64,000 nucleotides of DNA from Cladosporium sp. IMV 00045. Lineage: Eukaryota > Ascomycota > Dothideomycetes > Cladosporiales > Cladosporiaceae. A program made the position numbers and the translations under genes. The stretch covers positions 1-64,000 of the forward strand of contig MSJI02000915.1 in NCBI GenBank assembly GCA_001931905.2, in the 5' to 3' direction. Shown in pieces: positions 1 through 64,000 of this stretch. The first letter of the stretch is position 1. Every line of letters starts with the position of its first letter. The notes under the pieces are model-generated. The model did not search any database, was not told the origin of the DNA, and saw nothing but the letters and a program-made list of their open reading frames with translations.

Positions 1-608
1 GGGATATGAAGCAAGGTCGGCCGGTAGAAGCTTTGCAGAGAATACTTGTGTAATCTAGCTTATTCTCAACAGTGTCGTTTGATGTATCATTGCCAGACGG
101 CTACCATCCATAACCTTGGATAATCTGCAGCTTTCCTCTTATGTTTTGTAGTCCCTGTACGACCAATTGATTTTGGTCACTAAATTACGGCAAGCTTCAA
201 CGACGACCCTTGTTCCATGTAAGATTATAACGATGCGTTTGGATTGCCTCGGGAGTCTCGTCACTTGGCTCAGGTGCTCTAATCATTCATACCCACACGT
301 TCAGCAGCGCTCTTGTGTCAAGACCCTGTTCTCTTGTTGGTAGACATCGCATTCGAACATGATGTGAGAGTCCACACGATTTGAGACAAGAGTCTGACCC
401 AAAACAAAACGAGGACTAGCATTCATGATCTCACACGCGGTCAAGCAATGACTCCCAAGGCAATTAAATGCAATTGTGAAAAGAGGGATGATAGCTCAAT
501 TTGAATCGTACGTAGAATGGCATCTACTGCGGAAGCTCCAAATTTCTGCTACGAACATGCTACAAGATTTGTCCCGATCACGATGCCTCCGCTGCCCAAT
601 TGATTGAT
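1..608. other. Intergenic, no gene seen
   Basis: I see no convincing coding frame, RNA gene or repeat in this stretch. Part of it must serve as the 3' flank of the pectin lyase gene. Confidence 0.5.
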
Positions 609-1810
609 CTACTGAAGTTTACCAACGCCAACGTTGGAGGAAGAGACCTCGTCGGCAGACACAGCCTCCCACACAGACTCAAAGGCACCGATAGCTTCCA
701 CCGCGGCAGTGTCGGTGAGAGTGCCAAAGTCGCCAGACTCAGAAAGGGAGTTGACCTGGCAGTCACGTCCAAGTGCAGAAGCACAAGAAGCCGCGTCACT
801 TGCAGAAGGGACATTAAAGACGCCACTACTGTAATTGAGAATGGCATCAGTGACAGGCGCCTTGCAGTCGTTGAACACGTTGCCTTCAATCAGAATGGTC
901 GCACCGTCTTCCGCATCGAAGTTATGGCTAGATAATTTGTTAGCAAACTTCCTTTCCTTGGATATGATTTAGTCTCTACTTACCCTGAGTTGGATTCGAA
1001 CAAGTTATTAACGGCGTGAAGGTTCGTTCCAGCGCCAACCTTGGGAGAGCGACCGCTCGTATTATGAAGCCAGTTGTTAGCCAGAGTCACATGGTCACCT
1101 TTGCCAATGATCATCATGGTCCAGTAGTGGTGATCGTCGCAGCTAGCGCTCCAGCTTGTCTGGCCATCAAACTCGGTGTTGGAAATAGTAGCCCTACCGC
1201 CCTCATCGTTCTGGACGACAAGATGCTGGCGGCCAGCCAAGGAAATCTTCATGTGGTCGACCCAGACCAAGTCGGTGTTCCTGATTTGGATTGCGTCTCC
1301 ACCAAAGATGTACTGAGGGTTAAGCTCAGTGATATGGAAGTTCTGGAAGATGACGTTTTGAGCGCCAGAGACGACGCGGAAACCCTTGCCTCTGACGACT
1401 CCCTTGTCTCCGACGCCCACGATGGACTTGTCCGATGCAACTTGGATGGGATTTGTGGCGGCGGTGTCGTAGGTGACCTCGACGACAGGGTAGCTGTCGC
1501 TACACCATTCGCCTGTTCCGTCGATTGCGTCTTGACCACTGCTGCCGCAGGTGTTGCTGTCCGGACGGCAGCCGTTCTCGGTCGTCTCTCCTTCGGATCC
1601 CCTGAAATCGAACTCCTTGTCAATGAGAATGACACGCGGTTGGTCATCGGTGAGCCATTCGACGAGCTCATCAATGTCGGCCGGAGCAGCAGGGGTGGCG
1701 TCGCCTCCTCCAGTAGTGCCCTTTGCAGCACCAGAAGCCGAACCTACGACCTGGGCGCCGGCGAGGTTGGCTATACAAGCCACCGTGGCAAGAACAGACT
1801 TAACAAGCAT
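609..1810 (-). CDS. Secreted pectin lyase (polysaccharide lyase family 1)
   Basis: Two exons on the minus strand: 1810-984 and 927-609, with a 56-nt GTAAG...CTAG intron (983-928); product about 381 aa. I start at the ATG at 1810 because it opens a clear signal peptide (MLVKSVLATVACIANLAGAQ); the frame reads further upstream but only past a poor start. The body matches fungal pectin lyases (EC 4.2.2.10): the SIVGVGDKGVVRGKGFR strand, GGDAIQIRN, WVDHMKISL, and the RSPKVG segment that carries the catalytic arginine in PL1 enzymes. The Cys-rich loop (NGCRPDSNTCGSSGQ) also fits pectin lyase better than the calcium-dependent pectate lyases. Expected role: extracellular beta-elimination of methyl-esterified pectin. 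Pectin lyase over pectate lyase is a family judgement from sequence only. Confidence 0.9.
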
Positions 1811-2429
1811 TGTGAAAGAGCCAACACAGAGCGGTGGATGAGCGAGACAGTGGGAATGTTTGAAGACCGGTACTAAAGAACTCCGACTGTATATGGCCCG
1901 GAACCTCGTGCATTTAAAGATGGATTGAAGCAGGTGGAGCACCGTACATGTCAATGCCACTTTGAGTTTGGCCTCTCATAACGGAGGTTCCTTTCGACAT
2001 AAGCGAAGTGCCATATTCTCCAACAAGCGCAACAAGAGTACCAAGCCGCCAACAAGAGCCCTATTTGATGTCTATCAATTAGGCGCACCAAAGAGAGTAG
2101 CTCCTCGTCTTACAGGGAGAAGATCTAGCGATGAGCACCCTTTAATCGCTAGGGCTCACTATCTAGCTAAGTAGGGCTGTGTTACAGACGTTCTCACGAC
2201 TCATGTACCCGGGGTTCCATATACATGAAACTGCCAAAAAGGGCAGTTGGCAAGTCACACTCGCACCATCCCATTTATTTTCACGAACAGAGACCACGTG
2301 CCCGAGCGAGCTGAAAAGTTCCCAAGTGCCGAGAGCAAGCTTGTCGAAATCTTTGCAATATCTAAAGTGCCAGTCTCTTCTAGCATAAGACGGGTCGTGT
2401 GTATTCGGGCCTGTTCAATCTATCATCTA
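1811..2429. other. Intergenic between pectin lyase and permease
   Basis: Holds the promoter of the pectin lyase (reading leftwards) and the 3' flank of the permease. A TTTAAAT-like stretch near 1914-1920 could be the TATA element. No other gene seen. Confidence 0.4.
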
Positions 2430-4216
2430 TCACCACATACGCTCCCAAAGCCTGGAAAAGAAGCTCATGCCCGCCTGTCTCTCCTGCTCTCTTTCCTTAG
2501 CTTCCTCGCTTTCCCAGACAAGACACTCCTCATCAATCTCCGCTTTACCCGTCCAGATGTCCGCCTCAGCCGATCGGATGTACTTCGTCTTGTGCCACAT
2601 CTTCCATGCGATGAAGAGGACAACAAAATACCCGACACCAAAGTAAGACGTAATGAAGCCCTTGGTATCCCAAGGTCGGAACGTGTCAAACCCGAGGGTC
2701 ATGATGATGCAGATACCGATCAAGATGCCCCAGTAACCTGTGTAAGGTGCCAAAGGAGACTTGTATGGCAGAGAGCTTAAGTCAATCCGTTGGGCGACGA
2801 TGGCGTGGTGCCAGTGTACGACGACGACATAGGTGCATGTTTCGTTGATGACGAGCCCTGCACTCGTGAGGCCCACAAACCAGTCGAAAACTTCGATCGC
2901 ATTGTTGGAGGTCACGAGGAATGAGATACAAGAGATGAGGGTGACGGTTAGAACTCGTAGATAAGTCAGCATGTGAGACGGAATACTCAGACGATCTTCG
3001 CAGCCAAGAAAAGGAATTGACCTACCGGCAATGTATGGAATGCCTCTCTTAGAGCACTTGAGAAACATTCGTGGCGCCTGACCGCTTTGGGCCAAAGAGT
3101 ACAGTGATCGACTTGCAGTGTAGAGAAACGTGTTGCCGCAAGAGAAACCAGAGAGGAGAATCATGAAGTTGATGGCGTCCGGCAAAAACGTGGTGATGTT
3201 GAGCTTGCGGATGCCAAAAACCCATGGAGAAGAACCTGCGCCTGGCTCGCCGTTGTCGACAGCTTCCAAGTATACGGGATCCCTTGATGGACAGATGATT
3301 CCGACGGCCAGCGCTCCCATGACGTACAGACCGACCACACGCCAGACAATGAGTTTAGCTACACGTGGGATGGTACGACGAGGGTTGGAGATCTCTCCCG
3401 CAGAGAGGGCCAAAAAAGCAGGCCCACCGACGGTAAACACAGCGTACCTGATCGAGATCCAGATTCCGAGAAAGCGACCAGTTGCACCATCTGCATAGTA
3501 CGAGTGCATGGCATTGCCACCAGTCCAATTGCGAAAGCCGTAAGCGTCGTTGTTAGGATTGCCCCCGGCCATGGTGACAAAGGTGACCATCATAAGGCCA
3601 ACTAGGAGGATGACCTTGCAGGAGGCAAAGACAAATTCCGACTCGCCGTACCACCTGGAATTGTCAGTAAGAGCTTTACTCAAGACAAGGATTGAGATAC
3701 TTCTGCTCACTTCACTGCGACAATGTTCAAGAAAACGCAGCAAGCCATCGCGATCGCGACCCAGACTCCCGGGTTTATATCTGTCGTCCAATACTGCATC
3801 ACTGTTGCAACAGCTGAGTACTCGGTGCACACCAGCATGAGACTGGCAAAGAAGTATGTCCAGCCCATGGCAAAACCCAGCGCCGGATCAACAAGACGAG
3901 TCGCCAGGCCAAACAAGGAGCCTCGGATGGGAAGCCACGCGCACATCTCTCCAACATGAAGAGTCAGCGGCCAGATGAAGCAGAGTCCGTAGAACATGTA
4001 TCCGAGGGTCAAGGCGATGGGTCCAGCTTTTGCGAGAACGCCTCCAATACCAACAAACAGTCCGATTCCAATTGCTCCAGCTACCGCCATGAGCTGGACA
4101 TGGCGAGCCGACAGGTTCCTCTTCACGGCGGGGACGTCAATGACATCCCCAGCTTCGGCTTTGGGCACGTCTTCCACGGCCGGCTCGTTGTACTTGATCT
4201 CTTGTTCGATGGCCAT
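2430..4216 (-). CDS. Amino-acid permease, APC superfamily
   Basis: Three minus-strand exons: 4216-3711, 3654-3026 and 2953-2430, with introns of 56 and 72 nt (GTGAGC...CCAG and GTAGGT...CGAG); all phases agree. About 552 aa. The start is the ATG at 4216 (MAIEQEIKYNEPAVEDVP); a frame extension upstream has no ATG. The N terminus has the fungal AAT/YAT hallmark RHVQLMAVAGAIGIGLFVGIG (first transmembrane segment), followed by about eleven more hydrophobic segments, and the GNTFLYTASRSLYSLAQSGQAPRMF loop typical of yeast amino-acid permeases. The long charged C-terminal tail is cytoplasmic. Plasma-membrane uptake of amino acids is expected; the substrate cannot be read from sequence. GATA-type sites upstream suggest nitrogen control. 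Confidence 0.92.
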
Positions 4217-5191
4217 GGTGGCGGCAAATGTGGGCGAGGTGTGAGGCACGAAGCCATTCGCGCGACTCTATGCTTGATAATATATCATCTCAACCCCGAC
4301 TTGGAGTATGCAGGATAGCCGGGCGAGGCACCGGAAAAGCAACCATGGCCTATCTCGTCTTACCGCAAGAAGAAGGGCCATGCGACATGCAGATACGGAG
4401 AATAGATATAACGATCTTGGCATCCGACTAGAAGTCTTGGTGTTCCTGTCGGGTCTCCTTGGCTTTGAGTACAGCCAACGAACTCGAAGCGTTCAGTCGG
4501 CGATCAGTCGCGGTGCGGCGAAGATACGTGATAAAGGCGTACAGATAAGATAGTCACGTGGCCAATGCCTCTTGACCCACATGCGCCTCGTGGTCAATTT
4601 AGTACTGCGGGCCGCCCTGGGGAAATCTGGTGAAGCAGTTTTCTTTACATAACACCTGTGGGGAGATTTCAATCCATCGTGAGCACGCGAGATGACTGCC
4701 GGCAGTTTGCACCTCTGACTTCGCTAAATTTTCCTGCTGTCTTCTTCGCTCATTGAGACATGCCCTGTCGCTCTCAATGGCTATTTGTCTCTTCGGATTG
4801 TTGGTGTAGACCTCGGAGGGTTGAATTCGAAGCTCAACAACTTGGAAAAGGCTCAAGTCACGTGCTTTGGACCTGCTGACAGTGGCCACTTTCTTAATCG
4901 AGCAGAGAAATGTCTGGCTTTCATCAAGTAATATAGAAACATCAGGGAAGTCATAGGTCTAAGAGTGGACCACTTTTCCAGCGCTCGTCGCGCAGAGGAT
5001 CGCTCATTTGTAAGCAGAGAAACCAGACCATTTGTAAGCCTACAACGGTTGAGATGACGATGCATCAGGAACTTGGACAGAGTCCATCTCCCAAAAGGTG
5101 TCTCCTTGCAAGCCTTCTGCATAGACAAGCATTTTTTGCATCGATGAAATCTTCCATTTTCTCGTCAATACGTTCCTGAAGGATTTACGCA
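4217..5191. promoter_or_regulatory. Divergent promoter region with GATA and CACGTG sites
   Basis: 975 bp between the permease (leftwards) and the NmrA-like gene (rightwards). TGATAA (4529-4534) and AGATAAG (4543-4549) match the HGATAR target of AreA-type nitrogen regulators, and a CACGTG box follows at 4555-4560. A TATA-like stretch (TGATAATATATCA) sits near 4274-4286, about 60 bp from the permease ATG. No gene seen. That the sites work is inference. Confidence 0.4.
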
Positions 5192-6367
5192 ATGCATGAG
5201 AAGCGTGAAGATGTTGTCCAAACCCTCGTGGTACTCGGTGCAACCGGAAACCAAGGGCGCGCCGTTCTCGAGCACTTTGCAAAACATTCGTTTGGATTCA
5301 GCCTCCGCGGAATCACTCGGAACTCCCAGTCGAAAGTCGCAGAAGAACTTCAACGGATGGGAGTAGACATGGTGGAAGCAGACCTGGAGGATCTGGACTC
5401 ACTTTGTGAGGCGTTTTCTGGTGCCACTCACATATTTGCCACGACAGATTCCAATCAGAACATCTTCCACGCCATCCAACATCCAGAAGTGTCGGAGGAG
5501 GGCCAGACCCCACGCCAATTTGCGCGAGAGAAAGAGCTGCAGCAAGGAAAGAACATCGCAGAAGCGGCGTCCACGACCAACAGTCTGCAAAGGGTAAGTC
5601 CCAAACGTATCACTGTATGATTCCAAAGAAGCCCTGCTAATCTGAGTGAGCAGTTGGTGTGGAGCAGTCTTCCAAGTCCTCGAAAATGGAGCAACGGTCT
5701 CTATACCAAGGTCACAATGTTCGACACGAAAGAAGAGATTCTCGAAATCATCAAAGCAAAGCCTGAACTTCGACGCAAGACCAGTGCGCTCTTGATCGGG
5801 TTTTACGCCACCAACGCCTTGAACGTCCCAGAACTTTATGGTCCCCAAAGGGTAGGTCACAAGCTCCAGTCTAAGGTTCCAATTGCCACTGACGATCCGC
5901 AGCAACCAAACGGGGAATACGAGCTCGCACTACCAATGAGCGGGGATTCGCCTGTCCCAATGGCAGACTTACAGGATATGGGAAAGTGGGTGAAAGCCCT
6001 TTTTGAGGCTCCACCAGACCTTATACTTGTCGGAAGCACGGAAACAATGTCCTGGAAAGAATGGCTGCAACTATGGGCGGATCGCAATTCAGTCGTCGCA
6101 AAGTATCGCCAAGCGCCACCGGCGCAGTATGAAAGCAAGATCGAAGGCATCAGTGATGCAGTCTCGCAGGAGTTCCAGTTTCTGGAACGCTTTGGATTCA
6201 CTGGCGGTACCTCAGATGCTTTGTACCCCGACCAGGCAAGTCCTCCGCGATTTCAGCTTGTTGGGCCAATGGCTGATTTGCCACAGCTCCGTCAGAAAGG
6301 TGTTGTGATTGAACGCTCAATGATGAAGGACCATATCGCTCGATGTGACTGGTCGAGTATTCTCTGA
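5192..6367 (+). CDS. NmrA-like NAD(P)-binding protein
   Basis: Rossmann-fold protein of the NmrA/atypical SDR group. Exons 5192-5593, 5654-5851 and 5903-6367 give about 354 aa. The N terminus shows the dinucleotide loop VVLGATGNQGRAV, then EADLEDLDSLCEAFSGATHIFATTD, typical of NmrA relatives, and the end ...DWSSIL is a common C terminus in this family. The second intron is inferred: 5852-5902 begins GTAGGT, ends CGCAG, is 51 nt and has no stop, so it could also be read through as 17 extra residues; family alignment (YGPQR joined to QPNGEYELAL) favours splicing. Family members act as redox-sensing regulators or reductases; no specific role can be assigned. Confidence 0.82.
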
Positions 6368-6705
6368 TTCATCCGGTAAAGCAAAAGTTACCGCCTTCAC
6401 GGTTGTGAAAGGGATTTGCGAGGCTAAAGGAAGACCATGCAAGGGCATTGAGTGTGTTGGAAGGTACCATGAGACAGTGTTCAGATCGATTGAAACAGAG
6501 ACATCCATGCTTCCAAAGACCCCGAGAACTATCGAACTTGAGATTGATTCAGTATAAGGCCAACAATTCATCCACAGTCTACCAATCTACAACATTATGA
6601 GTACTGGACGAACTGGAAGCATGGCCTCCTGAGGCTCTAGGACAATCCCGGATCGGACACCAGACTGGCCATCCCAGTTTTGGGTATTCCTCTGGCATCT
6701 CACAG
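6368..6705. other. Convergent intergenic region
   Basis: The NmrA-like gene (from the left) and the beta-xylosidase (from the right) end towards each other here. Only 3' untranslated and terminator sequence is expected. Confidence 0.4.
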
Positions 6706-9063
6706 CTACTTCTGCCTCTCATCAGAAGGCCATTTAGCAACTGTGGCCGCCTCTCCAGTCAAAGTAAACTTCAAGACAACCGAGCGCTCATTGTTCAGCG
6801 CCAGCTCATAGTCGCCAGGGTATACGACCAGATCGCCATTTTCAGCAGCCCTAGCCAGCGCACCGACAGGAACATCAATTGCAACCGCACAAGACTCACC
6901 AGGCGCAAGCTCAGCCTCACGTGTGATGCCGACAAGCCATTTGAGAGGTCGTGGGGCGGGACCTCCGGTGGTGGAGGCAAATAGCATGGCCGAGTAGTCG
7001 GAGGCGGTGGAGCCTGTGTTGGTTACTGTGGCTTGGAAAGTGAGGAGGGGTTTCTGCTCGATGAACTCGACGTCCGGGTGCGGTTGGGTGAAGAACTCTG
7101 TGACATTGTAGGTGCCGTTGGTCGTGGCGTTACCTCCAAGTCGCTCTTGGAACGTGGTGTAGAACAGGCCGTGGCCGAAGGGGTAGACTGGCTCGCCTGT
7201 GTACCACATGTACGTTTGACCCGGGTTGTCGCCGGATGGTCGGAGGTCCATGTCCAGCTGATAGAAGTCGTCGGCATAGGACGCTGGGTACTGCGTTGTG
7301 ACCAGGCGGCCGGCGGGAGCTCTCTTTCCAGAGATGAGGTCGCAGAGAGCCTGTCCACCGCTCTGTCCTGGGTAGCCTCCCCAGATGATAGAGTTGACGT
7401 TCTCATTTGCTTTGAGCTCAGAGCTGTCGACCTGACCACCACCCATTTGCAAGACCACTACAGGCTTGCCGAGCTGGCTAAGTTGGTCGATTAAATCGAG
7501 CTGATTCCCCGGCCATCGAATATCCTCGCGATCAAGAGCTTCGGATTCGATTGTATTGTCAATACCGCCGGCGAAGACGATCACATCCGAACTACGAGCC
7601 ACTTCTAGCGCTTCGTCAAAGAAGGTGGTATTTGCACTGGATATTCCGGTACCTAGCGCATATCTGACGGCCCGACCGGAGCTTTGGAAAGCCTCAAGCG
7701 GACTGATGGTGTACGGTGGTGTTGTGAAGTAGTTTCCGAGCATCTCCGTGGTCGCATTTGCATATGGTCCAATCAGAGCAACGCTCGAGTTCTGCTTCAA
7801 TGGTAGAGTGCCGTCGTTCTTTAGCAGGACTATACCCTCAACAGCGGCTTCGTATGAGATGTTCCAAGCATCTGTGGTAAGAACATCGCCCCAACTCAAG
7901 TCGCGGTATGAGGAGCCGTTCCCATCGAAGTAGCCTTGCTGGACAAGCTGAGAGTACAGCCGAGTCAATGCTTTCTCGATGTCGTTGCGAGACACATTCC
8001 CATGGGCGAAAGCATCCTCCAGATAGTAGACAAATTCGGTACCGCAATCGATGTCGGTACCGGCCAAGAGCGCCGCGGCAGATCCACCGACACGTGTGTT
8101 TGCGCTCATATGAGGGTTGAACACACCGTACACAGCGCCACAGTCACCAGAGACAAAGCCGTCACCAAAGCCCCATGTCTCACGCAACAAGGTCTGAAGG
8201 AAGAAAGAATTGGAGCAGCTGGCCTCGGAGTTGACAGCGTTGTACGAGCACATCAAACCTTTCGCCTTGGCTTGCATGACAGCGGTGCGGAACTGTGGTG
8301 TGTAATAGCCGGCCAGGTCTTGCTGCGTGATGTTGACATCATTGCCCAAGCGGCTGTGATTGTGCCAGGACTCGATGTCATAGCCAGCGAAATGCTTTGC
8401 AACCGTGACAAGCTTTGGTATGGCTGGACCAATGCCGCCCTGCATGGCAGTGATGTATTCGTAGGCGTACAGCGATGTCAAGAAGAAAGCGTCTTCGCCA
8501 GGGGTCTCTTGGCCGCGTCCCCAGACAGGCGACCGGAATCCATTGATGTTCGGCGAGTATACGTCCAAGCCATATTTACCGGCATTGCTCGCCGCTCTTC
8601 CTTGAGTGGAGATGATGGAGCCGATCTGATTGATGAGACTGCGGTTCATTGAGGCCATGGATGTGATAGGCTGAGGGAAAGCCGTCACCCAGCTGAAGTG
8701 TCCTTCATCAGGCTGGTAGAAGTGACTGAGTCCATGAAGGGCTTCGTTCCAAACTTCGTAAGGAGGCAGGCCTAGTCTCGGCACACCTGGAGCGGTATTG
8801 ACAGTATTGTTGACTAGTTCTTCGAGTGTGAACATAGAGATCAGCGCTGATGCCCGATCCCATGCGTTGGCAGAGGTGTTGCAGACGAGGGTGTCAGCCA
8901 ACGGTGAGTCTGTACAACTTGGAAAGCTGAAGGGTATCGTTTGCAAGGTCCGGCTGGTGAGCTGAGGGTTGGCATTGGTAGTATAGTCGTAGTAGCTCAT
9001 GTTGTTTTCAGCCATTGCGGCCAAAGAGAAGGTAGCTACAGCTACCGGAACGGCAAGCTGCAT
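6706..9063 (-). CDS. Secreted GH3 beta-xylosidase
   Basis: Single-exon gene, 785 aa. I start at the ATG at 9063 (MQLAVPVAVATFSLAAMAEN), which opens a signal peptide; the frame upstream has no ATG. It matches the fungal exo-1,4-beta-xylosidase branch of GH3 (XlnD/Xyl3 type): AWDRASALISMFTLEELVNN, GLPPYEVWNEALHG and FAGYDIESWHNH. The nucleophile aspartate is in GFVSGDCGAVYGVFNPH (about residue 307). The C-terminal half has the alpha/beta sandwich (VIVFAGGIDNTIESEALDRE) and a fibronectin-III-like end (TNTGSTASDYSAMLF). It would release xylose from xylo-oligosaccharides outside the cell. A TATA box lies 85-92 bp upstream. Confidence 0.93.
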   Translation of the reverse strand: MQLAVPVAVATFSLAAMAENNMSYYDYTTNANPQLTSRTLQTIPFSFPSCTDSPLADTLVCNTSANAWDRASALISMFTLEELVNNTVNTAPGVPRLGLPPYEVWNEALHGLSHFYQPDEGHFSWVTAFPQPITSMASMNRSLINQIGSIISTQGRAASNAGKYGLDVYSPNINGFRSPVWGRGQETPGEDAFFLTSLYAYEYITAMQGGIGPAIPKLVTVAKHFAGYDIESWHNHSRLGNDVNITQQDLAGYYTPQFRTAVMQAKAKGLMCSYNAVNSEASCSNSFFLQTLLRETWGFGDGFVSGDCGAVYGVFNPHMSANTRVGGSAAALLAGTDIDCGTEFVYYLEDAFAHGNVSRNDIEKALTRLYSQLVQQGYFDGNGSSYRDLSWGDVLTTDAWNISYEAAVEGIVLLKNDGTLPLKQNSSVALIGPYANATTEMLGNYFTTPPYTISPLEAFQSSGRAVRYALGTGISSANTTFFDEALEVARSSDVIVFAGGIDNTIESEALDREDIRWPGNQLDLIDQLSQLGKPVVVLQMGGGQVDSSELKANENVNSIIWGGYPGQSGGQALCDLISGKRAPAGRLVTTQYPASYADDFYQLDMDLRPSGDNPGQTYMWYTGEPVYPFGHGLFYTTFQERLGGNATTNGTYNVTEFFTQPHPDVEFIEQKPLLTFQATVTNTGSTASDYSAMLFASTTGGPAPRPLKWLVGITREAELAPGESCAVAIDVPVGALARAAENGDLVVYPGDYELALNNERSVVLKFTLTGEAATVAKWPSDERQK

Positions 9064-9329
9064 GATGGGCAATCGAAGAAAGCTCCCAATATAGCGATCG
9101 AAATGTCGGAGTGTAAGTGTATGTTTTCTCGTGATTCCTGCCAATGGCTTTTATATCAGTTTCACTGCTTTCACGATCTAAAAGATCGACACTTAGGCAA
9201 AAGCCACAGCCGGCTAAGCATTCGTCAATGATCTTAGTCGAGGCTTAAAAGTGTAACTCCTCTTTGTGGTGAAGTGTAGATGGTGCCGATTTCCCGATGT
9301 CTCCGCGTCTCCTCAAATCGTCCCCGCAG
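9064..9329 (-). promoter_or_regulatory. Promoter of the GH3 gene with TATA box
   Basis: On the minus strand TATAAAAG occupies 9155-9148, about 85 bp upstream of the GH3 ATG, a normal distance for a strong fungal TATA promoter. No other feature recognised. Confidence 0.5.
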
Positions 9330-9713
9330 TTATGGACGTATTTCAGCCTGAAGTGATGAGACATTCATGTCAACCAGGAGAATCAAATAAATATCCTGTG
9401 CAGCATCTGACAACATCTGAGGAATAAAGCCACCGCACATCTGCTTGTTCAGCTCCATTTCGCTGAGATACTTATCGGCTACCATCCTGCACTCAGACAC
9501 TAATCCTAGCAAGAGGCCTCGATGATGACCGGTTGCAGCAACCGATGCGGGCAGATACAGCGCGGCCATACAGAGACGACCTTGCCTTGGTGCAGTGTCA
9601 TGTTCCCAGGACCACTCTTGGTTGCACATCGCTGCAAGTAAGACGAGCGTGATGTTTCGAGCCGTGCTGTGCAAAGTGGTGGATGGCTGTCTGGCTATAT
9701 CATAGGACAACAT
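9330..9713 (-). CDS. Hypothetical protein, doubtful
   Basis: An ATG-started frame of 127 aa (MLSYDIARQPSTTLHS...). It contains a weakly amphipathic helical stretch (GLLLGLVSECRMVADKYLSEME) that could be the worn C-terminal end of a fungal regulator, but I recognise no family. No upstream exon is evident. It may be chance. Confidence 0.2.
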   Translation of the reverse strand: MLSYDIARQPSTTLHSTARNITLVLLAAMCNQEWSWEHDTAPRQGRLCMAALYLPASVAATGHHRGLLLGLVSECRMVADKYLSEMELNKQMCGGFIPQMLSDAAQDIYLILLVDMNVSSLQAEIRP

Positions 9714-9803
9714 CCAAATGGTGGCACGAACATTGCAGCTCGAAATTCGTTAGCTTATAGACTTGACTACTGTTGCCACGTTAGCTCTCATACATCGCTG
9801 TGG

Positions 9804-9811
9804 TATAAATA
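9804..9811 (+). promoter_or_regulatory. TATA box of the CHAT-domain gene
   Basis: TATAAATA, about 95 bp upstream of the ATG at 9906. A good core promoter in front of a gene that now carries stop codons suggests recent inactivation. Confidence 0.5.
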
Positions 9812-9905
9812 AGGGAGGGAGTGGTGGACTTTCTCGGGGTCTCTTCGAGATCGAGGTCAAACCAGAGCAAATATCCTGATTACGCAGCCTCGTTTCCAAC
9901 ACAAC

Positions 9906-11003
9906 ATGGCCGAGGCAAATATATTTGGTACACTCGGACCGAATGACCTCGACAGGTTCAGCCGGGCACTAGATGGCGGTGATGCAGCAGCTACGCTGTA
10001 CTTCCAAAGGTCTGATCCAGTTGATCAGATCATTAGCAAAGCTTGGATTGACACCCAGAGACATCTTCTTGATGGCCGCTTGCAGACTCTTGTACCCGTA
10101 CACGATGACCTACAACGCGAGTATAACGCCAGTCGAGTGGAGGACTTCCTCAGATCGGTCGATTCCGATATGCAAGCCAAAAGTATGGCGGAGCAGTACG
10201 CGCTGTGGCAAATCGGGTTTGCAAGCCGTATGATTTGCCTTATACATGACAGCGGTGACGAGCACGGCGAATTGCAAGAGCAGATTCATTCCTCTTTGAC
10301 CGCTATCAATACGCACTTTCCGAGCATTGCCATCAAGAAAGATGAAATGCTGGCGGAATTCTGGCACCGCGCTCAGGTCCAAGAGGATCGGCTCGAGATC
10401 CCGGTACGGAAGATGATGCTCGAGCTGCTCAATGCTTTCGTGGTTCTCAGTGCGTCAGCATCTCCATCAGATCTGGATTAAATCGACGCTGAGGCAGACG
10501 ATGAGGCTCTCACCCAGAGCCTGGCCATGTGTGGCAGGCGCTAAATCGTCAAGCATGCGCCAAAGTGTCAATTGGAAGACCTGCGAACATACATCCGCAG
10601 ATATTCGCCCGCCGTCATCCATTTCAGCGGCCATAGAGATGAGCAAGAATTGTCTTTTCAAGACGCTTCTGGCAAAGATCATGGCGTCAACTCCAAGGTA
10701 TTCAATACCGCGCTGGCCGATGCGAGGCTCCGAGGATTTAGAGTGGTTCTGTTGAGTGCATGTGCAAGTAGTGAGATCGCAAAGAAGATTGCGAATACAG
10801 TTGGCTGGGCGATTGGATTCGAGCGTTCCATTGGCGTGGAGGACGGGAAGAAGTTCACAGCGCACTTCTATGGAGCGCCGGCACGAGGCGAGGGAGTTTC
10901 CGATGCATTTGACCTGGCCGAGAGGCAACAGTACTCTCGAAGTATGGGCATGCGTTTGTGTGAGGGAGACGCATTCGGGTTGGAAGGGTATGTCCAGGAG
11001 TAG
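9906..11003 (+). pseudogene. CHAT-domain protein gene with two in-frame stop codons
   Basis: One continuous reading frame broken by TAA at 10479-10481 and TAA at 10542-10544. The first part (191 aa, MAEANIFGTLGPNDLDRFSR...) is a helix-rich region I do not recognise, ending in VVLSASASPSDLD. The 20 codons between the stops (IDAEADDEALTQSLAMCGRR) and the 153 codons after the second stop stay in the same frame and read as a CHAT/caspase-like domain: ...SPAVIHFSGH (catalytic His region), VVLLSACASSEIA (catalytic Cys region), GWAIGFERSI and the FYGAPARGEGVSDAF end. CHAT domains are caspase-related proteases often found in NLR-like or cell-death proteins. Both stops fit CAA to TAA changes, and no GT-AG intron removes both without deleting conserved residues. 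Alternatives are a sequencing error or two separate proteins. Confidence 0.7.
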
Positions 11004-11665
11004 GGATGGTCCAGTCAGTGGAGGTTAGGAATAATGACATCGAGAATCACGTGTTTCTGCCGTCTCGTTATCTTCTATGCGGTGGAATTGCGTCCTCTGT
11101 GAGTCTTGTCGGCGAGTCGGAAATGTTTCGTCGTAAGAATGCATATCCGCGATGCTTGATTAAACCAGCAACGCGATGAAATCTGCCGAGGGCCAGATGT
11201 TCAATCCAAAGGACGCGCACCAGGTACCCTAGATACTCTTTGGCGGCCGACTATCTGCAGCAACATATAATTGAACGCTGTCACAGTTGCGTGATCTGTA
11301 TGAACAGTGAGCCGACTTGATTCCAACAAGCTTTCCCCAAGGACGAACAACATCTCCACGGCTTGGATTTTCTGTGCGGCCGCTTCTGCGGCCGCGTGTG
11401 GATCTTGCGTCAGTCTCCGCGGGCCAGGCCACTAGGGTTCACGGTGTTATCAACTAAACCCCGAGCACCAACTTGTATCCATAACTTGAGCGCTATGAGG
11501 TATTCAATGGCGGAATGGCGGAGTTAATGGCGGAAACACAAGCTCAGAAGTCACCTTGGAAGACTTTAAAAAAAGGCAATACGCCCGCCTTACGGAGTCG
11601 ACATTGCTTGCATCCAACATCACAGAATTTACCACAACGCCGACTGATCAAACTGCAAACTAAAC
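11004..11665. other. Intergenic with a NotI-type palindrome
   Basis: Holds the promoter of the next aldo/keto reductase. GCGGCCGC TTCT GCGGCCGC (11377-11396) is a perfect inverted and direct repeat, and a short ATGGCGGA-type triplet repeat lies at 11507-11532. No gene seen. Confidence 0.4.
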
Positions 11666-12953
11666 ATGACGAGAACTCAGAAATTCGGAGACATCGAAGT
11701 CCCAGTGCCCGGCTTCGGTGCTATGGGCATCAGCTTTGGCCTTGGAAACAACTTGACTCTTGAGCAAGCAGAGCCAGTGCTTCTGAAGGCTCTTGAGCTT
11801 GGCTGTACCTTCTGGGATACTGCTGTACGTCGATCGCCATCTGGTCTGGCTGAGAACGATCAATGCTGACAAGACTTTGTAGGTCGTCTACCAGGCCGGC
11901 GTCAACGAAAAGCTTCTGGGAGTCTTCATCAGGAAGCACAATGTTCGTGATAAGATCTTCTGTGAGCAACTTGATACCCTCATAGAAGCAGCATGTACTT
12001 ACATTCGTCTTCCTACGAACAGTGGCGTCTAAGTGTGGCTTCTCTGTCTTCGAAGATGGTGCCGTCACCAACTCAGCTACCCACATCAAGTCGTACATTG
12101 ACGGCACCATCGAGCGACTGGGCTTTGCGCCCGATCTTTACTACCTGCACCGCATCGATCCGAGTAAGCTTCATCAATACTGCACACACCGGATCACCCT
12201 TCTCACACTCACACAGACACCCCACTCGAGGAGTCCATCCCGGCTCTCGACGAAATCAGGAAAGCGGGCAAGACAAAGTACATCGGACTCTCCGAATGCT
12301 CCGCTAAAACTCTGCGCGAAGCAAACTCCAGTGCGTACAACTGCATCCTCATACTGGAGAGACAGCTGATCGAGTTCACACAGTCGCGAAGATCGATGCC
12401 GTCCAAGCCGAGTACTCTGCTTTCGAGACTCTGCACGAGACCGACGACCTGATCGCCACTGCAAAAGAGCTCAACGTCGCCTACGTAGCATACAGCCCTC
12501 TCGGACATGGTTGGCTGGTCGATGACTTCCCGTACAAGAGCCCCGAAGACTTTGCACCGGATGACTTCCGCCGTACAGGTAAGTGCGAGCAGATAACATC
12601 ATAATGGCTCCAATCGCGGCCTGGAATACGAAGATACTAATGTTTCCCACCTCCCAGTCCCCAAATTCCAAGGCCAAAACTTCTACAACAACAATCGTAT
12701 TGTCGACTCCATCAAGACCCTGGCTCAGCGCAGGGGTTGCACGCTGACCCAGATCGCGCTTGCGTGGGTGATTGCGCAGGACATGATTCCCATCCCCGGA
12801 ACGACGAAGCCACAACGATTGGAAGAAAACGTGGCATCTCGTGACATCGTGCTGACCGAAGACGAGAAGAAGGAGATTCGTAAAATTCTCGACGATATCA
12901 AGCCGGAGGGCAACCGTTACTCAGAGAAGCACCAGTCGATGGTGGGGCATTGA
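11666..12953 (+). CDS. Aldo/keto reductase
   Basis: Six exons: 11666-11824, 11883-11961, 12023-12163, 12217-12330, 12384-12578, 12658-12953; all junctions keep frame and give 327 aa. The introns are 52-79 nt. The product is an NADPH-dependent aldo/keto reductase of the AKR13-like (YakC) type: [11 protein letters not shown] at the N terminus, the catalytic tetrad Asp (FWDTA), Tyr (VVYQAGVNE), Lys (LASKCGF) and His (YYLHRID), then GLSEC, YSPLGHG and the cofactor-binding [16 protein letters not shown]. The substrate is unknown. Ends tail to tail with the quercetinase gene 145 bp away. Confidence 0.9.
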
Positions 12954-13098
12954 GATCTGGTCGCACGTGTTTCTGACAGGAGGAATGCCTTATGTTTCAA
13001 CGTTTGCCGTGACCTTAACCTCAGATCAAGTAGGAGCTCCCGAAAAGCATTCGTTTAAATAACAATCGCCCTCCCACCATCTCACAGAATTTCTCAAT

Positions 13099-14273
13099 CT
13101 ACGCCGGCCAAACCGGAGCATCCCACACTCTCGCATCGGCACGAAGTCTTCCATCCAGCGTGTCGTTTCCCTGACAAACGTAAAGAACCTTAGAGAAAGC
13201 TGCAGCGCCCCAAAACCGAAACTCAGTTTGGGCCGGCACAAAAACGACATCACCAACAGAAAGCGACACCACATCGTCAAACCCTTCAACCCAGACAGAA
13301 ATCAGTCCATCCACAACCTCTAGGGCAGTGTGCCCGGACAACCTCCACAGAGCATTTTCGTTGCTGACAGCAGGCTTCGACAGCGTGATAGTCCCTTCTG
13401 TGAACTTGCCATTCGACTGCGTGGCAGTCACGAAAGGCTGAATGACGGAATACCCATTTTTCGCAGAGCCCGTCAGGAATTTTGGTCCAAAGTCCTTCGC
13501 GACGAAAAACGACGTCGAATTGTCTCCTGCGAGCTGATTTGCGCCATTGTGCCAGGGCGCGGCAGAGTTCGTTGTCCCGTTAGTATCGAAAGCCCTCGGG
13601 GGGACGTAATCAAGCCTGGCATGGACGTCAAACTTCTCCAGCGAAGTGATAGTCGAAGGATCACCACCCGTGGCTGCCGTGGCGTTGCTGTGCGGTACGT
13701 AAGGCGCGAAAGAGCCCGACGAAACATTCGCCGAGCCGAGGAAGTAGAAGAGATCTTCAAAGCCGCCTGGGGAGATGACGCCGACCATTTCGGTGAAAGG
13801 GTCGGTGATTTGGAAAGTGTGAGTTGTGTTTGGGGGGACGGCGCCGTAGTCGCCTGGAGAGAAGACGCGGCCTTCGCCTACTGTGTCGTTGCCTTGGGAG
13901 GTCCAGAGGTTGAAGCGGCCGCGGAGGCAGTAGAAGTTCTCGAAGTGGGTTTGGTGGACCTGGGATCAATCGTTAACGGGGATCATTTCAGGCTCTTGGT
14001 TGCTCGAGCGCTTACATGAGGCAGGACGCCGAGTTCTGTGCTCGCAGGAGCGGCGGTACTGATCAGAGTGAAGGCATTCCCGGACGAAGGCCCTGTGACT
14101 GGAAAGCGATAGACCTGCGTGCCGACAACTACGCCGGGCAGAGTGTATGCTCGAACCACATAGGGACGGACATGGTCGGGGACGATGGATACTTCAAGGC
14201 TGCTTGGCTGGGCTGTACAGTAGGAGAGGCAGGCGGCGAGAACTGCCAGGATGGTAGAGGTAGTGGTACGCAT
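13099..14273 (-). CDS. Secreted quercetin 2,3-dioxygenase (bicupin)
   Basis: Two exons, 14273-14016 and 13959-13099, intron 56 nt; 372 aa. The signal peptide is MRTTTSTILAVLAACLSYCTA. The first cupin carries the metal site H86-V-H88-x4-E93 with H133 as fourth ligand; these spacings match the fungal quercetinase set H66/H68/E73/H112 closely. The splice junction falls exactly between H86 and V87, so correct splicing builds the metal site. The second cupin (HTALEVVDGLISVWVEGFDDVVSLSVGDVVFVPA) lacks the full ligand set, as is usual. The enzyme would cleave the flavonol ring with release of CO, probably detoxifying plant quercetin outside the cell. TATATA lies 60-65 bp upstream. Confidence 0.85.
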
Positions 14274-15315
14274 GTTCTTCTTCAATATGCCAAAAGAATG
14301 TGTAGATGACACCGCCGGAGGATTAGGAAGTCTATATATTGACAGTTCACTCGGATCATTTGCCTCATCTGCTACGAAGCTTGAAAGTTGAAATGATGCA
14401 GATTTGATCTGTCAGATGCAGGCATCACTGAACACGCTATGTTCATGCCTCAAGGCTAGCAGCGTAGTACGAAGTAAAGCAATTGCTCGAGCCTCTTCGA
14501 TCATAGTGGTGAAGATCCCTTTTCGAACATCCAATGCCACGTAGCGTGGTCGCTCCTCGTCAGCGCTCAAGGATTTGAATCGTTTACAATTCACCACATG
14601 AAGAATGTCACATACCTCTTGGTAGCAACAAGAGTCAACCCATCCATCAAACAACCATACTCACCACCGCAATCCTCGAAGTCAACATCAATGAATCGAC
14701 AAAACCGTGGCCCCATTCGGCTCGCAACGCCGAAGCCCTACTTTGACCCATTTAGGGCATAAACGATCACGATGCCGAATCCGAGAACGACCCCTACAAG
14801 CGAATCAGACGTGTGCATATGATTCGGCATAGCAGAACCGACACGCGTTGTGTTTGATGCCCGAATATTGCTTTCGATTTGCCGAGCAGGCCTTGCGAAG
14901 CTGGTTTGCGATGAAATTAGTGGGGGGCTCGGAGAGGGAGATTGGATGATAAGCGATTCAGCGCAGCAAGGCACTCGACATCGGCTTGAGATATACCGCA
15001 GGCCGAAGAGTTGGTTGCACTGGCAGGCCGAGGCTTAGAGTCGTTGGGTAGACCGGGCTAAGTAGCGTTTTGTGATCACGAGAAACCGAAGTATTGAAGG
15101 GCCGTTTTGCAATTTGCATAGCAATTCCCATCGTAGGTGGCAGGAAGCAGAAGAAGGTTGAAGTATATGACATGCAAGTTGGAATGAAGTGGTCGTTCAT
15201 CGACGAAAAAGTAAAGCGTTTCCCAACAGTTCCGCTTCAGGCGCAATCCAGGGCTCTTCAAAAGAAAAAGAGGAAAACCATCATTATCCAAATGTGACCA
15301 GGTCACAGCATCTTG
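14274..15315. other. Intergenic, promoter of quercetinase
   Basis: TATATA on the minus strand at 14338-14333 is the likely core promoter. The remaining ~950 bp shows no supported gene; the frames present lack an ATG or family features. Confidence 0.4.
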
Positions 15316-16760
15316 TCACTTCGTCCGCCAAGCGCCCACACCTACCCTCTCCATGGCGGGATTAGGAGGCTCAGACATCTCCGACAGTCCCTCCAAACTC
15401 GCCCTTCGAAAGCGAGATTCCCTCCTGAGTGCCTTGTCGTAGGAAGCAATCTTTGGAGCAGTGTTGGCCGCTGTGGGCGGCTTACTGATTTTCCACGCAG
15501 GTTGCTCGGGCGGTGTTTCTGGCTCGGGAGTGTCGATGCGCGGGGTGCGCCATTGAACTTTTCCGTTGCGTATGCTGGCTTTGCGCGTGGCGCCTAGCTC
15601 GGTGGCGGGGTCGAGGGTGTCGAGTTCGTGGGTTTTGGGTGCGTGGGAGACGCTGCTGGGTGATTTGAGTAAAGGTTTGTCGTGCCAGCCGAGGAGGATG
15701 GAGCGTTTCGAACGGGGTTGGTTGGCCTCGATGTCGGGCATTATGATTTCGCTTACGGACACCATGGGTTGTGTTTGACTGTCGGTGGAGGTTTTGTTGC
15801 GGTGGGAAGGTAGGCAGCTGGCGCAGAGAGGGCGGAGAGTCGCAAGCGAAGCGGCTGCGATACAGAGGCCAGCTTCGACGGCGGACAAGATGGTGATTGT
15901 GGTTCCTGTTTCGTACCATCCCTCGTCCTCCATCAGGTTGCCGATGTAGAAGATGCGGGCTATCGAGACAGCGCTACCTGCGCAACCAAGGAAGAGGATC
16001 AAGGCGGCGCTGATCTTGGCTGGGAATGGCATTGCCGCCTTATAGAGCAGTGTTACTGGCAAGATGGCAAGAATGATGTCGCTCACGGCATTGATCACGC
16101 CGGCCACCATGCCTACGATGATGTACACCTGCCCGCCGCCCACACAGTTGTCGGTGAGTGCGTTGCGAAGATAGTTGGCCGGAGTGCCGCACTGAAAGAG
16201 AACCATGAAGAAGTAGAATGTGCCAGAGAAGGATGAAATGGCAACGGTGATGTATAGTGTGACTCTTTGCCATCGCGAAATGAGGATTCGGAGGTAGAAG
16301 ATGCCCAGTGATATCTTGAAGATCACCATCGTGGCGGCGTAAAGGGCGAAAGCAGTTAGAAGGTACTGTAAGGCAGTCAGAAATATGCCATCGATTCATT
16401 GTCCGCGTCTCTGAAGCAGATACTGCGAAGTCGGGCAAAGAAGTCAAAGCACAGATTGGGAGACACCCGTACCGTAGCAACCTTTGAAATGAAGGTAAGC
16501 CCATCCAGGGACAAGTGTGGGTTTCCGAAAGCCCAGAGCACGAGTGGTATGTTGAAGCCAGCGTAAAGTGTGTACGTTACCTGAGATTCTATCAGTCCAC
16601 CTAGTCAAGAGACTCAGACACGAAGGACGCATACCGTCGCCAGCAATGTGATTGCATCGTCCCACCCAAAGCTTCGGATGATGAAGCCACGGACCCAAGT
16701 GCGCAGCAGTACTGTTATCCAAGTCAAGACAAGAAAGACGATGACTAGAGTGAGCATCAT
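15316..16760 (-). CDS. Pth11-like seven-helix membrane protein (rhodopsin domain)
   Basis: Three minus-strand exons: 16760-16635, 16580-16473 and 16365-15316, all phase 0, introns 54 and 107 nt; 427 aa. The product begins MMLTLVIVFLVLTWITVLLRTWV and contains the fungal rhodopsin-domain hallmarks: RSFGWDDAITLLAT after helix 1, the FQCGTPANYL loop with a conserved cysteine, C-VGGGQVYIIVG, and DIILAILPVTLLYK. Seven hydrophobic segments are followed by a ~165-residue hydrophilic cytoplasmic tail rich in Ser, Pro and Arg. There is no CFEM domain. The family includes Pth11, which senses plant surfaces in Magnaporthe, but most members have no known ligand. Confidence 0.85.
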
Positions 16761-17889
16761 GGCACGCCGCTCATGCGCTGCCTCGGCGTTCGTTCATGCT
16801 GTCCATTTCCACTTCTCACCAGGAGAGTGATGGTTCGTTTTGAAGGATGAAGTGACGGTACAGTCAGGTCAACAGTGAACCTGGTCGACTCGCGAAGCTG
16901 AAGAGGGTTCGAGGCAATGATTCGCACTTAAACTTGTGGCGTGGACATATTAGAGACTGCCGCTGCCACTGACCTGAAAGAAGAACATAACCAAAAGAAC
17001 GAAAGCCCCCCAAAGGAGAGAATGAGAAGTGAGAGGACCAGGCACACGGGCGTGGTCGAAGAACTTGAGACGTCGGTATATGTACCATAAAAGTACTTGC
17101 CCGTCCTGCCAGCATCCAGTAGTTGCTGAAGATGCTTTGAAGACTCGACGGTCGATCCATGGCGCGACACGAGCGTTGGATCCAGCCATGTGCACCGGCA
17201 GAGGGAACGCTCCAGTCTGCGCGTTTGGCGCTTGAGGGCCTCTCATCTTGATGTGAGCAGGAAGGCAGATATGGCGATGCTAGCACGGTGATTGCCGCCT
17301 GGTTGTGGAGATGACAGCGATCATGGCCAGTACTGTAGTGTCGTCCGGTCTTCATGCCCAGGCCGTCTCAAAGAAGCAGCAAGGCGAAGAGGAATCGGGA
17401 AGTGTTCTCGGTATCTACGGACACATGGCGCGTCTCCTCGGCCCTGCGTGGTCCTTTGGGTCTAGTGATGGGCCGAAATGCATCTCTAAGGACATCCGTC
17501 GATGGTAGCGCGGTGGTCTAAGTGCAACTAGTGAACGGAGAGAGGAAGACGTTGGTATCATGTCGGTTTCAAGCTAAATCCTAGCCAAATTTATTACCTA
17601 CCTTAGGTATTGACTGATCAAGGAAGAATTGACGGGAGTGGAGCTGGCTGGCACCTGGTGATCGACAGGGCCGGACGGGCGTGAACGTTCGGTCTCGCGC
17701 GCCTGCAAGCAAACCCCGGTCTCACCATCAACACCTAAAGCTGCCCAGCTAGCAATTGTCCTTCGATACCATACCGCTCGTGGTCGGACCATATGCGATG
17801 ACTGTCATGCTTGTCGGGTGAACAGCCACCTATACCCACTACTTTCAACCCTACCAATCCCAGCCGGACCACACTCTCAGCAGTCCACC
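16761..17889. other. Intergenic ~1.1 kb
   Basis: Promoters of the receptor (leftwards) and APC10 (rightwards). A 98-codon ATG-started frame on the minus strand (17246-16950) contains one hydrophobic helix (SLLWGAFVLLVMFFFQVSG) and might be a small membrane protein, but nothing supports it further. Confidence 0.3.
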
Positions 17890-18806
17890 ATGCCGCCTTC
17901 CACCCGCCGACAAGCTGCTACACGCAATCATCGCTACAGCGAAGTCAGTGCCGGCGGTCTGAGCGATGATCTGGCCGCCGATGAAGATCATGTAGTCACC
18001 GAAGACGAGCTGGACGAGCAGGAAGCAGATCCTGAACTCCAGGAAGCGTTTGAGGAGCTCCCAGGTATGCAATCAACAGTCACATCTACCAACACACCCA
18101 ACATCAGACCACTAACACATACTCTACAGAAGAACCAGTCGAAGAGCCTCCCTTCCCTCCACCAGGCCTCAAAGAAATTTCCTCCCTCGCCTCCTGGACC
18201 GTCACAACCGCCAAACCAGGTAATGGCGTCGCCGCCCTCCGCAGTCCCGACCTGAACCAATTCTGGCAGTCGGACGGTCCGCAACCACACCTCCTCAGCA
18301 TCCACTTCTTCAAACTCGTCAGCATCGTGCACATGCGCATCTTCCTCGACTTCGAATCCGACGAGTCGTACACCCCCACCAAAATCCAATTCCTCGCGGG
18401 AATGGGCGCGCACGACGTGCAGGAGTTCGCCGAGATGGCCTTCGAGCAGCCGACGGGGTGGATCGACGTGGACTTCTCCAACGTCGGGCCGATCGAGCAG
18501 GACGAGGACGAGGAGAACATGGACGCGCACAGGGAGATCGACTGGAGCAAGCGGCCGGTGCTGCGGGCTTTCGTGGTGCAGGTGCGGATATTGGAGAATC
18601 ACCAGAACGGAAAGGATACGCATTTGCGCGCTGTGCAGATCTTTGCGCGTGACGAGGCTCAGGGCGTGCAGAGGGGTGAGGCTCTGGGTGTGCGCAGTGC
18701 GAATGCGCTGCCGCTTAGGTCTGCTGCTGCGAAAGCGCCGGCTGCGAAGAAAGAGGGGAACAATATCAAGTTGGCCGACTGGATGCTTGAGCCTGATTTG
18801 CGTTGA
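17890..18806 (+). CDS. DOC1: Anaphase-promoting complex subunit 10 (DOC1)
   Basis: Two exons, 17890-18064 and 18130-18806, with a 65-nt intron; 283 aa. After an acidic ~60-residue N terminus comes the DOC/APC10 jelly roll: ISSLASWTVTTAKPGNGVAALR, FWQSDGPQPHLLSIHF, FLDFESDESYTPTKIQFLAG and HLRAVQIFARDE. This subunit helps the cell-cycle ubiquitin ligase APC/C bind D-box substrates. The protein ends ...PDLR, a Leu-Arg variant of the C-terminal Ile-Arg tail by which APC10 docks on Cdc27/APC3. A low-complexity Ala/Lys stretch between the domain and the tail is specific to this protein. Confidence 0.92.
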
Positions 18807-19918
18807 AGCAGTCATGCTGGAATTGTTGGCATACATAATGCGTACATCACTACACGGCATTGTGGTGTTACGGAAAGCACACGACGCGAGCAGCAACAGC
18901 TGCCACCCAGAGGCGAATACATGCATCGCATAGCTTCGTCCAGCACTACAGCAAGCTTGGAACACATCTATTGAAGGATTTCCAGACTGATGATACTTGG
19001 AGGCAGTATTGCGCCGATGCTGGGCCGCTTAGGCACGCTGCCACGTTGCCACCGCACCATGCAAGCTTCGAAGTGGAGTCACCCATTGTTCCGAAGTGGC
19101 GAGGACTGTCGCCCAGCGTGGCGTATAGTTGAGCTCACCGGATGAATGCTTCCTACCAGTTCACATGCGCAAAGGACACGCGAGGAACACGTTTGCGCAG
19201 AGAGAATTCAATAAAACAAGCGAACAAACAACCCGCGGAGACGGGCGCCTCAAGCGTACTGAAAGCATGGCATGCAGGGGTACCCATTGGGCAGAGTTCC
19301 GTCCTTCGCAACTCGGCTATGCCATCTGCATACCTTAATGTTTCGGCAAGACGCGAACAGTAATGGCGGTTGTTCCGACAAACATGTCCGGATCCGCGCG
19401 GACGTGGCACGAAAGAAATGTTACAATCCATCTCGAAATTGACATCAAAATTGACATCATTCCCCTGCGAATTTCTTTAGTCGCCGGATATTGCTCCGCC
19501 ACTTAGAGCTACATATGTATTGCTGCCCCCACCAAAGCGACAGGGCAGGTCAGGGCAAGGGTCTCTTGTCACTGCCGATCAACCTTCTTTGGTTCGCAGC
19601 AGAGTGAGGTATGAGTAGCACTACCGAGACTCTCAGTCATCGTTCCTCCGTTGTCCACACCTCACTTTGTCCTCACTACACTCCCTTTGAATCATTTTCC
19701 AGTATACTACATGTACTTTGTGATGCATCTTGACAACATCTGGCTCTAGCGTCGTTATTCATCAGTCAGGTCAAACTCCATTTTATCAACCGCATTATAA
19801 CCACTTCCCTCCCTCAACGCGATATCACTTCCACCATCACGGGTGGTGTCTCAGGAGACAAGGCATCTCTGCAGGTGATCTATCAATTCACTCCGTCACG
19901 AGCAAAATCACAGCAAAC
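18807..19918. other. Intergenic ~1.1 kb
   Basis: 3' flank of APC10 and 5' flank of the acetyltransferase. ATTGACATC occurs twice in tandem near 19438-19457. No gene, RNA or long repeat recognised. Confidence 0.4.
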
Positions 19919-21142
19919 ATGGAAGGTACGCCTGACCCCTCAAATTCATTCACTCAGCGATGTTACTGCCTGCCTGCCCGCGCATGTATCTTCATGTTTA
20001 CTGTACGCGCGCATGCAACCTTGATGACTCCTCCATGCACATGCGCAGTCACGCCAAAGCTTGAACAAGATACATCGCATTCCAGCCAACCAGTTCTAAG
20101 CTTCCAAGCCAATACCTCTGCGTACCAAGAAAGCACAACAAGCTAACCCTCTACCCATCAGAAGCCGTCCGCGACACCAACCCGGTCGGCGCCGGGGCCG
20201 ACATCGCCGCCATGATCTCGACCAACTCGGACTTTGTCGACTTCATCCTCCCGCTGAGGGAGCGTCTGGCGCTCTACGACAGATCCAGCCCGCCGGCTCA
20301 GCAGCCCAAGAATGACACCACCGATCCCGCAAAATCCATCCCGCAAGGCTTCATCGACGCCATGATGGTGCGCGAGGAAGTTTTTGTCAAGGAACAGGGT
20401 GTTGCGCTTGAGAATGAGCTTGACTTTGATGATCGTCGCTGCTTGTAAGTTTACCAATTGTTCGAGAGTTCGACTCTCCCTCTCCCGCGCCAATTCTAAC
20501 TTCAAATACAGCACATGGACCGCCTACGCCTCCGTCCCGGGCCACGTCCAACCCATCCCATCGAACGGGGGCCACCCCAACCGCCGCCAAAGCACTAGCA
20601 CAAAACTCCCCATCGGAACCATCCGCCTCGTTCCCCCACCCAACAACGCCACCCACCACTTCGACAAACACCGCTTCATGGACGGCCGACCGTACACCGG
20701 CCCACCGCGCTCGCTCATCCACAACGGCAAAGAAGCCTTCATCAAACTCGGCCGCCTCGCCATACTCAAGGAATTCCGCAAAGTGGGCGTATCCAAGCTC
20801 CTCATCGACTCCGCCCTCACCATGGCGCACGACTACCCTTACGTGATCAGCGAACCCCCCTCCGCCTCCGCCAAAGAGGAGCTGCGCGACACGCTCGGCG
20901 AGATCCTCGACATGAACACGGACTGGGAAGGGCTGGTGCTGATCCACGCACAGGTGGGGTTGCAGAAATTCTGGGCCCGGTGGGGGTTTGAGCTCGACGA
21001 GGGGTTGGGGGTTTGGGATGAAGAGGGTATTGATCATGTGGCGATGTGGAAGAGATTGGATCTTAAGAGTGCTTCGAAGGCTACGGCGCCGTATTCTTAT
21101 ACTGAGGAGCCGAAGCGGTTTAGGGGGGGTGTGTCTGGTTGA
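19919..21142 (+). CDS. GNAT-family N-acetyltransferase
   Basis: Exons 19919-19925, 20162-20444 and 20512-21142; 306 aa. The first exon is only 7 nt (ATG GAA G) and is followed by an unusually long 236-nt intron (GTACGC...ATCAG); it is inferred because the second exon is open and in phase and its first own ATG would cut off EAVRDTNPVGAGADIAA. Recognised elements are EEVFVKEQGVALENELDFDD, GTIRLVPPP and the acetyl-CoA-binding region IKLGRLAILKEFRKVGVSKL, then VLIHAQVGLQKFWARWGF (motif B). The substrate is unknown. Confidence 0.82.
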
Positions 21143-21610
21143 TGCTGATGAGAGTATGACTGACGAGTTGAGTTGGTGGCGAGCATTGAGCATGGAGCAA
21201 TTGCTGTTTGACAGGCGTTGCTGGTGTTGGTGCTGGATGGATCTCTTCTCCCCCTTCGATTGGAGGAGGAGTTCCTCTGGGGTCTGGACAACCGGCGAAC
21301 AAGAACATGAGCAAGAAACGAAACAATATACCCGGCGTTACTGGTTTGGCATACCTCTTCAGTTTTAGAAGGGGCGTCACGAAAAGAATCTTGAAAATTA
21401 CAAAGATGAGAAAACAAAACATCAACAACAGCTTTGGTTGCAAACTATCAAGCATTGCATGGGATGAAGGAGACTCAGAGTCGGCGTTCTGTTGCATGAG
21501 AAACTTCGTAGCATAGGAAGCGGACTCAAAGTCCTGCATTAAACTAGAAAACAATTCCAACGACCACAGTCCACTACTAACACAAAACCAAGTTCAACCA
21601 CCTGTCCTAC
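21143..21610. other. Convergent intergenic region
   Basis: The acetyltransferase and the GST end towards each other. A minus-strand frame from an ATG at 21539 (~139 aa, one hydrophobic helix) is open here, but it runs through both 3' flanks and is probably chance. Confidence 0.35.
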
Positions 21611-22725
21611 TCAAGGCCTAAACTCATAAGTCTGCCCCGTGACCTCCTCAATCTTCTTAATACTGGCCACATGACTTTCATGTTTCTCAATCCTCTCCAC
21701 ATACTTCACCAACGTCGGATACTTCTCTTTATCGATCCTAGGCTTGGCGGCAATGAGCGGGTAGGACATAAGGATGTCGGCGCCGGTGAGCTGGGCGCCG
21801 CAGAGGAACTCTCCACCGTCGGGGGAAGAGGCGAGCTGGGAGTCGAGGAAGGAGAAGTGCGTGGCATAGTTGTCGAGGAGGTAGAGGGTGTCGACTTTGT
21901 CGGCGATGCCGCGCGTGACGGGCTTGATGAAGAAGGGGACTGGGGAGGTGCGGACGTCTTGTGGAAGGAGGAATTAGCCCAAGAGATCCACCATCTGGCC
22001 GGTTGACGTTCAATGGAGAGGGGGGAAGTAGGGGGAAAGTAAACTCACTGTCGAAGAACATAGCCACCATCAACAGACTCATCAAACTGCCCTCGGCATA
22101 CTGAAGGTAGAATTTATACCTCAACCACTGCTCTGTCTCACCCCCAACCTTCCCCTCACACCCCTCCCTCCATCGCTTGGGGACGAGATGCTGCGCAAAA
22201 TGCTCGCACAGGTAGTCGAAAATGAGACCACTCTCAGCGATGGCGAGGGGTTCTTTGAGAGCAGGGGCGGAGACGGTGACGACGGGAGATTTTCCCAGGG
22301 GGTGGACTTCTTTCAGCTCAGGGCCGGCGAGTTTGTTGGGTTGCCGCTTGTAGACTTTGATGTCGTAGGAGGCGGAGGCGAGGCATTCTTCGAGGAGCCA
22401 GACGACGCGTTGGGAGCGCGATTTTTCGAGCCTGGGAGATGAGAGGGGGGTGTGAGTTGAGGTTTTGAGGTTGGTAAGTTGGGTAGTGAGATGTGGGCGG
22501 ATTGGGAGGTATTCATTTTTGCTTCTTTCTTTGCTTTTGCCTTTCCCTTTTCCGTCTGGTTGGGAAAGCGTTTGATGAAGGCTCGCCTATACAATACAGC
22601 AGAATATCTGGGTAGTTCGTCTATGTTGCGTGCATATGCATGTGAGACATTGGCGCAGAAAGGTGGAAGACTGACCAGTGAAGAGTGACCTGAGGCTTCT
22701 GTTCTTGTTCTTGCGAATCGGCCAT
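21611..22725 (-). CDS. Glutathione S-transferase, Gtt1-like
   Basis: Three minus-strand exons: 22725-22676, 22431-22049 and 21957-21611; introns 244 and 91 nt; 259 aa. The N-terminal thioredoxin-like domain begins VTLHWLEKSRSQRVVWLLEE, the signature of yeast Gtt1-type GSTs, followed by LGKSPVVTV (glutathione-binding cis-Pro) and IAESGLIFDYLCEHF. The all-helical C-terminal domain includes TGADILMSYPLIAAKPRI. Gtt1 relatives are membrane-associated in yeast and conjugate glutathione to xenobiotics. The first intron is long for this window. Confidence 0.88.
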
Positions 22726-23059
22726 TGTGAATTCTTGAATGTGTTGTTACAGAAAAATAAATAATAAGATGAATCTACGAGATGAAGACGCTTGCCACTT
22801 ATCAAATCAAACCCCTACGGCCGCAATCTTTGAGTTTGCATTCTCATTCATCGCATCGTCCAGCGAGCGATTTGTACCGAGGCTCATCTTTATCGCCGCG
22901 CAAGCGCCGCGGAGGGCCCTCCGCCAAACGGAAGCGCGGGAATGGCCGTGTGATTCCGCTCCCGCCCGCTGCTCCGGTCCTCCTGCGCGCGACGTCAACA
23001 GCTATACCGAGAGACAGGGCTTGAGAAGGCGGCAAAACACACATATACACATCGCAATC
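22726..23059. promoter_or_regulatory. Divergent promoter, GST and B15 subunit
   Basis: 334 bp shared by the two divergent genes, GC-rich near 22890-22990. No TATA box on the B15 side, as is common for housekeeping genes. Confidence 0.35.
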
Positions 23060-23668
23060 ATGAGACCAACCCTCGCAAGAATGGCCGGCGGCAATGGTGA
23101 GTACCTCCTGCAAGTTTTGCGCGCATTGAACGGAGAGCTGACAGATCGTATAGCCGTCAACCTGGACCCGGCGCTCGTTCGCTATGCGAGTATGTCTACC
23201 ACTACCTGGAATCGATGAAGATGCGAGGTGGAAATCATTCTGGAAAGTTGGAGAAGATTGGGCGATCATTGGGGTCTGCGCAAGAGCTTGGAAGCTGGGA
23301 CAAGGATGGAAGGACCGGGACATTGGATGAAGACTAACAACGGTCGCCAGACATGTACGTCAAGAGACATGAGTTCTTCCGCTGGACCAGACGCACTGCT
23401 GGAATCTCTTTCGCCTATGTTGTTGCTGTTCCCGCGGCTTTCCTCTACATGGCTTACCAGACCGAGGTGAGTGGAATCAATCTTGCACGCACACCCTTGC
23501 GCAATGGCAGTGGTACATGCATGTGCTTTGATGGGGCATGGAGGATGACATGCCTCCAAGCAATGCGCATCTGCGAGTCCCCTATGATGTATGTTGTATT
23601 GACGAATTTCACAGGGCAAGTGGGAGCTGCGCGGCAAGCTTCGCGGCGACACCATCGCCGAGTTCTAA
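23060..23668 (+). CDS. Mitochondrial complex I B15/NDUFB4-type subunit
   Basis: Four small exons: 23060-23096, 23154-23189, 23351-23466 and 23615-23668, with introns of 57, 161 and 148 nt; all phases agree and give an 80-aa product. The sequence is MRPTLARMAGGNAVNLDPAL..., a basic segment (NMYVKRHEFFRWTRRTAG), one transmembrane helix (FAYVVAVPAAFLYMAYQTEG) and a charged end (KLRGDTIAEF). This fits the fungal NDUFB4/B15 accessory subunit of NADH:ubiquinone oxidoreductase, a one-helix inner-membrane protein. The exons are too short to show as an ordinary open frame, so the gene is easy to miss. Confidence 0.8.
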
Positions 23669-24296
23669 GCAAGCAATCTGACCCGGAAGATGACATTGCT
23701 TGGTGGAGATGGAGACGTGGCGTTGGAGAATTCATGTGCTCAGGCTATACAGAATGGCTGCTTCCCTGCCCATATGACCTTGTACATACCCTTTTTGAAA
23801 TGAGCATGGGAAGTTTGATATCACGTGACCTACATCGGTACTGCATGTGCAAGCCCGCCACGTCGCGTTCACCAATGAAGAGCCCCGTGATTGAGACACA
23901 AATTTGTTGCTCTTCAACCATCACATGCCGTTGGTTGCACTGAGATCATATGTCAGGCTCCTTCTCACCTGCCATTTGATATTGACTGCCCTGTCACGAC
24001 GTCCGGCTGCCCCGCTGACCAACTCTCTCCTTCTCTTTGAGCGACTTCACCAAACCTAAAATTCACCACAACCACAATATTTATTAGCTTTGACTGACCA
24101 ACGTGGCAGCCGGCAGCACGCGCGACTCTGCAGTCCCTGAGCGCCCAACTTTAACCGACCGATTCACAATATTTTATTGTCTAGCCCTGCACGCATCACG
24201 CACGGCGTCACTGGCGCATGTACCCCTCCACAGCCTAGGTGTTGTGACCGACAGTACACCAAAACCGGATGTTGTAGGGAAACCAGATCGCCCATC
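23669..24296. other. Intergenic
   Basis: 3' flank of the B15 gene and promoter of the F-box gene. An AT-rich stretch (ATATTTATTAGC) at 24077-24088 may be a core promoter. No gene seen. Confidence 0.35.
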
Positions 24297-27125
24297 ATGG
24301 ATGACAATACCATCGCGAATGATGTGGAGTCCTTCGAGGAACTTTCTCGCTACATTGCAGAGAATCGCGACTCGATCGCCTCAAATCCGATAATGTCACA
24401 TTTCTATGGTGTCGCAAACGCTGACTCTCCCAACACCAACCCGAGAATGCAAGACCTCTTCTCCACGAGCCCTACCGATTCCGAAATTTCCGATTCGATG
24501 TTCCTGGATCCTTTCGCTGCGCAAGCCTTTGGCAATTCTCCCAACCCTCGGCCCTCCAGCTCTCGACCGGCCGACGTACCTCTGCAACCTTTGAAGACCG
24601 TACAGGATCTAACGACGCTGTTGAAGCATGGATCCCATGCCAACGGTGCTGCGGGACCCTTCCAATCAAAAGTGACCGACAAGCTTCACTCAGCGGTTCT
24701 GTTCGAGGCCGTCAGAGTAGACTCGAATTCTTCAGCTGTCGAGTTGAGATATCTTCCGCTTGCGAGAGCAGCGAGTCCGCGGCGATCGCGATGGGATGCC
24801 ATGCCAGGCCCTTCGTCACTCGCAGAGAATGCGCAGCAAACAATTGAAGTGCTCCCACGAATCAAGCGCAGCATCGAGCTTTCGAAATCGCGCAAGCTTT
24901 CTGTATCGAATGCCGATCAGCATCCTCGTTCTGCCATCAACCAAGTCGCGCCGGCCAGCTCTACCACAGCACCCTTGCAACAACCAAAATGGCCAACTCA
25001 GGTACCCGTCGAAATCTTCAACATGTTCGCAGGCCACCTTTCTCCTCGCGACATCAGGAGCATGAGACTTGTATGCAAAGAATTCGAGCAGAAGATCTCG
25101 CCCAATTTATTTGAAGAAGTCGTCGTACCTTTTACGCCCGATCTCTTTGATATGGTCGAAGAGGATGCGTCGGCACGGCGCGCCCAGCGGCGAAATGCAA
25201 GCTCAAAGGGCAAGGGGAAAGGAAGGGCTGTTGACACGCGAGCAGCGATGGTGCACTGTTCCGAACAGCCCGACGAGAATGGCTACTATCACAAATCAAG
25301 CGAGTGGACGTCGAAGCGCAGCCTCCGTGTCTTCCAAGGCTTTGGACCACACATGAAGAAGTTCGGAATTCGCTTTGATGTCACCGAGGCTGAACTATCA
25401 GCACCGCCATTGAAGAAATCATCCCAAAAGCAAGTAGAAGCGTACCACGGTGGGTATACATGGCCACCGCCTGGCTATGCGCGCTACAGTAGGCTTGCGA
25501 AGCTTGAGCAAGTTGCAGATGAAACTCCACGCATGGCGGCGGCGCTGGCATCGCTCGTGAACGTGCGGGAGATTGGTCTTTCCATTGACAGTGGTCTCGG
25601 CTTTCTCTCTGGACCTGATCGATCCTGTCGGTCAATGATTCTCCAGAAGCCTGCGCCCTTATTCAAGGATGCGAATACTAGCTCGCGCCCAATGTCGAGC
25701 AGCGCTGAGGAGTTCTGGTCCTGTTTACAGGACTCTCACACCAGCTTCACTCTGCGGCGATCGCGAATTCAGAGCTCGCCGGCATTACTCAGCTCAGAGC
25801 AACTGTTGGCTTGTGCGCTTCCAGTGGATTCCGATAAACTCTCCCGGATATGTCCTCCTGGTTTTGGCGATACTCCACTCTGGCCTTCTACCCAGGCGAA
25901 TGCAATCCTCGATCCTAGAGCAGCTCTTCCCGCCGCAGGAATCATCTATAGCCTAGGCGAGACTCAGGGCATACTTTCTCCCCGATTGTCGCCCTTCAAC
26001 TTGAGAAACGATCAGAATCAATGGTTACTTGAAACTGGATGGGCTCAACATGCATTCATGGACAGCTATGTCCTCGCCCTTTCGGACAACCCTCAGACTT
26101 TCCACCAGATCACCAAAGTAACCATCTCCAAGATCTCCAGCAGTCTTCTCGTGAAGCTTGATAACGACACCTTCTGGGAGGCACTACCGAACGTGCAAGA
26201 CGTGACCTTGCTAGTCAGTCCGGACTGGAGGAGTGTAAGTAAAGATGAAGCCGGATATGCACAGACGCCTAAGCAGCAGCCTTCCAATGCTATCGGAATC
26301 TTCCATGGCGTGCTGAGGCATCTGCTGTACATGGAGCATGTCAAAGAGCTGACAATCGGCTATGCCTCTGGCGGAGAGAATGCCCCTGGCCTGTTCTCCC
26401 GCAACTCACAGCTCTTACCTGCACCACTTACGACTCGCAATTACGTCCTCGATACTCAGCCGGCACCATGTTCGTTCCCTGACATCAAGCACCTGGTGCT
26501 AAAGAACTGCTGGCTTACACCCTGCATGCTCGTGTCTCTAGCCAAGTCTCGACAAGCAGCCAACATCACAGAGAACACTCTGACTCTCGACTCCGTCTCT
26601 CTGACAGTCAACCCAGTCGGAGTGCTCAAGGACACATTCGACCTCCAAGCCGAAAACAGCATATCCCGTCGATATCGTCACGGCAGCTGGCCAGTAATGA
26701 TCCAAAAGCTCCGAGCTCGCTTCCAACCCCCTCAAGACCAACCAACAAACGACCCGCCCTCATCCCTCCCACCACCCACTCAGCAAACCATAACCTTCAC
26801 CTCCTGCGGCTACGCCACCTTCCCCAACCGCCCACCCAACCTCACCAGCGAGCACAGCCTCTACAACGTCGGCCCATTCTCCCTCCCGACCGAGCCCCTG
26901 ACTTCCGACTGGCACCGCATGCGCGCAGACCATCTCTCGACCTACATGATGACGACGACAGACCAGTACCTCGCGCGCGTGGCGCCGTACATGAACACGC
27001 ACGAGAAAGCCGCGCTGGAAGGCGCTGGGATGACGTTCGGCTGGCCTGAGGAGAGGGCGGAGGAGGCGGTGTTTGATGGGCTGCCGCCGGGTGGGACGGG
27101 GAGATTTTCGGGGAGGATTGATTGA
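24297..27125 (+). CDS. F-box domain protein, function unknown
   Basis: Single exon, 942 aa. The frame is open further upstream but the first ATG is at 24297 (MDDNTIANDVESFEEL). The first ~230 residues are hydrophilic and low in complexity. Residues about 235-280 form an F-box: VPVEIFNMFAGHLSPRDIRSMRLVCKEFEQKI. The remaining ~650 residues resemble a degenerate leucine-rich region without clear repeats, with a basic patch (ASSKGKGKGRAV) and a Pro-rich segment near 860. By family it would be a substrate adaptor of an SCF ubiquitin ligase; the target is unknown. Confidence 0.85.
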   Translation: MDDNTIANDVESFEELSRYIAENRDSIASNPIMSHFYGVANADSPNTNPRMQDLFSTSPTDSEISDSMFLDPFAAQAFGNSPNPRPSSSRPADVPLQPLKTVQDLTTLLKHGSHANGAAGPFQSKVTDKLHSAVLFEAVRVDSNSSAVELRYLPLARAASPRRSRWDAMPGPSSLAENAQQTIEVLPRIKRSIELSKSRKLSVSNADQHPRSAINQVAPASSTTAPLQQPKWPTQVPVEIFNMFAGHLSPRDIRSMRLVCKEFEQKISPNLFEEVVVPFTPDLFDMVEEDASARRAQRRNASSKGKGKGRAVDTRAAMVHCSEQPDENGYYHKSSEWTSKRSLRVFQGFGPHMKKFGIRFDVTEAELSAPPLKKSSQKQVEAYHGGYTWPPPGYARYSRLAKLEQVADETPRMAAALASLVNVREIGLSIDSGLGFLSGPDRSCRSMILQKPAPLFKDANTSSRPMSSSAEEFWSCLQDSHTSFTLRRSRIQSSPALLSSEQLLACALPVDSDKLSRICPPGFGDTPLWPSTQANAILDPRAALPAAGIIYSLGETQGILSPRLSPFNLRNDQNQWLLETGWAQHAFMDSYVLALSDNPQTFHQITKVTISKISSSLLVKLDNDTFWEALPNVQDVTLLVSPDWRSVSKDEAGYAQTPKQQPSNAIGIFHGVLRHLLYMEHVKELTIGYASGGENAPGLFSRNSQLLPAPLTTRNYVLDTQPAPCSFPDIKHLVLKNCWLTPCMLVSLAKSRQAANITENTLTLDSVSLTVNPVGVLKDTFDLQAENSISRRYRHGSWPVMIQKLRARFQPPQDQPTNDPPSSLPPPTQQTITFTSCGYATFPNRPPNLTSEHSLYNVGPFSLPTEPLTSDWHRMRADHLSTYMMTTTDQYLARVAPYMNTHEKAALEGAGMTFGWPEERAEEAVFDGLPPGGTGRFSGRID

Positions 27126-28582
27126 AGTGTGAGTTAGTGTGGTCGAATATGGATCTTGATGTGTCGTTGCGACAGTTCGTGCATGTTCTGGACGGAGGAG
27201 CGATGTAAAGGCGCGGAGGGAAAGGTGTATTACTTTCGGAGCTTGTGTTTCTCGAGCCACTTTTCACGACATGCATCTCAATTATGAACCCCGCGAAATG
27301 ACAGCAAAGTCAACAAATGAAGTTACGAGATACGGAATTACGAATACGAGACGAATATCATGATCGGGCGAGCATATTGCTTGTCTGACAGCGAAAGCAG
27401 ACACAAGAAAGCGAAAAGGGAAAGAAAAGAAATGCAGAGATGGAGTGGTACGAGATCCGATAAACAAACACCACTTCTCAGGTATTCAGGTATGGACATT
27501 AGCGATGACAGCTGTACGATGCTCTCAGTACTATGAAGGAAAATACCAAAGAAAGGGGCGGCACTCGGGGAAATGCAAAGACGACAAGAATCAAGTGAGG
27601 CAATAGTCAGTAGCAGAACAGAATCCATGCCCCATCTTCACCTGGTTCCCTCACATGCGTGATTTCACTTTCTATATCTCCCGAAAGAAACCAAAGGGAA
27701 TGAAAACGATCTACACAACCTCCGTGGACCCATGAATAACATCTTTGGCAAAGCAAAGGCAATTCACAAAAAGCAAAAAGCACGTACTAATCCACCAGAT
27801 CCGAGTCGGAAGGGGACATGTTCGTTCCTTTCAGCCTCACTTTCCCACTCTGATCTGGTCTGCTCTACCGAAGTAGATTCCGTTCAGCTCTGTTGACACG
27901 ACATGCCACGACGAAAAGCGCAAAAACAATGTTGTTTGTGAACGCGAGTCATCTGGCAAAGTGGAAACCCCAGCAAAATGACACCAGGCACCGATAGCCC
28001 GCGATCTGCCAAGCAAACAAACCGAGCGCGCAGGCTGAAGCGCTGACCGACTCGCGACCGGAAAGCGTTAGGAGCCAGTATGGGTAGATGAGATCGATGG
28101 TTAGACTGAGGGATATCTTGGCTTGAAAGATGAGAGGCGCGGCTTTGAGGAGAAGGACGGGAGTAGGTAAACGTAGGTGGAGCAGGAAGATGGTTAAACA
28201 ATGTTCGCGTAAGCAGATTGAACGACGAAGCCTCGAAACGTGTTGATGAAGAAAAGGCTCAGAAGAAGAGTAGGGTTATTACAATACCAATAAAGTCTAC
28301 ATGCCAGGACATCCACGTTTGCCTGGATGAGTCTCCATCCGTCCCGTTCCTTAGCCATTATCATCCAGGCACTGGGGTGTGTTCCCTTTTCGTCTTTCGT
28401 CTTCCTCGTATCATTACAACACCAGCACCAGCCCAATAGCCCAAAATGCCCAGTCCGAAGTGATATCCCATCCTATCATTGAACGCCAAGCCCATGTTTT
28501 AATACGCCGTCAAGAAGAAGCGAAAGTCACCGAAAAACCCATTGCATATGGGAACTCCTTTCTCTCCTCTTACAATCCACAT
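27126..28582. other. Intergenic ~1.46 kb, convergent
   Basis: Longest clear gap of the left half, between the 3' ends of the F-box gene and the fatty-acid hydroxylase. Only short frames without family features are present; long 3' UTRs or a non-coding RNA are possible, but I see no structure I can name. Confidence 0.35.
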
Positions 28583-29884
28583 CTAACTAGTCTTGAGAAC
28601 CTTGGCCTGCGGGGGAGGCGGGAGTTCAGTGCCGAAAACGCGGTCCCAGAAGCGGGAAGTGACGCCGAAACCGTTCTCGTAATCGGCGAAGTGGTGCTGG
28701 AGGTGGTATTTCTTCAGTTCGCGCCAGTAGGCTGGGAGACTGTGAGAGAATCATGTTAGCGATGTGCTTTCGTCTTCGAATGGATAGCCCAAGGGCTTTC
28801 ATTAGACATACCTCTTGTGGTGCAGGAAATAATGGGTGCAGTCGTAGCAAATGTAGCCGAAAATACCACCGCAGTAGACGGCGACCGCGGCGTACCAGTC
28901 GTAGAAGAAGACGGTGTGGGCGAGTTTCCAGAAAGGCGTGGCGAGGACCAAGAACAGAGTCGGGGGCATGACGAGGCGCAGGCGGTCCATGGGGAGGTAG
29001 TGGTGGATGCCGTGGAGGAGGAAGTGCAGGGTGATGGCGGCGCGGTTGTCGGGCAGGTAGTAGTCGACGTGGAAGAGGCATCTGTGCAAGCCGTACTCGA
29101 CGATGGTCCAGATGGCGAGGCCGACGAGCCAGTAGGCTGCCGTCACCAGGGGGTTGCTGAAGTGCTGGCTGGCGAGGTAGGTGCCGTAGATGACGGGGGG
29201 AAGCCAGAAGGTCGGCACGACGTACCAGGGGGTTTTGGAGAGGGGTTCGAGGAAGTTGCCGAAGAGGGGAGCGCTGTCGCCGCCCTTGTAGTGGCGCGGG
29301 CGGTGGACTTGTTGCAGGTAGAAGTCCTTGCTGAACCCGCCGTTCCACACTTGCATGAGGAGTGGTCGCTCGAGGTCGAGGAATTTGTGCGTCTTGTAAT
29401 CGGTCTTGATGTCGGTTTCCTTGCTCAGGTCGTCCTCGCTGCTCATGCCTGTGCTGGCGTAGATGGGTCTGCCGTTCCCATCTTCGGCGACCTGGACTTG
29501 TTCCCTCGCCTTGACGTCTCCATCCTTTCCGAGGCGCTCCAGCTCTTTCAACCCCTTTTGCGACGGCTCCATGGGGACGATGGAGAAAGGATCCTGGCTG
29601 TTCTTGACGCCATCCATGACCTCGTCAGTCGCGACAAAGCCGATCAGGTGGTCGTCCAGAATTTCCCATGCGCTCTCGCTGTGCGCATGCGATACTTCGT
29701 CCTCCATGATCTCCTTGACATCCTTGCCGGCCCACTCAAGAACCAAATCTGCGCCGCCGGGGTGGTCGTCGAGGAAGGGAGTGATGTCGTAGACTTTGGT
29801 GCCGACGGTGACGTAGCATGATTTTGCGGTGTTGTGCGAGGCGACTTCGGCCGTGGGCAGAGTGGGAAGAGTCCTGCCTGGCAT
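28583..29884 (-). CDS. SCS7: Sphingolipid fatty-acid alpha-hydroxylase (Scs7/FAH)
   Basis: Two minus-strand exons, 29884-28812 and 28739-28583, intron 72 nt; 409 aa. The N-terminal cytochrome b5 domain (~residues 8-95) has the haem motif DDHPGGADLVLEWAG and the second histidine in VSHAHS. The C-terminal membrane di-iron domain has the histidine boxes HRCLFH, HFLLHGIHH, HYFLHH and HLQHH; the last box lies in exon 2. This architecture is diagnostic of the ER enzyme that 2-hydroxylates very-long-chain fatty acids of ceramides. The opposite strand is open for over 300 codons; that is a base-composition shadow. Confidence 0.95.
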
Positions 29885-30573
29885 GGTCGCGAGGTGGTGT
29901 TGTTTTTGGCTGGGTGGTGGTGGTGATTTGTCGCAAAGCAAGCCAGAGAGGTATTCCCAGTATGCCGGTGCTTATTATGCGATCACGCTGATTGAGAGAG
30001 AGTGCAAGACCGACAGTGTTTCCGGGAGTTGTACTTTGCGTGGAAGAAAAAAAGGAATGGAATGGAAGTTGTTGACGAGTAGATTTCAGGGAGAGTCGGT
30101 GTTTAGGCAACGTCCAATCTCGGCGCAGGGCGGATGTAGTGAGAAAGTGGCGAGACTTTCTGAGCTGATCGTCGTTTCCCCCCTACTTCGTCTCTCCGCC
30201 ACTGTTTTCCTTCAATCAAAACCTGCCCAGTTCCTAATCAATGATTAATCAATTCTCAATCAAATCTGCAGGGTCTCATCGGAGCCGTCCGCTATATCTC
30301 TTGGCGATCGATCTCCTCCGTCAAAGTCCGCGCAATCCACAATGTGAGAATGCCATCTGACATTCGCATCTCGCCGGTGCTGTCTTGCACTCTTGGACGA
30401 TCGATTGAGAGGTGGATGCTTGACACTTCACTTCACTCGATTATCCACAGCTCAACAATGGGCTCAATCTATTAATGGTAAGGGAACGAAAACCCCTCGA
30501 CCAATGCCTATATCTCTTCCTTAGAAACGGGACATTTTCTCAATACCGTTCAATCACTCCTTCGTTCATTCAT
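29885..30573. other. Intergenic
   Basis: Promoter of the hydroxylase (leftwards) and 3' flank of the BTB gene. An AT-rich run with repeated ATCAAT lies at 30236-30262. No gene seen. Confidence 0.35.
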
Positions 30574-32998
30574 TCACAACAAAAACCCTCGATCCGCATT
30601 CCTCGCCCTCTCGCAACTATACGCCTCAATCTTGACCGCCTCCAAGTAAACCTCAACACCAACCTTTCCCTTCCTCCCACTGGCAGTCCTCGTCTTCATC
30701 CTCCATTGACTTCTCTTCAACACCCAGACCGAAGAGTCGATCTCCCTACAATTATCAAGACGCCTGACGTCCTCATCTCCATCCCCCTTTTCACATTGCC
30801 CTTTCCCACCTTTCAATCTCCTCCCGTCAACAACAACATCCGCCTCCTCCCCCATCACAGCCCTCATATAATTTCCCTGTCCTATCCCGATGACTTCCAC
30901 ATCAACCTGTAAGTCCATCTTCCCAACCACCAAACTCACAAGACTCACCATCCTCGCCAACGTCTGTCGCCAAAATTTCACTCTCGCAGCTCCAAATCCA
31001 GTTTTGCCTTGCTGTCCAGAGTACAACTCAGCATTTTCCTCGCCGCTAATTTCCAGAATGAGCAAGTACGCCGTGTCGTCCACGTAAGGTCTGGAATAGT
31101 AGACCGCGCCCTCAAGCCGCGCCGCAGAATCCCATCCATCAGCATCATCGTCCATAACATCCTCCCCCTCCCCCGCCCCATCCTTCACGAAAGAAACACC
31201 ACTCTGCCTCAAATCTTCCAATCTCAACTCAATCTCCACCAACCCACCCCCAGTACCACGCAAATTCCTCCCCACCCGACAAGGAATCAACCTCTGCTCC
31301 ACGCCCTTGAAATGGAAATACCTCGCATCCCTCAACAAACACTCCCTATGCTCCCTCCCCCTGATCTCCACGTCATACCCCATGAGCAAACCCAGCAGCT
31401 CTCTGAAAATCTCCGGACAGCGGTTGGGCACGACAGGAGGGAGGAGGGAAGGCGGACGGAGGAGGGAGCGCTGGTTCAAGCCCGGGAAGACGTCGGAGGG
31501 GGAGGTGAAGAAGGTCTGGAAGCCGAGGGTGAAGTAGTTGGGCGAGTTGCCTGGTTGCAGCGTGAAGAGGTCGCGGGGGATGATGAAGGGGGTGCTGCTG
31601 ATGGTGGTGTAGATTGGGGAGGTGGTCAGTTGGGTTGTTAGGCGGGGTACTGTGATGTGTTGTTAGTCAATGTTGCGTGAGAGAGGCTTCCCTGTGTTCA
31701 TTCATAATGGGAAGAACTTACGGCTAAAAAACTGCGCATCGGCGAAAAGTTTCACAAAATGCTCCCCATCCCTCGGCCTGACGTGATACCCCTGCAAGTG
31801 CAGCGAGATGTCCTCGAAAGTCGCCGGGTCGCGATCGATGTACAGCGTGCGGACGCCGTCCGGCGTGCCTTCCTCGCGTCGAAGCTGCTCTTCGAAGAAT
31901 TGCGAGAAGTACGAGGGTGCTCTTGACGTGTTAGCCACCTGGAAGTCGTCCTCTCTCATACAGCGGATACCACATCTACAAGTTGCTATTGCGTAGGGAG
32001 GTAATGCCACTCACCATCAGAAGAAATCGACGCGCCAGAAAGACGAAACAACTTGTCCCCAATCTGAATAGGGAAAACCTTCCTCGCCGGCAAAGCGAGC
32101 GAAGTCGCCGACGAAGCCACCGAAGACGAAGAAAGATCACCCGCCGGGGGCAGCGTTCGGCGATCCCTCTGCCTCGCTCCATCACCTCTCGTCGAAGCCG
32201 AATTCTCCTCCACCATGCTGCCGAGAGCGGGTTTCTTGCGCGTCTCGAAGCCTGCTTTGTCTGGATCTATCGCGGCCTTGCGTTTCACACCGCCGGAAAG
32301 AAGAGCTTCGAGTGGGTTCGTAGTAGTAACACCGACGGGATCGGGGATGCTGAATTCCTTCGAAGCAACGCCCCTGTCTGCTCGCTCGTTCAGCAGCTCG
32401 CCTTGGGGTTCGTAGGTGAAAAGGCCGGTCGTCTGAGCAGCTGCGGTCAGAGATTCCGCGGATGAGAGAAGTTTGCCGCCTGTACTCCTTCTGTCGCTGC
32501 TGCTGACGCTGCTGTTGGGGAGTTCCCAGTCCCACACAGCGGCAGCTTCGATGGTCTTTGGATTTGTTGGAGGAGTTTGCGGGTTGTGGAGGGTGTGTAG
32601 TAGACTGTCCTGGGAGAGGGAGCGGGACTTGTTGCTGTTGTCGAAAGAAGTGCCGACAACGCCGGTGGTCGAGAGGGAAGTGCGCCTGTTGGTCTTGTTG
32701 TTGTCGTTCGTAGTAGTCGTCTCAGAGCGGCGACGAGCTTCGCTTCTGCTGGTCGAGAGCTGCTTTGCCTGATCTGAAAATGGATGTGAAGTGGCTTGGT
32801 GGTCGTCAGGGGAATTGACGATAGAAGTCGCAACAGTCGCAGAGGCAGAAGCAGTAGAAGTAGCGGCGGCAACGAGGCCCTCTTTAATATCTCCACCTAC
32901 AACGACATCGCCACCAGCGACGTTGGGGACAGCATTGCTACCACCAATACTGCTGCTACCACCATCTCGATGCTTACGCTTGGAAGAAGCCAGCTTGG
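30574..32998 (-). CDS. BTB/POZ-domain protein, 5' end unresolved
   Basis: Minus-strand exons 32998-32015, 31919-31722 and 31649-30574 (introns 95 and 72 nt) give about 751 residues. The long Ser/Thr/Asn-rich N-terminal part is disordered. The BTB (T1-like) domain spans the first two junctions: FPIQIGDKLFRLSGASISS, APSYFSQFFEEQL, LYIDRDPATFEDISLHLQGY, FADAQFFSLPRL. The C-terminal third is a conserved-looking globular region with an acidic loop. No ATG opens the first exon. A CTGAC branch-like site (33043-33038) and an acceptor CACAG at 33003-32999 suggest a further 5' exon that I could not fix. BTB proteins are oligomerising adaptors; no specific role is seen. Confidence 0.8.
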
Positions 32999-33757
32999 CT
33001 GTGCCCAAAGGTTGGGTGTTTGATTTCAGAGCATATGTCAGCGATTGATTGTCAAAGATTGAGATCGAGAATAGGAAGAAGAAGAAAAATCTGTGTTAAT
33101 TTCTTGACGAAGCAACAGTCTGTGAGGTATACCAAGAGTGCCAATAGAGTATGTTTGGCGGTGACGTGCCGGAGGTTGAAAGAATTAGTTGAGGTACATG
33201 TACCTCACGGTCTAGAGTCGAGGTTGTTGGCTGCACGAGCGGGTCAAGCTGAGCTTGTCTGCAAGAGCTGAAAATCAGGGCTATATTGCTGACAATGCAG
33301 GGCCAGTGGATGACTTCGCCAATTATGCAAGCACTTCTGTCTCGTCTGATTGGTTCGTGATTGGTAGAGAAGAGGCCGGCAATGGTTGTTAATTTGGTGG
33401 TTTCTCTGCTGCAGTACTGCTGAATGCTTAAGATTGTGCTGACTTTGTCGTGGCCGCAGATCCCATTCCATATTTCCAGACTCACGAGTGGCTTGCAGGA
33501 AAGTGGCTTGCAGCTAGCCATGTTCGTCTCGTGCAATGTACATGCCCGGTAATTTACGGCCAATTTGTGTTCGTATGGAGGCATGGCTGTGTATTTATGC
33601 GATCATGCAGCTCAAATTGCAGTTAACATTCATTTCGTGACCGTTGAAGATGCTCAGCACTCTTGAGAAAGGTATTTTCTCTGGAAACGCCTCCTGAACG
33701 ACAAGCTTCAAGCTCATCTCCAAGTCTTACCACCAGACCGAACATAGACGCTCATGC
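32999..33757. other. Upstream of the BTB gene; possible 5' exon
   Basis: Should hold the missing first exon and promoter of the BTB gene. A 162-codon ATG-started minus-strand frame (33584-33096) is open but has no family features. A short direct repeat (GTGGCTTGCAG twice) lies at 33490-33512. Confidence 0.3.
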
Positions 33758-34574
33758 TCACGCACTTTTCGCACCATCCTTATCCTCAACAGGCGTCACC
33801 TTCTTGACCACTCTCGCCGGGGTACCCATAGCAACACTCCAAGCAGGGATATCCCTAGTGACAACCGCGCCCGCAGCAATAGTGCAACCTTGGCCGATCG
33901 TCACACCAGGCAGAATGACAACATGTCCACCAATCCAGCAGTCGTCACCAATGACCACAGGCTTTGCGTACTCGATGTTGTCGCGACGGCTCTGGACTTC
34001 AGTCTCGTGCGTTGCGGCCATGATGGACACGTTGGGGCCGAACATGACCGTGTTGCCGATGGTGACGATGCCGCAGTCGAGGATTGTGAGATTGAAGTTT
34101 GCGTAGAATCTGTGAGGAAAGGGAATGTCCAGTCAGCTCTTGCAATCCTGCCATAGTGTTCGGGACTTCTGTCCTCTTACCGATCACCTAGGCTGATGTT
34201 ACAGCCGTAATCGACTCTGAACGGCGGCTCGACGAAAACATCCTCGCCGACGCGTCCCAGTACTTTTCTCAGCTCGGTAATTCGGTCTGCCGCGACTGTT
34301 TCGAAGGTGGCTTCGGGGTCTTCGGGGAAAGTGTGGTTGTATTCGTGGCACCAGCGGCGGGCCTTGAAGCGGACGCTGGACAGTTCGGGGACAAAGGAGT
34401 CGTAGCTGGATTGACAGAGAAGTTAGGATGATTGGTTTTGCGTGATTGTACTGAACCACTCTCTATCACTTACAGCATGCCTGAGATCATCTTCTCGTAC
34501 TCGTCGCCGGTCGGGGTATGGTTGAGGGTCTTGGCGAGAGCGAGTTGCTCGGGGACTTTCTGCTGGGCTGCCAT
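33758..34574 (-). CDS. Sugar O-acetyltransferase (NodL/LacA/Maa family)
   Basis: Three minus-strand exons: 34574-34474, 34405-34181 and 34109-33758, introns 68 and 71 nt; 225 aa. The N-terminal helical part (GDEYEKMISGMLYDSF) is the maltose-acetyltransferase cap, followed by a left-handed beta-helix of hexapeptide repeats: NFNLTILDCGIVTIGNTVMFGPNV, VVIGDDCWIGGHVVILPGVTIGQGCTIAAGAVVTRDIP. The loop CDWIGG-like (DDCWIGGHV) and the histidine of AATHE fit the active site. It would transfer acetyl from acetyl-CoA to a sugar. Cytosolic by lack of a signal peptide. Confidence 0.9.
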
Positions 34575-35599
34575 TTTTCTTGTGGTGTTGAGGGCGCTTG
34601 CTTCTTTCCTGCAGTCCTGTAATTAAACTTGCTTTCGTGATGTCTATGTAGAAGAGAGTTGCTGATTGCTGGTCAATCAACAATGACGCAAGACCTACAA
34701 TGCGGGCGCGACGAAGCTTGTGAGTGTGATGAATGTGCCAAGCGAGAAGGAGAGAAGGAAGAATGGAAGAATAATAATGAAGCAGATATACTTGCGGTTT
34801 TCTACACTTGACCTTTGGCTTTACTGTCGACAACGTGGCAGTATGGAGGCACTGGTGGCTCCATGTTGGGATCGGGATGGGCGAGAAAGTACATGAGCGA
34901 GACGAGTAATGCCTTGGCGGGGTTGTCATCGTTCGGCTTTTGGCTTGATCCGGACATCCGCGTTGCTGCCTGAGGTTTCCGATCTTTTGTGCCTGATCGG
35001 AGGGAAGCCAAGTCTATCGCAATGCCGCTCTTCTTCTGAAGTCACAATTGTGTTGGTATATGAAAAGTATATGGAGTATCTCATCTTCATCTCTTTCACA
35101 TACATCGCCGACGGTGCCTCTAAGACCATGCCTGACACGTGCGGGCCCGATGATGCACATCTACCATGAACACCTTCAAACGGCTCCCTCCCCGGTGCGA
35201 TTGATTCGCCAATATCGCATGAACCATGCTCTTCTCAAGGGCTCTTCCATCCTTCCATGGCTCACAATTTTTCCTCATGCAGGTACTGTCAATCCTCTCA
35301 AGTCCTGAATTGCTTTACCCGCTATCACGAGTCCATGCACAAATCAGCATCCTTGCCTTGAGCCGAGGAACGAGCCAAGAACCGTTTCTCCAACTTCGCC
35401 ATCTACAGCATTGGCACCCTAGCTCGAACTGGAAGGTTACATGACTTTCCTCTATGAGACGAACATTCACTATCACGCGATAACAGCAGGTAAATGGCCT
35501 TCGCTTCGCCCTTGCTTTGAAATATATAAATGTGAGCAAGATCCTAGACTGATCTTCCCGTAGTTCAGGGAGTTCTTCACATCCAACTTCCCGGCCAAC
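34575..35599. other. Intergenic ~1 kb
   Basis: Promoter of the acetyltransferase (leftwards) and of DPP4 (rightwards). TATATAAA at 35523-35530 lies ~70 bp before the DPP4 ATG. A 51-codon ATG-started minus-strand frame (from 34957) is the only small coding candidate and is weak. Confidence 0.4.
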
Positions 35600-37975
35600 A
35601 TGACTTCACTTTTTTTAGCCTGCGTGGCTACCTTGTTGCTGGGAGGCACTGCTGCTGTTGATCCTCCTCGCATTCCAGTAGCACCTACCGGCAATGGCGA
35701 ACAACTTCTCACCTTCAACAACACGGTTGTGACGCCTCAATTTCGGGCATCCTCTCTTTCTGTTGACTGGCTGCCTGATGATGAGGACGGTCTGGTGGTC
35801 TATCAAGCGGATGACGGTGCTCTCATCTTCGAAAACTATGCCAGTCGCGAGAATGACACCTTTGTCGCCGCCGATCTCATTCCCGAGGATGTATACGAGT
35901 ACTGGATTCGATCTGATCAGGAGAAAGTGATGTTCTCAACCAACTTCACCCAAAATTACAGACATTCTTACTGGGCCAACTACATCATCCTTGACGTTGC
36001 TTCAGGCGAGCAAACGCCTCTTGTTGATGACCAGAATGGCGACATTCAGTATGCACAGTTTGCACCAACCGGCGATCTCGTCGCTTTCGTCAGAGACAAC
36101 AACCTGTACATCAAGGACATATCTTCTGGCGACATTTCCCAAATCACCAACGATGGTGGTGAAGACATGTTCCACGGTGTTCCCGACTGGGTTTACGAGG
36201 AGGAAATCTTTGGTGACCGCTATACTCTCTGGTTTTCTCCGGATGCCAAATTCCTCAGTTTCCTCAGTTTCAACGAGACTGGAGTTGGCACTTTCACTGT
36301 GCAGTACTTCATGAACGACTCAGATATCGCTCCTGTCTACAGTCAAAATCTCGACATCCGCTACCCGAAGGTCGGCACTACCAATCCTACAGTTTCGCTC
36401 ACATTACTTGATCTGGAGACTCTCGACCTCTCGCCCGTATCCACCGATGCTTTCCCACCTGAGGAATTGATCATCGGTGAGGTCGCTTGGGTCACTGATT
36501 CCCATGACAGCCTCATCTACCGTGCCTACAACCGTGTTCAGACCCAAGAGAGGCTCGTCACCGTCTCTGTCCCTTCTGCATCTTCCACTGTCAACCGGGA
36601 GCGAGACGGCAGTGATGGTTGGCTTGAGAATGGGCTGAACATTCAGTATGTTGGTCAAGTTCGTAGTAACAGTACTTACTCGGCATCCAACACGACCTAC
36701 TACCTGGATGTCTCTGATGCATCTGGGTGGGCTCACATTTACCTCTTCCCAGTCAACGGTCCAGCTTCCAACAACATCACTCTCACTAGTGGTGAGTGGG
36801 AAGTTCGTTCGGTGCTTGCTGTTGACACTAGTCGTCAATTGGTGTACTACACATCGACTGAGCACCACAGTACTGAAAGCCATCTCTACAGCGTCTCTTT
36901 CGCGACTCTGCAGAAGAGGGCTCTTGTAGATGACTCCGAAGCTGGATGGTGGTCTGCCTCATTCTCTGCCAACAACGGTTACTACATCCTCTCTTACGGC
37001 GGTCCCAATGTCCCATACCAGGAATTGTACGCCGTCAACAGCAGCACTCCCATCTCGACCGTGACGTCAAACCAGGCTCTTTTAGACAGACTTGAGGATT
37101 ACAACCTGCCAAACGTCACTTGGACTCAAATTGGCCCAGCCCCTGACACCGACTACATGTTGAACGTCAAGGCGATCTACCCTCCCAACTTCGACCCCTC
37201 TAAGAAGTACCCCATCATTTTCGCCCCATACGGTGGACCCAACGCCCAGCGTGCAACCAAAGCCTACTCCACCCCCAACTGGAACTTTTACGCCGCGTCC
37301 GACCCCGAATTGCAATACATCGTCTACACAATCGACAACCGCGGCAGCGCCTTCCAAGGGCGTGAATTCCGTTCCACAGTAACAGAGCATCTCGGCATCC
37401 TCGAAGCGCAAGACCAAATCTGGGCCGCCAATCACTTGATCGAAACTCATTCATACATCGACGCCTCCCACGTCGCTTTCTGGGGCTGGTCGTATGGCGG
37501 CTTCCTGACGGCGAAAGTGATCGAAACACAAGGCAGCGACGCCGGCCCCTTCACACTCGGCCTGATCGTCGCGCCCGTCACCGACTGGCGTTTCTACGAC
37601 ACCATGTACACGGAGCGCTACATGCGGACGCCCGCCACGAACGGCGACGGCTACGAATCGACCGCCATCCGCGACACGACTGGCTTCAAATCCATCCCCG
37701 GCGGCTTTGCGATCCTGCACGGTCTTGGGGACGACAACGTACACTACCAGCACACGGCGGCGCTGGTGGATCTGCTGGTCGGGGATGATGTGGGGCCGGA
37801 GAAAATGGACTGGCGCGTCTACACCGACAGCGATCATAGTATTGTGTACAACGGCGCCAATGTCGATTTGTACAAGTATTTGAGCAAGAGGCTGTGGGAG
37901 GAGAAGGAGAGGGAGGTCGGCATGGTGGTGCAGCATGAGTGGAGTAAGAGGGATGTTGTGGATTTTGGGCGGTGA
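35600..37975 (+). CDS. Secreted dipeptidyl peptidase IV (S9B)
   Basis: Single exon, 791 aa. The start ATG opens a signal peptide (MTSLFLACVATLLLGGTAAV). An N-terminal eight-bladed propeller (DPPIV_N, ~residues 95-490, with DWVYEEEIFGDRY carrying the substrate-anchoring Glu pair) is followed by the alpha/beta-hydrolase domain. The catalytic triad is Ser631 (GWSYGG), Asp711 (GDDNVH) and His746 (DSDHSI); the spacings are close to those of human DPP4 (630/708/740). It removes X-Pro dipeptides outside the cell; there is no membrane anchor, unlike the vacuolar fungal forms. Many N-glycosylation sequons. A TATA box stands 70 bp upstream. Confidence 0.95.
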   Translation: MTSLFLACVATLLLGGTAAVDPPRIPVAPTGNGEQLLTFNNTVVTPQFRASSLSVDWLPDDEDGLVVYQADDGALIFENYASRENDTFVAADLIPEDVYEYWIRSDQEKVMFSTNFTQNYRHSYWANYIILDVASGEQTPLVDDQNGDIQYAQFAPTGDLVAFVRDNNLYIKDISSGDISQITNDGGEDMFHGVPDWVYEEEIFGDRYTLWFSPDAKFLSFLSFNETGVGTFTVQYFMNDSDIAPVYSQNLDIRYPKVGTTNPTVSLTLLDLETLDLSPVSTDAFPPEELIIGEVAWVTDSHDSLIYRAYNRVQTQERLVTVSVPSASSTVNRERDGSDGWLENGLNIQYVGQVRSNSTYSASNTTYYLDVSDASGWAHIYLFPVNGPASNNITLTSGEWEVRSVLAVDTSRQLVYYTSTEHHSTESHLYSVSFATLQKRALVDDSEAGWWSASFSANNGYYILSYGGPNVPYQELYAVNSSTPISTVTSNQALLDRLEDYNLPNVTWTQIGPAPDTDYMLNVKAIYPPNFDPSKKYPIIFAPYGGPNAQRATKAYSTPNWNFYAASDPELQYIVYTIDNRGSAFQGREFRSTVTEHLGILEAQDQIWAANHLIETHSYIDASHVAFWGWSYGGFLTAKVIETQGSDAGPFTLGLIVAPVTDWRFYDTMYTERYMRTPATNGDGYESTAIRDTTGFKSIPGGFAILHGLGDDNVHYQHTAALVDLLVGDDVGPEKMDWRVYTDSDHSIVYNGANVDLYKYLSKRLWEEKEREVGMVVQHEWSKRDVVDFGR

Positions 37976-38439
37976 GATGGGCGGAGGTGTTTGGGGAAGT
38001 GGATAGATGATGAATGTATTGCTTTTGACGCTCTTGCTGCTCAGCTGGTCTGGATATCGATCAATCTTATCGCTTAGGCCTGTCTCGACATTCACATGTC
38101 AACGACTGCTGGCACGTGCATTGACGGAAGGCGGTCCCGTGCTCCCGCGCGCTCACAACGACAATAACATCAAGCCCCGCTGCCTCCTACACTCTTTCCT
38201 TCTCTCTTCGCGGCCGCCGAGCGGTCCAGACAGTGCCGCCATCTGTTGACAACACGACCGGGCGGCCGCCGCGCCTCCACTGAGCCTGCGCTCTACTTAC
38301 CACAATTTTTTTCCCTGTTTGTTTCGCTCTCTGGGGACTGCGGTCGCCATTACCTATCCTACAACAAACACCAACAATCATCTCCGCTGCGCAGCACCCC
38401 GCGAAGCGTGCATACTAAAACCAACTCACCTGACCGTAA
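37976..38439. other. Intergenic
   Basis: 3' flank of DPP4, then a GC-rich stretch (38205-38285). From ~38361 comes the first copy of a short direct repeat that recurs at ~38519. No gene seen. Confidence 0.35.
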
Positions 38440-38546
38440 GGTCACTCTATTTGCCGTGCTCTTGCTGAGCCTGACTTTCCACTGAAAACGAACCCTTGCA
38501 AGACTCGGTTGCCGCTGTACAGCAAACACCAACATCATCTCCGCTG
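38361..38546 (+). repeat. Pair of short direct repeats
   Basis: ACAACAAACACCAACA.TCATCTCCGCTG (38361-38388) recurs almost unchanged at 38519-38546 (one base shorter, one substitution). The copies are ~158 bp apart and the second runs directly into the hairpin at 38546. Confidence 0.6.
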
Positions 38547-38582
38547 TGAGTCGAGGGCGCTGCGACAGCGCCCTCGACTCAC
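38546..38582. repeat. Perfect inverted repeat, 17-bp arms, 3-nt loop
   Basis: The arms GTGAGTCGAGGGCGCTG (38546-38562) and CAGCGCCCTCGACTCAC (38566-38582) are exact reverse complements around CGA. The left arm begins with the splice-donor-like GTGAGT, and TAG follows at 38594-38596, so 38546-38596 could be a 51-nt intron made mostly of a hairpin. Confidence 0.85.
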
Positions 38583-38814
38583 TCACACCAACATAGTCGA
38601 GAACCTGCGGCGCATCATCGGCAAGTGGCAAGCAGAGAAGCGCCACGCGGACGAGTGCATTGCATGGTCGCGTGCCATCAGGTTCATTGGAGACCGGGAC
38701 GAGATCATCTACGTCCGCTACATCGGCACTTCCAACACCGTGTCCGCGTGGTCTCGCCACACCACAGATGGCACCCGGCGTCATGGTGGCCTCTACGGTC
38801 ACTTTCGCGAAGCA

Positions 38815-40575
38815 ATGGAAGAGATCTGTCCTGATTCCATCACGAGTTGTACAACTCACGAATTCTCAAAGGCAGCCGCGGAAGGGTTCAACGACGTGGA
38901 TGGCAATTCGTTCAATTTGGACTTAGCCCACACTGATATCAGGGAGCAAGCCCTCATCGCGTTGTTTGGCCAAAGTGTTCTACTCAATCGACAGGCTGGT
39001 GGTGTTGGTGTGTCCTACCAGCCTGACGAGCAAGACGTGGACCATTTCAAGAGGCTCAATACCCACATTTTCAGCAGACTCTTACTCGCAGACAGCTACG
39101 CAGAGCCTAGCGAGGAGACCAAGGGGCTTGTGGCCGACTGGATGCATGAAGTCTGTGTTCTCGGCAAATCCCATCCCAAAGAGCTGGGGACTGACAAGGT
39201 CCCGGTGACGAACAACATGCAGAATGCCTGGACAGAGCAAGCAATCCCATGCACATTCCATGGCAGAGTCCTCGCCTTGATCATTGGCGACTTTTGCCCA
39301 ACCAACGCGATGTACAATCCCGCTCCATATTGGAGTCAACCAAACCGGAGCGTGAAGTACTTGAAGGATACGTTTGCTCGGCTTCACGCATACGAGGACG
39401 GCAGAACGCACATGGACACCGCGAGCGTAAGCTCTATCACCGAGAAAGCTGTCTTTCCATGGATCAATTACCAGTATACACCGAAGCGGGAGGAATTTCG
39501 CCATGATAGTGCCGACCTCATGCGCAAGTACCTGGCTGTCATCCAACCCCTTGTCGTGTTTTCCTTTGAGAGGCGTACATCTGGAGTCCTTCGCGCTGAC
39601 TTTGCGGGTGTGTGGAGCAAGCACGACTTCCATCCAGACGTGGGTGTCCCTGAGATACACTACTATTCCCATCGTGGAGAGATTTTCGGTGCTGGTACCC
39701 GGCTGAAACTTGCTGAGATCCCTGTTGAAGATGAGGACTGCTATATCCAACTTCCTAGCATTCATCCTGGTGCAGACAAATACGACCATGGCTCACCAGC
39801 ACAGCGACGGGTATTCGAGATGACGCTGTGGCAATTTGCACTCTTGCTCGACTGCGCACTAGATGCTCTGGACGCATGCGCTCTCCAAAACGACGTCATT
39901 ATCTCCCGATCACATGTATGCCAGGCTATCCTCTCTTCGTTCCAGAAGCGCTGGCATGAAAGCGGCAATTCACGTGAATTTGATGCCGCCAAGATGTCAC
40001 TTGCTGAGTGGTACCAAGCCAAACCGGGAAGATACAGCAGTGACCCGAAGCGTAGCTGGAAGCCGAACGTCAATGGGAACAGTGTTGCAGTCAACCAGAG
40101 CGGCATTGTCACGATATACTGGACTAATCCCAAGGGCGAGAACATCAAAGCAACCATTGCTGGCGGCAGAGGAACGGACGTCAGTCCCCCGAAAGGGGCC
40201 AAAGAGCCCGAATCGATTCGCACCATCCATTTCATGCCTACTGGAATCGACATCAGGGATTCGGCAGGTGTGTCCAGAACCTACAGGCGTTTCAAGCGTA
40301 CAACGACAAATCCAACGTTCCCTGGTGACGTCCTCCGTGCGAAGATGGATGAGAACGGTGTTGCTGAGATGATCAAGCTGTGGGAATACGAAACAGGCCT
40401 CGAGTTCGATGCTGCATTCCCTGAGGACTCACCTATTACGGGTTCAGCTTGCCAAGCGTGTGCGGCGATTCGATACACCTGCGGAAATGACCGTCCGTGT
40501 GAGCGTTGTGTGAGGATGGGTCTGGAATGCAAGCCCCAAACTTTGAAGAAAAGGTCCTTCGACGAACTTACGTAG
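38815..40575 (+). CDS. Unrecognised protein with C-terminal Zn2Cys6 cluster
   Basis: From the first ATG (38815) the frame gives 586 aa. It is open upstream to 38440 without any ATG, and that extension reads convincingly as protein (NIVENLRRIIGKWQAEKR..., DEIIYVRYIGTSN..., GGLYGHFREA), so the true N terminus is uncertain: a distant 5' exon, a lost start, or non-AUG initiation. The YVRYIG segment resembles a GIY-YIG core, tentatively. The middle ~450 residues match nothing I know. Residues 546-572 form a full CX2CX6CX5CX2CX6C cluster (CQACAAIRYTC...CERCVRMGLEC), a fungal binuclear zinc DNA-binding motif that normally sits at the N terminus. Intronless, flanked by a hairpin and a tandem array. 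Function unknown. Confidence 0.7.
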   Translation: MEEICPDSITSCTTHEFSKAAAEGFNDVDGNSFNLDLAHTDIREQALIALFGQSVLLNRQAGGVGVSYQPDEQDVDHFKRLNTHIFSRLLLADSYAEPSEETKGLVADWMHEVCVLGKSHPKELGTDKVPVTNNMQNAWTEQAIPCTFHGRVLALIIGDFCPTNAMYNPAPYWSQPNRSVKYLKDTFARLHAYEDGRTHMDTASVSSITEKAVFPWINYQYTPKREEFRHDSADLMRKYLAVIQPLVVFSFERRTSGVLRADFAGVWSKHDFHPDVGVPEIHYYSHRGEIFGAGTRLKLAEIPVEDEDCYIQLPSIHPGADKYDHGSPAQRRVFEMTLWQFALLLDCALDALDACALQNDVIISRSHVCQAILSSFQKRWHESGNSREFDAAKMSLAEWYQAKPGRYSSDPKRSWKPNVNGNSVAVNQSGIVTIYWTNPKGENIKATIAGGRGTDVSPPKGAKEPESIRTIHFMPTGIDIRDSAGVSRTYRRFKRTTTNPTFPGDVLRAKMDENGVAEMIKLWEYETGLEFDAAFPEDSPITGSACQACAAIRYTCGNDRPCERCVRMGLECKPQTLKKRSFDELT

Positions 40576-40609
40576 CTTATGATGAATTCATGTATCTTAA
40601 TGACAAACG

Positions 40610-41265
40610 GCTTTTTCGATGTATTGAAGTTGACGGTACTTGTACAATGATTCCGGAGAAAATTCGTGACACTGACAGCCTCTTTCAGCGGTAATATGCT
40701 GTTCTGATGTGATGGCGCTGATGGTACTTGTACAAGGACTTCGGAGAAGCTCTGCCACACCGACAGCCTTTCTCGGCGGCAATGTGCTATTTGAATGTGA
40801 TGGAGCTGATGGTACCTGCACGTATGTCACGGAGATTTTCCGGATATTGAGAGATCCCTCCGTTGCATTATTGCCTTTTTGGAGTATCGAAGCTGACGGT
40901 ACCTGCGCACATGTTACAGAGATAGTACAGGTTTTCAAAGGACTTCCCGATCGTATGGATGCATCTCAAGAGTGTTGGATCCAATGGTACTTGCATATAT
41001 ACCACGGAGATATAGCAGGACATAAAAGGAGCTCTCGATGACACGATAGCGTTTTGAAAGTATTAAAGCTGATGATACCTACAGAGGTGCTATCGAGATG
41101 CATCGGATCGTTGGCGGTATCCCCAAGGACATTCAGAGTCTGGATAATACCACCGTTGATAGAACGAACTTGCACGCATCACAAGGGAAGGCTTTGGATC
41201 TCTAGAACGAGTTTCAACAGGAAAGACTGCATTTTGCCAGTGCTATGATTGATGGTAGTTGCATG
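40610..41265. repeat. Decayed tandem array, ~88-bp units
   Basis: A core like GCTGATGGTACYTGYAC recurs at about 40635, 40723, 40811, 40898, 40986 and 41074 (spacing 87-88 bp), with weaker copies near 41165 and 41254. The units diverge by substitutions and small indels. Since 88 is not a multiple of 3, the similar peptides on the minus strand (VQVPSAPSH-type) appear in shifting frames, which argues against coding. Confidence 0.75.
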
Positions 41266-41522
41266 GGGTTTTAGAGGGGCCGCGGACCTTACAATCATGT
41301 CGTGATGGAAACATGATACTGCCGGAATTGGTAGTTCTTGCAAAAATGTGAAACTTTAGCTTAACGTGTCACTGTTGTACAAGTGGTGTCAAGTCGCAGG
41401 AGCCTGGTATGAAGTGAAGTTCTGCAATAATTGCTTCGGTAGTTTGTTCATTACATCGTGATTGTATTATATAGTAACCTAACGTCTGTTCCTCTCCCAC
41501 ACCCGCTCATCGATCTCTAAGT
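41266..41522. other. Flank between the array and Hsp20
   Basis: 3' flank of the Hsp20 gene. One more weak unit-like piece (GGTAGTTCTTGC) is at 41330. Nothing else seen. Confidence 0.3.
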
Positions 41523-42458
41523 CTACTCGATATCCACCTTCTTAATCTCTACGAACTCCCCGTTCAACTTTGGCACAACAACCCTCAGCACACCATCCTC
41601 CAACTTCGCCGTAATCCCCTCGACATCAACCTGCGCCGGGTTCGCCCTGCTGCCCAGCCTGACCTTCCTCTCAAACGCGCCAACCTTCCTCTCATCCAGC
41701 GCCAGCGTCTTCAAGAACTCCTCATCGCCCGGCCGGTAGATCACGCCCGCAACGCTGAGCTCGGACTTATCTGCTTCCCAGTTCACGCCGACGTCCTCTT
41801 TCTTCGCTCCCGGGAGGGAGATGTGGATGACGTATGAGTCGTCCGTGTCGAAAACGTCCGCTTCGGGTTTGAAGTCTCTGGGGTTGGTGGCGGTGGGGTC
41901 TTTGCCTTCGCCATTACCGCCGAACAGACTCTCTTTCAGCATATCTTCCAGCCCGCCCATGAAGTGCGATGCTGCGCCGGGGTAGGCTCCAAGGCCGAAT
42001 GGCGGTCCGCCCATGCTGCCGAATGGACCGCGCCAGCCTCCTCGTCCGCCGCGTCCGCCGCAGCGACCGTGGCGGCCTCGACCGCGGTGTGGGGGTGGAC
42101 CATGGCCATGGTGGTGCGAGTGGTGTCCTTCTCCGAACGGTGGCGGTGGGCCGCGAGGTTCAGATGGACCAGCCTCTGTGTCTTCAGTCGGGGTGGAGAT
42201 GGGTGGGTCTTGCGCTTCGGTATCTGGTGCGGCTTCATTGTTGGGAGCAGCTTGTCCTTGACCATGATGGGCGTTGGCACTTTCGAAAGGCCAAGGATTC
42301 CAAGCAGTGGCCCATGGGTGTTCGTTCGATTCGTTTGCATTGTTGCTATTGTTATGGCGGGCGCCGCGGCCGGTGAAACCAGGAAAGCCCTGGCCTTCAA
42401 ACTCGGCGACCATGTCCCAGAATGGCGCGGTCTGATTGTAGTAACGTACTGATGGCAT
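41523..42458 (-). CDS. Small heat-shock protein, Hsp20/alpha-crystallin family
   Basis: Single exon, 311 aa, long for an Hsp20. Residues ~1-195 are an extended N-terminal arm: an aromatic start (RYYNQTAPFWDMVAEFEGQG), an Asn/Gln-rich stretch, then a His/Gly/Arg-rich segment (GEGHHSHHHGHGPPPHRGRG). Residues ~198-311 are the alpha-crystallin domain (DVFDTDDSYVIHISLPGAKK ... ITAKLEDGVLRVVVPKL), with an inserted loop of ~25 residues between strands. The C-terminal IxI-like motif is VEIKKVDIE. ATP-independent holdase chaperone expected. CTATATAG lies 66-73 bp upstream of the ATG. Confidence 0.9.
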   Translation of the reverse strand: MPSVRYYNQTAPFWDMVAEFEGQGFPGFTGRGARHNNSNNANESNEHPWATAWNPWPFESANAHHGQGQAAPNNEAAPDTEAQDPPISTPTEDTEAGPSEPRGPPPPFGEGHHSHHHGHGPPPHRGRGRHGRCGGRGGRGGWRGPFGSMGGPPFGLGAYPGAASHFMGGLEDMLKESLFGGNGEGKDPTATNPRDFKPEADVFDTDDSYVIHISLPGAKKEDVGVNWEADKSELSVAGVIYRPGDEEFLKTLALDERKVGAFERKVRLGSRANPAQVDVEGITAKLEDGVLRVVVPKLNGEFVEIKKVDIE

Positions 42459-42523
42459 GATTGTGAATGTGATAGATGAATGATGATGAGATAAAATAGA
42501 AGAGATAGCGAGTTGATCGAAGA

Positions 42524-42531
42524 CTATATAG
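42524..42531 (-). promoter_or_regulatory. TATA box of the Hsp20 gene
   Basis: CTATATAG, palindromic, 66-73 bp upstream of the ATG at 42458. No clear heat-shock element array was found beside it. Confidence 0.4.
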
Positions 42532-42632
42532 ACGCGTAGGAGGTACCTCGGTACGTACCACGTGTAGGCAGAACTGGCATACGCAACGCTTGGTCAGCCA
42601 TCCAAAGTCACAAACCGTAAAGAAAGAAGCAT

Positions 42633-42827
42633 CTTGAAGCATGTAGAAGATCGCAGGCAGCCACATTACGGAAGTCCAGTATAGCTCCGGGGAGTGGCAA
42701 AAGAAGTGAGGCCGCAACCATCGTGAAGCACACAGAACATCGCAGGCAGTCACTTTCTGCGACGTCCACTATAGCTCGGGAAGTCCAGCATAGCTCCGAG
42801 GTGTGGCTGAGGTGTGGCAAAAAGTGA
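42633..42827. repeat. Two diverged direct copies, ~90 bp
   Basis: GAAGCATGTAGAAGATCGCA... (from ~42636) and GAAGCACACAGAACATCGCA... (from ~42725) continue alike through GGCAG(C/T)CAC and (A)AGTCCAGTATAGCTCCG. The second copy has an extra internal duplication of the CCA(C/G)(T/C)ATAGCTC piece. The T-run that ends the tRNA transcript lies in the second copy. Confidence 0.65.
42819..42823 (-). terminator. Pol III terminator of the tRNA-Arg gene
   Basis: TTTTT on the minus strand, about 28 nt past the tRNA 3' end (42852). First run of five T downstream. Confidence 0.5.
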
Positions 42828-42851
42828 ATACTCAAGAGTGAGGTCTGAAAT

Positions 42852-43000
42852 TGACCGTCATGGGACTCGAACCCACAGCCTTCAGTGACCTTCGTGCCCG
42901 GATGGGCTACCGAAAACTGACGCCTAACACAGGATGTTAGTTTTAGTTCATCAGATATGGAGATCAGGTGTGACTTACGCTACCATTGCGCCAAACGGCC
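42852..43000 (-). tRNA. tRNA-Arg(TCG) with two apparent introns
   Basis: Read on the minus strand: acceptor 5' strand GGCCGTT (43000-42994), A box TGGCGCAATGG, D arm to GC at 42979; then a 55-nt insert 42978-42924 (GTAAGT...AACTAAC...GTTAG). After it GCG (42923-42921), anticodon stem TCAGT, loop TT-TCG-G (42915-42910), a 22-nt intron 42909-42888, then C, ACTGA, variable AGGCT, T arm GTGGG-TTCGAGT-CCCAT, acceptor GACGGTC and discriminator A (42852). Removing both inserts gives a regular 72-nt cloverleaf; the D stem GCGC/GCGC forms only if the 55-nt insert is removed. The 22-nt intron has a GCCC/GGGC hairpin and a CGAA that pairs with the anticodon region, as expected for a tRNA-endonuclease intron at 37/38. 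Both internal promoter boxes are intact. Confidence 0.8.
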
Positions 43001-43220
43001 GCTGTTTGATGATGCAATCGGAATTGTAACAATTTATTGATAGCTACAATCAGCTGCGTGAATCTTGTGCCCCACCTGGGCTCGCTCTCCGCAGCCTACA
43101 GCATCTTTGCGCCTCTCCCACCCGTCCGATCGATGCGTTCGAATCCCACGGAGTTCGTCCTTGCATTTCTCAATCTTTCGAGCTATACAGAACATCAATA
43201 GCATCAATCTTGATCGAAAT

Positions 43221-43400
43221 ATGATCGCAGGTAAGTGAGAACTGATTTTCCATTCAAAATGCTTTTCTCCCGCCGTCCTAACTGGTTCTTGGAAGTTCTA
43301 TTCTATCTTTGACTCTTTCACAGCGAGCAAAGACATTTGGGAAGCGAGATCTGGCTTTCACCCGAGTTCCAGCCAACGTCGGTCGATGAACCCAAGCTGA
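43221..43400 (+). other. Possible short spliced transcript
   Basis: ATG ATC GCA G (43221-43230) is followed by an ideal intron: GTAAGT at 43231, CTAAC branch site near 43279, TTCACAG ending at 43323 (93 nt). Splicing gives a 28-codon frame ending at TGA 43398-43400. The frame is also open upstream of the ATG. It may be a small gene, a non-coding RNA or the 5' part of something longer; I recognise no family. Confidence 0.3.
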
Positions 43401-44094
43401 AGTCGATGGTCACGTGGCCTTCTTCGAATGACACAGGACGAAGCCAACCACGACGAAGAAATCGATCGTCAAGTTCATAGATGAGGCAACAAAGCTTCGA
43501 GGACACATTGAGATGATGAAAGCATCGATCAAGATTACATGTTTATTGCATGCATGCCCACACGTTGAGATTTGGGCACATTCAACAACACAGCGAAATC
43601 CGGCTTTCGTGGGAGTCTGTGACACCACAATTCAGCCCGGTCGCACAACCATCGCTACGAACAACTCCAAACTGACCGCTTCTATTTTCCCAAACCGAAT
43701 GTACACACAACAATGCAAGATATCATGTCGCTGAACCGAAAGAAGATGCAGGACCGCAACACTCACGGGGGGCTGACGTCCAGCTTCTTTGTCTGCGACC
43801 ACACCACCACTTCCCGTAACATGGCTTGGTGTAATCTTCAACTTCCTAAAAGCACTTCGCTTTGCTTTGCAAGATCTGCACGGCAATCAGCTAGGAAGAT
43901 CTGAAGCACACATCTGGTAAGTTCATCGCAAGGGCGGGTTGCTAACCAGACGATTGTGCGATCTAATGGCCAACTACGGCGGTCTGGAGTCAAAGATAAA
44001 GAGCGCGTTGGTTCCACGCGCCCTCATGTCTTGGTAGCCTAGACGCATTGAAGATACGAATCTCACACATAGTCATTATCCACGAGAGACCATC
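43401..44094. other. Intergenic, promoter of the CHAP gene
   Basis: No supported gene. Short frames near 43713-43904 lack features. Confidence 0.35.
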
Positions 44095-44610
44095 ATGAAG
44101 ATCACATCCATCTTCCTCTTTCTGGCCGCAAGTGCCGCCGTCGCTGCCCCCGTCAGCTCGGAAAACGATCCATCCTCCAACCTCATTGACAGGAATTCTC
44201 ACGGACTTTTCGCCCGCAAGGACGAATATCCATACATCGGCAGATGCAACGGACACGATGGAATAGACGAATGGAATTTCCTCAGGTGCTCATGCACTAG
44301 CTACGTCGCGTGGCGTCTCAACAAAGCAGACAAAGACCTGGACTTCAACAATTGGTACAAGGGCGTCAGATGGGGCAACGCGTACAATTGGGACAACACC
44401 GCGAAGCAAGTCAGAGTCAAGGTCAACAGGAAACCGAAAGTCGGTACTGTTGCGCAGACGGACAAGGGGCCTGGGCATGTGGCATACGTGACGTATGTCT
44501 CGAAGGACAAGAAGAAGATTAGTGTGGAAGAGTATAATTACGAGCATGAGAACAGGTACGGGAAGCGCACTGGGCTGGATGCGTCGCAGTTCAAGTACAT
44601 TCATCTCTAG
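44095..44610 (+). CDS. Small secreted CHAP-domain protein (putative peptidoglycan amidase)
   Basis: Single exon, 171 aa. Signal peptide MKITSIFLFLAASAAVAAP, a short linker, possibly with a dibasic site (RK at 41-42), then a CHAP domain from ~residue 50 to the end. Catalytic residues visible: Cys67 in RCSCTSYVAWRLN, His128 in GPGHVAYVTYVS and Glu145/Asn148 in VEEYNYE. WGNAYNW and PKVGTVAQ are further CHAP hallmarks. CHAP enzymes are mainly bacterial and phage amidases or endopeptidases that cut peptidoglycan; a secreted fungal copy would attack competing bacteria. Bacterial origin by transfer is inference. Cys51/Cys65 may form a disulfide. Confidence 0.85.
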   Translation: MKITSIFLFLAASAAVAAPVSSENDPSSNLIDRNSHGLFARKDEYPYIGRCNGHDGIDEWNFLRCSCTSYVAWRLNKADKDLDFNNWYKGVRWGNAYNWDNTAKQVRVKVNRKPKVGTVAQTDKGPGHVAYVTYVSKDKKKISVEEYNYEHENRYGKRTGLDASQFKYIHL

Positions 44611-45577
44611 AAGGGCGGTCGTCTGGTCTGCTTGACGACCAAACTTTTGATTTTGTGCTTTTTGGCGTGAAGCTCGAGGTTTTGAGGGCGGCTGCCTTCC
44701 AGATCATCCGGATTTCGTATTATACATGAATGCATAATCTGGTCCATGTCTTCATGACGCCCTCGAATAGCATCAGCATTCTGACGCTACTCTTAACTGA
44801 TAGTCTTTCAGCTTTGAGGCCTGCTCCCTCAGCAGCACATCGTTATATGTTCTCATCATGCATTGCGAGAGGTAGCCTTGCAGTCTTCCCGCATGATGCA
44901 AGACCAAAACACAATCGATCATGTTGCCTCCAGACTCACGATCGCCAGAGCATTCAAGGGTTCAGCTCCTGGGTTTCCACTAAGCCAGCCTTGCCAGCCT
45001 TGCCAGCTTCCTGATTCTATTTCTGCTTCTGAGAACCTGTGGGGGTGTTTGGCGTCATATCTTGTCGAAATGCCTTGGAAAAGGGATATCATCATGGTCA
45101 TTATTGAACAGTGCACAATTCCAGCGTCGCATGCCGGTGTCGGTGCACGCCCATTTCAGACGTCATGTGGAGTGTGCGCCAGCGAAGAATCGATCACCTT
45201 CGCCCAAAGCCGCGGCCTCCAGCCTTGCAAGGCTAGCCTTAGCATATCGCCGTTGGAACTTGACGCCATACAGCAGCACAGAGCTCCTTGTCGAGGCTCG
45301 TACGGCTCGTTGATTGGGGGGGATCTCAGACAAGCTTGGCTACAGGATCGTGACAGCGCTTCAAAGCTGGCATATCACGATTAGGGTCGTCACCAAGATC
45401 ACGGAAGACATCCGGAGAATCAAAACAATGACGTCTGGCCAGCCTACATGAAGGTGTCCTCAGAACATATATATAAGATGTATTCAAGCGTCTTCAAATC
45501 CAACTCATCAACAACTTCAACTAACACACATTAATCCACCAAACAAACTTCCACCCAACAACCAAAAAACCCTCATC
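44611..45577. other. Intergenic ~1 kb with TATA box
   Basis: A short tandem repeat of GCCAGCCTT lies at 44983-45009. TATATATAAG at 45468-45477 is ~100 bp before the next ATG. No supported gene, although one frame (44863-45384, 173 codons) is open. Confidence 0.35.
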
Positions 45578-45827
45578 ATGTCTGGACTCATGGACAAGGC
45601 TAAGGACGCCCTCAAGGGCAACAACAAGGCTGAAGACTTCTCCAGGAAGCAGGTCAACAACCGTAAGTTCTTCAACAGATCTCCTTCGCTCGTGAAAGAC
45701 CAGCCACTAACAGCTTCGATCAGAGGTCGACAACGCCACCGACAAGGCCGGCATGGGTGACAAGTATGACAAGAAGATCTCCGACGGTATTAACAACCAG
45801 GCCCACGAGCAGGTCTTCAAGAAGTAG
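45578..45827 (+). CDS. Small hydrophilic protein, possibly stress-related
   Basis: Two exons, 45578-45662 and 45724-45827, intron 61 nt; 62 aa. The sequence is MSGLMDKAKDALKGNNKAED... then DNATDKAGMGDKYDKKISDG and ...AHEQVFKK. It is charged, low in hydrophobics and probably helical, like the small CsbD-like or conidiation/stress proteins common in moulds, but I cannot name the family. A strong TATA box and the A/C-rich, T-poor leader (AACAAACTTCCACCCAACAA) suggest high expression. Confidence 0.7.
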
Positions 45828-46549
45828 AGGAAAGCAGGATTGGGAATCTTGATCTGATACCCCCTTTCATCATTTCTACGATGTAACGACAATAATCTAA
45901 TTGAGAACATTACATTGATCATTCGCATCCTTCTTTATCCCCAATCCGAGCAGTATCCTTCTTTCCTTGCAGTTGAAGTATACGCATGTTGTGATAGAAA
46001 TGCTGGGGGATAGAGACCACAATGATGCTTGCCTTCTCGTCTGATGTAAAATAAGACTTGACGGTCGAGATGAACGAATGGTGCAGCCTGTCAATAGCGC
46101 AGAATCAACAAAGCCTTCGGGTTTCGCCCTGGTCGGCTGTCGGCGATTGCTGGGTGTGAACTTCAGGGCTACAAACGCCGATCGGATGATACGCAAATAA
46201 ACCTCCCAGCCCCTGAGGACGTGAGAGTGAATCGTGAGAACTGAACAATACCATCATGAGCAACCAGGTCACATCAGCATCTTGCTCCTTGGAAGGTCGC
46301 TCCGTGTGTGCATATGCGTATTACCTTCGCGTTGCCACAGGGCGATGGCCTCCTCCGGCAACTCCTCTCACAGTCGGAGCCGCCTCTCCGATGTCTCCGC
46401 TTTGCTTTCAAGGTACTCGTTGACATACAACTATAACGGAATGCTCAAAGTATGCTTTGGAGAGCTTAATAGCACGCAAGACAATCTTCAGCATTACCAA
46501 CAGCTCATAATCATACCTCATCCACCGAACAAACAACATTCTTTCAAAT
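45828..46549. other. Intergenic
   Basis: 3' flank of the small-protein gene and promoter of the aldolase gene. No gene or repeat recognised. Confidence 0.35.
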
Positions 46550-47592
46550 ATGGGCTCAATATCCCCAGTCAAATCCGCCATCCCTGCCGGCGTCTGGTGT
46601 CCCGTCGTCTCGCTCTACAAGAACACACCACGGCAGGAGCTTGACCTTGAGGCATCCCGCAAATACTTCGCTCACCTGATGCGTGGCGGCGTCAACGGTC
46701 TCGTCCTGCAAGGCTCCACCGCAGAAGCCGCCCTGCTCTCACCAGAAGAGAGGAAAGACTTGATTCGCACAGCGAGAGAAGCAGCCGCAGACGTCGGAGA
46801 GCCCAAATTCCCTCTGGCCGCTGGTATTAGTGGACAGTCGACCAACGAGACTTTGAGGTTGGCCGACGATGCTGCTGAAGCTGGTGCGGACTTCGGCCTT
46901 CTGCTTCCTCCTTCATACTGGCCTAAAGCGGTGACGAACGATGCTATTGTCGAGTTCTACCGTGAAGTGGCGGACCACAGTCGCATTCCCATCATCTGTT
47001 ACAACGTAAGATCTCATCACTCGACGTGACCACAGCTGTATTCTAACAACAGTCTCAGTTCCCCGGCGTAACATCAGGCGTCGACCTCGGCATCGACGTC
47101 CTCTCACAGCTCGCCGAACACCCCAACATCGTCGGTACAAAACTCACCTGCGCCAACGCCGGCAAGGTCACCAGCCTGACTGCACGCTTCAAGCCTGACC
47201 AGTTCGCCGTCTTTTCCGGTCAGTCAGACTGGCTCCTCCCCTGCCTGGTCGGAGGAGGCGTAGGATGCGTCACAGGCATCGGCAACGTCTTCCCCAAATC
47301 CGTATCTAAGCTCTACTCGCTCTGGCAAGAAGGCAAGATCGCAGAAGCACAAGAGCTGCAGGGCCGCGTTGCACTCGCGGAGTCGGCGTGTAAGAAGGGC
47401 CTCTCGGCCACAAAATATGGCACGGCACATTTCGCGGGCCCAGTGGCTGGACTGAGTGATCAGACTCTGTTCCATCCTCGCAAGCCTTACAAGCCTGCCG
47501 GCAAGGACTTGCAGCAGTCTACTATTCAGACCATGCAACATTTGGCTGAGCTGGAGGCTCAGCTTGAGGATAAGGTCCAGGTTGCAAAGTAG
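46550..47592 (+). CDS. DapA/HOGA-family keto-acid aldolase
   Basis: Two exons, 46550-47005 and 47059-47592, intron 53 nt; 329 aa. A class I aldolase of the dihydrodipicolinate synthase superfamily: GVWCPVVSLY strand 1, GGVNGLVLQGSTAEAALLSPEER (GxxGE-like loop), Tyr in IICYNFPGV and the Schiff-base Lys in IVGTKLTCANAG. Fungal members cleave 2-keto-3-deoxy acids, e.g. GaaC in galacturonate catabolism, or 4-hydroxy-2-oxoglutarate. Cytosolic, no presequence. The next gene is an aldo/keto reductase, the enzyme type that reduces the aldehyde such an aldolase releases; this supports sugar-acid catabolism but does not fix the substrate. Confidence 0.87.
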
Positions 47593-48276
47593 CTCCTTTC
47601 GCATACAGCATAACATGTCACGATACTCGTTACTATTGTCACACTCCTTGTCTTTCAATGACAAAGATCCATGACTTTGAAAGCATCATAGTCAGGCGTT
47701 TTGTGAATACCTTACTATTGCTCGTGCTGGCCTTCTTACCAATGTCGACAAATTCACCCCAACCCTAACCCTGGATTCGCGCTCCTCGATGCAGAACCGA
47801 CATTTGGAAACCACGGTACGGTCTGCTGAGATGTGAAAAATACTGTCATTATTCTCTGAGTAGTCCAAATTTCCTGTGTATGAATTTGCAGCCCTATTAG
47901 ACACCATTGTCTTGACGTTGGTTCGTTGCATGAAAAAGTTGGGTATGTCCGCGTTGGTTCCAACAATGCGGCATATAAAGGCAATCATTAACAACAAAAC
48001 CCTGTGCAGATATCACGATACCTCTTCGCCCTTCAGTAATTGAGGCACATGATGCTCAGATCATCGGTGATGCATACTGCGTATGACTCTAACGAAAGTG
48101 TGGCACCAGGAGAGCTACCCGTTGCACGGAGGCAGTCGCCGTACGGAAGTAAAAGGCCGGTCAACCACCGGATCACCAGAGCATGTCAATTGATCGACTG
48201 GATGTTTTTGATAAAATGTTATCGGAATCATAGCAGAGCCTCGCCTACACACTCCTCATAGCAAACATCAAACACA
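47593..48276. other. Intergenic with telomere-like stretch
   Basis: AACCCTAACCCT at 47761-47772 resembles one and a half telomere units. Otherwise the promoter of the following reductase. No gene seen. Confidence 0.35.
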
Positions 48277-49188
48277 ATGGCCACCACACATTTCACCCTC
48301 AACACAGGCGCGAAGATTCCTGCTGTCGGCTTTGGCACATGGAAAGCCGCCACAGGCGAAGCAGGCAAGGCAGTTGAGGCCGCCTTCGCTGCAGGATACA
48401 GACACTTCGACTGCGCGCCGCTATACAACAACGAGGCCGAGATTGGCGAGGTCTTCAAGAAAGCACCAATTCCGCGATCAGAATATTTTGTCACCACCAA
48501 GCTGTGGTCGTCTGACCACCAGCGAGTGGGACAGGCTCTGGACAAGTCGCTGCAAGACCTCGGCCTCGACTACGTAGACCTCTACCTCATGCATTGGCCC
48601 GTCACACTCAGTCCAGATACCGGCGCAGAGTACGGCAAGGAAGACCGCAAGACACACGTGCAGGGTTGGGATTTCTGCGACACCTGGAAAGAGATGGAGA
48701 AGCTCCTTTCGACGGGTAAGGTGCGCGCCATTGGCGTGGCCAACTTCTCAACGACCAACCTCGAACAACTCCTCAAGACGACAAGCACCGTGCCTGCCGT
48801 GAATCAGACCGAGATCCAGCCTCAGCTACCACAGAAGAAGCTGCACGAGTACTGCAAATCGAAAGGCATCCACCAAACCGCTTTCGGCCCTCTGGGAGGA
48901 TCAGGCAGCACGCTGCACGAAGAGCCTGCCATCGTCGAGACAGCCCAGGCAAAAGGCATCCCGACCGGCAACGTGATGCTGAGTTGGGGTATTCAGAGCG
49001 GATGGAGTGTGATCCCCAAGAGTACAAATCCCAAGCGCATCGAGGCGAATTTGAAGGAGAATCGCGTGCTCACGGAAGAGGAGCTGAAGCGCATCGACCA
49101 GCTGGGAGAGAGCAGACCGCATCGCTTCAACAGACCTGATTGGGGGACTGTTGTGTTCCATGATGATGCGGATGTTGGCCTCATATGA
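48277..49188 (+). CDS. Aldo/keto reductase (glyceraldehyde/glycerol dehydrogenase type)
   Basis: Single exon, 303 aa. A classic (alpha/beta)8 AKR: FTLNTGAKIPAVGFGTW, catalytic Asp and Tyr in YRHFDCAPLYNNE, Lys in FVTTKLWSS, His in YLMHWPV, then AIGVANFS, NQTEIQPQLPQ and the NADPH loop VIPKSTNPKRIEANL. It resembles fungal Gcy1/GaaD-like enzymes that reduce glyceraldehyde. Its position behind the keto-acid aldolase fits a two-step aldolase-reductase module. Family certain, substrate inferred. Confidence 0.9.
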   Translation: MATTHFTLNTGAKIPAVGFGTWKAATGEAGKAVEAAFAAGYRHFDCAPLYNNEAEIGEVFKKAPIPRSEYFVTTKLWSSDHQRVGQALDKSLQDLGLDYVDLYLMHWPVTLSPDTGAEYGKEDRKTHVQGWDFCDTWKEMEKLLSTGKVRAIGVANFSTTNLEQLLKTTSTVPAVNQTEIQPQLPQKKLHEYCKSKGIHQTAFGPLGGSGSTLHEEPAIVETAQAKGIPTGNVMLSWGIQSGWSVIPKSTNPKRIEANLKENRVLTEEELKRIDQLGESRPHRFNRPDWGTVVFHDDADVGLI

Positions 49189-49810
49189 TAGTGTTGTAGC
49201 GTGCTTATGCATTCCATGTTTTTATGAGATGAAGAACTGCCGAAGCTTTTTGCATGCAGAGTGACAGATGGCTCAGCCGGTTTCCGGGAAGATTCCGTCG
49301 CTTCACAACGCCACTTTTTCCGGTGGTTGGTCTCACCTGACTCGTGAATCGACATCCTCAATGTGCGAATGATCTTTGCTATCTTTACTTTACATCAATC
49401 TTAATTGATCTAATTAGATCAACTGAAGATGACTTCCAAATCGCTCACTGCTTACAGGCTCTAGCTACAAGCCAAACCAATCCAAGGATACCAAAATATT
49501 CTCAAAATCGGATAAATGTGAGAGCGACACTTTTGACAAGCCGAGAATCGGCGTGTTCCACAGTTCGCCAGCGTCTCTATCCACTAGGAACATGACAAGG
49601 TTAGCCCTAGACGAACAACCCCACTGGAGTCCCTCACTTCGAAGAGGGTGCACGTGGAGTAAACCCTTGGCCGGGGTAATGTTGCGAATGGTAGGGCCTT
49701 GATTTGTTGCAGCTGGCCGGCAAGCATCTTTTCCTTTGTCGCAGCTTTGAGAGCATTGCGGCGGCGACAGACCGAGAACCTTCAAGCAACACCGGCAACA
49801 CCGACCGATC
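49189..49810. other. Intergenic, promoter of the regulator
   Basis: 3' flank of the reductase and 5' flank of the Zn2Cys6 gene, with an AT-rich run at 49380-49415. No gene seen. Confidence 0.35.
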
Positions 49811-51961
49811 ATGCCTCCGTCTAACAAGCGAAAGCGTGGTGATACCGGAAGCAGTCCGGATCAGGCACCTCAGACCGAACGAGGCAGTAACAGCAATGCG
49901 CAGGGTCGTGCAGATGGCAAGAAGATGATCGCAGCTTGTACTGCGTGTCGCAAGCAGAAGGTGAGTCGACTCAAGGATTGAGGCTCAGGCAAGAGATGTA
50001 GCTAACAGACGTCCAGATCAAATGTGATATGCCCGCAGAAGAACCACCATGCACGCGCTGTCAAAGAAGAAAGTTGTCCTGCGTGTTGCACAATGCTGCA
50101 AGGCCTGGAGGTGCAGACATGAGGTCAGTCGGGCTGCTTGTACATGTCTTGTCGGACACGGGCGAACGCTTGTCAGAGGACAAAGAGCTAGTCTCACTAA
50201 CGACTCCAGGCATGTCAATCGCCTCCGTAAGGATGTCCAAGGAATACATGCCACACTTGGTCGACTGTGTCAACATCTGGCCATGGACCCTCCTCCAGAG
50301 CTGGAGTCGAAGAATGAGGGTACAGTAGAGGATCGCCCCCAGGTTGCGCCAGGAGAAGAAGAGGATGAAGATGGCGAACTTTGCGAGCTTTCACCTCCAG
50401 CATCACCTTCGGCTCTCCAAGCACCCATAGATACATTCCTGGAAAATGCCAATACCGATGCAACACCGGATGGAGTGAGCCCACGACTTCAACGGCGCAA
50501 GACACTGGATAGGCACGACATGATCACCAAAGGATTGATCACTGCTGCAGTCGCCGAGAATCTTGTACATCGCTATCTGACCACTCTGGATCCATTCCTC
50601 TATGGCATTGCAAGCCATCACAAGGATGTGGAAAGCATCAGAAGAGCATCTCCCACGCTGCTTGCTGCAATATGTGCAGTGGCTGCTTTGCATCATGTCG
50701 AAGACAAGGAGGTCTTCGAGGTATGCAACAAGGAGTACCGTCACCTGGTCGCCTCATCACTTTTCGAGAAGCGCAATTTGGACTTCATCCGCGCGTTGTG
50801 CATAGGTTCTTTCTGGCTTCTCAATGCATCGAGGATACTCTCCAGCGATGCAATTCGAAGAGCAGCAGATGTTCGTCTACATCGCCATTTCTACCGAATT
50901 GAGGACCCTTCTGCGCAAATGACACCAGAGCAGAGATTCGAAGCTCGAGATCGTGTGAGACTTTGGTATCTTCTTTTTGTGTGCGATCAGCATTTATCCA
51001 TTCTGCACAACCGCGATTGCCTTACTCGACAAGAGCAAGATATCATTGAACGGCGGGATAATTTTCTGGTGGGAGACACGGTTGCTCGACAAGACGTCCG
51101 CATTCTCTCGCAAGTCTCGCTTCTGCGTATCATGGGTCAAATCAGAGACGCATTCGGAGCAGAGATTACGAAGCCCTTACCAAAGGGAATGGCAATTCAG
51201 CTTACGCACTTCTTGCGCGAGCTGGATCAGTGGTATCAACAATTTCTGCCTTTATTTGGTATGATTCATCGAAAATCACTGCCTGTGTCCAGCTAATTGA
51301 CTTTCTTACAGATCTCGATCCTAACATTGGCGACTTTCCCGCAACAGGACTATACATGCACTTCCAATTCGCAAAGCTCTACTTAGGTCACCACGTCTTC
51401 CGCGAGCTTAAAGACGGCCCAGTGCCCATGCACTTCGTCCCTGCCGCGCTCACAGCCTACCAAGCAGCAACAACGATCTTCGCCATGATCCTAGAAAACG
51501 AAGTGTTCCGCAACAACCTGGTCGGCGTACCGCACTACTTCCACATCATGATTTCTTTTGCCGGACGCTTCATACTCGAGGTCTGCATGAAGCGCCGCGA
51601 ACAGCTCGGCATCCAAGTCGACGAAGACCTGCGCCGCCTGAGCGCTGTGCTCGCCCTGTTCGTGCGGATGCCAACCATGCCGTCGCACCCGCTCACGCGC
51701 GTCACGACGGGCCTGATGCGGCAGTTGGCGGCGTGCACGACCTCGCTCGGCGTCGATAACGTGATGACCGGGAGCCCCTTCGGCGCGGTCGACGGGCCTT
51801 ATGCGAATTTGCAGGATTTCACTAATGGGGCTGTGGGACCTCAGGATGGGCTCAATATGCCTTTCGACTTGCAGGCGAATCAGATGGCGCCGGATGCGCT
51901 GGCGTGGTCGGATTTTGGCAATTTTTCTTTTGAGGATTTGCAGTATGATTTCATGGTTTGA
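49811..51961 (+). CDS. Zn2Cys6 transcription factor
   Basis: Four exons: 49811-49960, 50017-50123, 50210-51258 and 51312-51961, introns 56, 86 and 53 nt; 651 aa. A basic N terminus precedes the zinc cluster CTACRKQKIKC...CTRCQRRKLSC (CX2CX6CX8CX2CX6C, residues ~43-72); the first intron falls inside the cluster. Then a linker and short coiled coil (VNRLRKDVQGIHATLGRL), an acidic segment (GEEEDEDGE) and a fungal-specific middle homology region (~190-480). The end is Asp/Phe-rich (WSDFGNFSFEDLQYDFMV), a likely activation domain. It stands at the edge of the sugar-acid gene group and is its obvious candidate regulator; that is inference from position. Confidence 0.9.
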
Positions 51962-52108
51962 ACGAATTTTGTTGGTAGGACGAGTTTTGAAATATTCGAA
52001 AATGTGTCTATGAATTGCTCTCAAACTTCCACAACCAACGCCACTCAAATTGCGGACTGCCATGCCCACGTTCTTTCATCATGTCACACATCCCATCTTT
52101 CTGACGGC

Positions 52109-53738
52109 TCACAAGTTCGCCTTAGGCTTCCACTGTATCCAAGGGTGCGTCTCATCGCGAATCAACGGCTCGAGCATCGCCGTATTGACCATGCCCGGGT
52201 GCGCCTGATCCACGTCCGTGATGCCAGCAAGCTTCATTGTGCATTCGATCTCGTCTTTGAGAATTTCAATCAGATGTTCAACGCCATCCTGGCCATAGGC
52301 GAGGGAGTACAAGAACGGACGACCGAGACCGACAGCTGTCGCGCCGAGAGCCAGTGCTTTGACAACGTCGGTTCCGCGAGTAAAGCCTCCGTCGACGTAA
52401 ATTTCGAGATGGTCGAAGACTTCCGGGGCGTGCTTGTGGATCTCGAGAAGGGTGAGCATGGCCGGTTGAGTTCTGGTCAAGGTGTTAGCGCATGTGGAAA
52501 GAGAAGCAGTCAAATGCGGCTCTGTTACTCACGTATCCAATGAGCGGCCGCCGTGGTTGCTGAGCAGGATGGCATCCGCACCGTATTGAACCGCCTTGCG
52601 GGCATCGGCGGCAGTTTGGATGCCCTTGAGCACAATTGGCAAGCCCGAGACCTCCTTGAGCCAGGCAAGATCATCCCAGTTCAAGGTGGGATCGATGTAT
52701 TTGGCCATAACTCTACCCAGCCCACCGCCCTTCTTATCGTTCTCAGCCACGGCTCCGCTCACGGCAGATACGAGATTCTCAGCTGCGATGCGCTCATCTG
52801 CCTCGCGCTTTCCAGGTATGGGTGCATCGACAGTCACTTGTAGAGCTTTGACACCTAGCTCTGCTGCCAGTTTGAGTAGGGCTTCGGTTTTAGGTCGATC
52901 GCTGTTGACGTAGAGCTGGAAGAAGAAGGGTTGGTTGGGTTTGCCGGCGGCGACTACTTCCGCCAAAGGATACGAGGCATTACTTGAGATCTGGAATGAT
53001 CAGCTTGAAGTTGATACACAGGAACTAAAGACCGAAGCTTACCGTCTGGATGATGCCTTGCTCACCACAAGCCCGGGCAATTGCAAGCTCGCCATCTGGA
53101 TGTGCCAGACGGGCCATGGCCGCCGGGCTAACGAAGAATGGCGCGTCTGATGGAACACCAAGGATGTTCCGCTTCAGAGATACCTGCTTGACATTGCGTA
53201 GCACTCTCGGTCGAAGGAGTAATTGCCGATGGCATCGCATGTTTGCTTGGTAAGACACGAGATCTGTGGCGGCAGAAGAGAAGAAAGCAAAAGACTTGGT
53301 TGTGAAGGATTGCCTTGCCACATCTTCGAAGTCATGCACCGAGATCAGGCTGTGAAGGGGAGGCTTGGTTGGTTGTAATGCGGTCTGAGGTTTTTGGATG
53401 ACTTGTTCGACTTCGGCAGGCACAGAGGCAGGATCTATCAAGCCCAAACACTGCTCGGCAGTGAGAGCCTTGTTGACAATGCTGGGAGCGTGGAATTCGT
53501 CGAATGCCTCTGATACATCCCCACCTGCATGCTGCATGATAACTTCCAAGAGTCAGCATACTTCGAATTGGCCGCTCTGGATACACATACCTCCAGCACC
53601 ACCAGGGTGCTCTTTGACGAAGTCCGTTACATCGTAGACTTTGGAGTGCAAGATGACCCAGCAGTCATTCACTGAGCCATGCTTCTTGATCTCCTCATGA
53701 GAAAGCAGGGCTCGAGGTGCTGAGTCTGCGGTAGCCAT
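52109..53738 (-). CDS. Flavocytochrome b2-like FMN alpha-hydroxyacid dehydrogenase
   Basis: Four minus-strand exons: 53738-53591, 53542-53043, 52990-52533 and 52472-52109, introns 48, 52 and 60 nt; 489 aa. An N-terminal cytochrome b5 domain (VYDVTDFVKEHPGGAGGVI, second His in FDEFHAPS) is fused to the FMN TIM barrel: FFVSPAAMARLAHPDGE, FFQLYVNSDR, LKGIQTAADA, the catalytic His/Arg in LLSNHGGRSLDT, IYVDGGFTRGTDVVKAL and GLGRPFLY. Yeast Cyb2 (L-lactate dehydrogenase) has this layout. This protein begins almost directly with the b5 domain and lacks a mitochondrial presequence, so it is probably cytosolic and may oxidise another 2-hydroxy acid, plausibly a sugar acid given its neighbours. Confidence 0.92.
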
Positions 53739-54367
53739 TGTGCACCCGATTGAGACGTGAAGAAATCAATGTATTGACGTCGTGTAAGGTATTAGGGACG
53801 AAGCAAGAATCGTGTCGAGGCGGCTATATGTCTTGGGCCTGTGGCGTTCCCTGGCGGAATAATGCCCTCCATGGCGAAGATCCGAAGCATACTGACAATA
53901 TTTTGATTTAGCGTGTTCAAGGCGACTGCATGCCGTGTCCGCCGACCGGAGTGGTGGAAGTGTGAGCGTGTGGCATAACTATTGCCACTCTGAAAGTATG
54001 TCAGCTATCGTGGTACAGTCCTAATCATGAAGTCCGACATACTAACAAGTCAGTCGTCACGGAAGGCTGGCTCCGAGGTTCATCGCGCTAAGTAGAGCAT
54101 CGTCGGTGCCCACCTCCACCTTCTGCGGGTGCTCGATCCTACACCCAAGCACGAGAGTACCGCCGAGGCCTGCATGCGGACTGCCATGGCGATCATGTAT
54201 GGCCGGTGCATTCGCCGCGCTGGAGGTGTTCATCACCTTCATATCAAGGCATACCCATCTGGCATGCGCACAGGGGTGACAGTTCCCTGTCCAACACTCG
54301 ATCAATTTCCCTCAACACCATCTGGAGCTCGCCGAGGACGTAAAGACAACTTCAAAAATACTCTGGC
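53739..54367. promoter_or_regulatory. Divergent promoter, flavocytochrome and kinase fusion
   Basis: 629 bp shared by two divergently transcribed genes, so they could be co-controlled. Scattered CCG/CGG triplets (e.g. CCGACCGG at 53942-53949) could bind a Zn2Cys6 factor, but no clean shared palindrome stands out. Confidence 0.3.
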
Positions 54368-56863
54368 ATGGGCGACATGGGCATGATGGACTTCGAGAAA
54401 ACATTAGTACGGGACGATGTCCTAGCGCAGTTGCCGGCACCACTCACAGAGACGGGATTGTTCCAGACCATTGCAAGCCAATCTGCCTCTCTACCTGTCC
54501 TGGTCGTCCTGGATGACGATCCTACTGGAACGCAAACCTGCCACGACATCAATGTGTTGACAGTATGGGATCAGGAAACTCTACTTGAGGAGTTCAACTC
54601 CGGCTCAGGCGGATTCTTCATTCTCACCAATTCTCGAGCTTTGCCAACTCCGGAAGCCCGAACACTCATCACCACCATTTGTCAAGCTGTAAAGGAAACA
54701 GCGAAACTCAGCGAGAAGGAGTTTGAGATAGTGCTCAGAGGCGACTCGACTTTGCGTGGCCATTTCCCCGATGAGCCGGAAGTGGCAGAAGAGGTGTGCG
54801 GCAAAGCCGATGCTTGGATCTTGGCTCCCTTCTTCAGACAAGGAGGAAGATTGACAATCAACGACATCCACTATGTTGCTAGTCCTGACGGTTCGCTGGT
54901 TCCGGCTGCGCAGACTCCCTTCGCCAAAGATGCGACCTTTGGCTACAAAAACTCCAATCTTCGGGAATATGTCGTCGAGAAATCGAAGGGTAGCATAAGC
55001 CCCGAGCGTGTGCACTCTGTATCTCTGGAAGACATCCGTATCGGTGGCCATGCTCGCGTCGCAGAAGCTCTTCTGGCGCTTCCGGCGGGCTCTGTTGTCA
55101 TTGTCAATGCAGTGGTCGACACCGATATGGAGGTCTTCGTTCAAGGCCTTTTAGAGGCTCAGAAACAAGGCAAAAGATACATCTATCGCACCGGAGCCGC
55201 ATTTGTATCCACTCGCCTCGGTATCGAGCAAATCCCTCCGCTCACACCTACCGATCTGCAAATGGATGTATCTCCCAAGGCGCCTGGAGGATTGATCATT
55301 GCCGGCTCATATGTTCCGAAGACAACGGCACAACTAGAGTCACTCATCACCGGGAGCGGCGAAAGCTTGCATCGCATAGTGCTGGACGTTGAAGCTCTTC
55401 TGCAGGGTGCAGAGACATCACAGCAGACAATACTGGATGCCACAAACGAGGCTGGGCGACGGATTCTGAACGGCGAAGACGTGCTCATCATGACCAGCCG
55501 CAAGCTGATTACTGGCGCTGATGAGATCTCCAGCCTTAAGATCGGCAGTGTGGTCGCAGCGGCACTTGTCTTGTTTCTTCGTATGCTCATACCAAGGCCA
55601 CGCTATGTGATCGCCAAGGGAGGCATCACCAGCTCCGACGCTGCTACGAAAAGTCTAGGGTTCCGCCGCGCAAAGATCCGTGGACAAGCTGCCTCCGGAG
55701 TTCCACTTTGGCAATGCGTGGAAGAGTCCTCAAAATACCCTGGTATCACATACGTTGTCTTCCCTGGCAATGTTGGCGAGGACACGACGCTGCGTGATCT
55801 CGTGGCGAGCTGGGCGAAGGCGCCCAAGGGAACTGAGGTCGCCCCCAAGATGGAATACCAGAGGCTTGGGAACAGTGGTCTCAAGATCTCGCGGATAGTC
55901 TTGGGCTGTATGACTTTCGGAAACCCGAACTGGGAAGGCAGTCCTTGGGTTTTGCCGGAGGAAGATGCTTTGCCTCTGCTGAAGAAGGCATATGATGTCG
56001 GCATCAACACCTGGGAAACCGCAGACACATACTCCAACGGCCAATCTGAGTCGATCATCGGCAAAGCACTTCAAGTCTACGGCATTCCTCGCAGCAAAGT
56101 CATCATCATGACAAAACTCTTCTATCCAGTACTCGAAGGTAACCCCGACGCCAGACCACAGCCAGCTCGCAACGAAGGCGCACTAGTCAATCAGATGGGC
56201 CTCAGCCGCAAGCACATCTTCGATGCTGTAGACGCTTCACTACGTCGCCTGAACACCCACTACATTGACGTACTCCAACTGCACCGGCTTGACCAAGAAA
56301 CCGACCCCGAGGAAATCATGGGTGCACTCCATGATCTTGTCAAAGCCGGGAAAGTCCACTACCTTGGCGGATCTAGCATGTACACATGGCAGTTCGCCCG
56401 CTTACAATACACCGCTAAATCTCGCGGCTGGACACCTTTCACTAGCATGTCCGGCTTGTACAACCTTCTGTACCGCGAAGAAGAGCGTGAGATGAATCCA
56501 TTTTGTCGAGCCGAGGGCGTTGGCTTGATCCCTTGGAGTCCGATTGCGAGAGGACTGCTCACCAGACCCTATGCACAGGAGACAGAGCGTAGCTTGCAAG
56601 ACGTGAAGGCCAAGAAGTGGTTCCAAGGACGGCAGAACGAGGAGATCGTCACTCGGGTGGAAAAGATGGCAGCGAAGAAGGGCTGCAGCATGTCGAGCTT
56701 AGCCGTCGCTTGGCTCTTGCATAAGGGAGCTTGTCCCATCGTCGGCCTGAACAGCGTGAGCCGAATTGAGAAGGTATCGGAAGCGCTTTCGGTCAGCTTG
56801 TCTAAGGAGGAGATGCACCATCTGGAGGAGATGTATCTGCCACTTCAGGTCCAGGCTATGTAA
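54368..56863 (+). CDS. Four-carbon acid-sugar kinase (OtnK family) fused to aldo/keto reductase
   Basis: Single exon, 831 aa, without stop between two complete enzymes. Residues ~1-490 are a four-carbon acid-sugar kinase (OtnK/DtnK, formerly DUF1537): VLVVLDDDPTGTQTCHD, FFILTNSRALP, EIVLRGDSTLRGHFP, APFFRQGGRLTINDIHYV, and the nucleotide-binding half with GLIIAGSYVPKTTAQ, VIAKGGITSSD and FPGNVGED. From Met495 a full AKR follows: LGNSGLKISRIVLGCMTFG, Asp/Tyr in TADTYSNGQSE, Lys in IIMTKLF, His in LQLHRLD and a cofactor-binding C terminus. Bacterial kinases of this family phosphorylate erythronate- or threonate-derived keto acids. The fusion implies consecutive or linked steps; I know of no described fungal enzyme with this pair. 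Confidence 0.9.
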   Translation: MGDMGMMDFEKTLVRDDVLAQLPAPLTETGLFQTIASQSASLPVLVVLDDDPTGTQTCHDINVLTVWDQETLLEEFNSGSGGFFILTNSRALPTPEARTLITTICQAVKETAKLSEKEFEIVLRGDSTLRGHFPDEPEVAEEVCGKADAWILAPFFRQGGRLTINDIHYVASPDGSLVPAAQTPFAKDATFGYKNSNLREYVVEKSKGSISPERVHSVSLEDIRIGGHARVAEALLALPAGSVVIVNAVVDTDMEVFVQGLLEAQKQGKRYIYRTGAAFVSTRLGIEQIPPLTPTDLQMDVSPKAPGGLIIAGSYVPKTTAQLESLITGSGESLHRIVLDVEALLQGAETSQQTILDATNEAGRRILNGEDVLIMTSRKLITGADEISSLKIGSVVAAALVLFLRMLIPRPRYVIAKGGITSSDAATKSLGFRRAKIRGQAASGVPLWQCVEESSKYPGITYVVFPGNVGEDTTLRDLVASWAKAPKGTEVAPKMEYQRLGNSGLKISRIVLGCMTFGNPNWEGSPWVLPEEDALPLLKKAYDVGINTWETADTYSNGQSESIIGKALQVYGIPRSKVIIMTKLFYPVLEGNPDARPQPARNEGALVNQMGLSRKHIFDAVDASLRRLNTHYIDVLQLHRLDQETDPEEIMGALHDLVKAGKVHYLGGSSMYTWQFARLQYTAKSRGWTPFTSMSGLYNLLYREEEREMNPFCRAEGVGLIPWSPIARGLLTRPYAQETERSLQDVKAKKWFQGRQNEEIVTRVEKMAAKKGCSMSSLAVAWLLHKGACPIVGLNSVSRIEKVSEALSVSLSKEEMHHLEEMYLPLQVQAM

Positions 56864-57386
56864 ATTGTTCGCAATGGTATTTCACTGTTCCAAATTGCCC
56901 AAATGAATGACAATATTTCCGCTCGATAGCCCGTAACTAAACTCTGATCATTCCTGACACCACATTCTCAGCGGACATGGGTTCGATCCCAGAGATACGC
57001 TTGACGGTAACGCGGGTATCGTGAAACGATCGAGTCACGATTATCGCCATGATGGAGGGTCGCGCATTCGTCTCCGGGCCCAGCTCGGAGATCAACCGCC
57101 GGTCTTCAGGTCATTGGTTTCCGTTGTCAGCCTACCCAACGGAAGTGGATTTGCTTCAAGGATATGCCACGCTCCGGTATGTTCCTTGATACAGCGCGGC
57201 ATCCGGATGTCTAGTCATCGGTATTCGTATGATGCGATGTTAGTAGGAGTATATATCACATTTATGAGGTGCTAGTATGTCGATGACATTCCTTTGAGAC
57301 TGCGTACGATTTGCCAGCAGAGACTTGGACAGCCTTCTTACAACCACGAACGTTAATTTCCCCCTTCGTCTCTAATCCAAACAAAC
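56864..57386. other. Intergenic, promoter of the DenD-like gene
   Basis: CGGCATCCG (57198-57206) is an inverted CGG pair of the kind bound by Zn2Cys6 dimers. A tRNA B-box-like GGTTCGATCCC at 56980-56990 has no tRNA around it. Confidence 0.35.
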
Positions 57387-58376
57387 ATGGGAAGCATCGA
57401 ATCGCCCGACATGAAGATTCTGATCACTGGTGCCGCCGGGTTCATCGGCCAGGCTTTGGCCGCCGCCCTGATGGAACAGTCGCCATCAGCAACGATCATT
57501 CTGACAGATGTTGTCGAACCCTTGGTCCCATCAGTCAAGGGACATTCTGGCGATGCTGTCAAAACACTTGCCGCAGACTTGACCTCCAAGGATGTATGTG
57601 ACAGCCTGTTCACCTCAGACCTTACACATGCCTACCTCCTGCACGGCATCATGTCCGGCGCAGCTGAAGCAAACTACGACCTGGGTCTCCGAGTCAACGT
57701 CGATTCCATGCGCTACGTGGCAGATGCTCTCAGACGGCACACCAAGAAAGAGCCAACAAGGGTAGTCTTCCCATCCAGCCTCGCGGTTTTCGGTCCATCA
57801 GGGCCCGGTGACGTCGTCACGGAAGGCACAATGCCGCAGCCAAGATCGTCCTACGGTGCAGAGAAAGCAATGGTAGAGTTGCTGATCAACGACCTATCCC
57901 GACGAGGAGCAATCGATGCCCGCATCGTGCGTCTCCCAACCATCATCGTACGACCCGGCAAGCCCACGGGCGCGGCATCGTCGTTCTGCTCAGGTATCAT
58001 CCGCGAGCCTCTGAATGGCGAGGTATCCGAGCTCCCCGTGCCAAAGAGCCTTAAGCTTTGGGTTTCATCGACGAGGACGGTGATTCGCAATCTCGTCAAA
58101 GCGAAGGACGTCCCGGCAGCTGCTTTTGGCGATGCTACGAGGATCGTAAACCTGCCGGGCATCACTGTCACTGTCGAGCAGATGCTACAGGCGTTGGCAG
58201 ACGTTGGGGGTGAGAAGGCATCGAAACTAGTGCAAGAGAAACCGGACGCCAACGTCGAGAAGATCGTTGGTTCGTGGCCGGCAGTGTTTGATGTGGCGAA
58301 GGCGAAGAAGTTGGGTTTCTATGATGATGTACCCCTTTCACAGGCAGTGCGGGACTACATTGAGGATTACCAGTAG
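57387..58376 (+). CDS. DenD-like D-erythronate dehydrogenase (extended SDR)
   Basis: Single exon, 329 aa. An NAD-dependent epimerase-type SDR: KILITGAAGFIGQALA (dinucleotide loop), VVFPSSLAVFG (Ser) and SSYGAEKAMVEL (Tyr-x3-Lys). The downstream features ARIVRLPTIIVRPGKPTGAA, FCSGIIREPLNGE, VNLPGITVTV and VGSWPAVFD are characteristic of DenD, the bacterial D-erythronate 2-dehydrogenase, and set it apart from UDP-sugar epimerases. DenD makes 2-oxo-tetronate, which after isomerisation is the substrate type of OtnK; the OtnK fusion lies 523 bp upstream on the same strand. Close similarity to the bacterial family is a judgement from remembered motifs. Confidence 0.87.
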   Translation: MGSIESPDMKILITGAAGFIGQALAAALMEQSPSATIILTDVVEPLVPSVKGHSGDAVKTLAADLTSKDVCDSLFTSDLTHAYLLHGIMSGAAEANYDLGLRVNVDSMRYVADALRRHTKKEPTRVVFPSSLAVFGPSGPGDVVTEGTMPQPRSSYGAEKAMVELLINDLSRRGAIDARIVRLPTIIVRPGKPTGAASSFCSGIIREPLNGEVSELPVPKSLKLWVSSTRTVIRNLVKAKDVPAAAFGDATRIVNLPGITVTVEQMLQALADVGGEKASKLVQEKPDANVEKIVGSWPAVFDVAKAKKLGFYDDVPLSQAVRDYIEDYQ

Positions 58377-58752
58377 ATACTTAATCTATGAATAACGGTT
58401 CAGGTTTGAGTTACTGATTTGCCGGTTTCTAAGTTGCTAGTAAACACCAAGTTGCATTCCAATATCTCGGCCAACCACCTATTTCCACCGTGAAAAACTT
58501 TCGTGGAAAGCGCTCTGCGACATGATGACTGGATCTCAGTGTGTACTGCAACTCTTATCGCAAAGAAGCGGGTCTCGCATACCAAGATCAAACAAAAGAT
58601 GTTCGAAGATATTTTAGGCATCTGAAATCGATATATTCAGCGTCAGAATTTGTTTCTGCCAATTATAAACCAGCTGACTGATTTGGAGGTAGAGCTCTTT
58701 TATGTCTATGCGTGCATTATCATTACGTGTGTACAAGTTCGCTATCTATCTC
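58377..58752. other. Convergent intergenic region
   Basis: The DenD-like gene and the BNR gene end towards each other. Nothing else seen. Confidence 0.35.
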
Positions 58753-59931
58753 CTAAGCACTAATGTCCTCTGGTCGCAGCTGAACGTATTTGATCATCTG
58801 CCTCCAGAAGGTAAAAGCAATGTGCACAGTACCATCTGCACCAAGCGCCATACTGGGGTAGGACAACTCGCGGTTCAGCTTCTGCTCGCTGTTGTTTGTC
58901 ATGCAATACCCGTCACCCTCCTCCAACACTCTGTGGCTGAACGTCTTTCCATCGTCATCACTCCATGCGAGACACAGTGGTGCTCTTGGAGCGCCCCAGA
59001 AGGCTTGTCGCCCAGCATGCTTGCTCTCTTGATTGGCTCGCTCATCACCCTCCTCCTTGACATCGTCGTACAGTCCCTCACGCTGTCCGTTGGCTTTGGC
59101 CTTTGATGAGTGGTTGTAGACAACAAGTACCCGGCCAGATGGAAGAACATTGAAGCAGATACCAGCATTTGGGTTTGGTAGGCTAGTAGGGCGAGGCTCG
59201 GTCCAGTCAAGGGCGTTTGGTGAGGTGGCGACGTAGATGTTGTCTGCCCAGCGGCTGCGGAAAAGGCCAAGGTAGCTGCCGTCATTCAGGCGTTGGACTT
59301 CCATGTGAACCGCGCCGAAACTGTTGGGTACTTCTCTCTCCATCCAGGTCTTGCCCTGGTCTGATGAAACACGGACCGCAGAGATGTCGTCGTTTCCAAT
59401 CCAGCGTGTGCCTGGCTCTGCACGACATTTGAAGATGGGAATGAGCCATTCGCCGCCATCGAGAATAATCATGGGCTGCCTGATAAACGTTCCAGGCTCG
59501 GAGAAGAAAACAACCGGCGAGCTCCAAGTCTTTCCCTCATCATGAGAGACTTGCTGCTTCACAACTGCGGAGTCTTGGTCTCCCGCGTTCTGAGAGGTGT
59601 AGAGTAGCCAGATCTCGCCTGAAGGAGTTTTGAAGAGAACGGGGTTCTGTTCGCTGCGGGTGTTGTCGAAGGTTACTTGCTGAGCATCAGACCATTCTCT
59701 TCTTGCTGACGAGAGGCGAGACGTATAAATGCTGATGTCTTTCTTTCCCTCTTGGCTTCCACCAAACCAAGCACAGAGCACATCGCCATCGTCAAGAATG
59801 AGCAGATTGGAGGCGTGGCACTGTGCTGTTTTGGAGGGAATAAAGCTGGTGGAGTGTCGAAGAGGGGTTTGTGTGAGGGTGAGAACGCGGTCGTTGCCTG
59901 TGAGGCTGAAATCATCGCCGTAGCTGCCCAT
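58753..59931 (-). CDS. BNR/Asp-box beta-propeller protein (sialidase-like fold)
   Basis: Single exon, 392 aa, no signal peptide. Asp-box-type repeats are visible: SHDEGKTWSSPVVF, SSDQGKTWMEREV and SDDDGKTFSHRVL, with HASNLLILDDGDVLCAWFGG near the start and LSYPSMALGADGTVHIAFTF near the end. This is the six- or seven-bladed BNR_2 propeller found in sialidases and in families such as the L-rhamnose-glucuronate lyases/hydrolases. The usual sialidase Arg triad is not obvious. In this neighbourhood an intracellular role on an acidic oligosaccharide is attractive, but that is inference. Confidence 0.82.
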   Translation of the reverse strand: MGSYGDDFSLTGNDRVLTLTQTPLRHSTSFIPSKTAQCHASNLLILDDGDVLCAWFGGSQEGKKDISIYTSRLSSARREWSDAQQVTFDNTRSEQNPVLFKTPSGEIWLLYTSQNAGDQDSAVVKQQVSHDEGKTWSSPVVFFSEPGTFIRQPMIILDGGEWLIPIFKCRAEPGTRWIGNDDISAVRVSSDQGKTWMEREVPNSFGAVHMEVQRLNDGSYLGLFRSRWADNIYVATSPNALDWTEPRPTSLPNPNAGICFNVLPSGRVLVVYNHSSKAKANGQREGLYDDVKEEGDERANQESKHAGRQAFWGAPRAPLCLAWSDDDGKTFSHRVLEEGDGYCMTNNSEQKLNRELSYPSMALGADGTVHIAFTFWRQMIKYVQLRPEDISA

Positions 59932-60587
59932 GCTGATGATGATTGAGTTGAAGTCTGTGTGATGTTCGAGAATGCTACGATGTTCTCAAGTGCTCTTCCT
60001 CGTCAAAGGATGATGTTTGCAAGTATCTCTTGAGTCTCAGCCTAACACGGATGTTCGAACATTATGTATGCGTATTCGTCGAGAACGTCGGCGGCGCATC
60101 AGATGCTTCCCATCAAGATGTTGCGGTCTTCGATCCACCGACAGAGTTTCGACCCCATTTCCATGTCGCTGGACTCCGATGAAATCCGGGCGGAGACTTG
60201 TCCGGATACCTCGGAAGTGAGGTTCCGAATTGATAACTCACAAAAAGTATGTCTGATAAGGCCGGTATTATACGACACCAAATGGTTTGAGTGCTCAACA
60301 AACTTCCTATCGAACTCTTGACTTCAACAACACCATCACCCTCAACCGTTCTCCGCATCTCCGCCGCCACTTTCCCCAGTACCCCAGTTGTTCAATGCGG
60401 AGGAGCCAGGTTCCGCTGCTGGCCAGCCCTCCGAGGGCTTGTTGGGCAGGTCAGGGTTTGACTGTATCGCACGTGGATATAGCCTGGTTCGACCCCAAGC
60501 AATGTCAAGACTTGGACAAGAAGTGACCAAGAATCTTGGTATAGCCCACCATACATTGGCAATCTCTTGTCTTTCTTCGACATCGAC
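59932..60587. promoter_or_regulatory. Divergent promoter, BNR gene and transporter
   Basis: 656 bp between divergent ATGs. CCGGATACCTCGG (60202-60214) is an everted CCG/CGG pair and could be a Zn2Cys6 target; not tested against the other promoters beyond inspection. No gene seen. Confidence 0.35.
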
Positions 60588-62515
60588 ATGGCGGGCGGAA
60601 CCTCCATCTGGGCCAGCAAAGAGGCCAAAACAGATCCCAAGGAGATCTTCAACGGACGCCTGCTTTATCTGCTCATCACGGTGGCATGGGCAGGCTGCTT
60701 TTATGGCTTCGACTCTGGTAATATCGGGGGTATCCTGACGCTACCTTCATTCGAGAATGCTTTTGGACTCAACGACCTACCCCAGGAGGAGCTTGATGAC
60801 CGCAAGGGAACCATTGCTGCCATGCTTGCTGCTGGTGGCTCGCTAGGTGCCATTCTTGCTGCCCCGACGTCTGATTATCTTGGTCGCAAATGGTCGGTCT
60901 TTGCTTGGGGCATTGTCTTCATGATCGGTGCAGTCATGCAGATGATCGCTGATTACGACGTGCTTTTGGCTGGCCGCTTCATCGGAGGCATGGGCGTCGG
61001 TGCCAGCAGCATGCTTTCTCCTCAGTTTCTCGCAGAGAACAGCCCAAAGTCAGTCCGCGGATCTATGACGGCCAGCTACAACCTTATGATTGTGCTTTCG
61101 CTCATGTTGGCATTCTGGGTCAACTACGGAGTCAGCCTTTGGACACGCCCTGGCGTCGAGACTGATAATACTCAATGGAGAACTGCGATGGGTATGTCTT
61201 CATATACTGGAATCGTAAGGAGAGACCTGCTAATATTTTGACAGGCATTCAGCTTATTCCAGGTGGTCTCATGTGTATCATGATTCCTTTGGTCCCGGAA
61301 ACACCTCGCTTCCTTATCAACCACGGCAAGTCGGAGCAAGGCTTGAAGAATCTCACCAAGCTGAGAAAGCTTCCTGCGGATCATCCATATGTCCAAACGG
61401 AGTATCAAGAAATAGATGCCCAGTTCCGTCATGAGCAGGAAAATCACAAGGGTCACAACTACTGGGTTGTTCTGCAAGACGTCTTTACAGACAAGAGTAA
61501 CTTCCAGCGCTTCTTCTTGGTATTTTCAACATCTCCCCTGTTAGTCGTCTGTGGTGGCAACATCTAATAAGTACCAGGCTGTTAGTCTGTTCCTCTTCCA
61601 CAAGTTCACCGGCACCGACAGCCTCAACTACTATGCGCCAAGGATCTTCGAACTCATCGGAGTGAAGGGTGGATCTTCCAGCCTTTTGACCACGGTGAGT
61701 AACCATGTGACTTGCGCCTGACAGGAAAACAATAATGACTGACCGTCTCACAGGGTGTTTATGGTGTTGTCAAGGTTGTGACCACTATCTTCTACGTGGC
61801 ATTCCTTGTCGAGTAAGTTCACTTTGCAGCGATCAATCGATAACTCGCTGACAGAATGCAGCCGTGTTGGAAGACGACTTCCCCTCCTTGTTGGCGCCAG
61901 TATGCAAGCCACTGCTATGCTTTATCTCGCCCTCTACATCCGCTTCTCCGACTCCAGCGCTCAAAACGGCGACGTTGGAGGTACACCTGCTGGTGGTATT
62001 GTCGGCATTGTCTTCATCTACATCTACGCCTTTGGATGGTCTTTCGGTCACTCAGTAGCACCCTACGTGGTGGCCGCTGAGATCTTCCCATCCAGAATTG
62101 TAAGCCTCACCTCAAACCGTCGTACGACCTTCATCTAACATTCCTCAAGCGATCCTTCTGCATGAGTTTCTGCTTCTTCGTCAACTGGATCGTCGACTAC
62201 GGAATCACCCGCGCTACCCCCAACATGATCACCGAAATGGGTTACGGCACCTTCCTTCTCTACGCAATGCTCACCTACCTCGGTGTGATCTTCATCTACT
62301 TCTGCCTGCCTGAGATGAAGGGCAGATCGATCGAGTCCATGGACGACTTGTTCCAGCGTCCGCTTTGGACAATGTGGAAGCATGCATACCCAACGGAGGA
62401 CGAGAAGGTGAGGCACGATGTGCAAGAATCCAGGCAAATGGACAAATTGGAAGCTGCTACTGATGAGGGGGGAGGAAAAGATTCGAATACCTCGGTTCAC
62501 GTGGAGCGAGCATGA
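60588..62515 (+). CDS. MFS sugar transporter (HXT/quinate type)
   Basis: Six exons: 60588-61191, 61245-61519, 61578-61694, 61754-61812, 61862-62099 and 62150-62515; introns 49-59 nt; 552 aa. I use the ATG at 60588 (MAGGTSIWASKEAK); the frame upstream has no ATG. Twelve hydrophobic segments carry sugar-porter signatures: GCFYGFDSGNIGG, DYLGRKWSVF, GRFIGGMGVGA, VPETPRFLINHGK, FHKFTGTDSLNYYAP, DRVGRRLPLL and PEMKGRSIESMD. It would import a sugar or sugar acid across the plasma membrane. Divergent from the BNR gene, within the sugar-acid group. The second intron reads partly open, so a careless model would truncate the protein at 61567. Confidence 0.92.
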
Positions 62516-62873
62516 TTATGTTTTATGATTAACGTCTGTACTATCGTGGTTGGGGCTCCTGGTTTAGGTCCTCGGTTTTATATTCAAAGCAACGATTTAT
62601 TCTGGTGCTGACCTCGAATCACGATTAATTAGCGATCAAGAAAGCTATTGAGATGATTGGCTAGATCACTTGTAACCGTAAGCCCGTTCATTCATTGCAA
62701 GAAGATGAGCAGCGACAGTTTTCAGACTGGGGACATCCCTGATCAATAATACACGATGACATGAAAAAGTGGCCCAAAGCAATAATTCACCTGTCGTGCT
62801 TGGTCGATCAATCAGCTCCGGAAACAAGAATCATGCACATGTCTTGAGAACAACCTTCTTCGATGTCGATGCT
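62516..62873. other. Convergent intergenic region
   Basis: The transporter and the SDR end towards each other. Nothing else seen. Confidence 0.35.
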
Positions 62874-63912
62874 CTATAATCTTGCACTGACGTTGGGAAC
62901 GCCAGTGTTCTGTGTCGCGAGGCTATCTGCTTTGAGTGCAGGCCTGTCTGCTTTTCCAGCAGTGGTCTGCCTCGGTCAGCAAATCTCCAAACTCAAAGGG
63001 ATACACTCTGCGACTTACCCCTCCGTCTACAGGCATGATCAAGCCTGTAATCCACTTCGCTTCTCGACTGCACAAGAAAAGCACGGCGTAACCAACATCC
63101 CACGCATCGCCTTCTCTCTTCATAAGATTTTGTCCGATTCGGGCTTGTCTCAGCTCATCGGTCATACCCCGTCCTTTCACCATTGGAGTGAAGACCATTC
63201 CAGGAGCGACACAGTTGACTCTGATGTTCTCCTGTCCATGTTGGGAGGCCATTGCCCGTGTCATCTGAATGATTGCGCCTTTGGTCGTGGGATAAAGCAA
63301 GCTTGGGTTACCGCCGAGAAGTCCAGACACTGATGACATGTTGACAATTGAGCCGCGACCATTCTTCCGCATGTGAGGTATCACGTGTCTTGCGGTCAAC
63401 ACCATGCTCGTCAGGTTGATCCTGAGGTCGCGATCCCATGCATCCATGTCAACGGCAGTAGCATCTCCCATTGCACCACCAACACCAACTGCGATTGCCA
63501 TCGTTAGTAATCATGCGCTGGCGAAGTACTCGCAGGCAGATACACACCAATGTTGACAAGGATATCGATACGGCCAAAAAGGTCAACGGCACGCTGCACA
63601 GCTTGTTTGACATTCTCCTCGCTTGTAACATCAACCTTGACGACTTCGGAAGAGCCGCCTTCAGCATCGATCGTTTCCTTCGTGTCGTACGCCCATTGCT
63701 CGTTGAAGTCGAACAGGGCGACCTTTGCACCTTGGCGCGCAAGCAGAATAGCACAGGCTCGTCCGTTACCGATCTCGCCTGTACAGAGGTTAGGAACAGA
63801 TGTCATAATGGCACTGTCAACATTGGGACGCACCTTTGATCCTTGAGCCGGCTCCGCTAACGATTGCGACATCCCCGCTGAGATCAAATGCTTGGGCTGG
63901 TCTGTGAGCCAT
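62874..63912 (-). CDS. Short-chain dehydrogenase/reductase
   Basis: Four minus-strand exons: 63912-63834, 63778-63548, 63488-63019 and 62966-62874, introns 55, 59 and 52 nt; 290 aa. It begins MAHRPAQAFDLSGDVAIVSG and shows a classical SDR core: GNGRACAILLARQGAKVALFD, IDILVNIGVGVGG (NAG variant), the catalytic Ser/Tyr/Lys in NMSSVSG and YPTTKGA, and VNCVAPGMVFTPM. The last exon supplies the usual end, VDGGTTAGKADRPALKADSL. The glycine loop (SGAGSRIKGEIGNGRA) has a longer insert than normal. A substrate cannot be named; position suggests a sugar-derived alcohol or keto acid. Confidence 0.88.
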
Positions 63913-64000
63913 CGTGGACGATATTTGGATGATACTGATGAGAATCGATAACTCGTCGTTTCGCTGTATGATTCGAGAGTATGTATGGATTCTATTCTGG
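63913..64000 (-). promoter_or_regulatory. 5' flank of the SDR gene, cut by the window end
   Basis: Only 88 bp remain upstream of the SDR ATG. No clear element. Confidence 0.3.

Follow-up and report, generated by a model that had tools for sequence, protein, structure and literature searches.

A tRNA-Arg(TCG) gene with two interruptions

The window, by which we mean the whole 64,000-nt stretch of Cladosporium sp. DNA analysed, carries a tRNA-Arg(TCG) gene on its minus strand at 42852..43000. ARAGORN on the joined flanks and the Rfam tRNA model identify a gene whose exons total 72 nt and are separated by two apparent introns. The 22-nt 5' exon (42979..43000), delimited by its sequence and by alignment with a related gene on contig C903, holds the 5' strand of the acceptor stem, the 5' strand of the D stem, the D loop and the first half of the D-stem 3' strand, and the general consensus places the A box within it at 42983-42993. 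It is followed by a 55-nt GT-AG intron-like insert in the D arm (42924..42978), which is missing from the C903 copy. Motif tests located a GTAAGT donor at 42973..42978 and a branch-site-like ACTAAC at 42936..42941, 12 nt ahead of the 3' end of the insert, and the sequence closes with a TAG acceptor at 42924..42926. The 14-nt middle exon (42910..42923, from the C903 alignment) supplies the second half of the D-stem 3' strand, the 5' strand of the anticodon stem, the anticodon TCG and an internal TTTT. Next comes a canonical tRNA intron of 22 nt at position 37/38 (42888..42909), called by ARAGORN and fitting a bulge-helix-bulge (BHB) in our BHB test (outer helix 4/4, central helix 4/4). The 36-nt 3' exon (42852..42887, from the sequence and the C903 alignment) carries the B box at 42863-42873, and a T5 run resembling a Pol III terminator lies 28 nt past the gene at 42819..42823. 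An HSP20-like gene (41523..42458; Pfam HSP20, 2.3e-11, plus an open reading frame), whose start codon at ~42458 was picked by eye, follows on the same strand, ~390 nt downstream.

The first-pass annotation had described a spliceosomal-looking 55-nt insert at 42924..42978 in the D arm of this gene. That description is supported, and the coordinates and the GTAAGT, ACTAAC and TAG motifs were confirmed; the annotation had, however, left the 22-nt intron at 37/38 unnamed. Exact removal also restored the D stem as claimed. When 42924-42978 was left out, ARAGORN reported Arg(tcg), every arm being paired and a 22-nt intron placed at 37/38, and 21/21 stem pairs formed. When the insert was kept and introns were allowed, ARAGORN instead returned Ser(cga), now with one anticodon-stem mismatch and a 73-nt intron placed at 31/32. 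A tRNA-Ser is expected to have a long variable arm, and because the Ser(cga) reading lacks one, the Arg(tcg) reading was preferred. Scans of the whole window found no tRNA, either with ARAGORN in its bacterial setting or with Rfam at the gathering threshold. Searched alone with laxer filters, the unspliced sequence 42852-43000 scored 30.4 bits against the Rfam tRNA model (cut-off 29), compared with 51.3 bits for the uninterrupted C903 copy. The canonical nuclear 37/38 intron is thus present in the interrupted gene too, and the 55-nt insert differs from it in position, length and signals, lying in the D stem and not at 37/38, the canonical position for eukaryotic tRNA introns.

The uninterrupted copy and the state of the interrupted gene

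The assembly is a draft of 49.87 Mb in 954 contigs. A genome search with a D-arm pattern, allowing up to 3 mismatches, gave 21 matches and its reversed control 3; one exact match proved to be an uninterrupted tRNA-Arg(TCG) gene on C903. Judged from the alignment, this gene is a natural empty site for the insert. A TCG-plus-B-box pattern gave 37 matches (15 in the reversed control), judged by eye on printed strings; only the interrupted gene and the C903 gene had this anticodon arm, and the pattern would pass over any TCG gene whose B box differs. The pattern searches therefore delivered another intact copy of the tRNA, a case that the first-pass annotation had envisaged.

Both flanks of the locus aligned with C903 in reverse orientation. 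C903 58001-65783 was 90.6% alike to window 51348-43548, C903 69502-78000 was 89.5% alike to window 38036-29541, and the HSP20-like segment between the two flank blocks was 84.8% alike. A comparison of window 41443-43000 with C903 66438-68860 showed both the tRNA and the HSP20-like gene strand-flipped relative to the flanks, with their order unchanged, and 3.4 kb of the window (38036-41443) corresponded to 0.6 kb in C903. The strand flip of the tRNA and its HSP20-like neighbour makes exact orthology uncertain. We take the two loci as putatively homoeologous with a local rearrangement, and they may also be older paralogues. The contigs of the assembly fall into two sets about 90% alike, resembling the subgenomes of Hortaea werneckii, for which 89% between subgenomes is reported (PMC5952469). 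The ITS also seems to resemble that of H. werneckii, but in a protein comparison the best match bearing an organism name, among the 120 listed of 660, was Vermiconidia calcicola at 61%, behind matches at 97, 85, 84, 66 and 64%. Gain of the intron in one TCG copy would be simpler than loss in the other. Elsewhere in the assembly, an rDNA/5.8S copy on C220 (L073) differed from one on C517 (L072) by many changes of the C-to-T/G-to-A type, scored by eye, as if it had undergone repeat-induced point mutation.

We then compared the two TCG genes with each other. Their exons aligned without gaps and differed at 7/72 sites (9.7%), all in the acceptor or T stem; five of these sites lie in the acceptor, enough to assign reads to one gene or the other. 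In sequential numbering, pairs 3-69, 6-66 and 49-63 had changed on both sides and pair 5-67 on one side only, and all 21 pairs were intact in both genes. Seven random substitutions left all pairs in 4,992 or 5,269 of 400,000 trials (1.2-1.3%), a count that does not require double changes. The pattern points to probable selection on the stems during the history of the TCG pair, undatable relative to the insertion, and the stem changes may be older than the insert. The TCG pair diverges about as much as the flanks; the Phe and Arg(CCG) pairs are identical. Either an old paralogy or relaxed constraint could account for the exon divergence of the TCG pair. Other Arg tRNAs show acceptor drift as well: one Arg(TCT) copy (L001) differs from three others (L002-L004) in its acceptor stem with pairing kept.

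The surroundings of the gene were compared with those of other tRNA genes. A or T occupied 15/20 upstream bases, within a range of 7-17 across 59 distinct tRNA upstreams, and a TCAA motif was found upstream in 26/59 distinct tRNA surroundings, both TCG genes among them. Both upstream features, like the T5 run, fell inside the range of these 59 surroundings, a set in which upstreams identical over the first 50 bases were collapsed, shortened ones were dropped, and ARAGORN calls, some doubtful, were used unfiltered. Damage to stems, promoter boxes or terminator, as expected of a tRNA pseudogene, was not seen at this gene, with its 21/21 pairs, both boxes and T5 run in place. A TTTT run crosses the anticodon loop in both tRNA-Arg(TCG) genes (window 42910-42923; L036), a possible weak intragenic Pol III terminator.

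Two genes called Gly(ccc) by ARAGORN, L080 on C175 and L084 on C753, make better sense on manual reading as Arg(CCG) genes that have a 37/38 intron, and the genome has at least seven Arg(ACG) genes. Given the second TCG gene, these two hand-read Arg(CCG) genes and at least seven Arg(ACG) genes, loss of the interrupted gene would be tolerable. The same Arg(CCG) and Arg(ACG) genes led us to drop an argument that the gene is essential as the sole reader of CGG.

Splice signals, junction pairing and possible origin of the insert

The boundary of the insert can be drawn in two ways one base apart (GT-AG or TA-GG) and is otherwise pinned by the tRNA fold. The combination of GTAAGT, CTAAC 8-30 nt from the end and a final AG occurred in 0/400,000 Markov-model 55-mers. 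The same strict pattern occurred in 1/127,888 window 55-mers on both strands, and since the insert passes this test, the single 55-mer is the insert itself. A looser consensus (GTRNGT, YTRAY) was found in 7/400,000 model 55-mers and 5/127,888 window 55-mers. All these chance figures are to be doubled for the one-base slide, and they come from a test designed after the insert had been seen, with words taken from the fungal consensus (PMC5832005). That consensus is described as an RCTRAY branch and a YAG acceptor, with the branch 6-36 nt from the acceptor (PMC5832005), and the insert agrees with it, having ACTAAC and 12 nt between CTAAC and its end. Its GTAAGT...TAG ends are those of a U2-type GT-AG intron with a GTRWGT-like donor, and it is precisely absent from the homologous C903 gene, as seen in the ungapped exons. 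By its anatomy, we regard the 55-nt insert as an intron with high confidence.

A GTRNGT..CTAAC..YAG module was counted 14 times in the window plus C903. Replacing the branch by two alternative words gave counts of 7 and 9, and five Markov sets gave 1-6 each, which makes for a modest general enrichment. Within the insert, CTAACAT and GTGTTAG can form a 7-bp hairpin between the CTAAC and the 3' end, and this could hide the branch and acceptor. Folding was no better than that of shuffled sequences for the insert (z -0.73) or for the precursor (z -0.95).

The bulge-helix-bulge fold that the first-pass annotation had named as a sign of tRNA endonuclease was found only in part. At the GT-AG cut, the insert showed an outer helix of 1/4, a central helix of 4/4 (one A-U and three G-U) and an inner helix of 3/4; at the cut slid by one, the values were outer 0/4, central 1/4 and inner 2. 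A strict BHB, with an outer helix, 3-nt bulges and a 4-bp central helix at both junctions, was absent at the insert. Under a relaxed BHB (central plus one flanking helix), the insert had its four weak central pairs and 3/4 inner pairs, and the controls varied. These controls were 14 other introns at 37/38, each taken at the best of five shifts and with a misread Ser(cga) row left out; the outer helix was 4/4 in 9 of them and the central helix ranged from 1 to 4. The outer plus central count of the real insert was reached by 808/20,000 shuffled inserts, a result that leans a little toward pairing at the junctions. Many ectopic nucleomorph tRNA introns are reported without a defined BHB (PMC3978253), so a missing BHB does not in itself decide against the endonuclease route. 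The yeast tRNA endonuclease subunit Sen54 is reported in contact with the D arm (PMC4090602), which suggests that a D-arm insert would have to leave first.

GT-AG stretches were also seen in other small RNA genes of this genome. A U6 gene on the minus strand of C83 (L069, ~1501-1640) has a 59-nt intron-like stretch before the ACAGAGA region, of the form GTAAGT...GCTAAC...CAG and with the same 12-nt branch-to-end spacing as the tRNA insert. With 47 of 2535 candidates scored, this gene was the only U6 over the cut-off. Its alignment to the Rfam model begins only past the first 31 positions, and we take the part upstream of the 59-nt stretch to be the U6 start. Two U3 genes, L089 (C850) and L090 (C248), inspected among five over the cut-off, have the same 59-nt stretch, GTGAGT...CTAAC...CAG, immediately ahead of the Rfam match, and the sequence before it is presumably the first exon of U3. 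Aligned locally, the tRNA insert and the U6 intron matched best over the donor alone.

Such introns have known counterparts. Fission yeast U6, a Pol III RNA, is reported to carry a spliced mRNA-type intron (PMC10484740). The U6 introns of fission yeast and other fungi are like the insert in being short, with GT-AG ends and a branch of the CTAAC type, and in interrupting a small, structured RNA made by Pol III; U6, however, is a spliceosome component, whereas the interrupted host here is a tRNA. The idea that U6 introns arose by reverse splicing near catalytic nucleotides (PMC10484740) leaves a tRNA target unexplained. Introns of fungal U3 snoRNA are likewise of spliceosomal type in a structured RNA, and eight genomes are reported to have one U3 copy with an intron and one without (PMC5832005). 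Unlike the interrupted gene, U3 is not a tRNA and involves no second splicing system.

Fungal introner-like elements are described as a source of new spliceosomal introns in Dothideomycetes and other groups (PMC4457414), and an introner-like insertion had been suggested for this locus. Near-identical copies would be expected of such elements, yet none was found in the genome with 20-nt and 171-nt queries, nor was there a target-site repeat beyond 1 base at the insert. The first 20 nt of the insert gave 5 matches at up to 3 mismatches, itself included (1 in the reversed control), and by eye the other four do not extend as copies. The 171-nt query found only itself, in an insensitive search that also missed the C903 tRNA. 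The suggestion thus gained no backing, and a diverged introner origin is possible.

Other D-arm inserts were sought with the pattern TGGYNYARTGGN{1,7}GTRDGT, which prescribes some of the A-box bases and so is not a full survey; it gave 7 genome matches (13 in the reversed control), and the six other loci had no ARAGORN tRNA. In the tRNA family search, 63 of 1428 candidates were scored. A relic of a second tRNA copy was sought beside both genes; the one alignment below the cut, at ~43068-43113, was rejected, as 6/200 shuffles were as good, among 30 comparisons. The prokaryote genomes searched gave no matches, and a single match on a viral contig was set aside as an ordinary phage-type tRNA-Thr.

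Alternative explanations and implications

We think it probable, though far from certain, that the insert is a U2-type GT-AG spliceosomal intron splitting the D stem of a tRNA-Arg(TCG) gene that is itself probably functional and transcribed by Pol III. Its internal A and B boxes would drive this transcription; the earlier suggestion that the gene is now made by Pol II is not needed, with both boxes, the upstream element and the T5 run in place. The spliceosome would excise the 55-nt intron and so rebuild the D stem and the tRNA core. Only afterwards would tRNA endonuclease take out the 37/38 intron, and tRNA ligase would then join the halves at 37/38. We infer transcription, splicing, the order of steps and the function of the product alike from the sequence. 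That the insert is spliced in vivo to give a usable tRNA, matured by the spliceosome and then by the unrelated tRNA endonuclease, is a proposal we make tentatively and with slightly more doubt than belief.

The interrupted gene may instead be a dying copy, as had also been raised earlier, in which a spliceosomal intron or chance DNA sits in a redundant gene, no tRNA is made, and the stems are intact since the insertion is recent. In its favour, there is a second, uninterrupted TCG gene, the isoacceptors Arg(CCG) and Arg(ACG) overlap in decoding, and eukaryotic insertions in the D or T arm, mostly in one of many synonymous genes, are described as supposed pseudogenes (PMC4090602). Against it, all 21/21 pairs, both promoter boxes and the T5 run survive, and a full splice consensus would be unexpected if the insert were random DNA. 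We consider a dying copy unlikely. The splice signals could also belong to a Pol II transcript, a long RNA or the 5' UTR of the HSP20-like gene, running through a passive tRNA. That gene does lie ~390 nt downstream on the same strand, but only the insert is missing from the C903 copy, and the ends of the insert coincide with the D-stem junction. Moreover, relative to the direction in which the tRNA is transcribed, the HSP20-like segment of C903 has the reverse placement, so the tRNA-HSP20 linkage is not conserved. A Pol II transcript of this kind seems very improbable to us.

A non-canonical intron removed by tRNA endonuclease, of the Cyanidioschyzon or archaeal type and with GT-AG ends by chance, has precedents in its D-arm position (PMC9602550, PMC4090602), and many ectopic nucleomorph introns are described without a defined BHB (PMC3978253). 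Like the insert, the ectopic introns of Cyanidioschyzon merolae and of nucleomorphs include a D-arm site, as well as a 37/38 intron in one gene. The four weak central pairs, the inner 3/4 and the 808/20,000 shuffles matching the outer plus central count lean the same way. The outer helix is only 1/4 at the GT-AG cut and 0/4 at the slid cut, however, and the full splice consensus would be left unexplained. The introns of C. merolae tRNA-Ile(UAU) are reported with hBHBh' motifs (PMC9602550), whereas the insert lacks the strict motif and has the GT-AG consensus; the ectopic introns of nucleomorphs often have no defined BHB (PMC3978253). We rate an endonuclease intron as highly doubtful. An assembly or sequencing artefact is conceivable in a draft of 954 contigs, but a 55-nt error carrying a splice consensus exactly at the junction would be improbable, and we give this explanation almost no weight.

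By textbook account, tRNA introns are not spliceosomal, and the two splicing routes are treated as separate worlds. In the part of the open-licence PubMed Central literature consulted, we saw no tRNA gene described as carrying a spliceosomal intron. If the insert is indeed a spliceosomal intron in a working tRNA gene, the making of one tRNA would depend on the spliceosome, and spliceosomal introns would be extended from U6 and U3 to tRNA. A tRNA gene needing both systems would test the action of the spliceosome on a Pol III tRNA precursor, and it would show intron gain beyond Pol II and U6/U3 transcripts. The pair of loci would then offer a natural intron/no-intron comparison within one genome.
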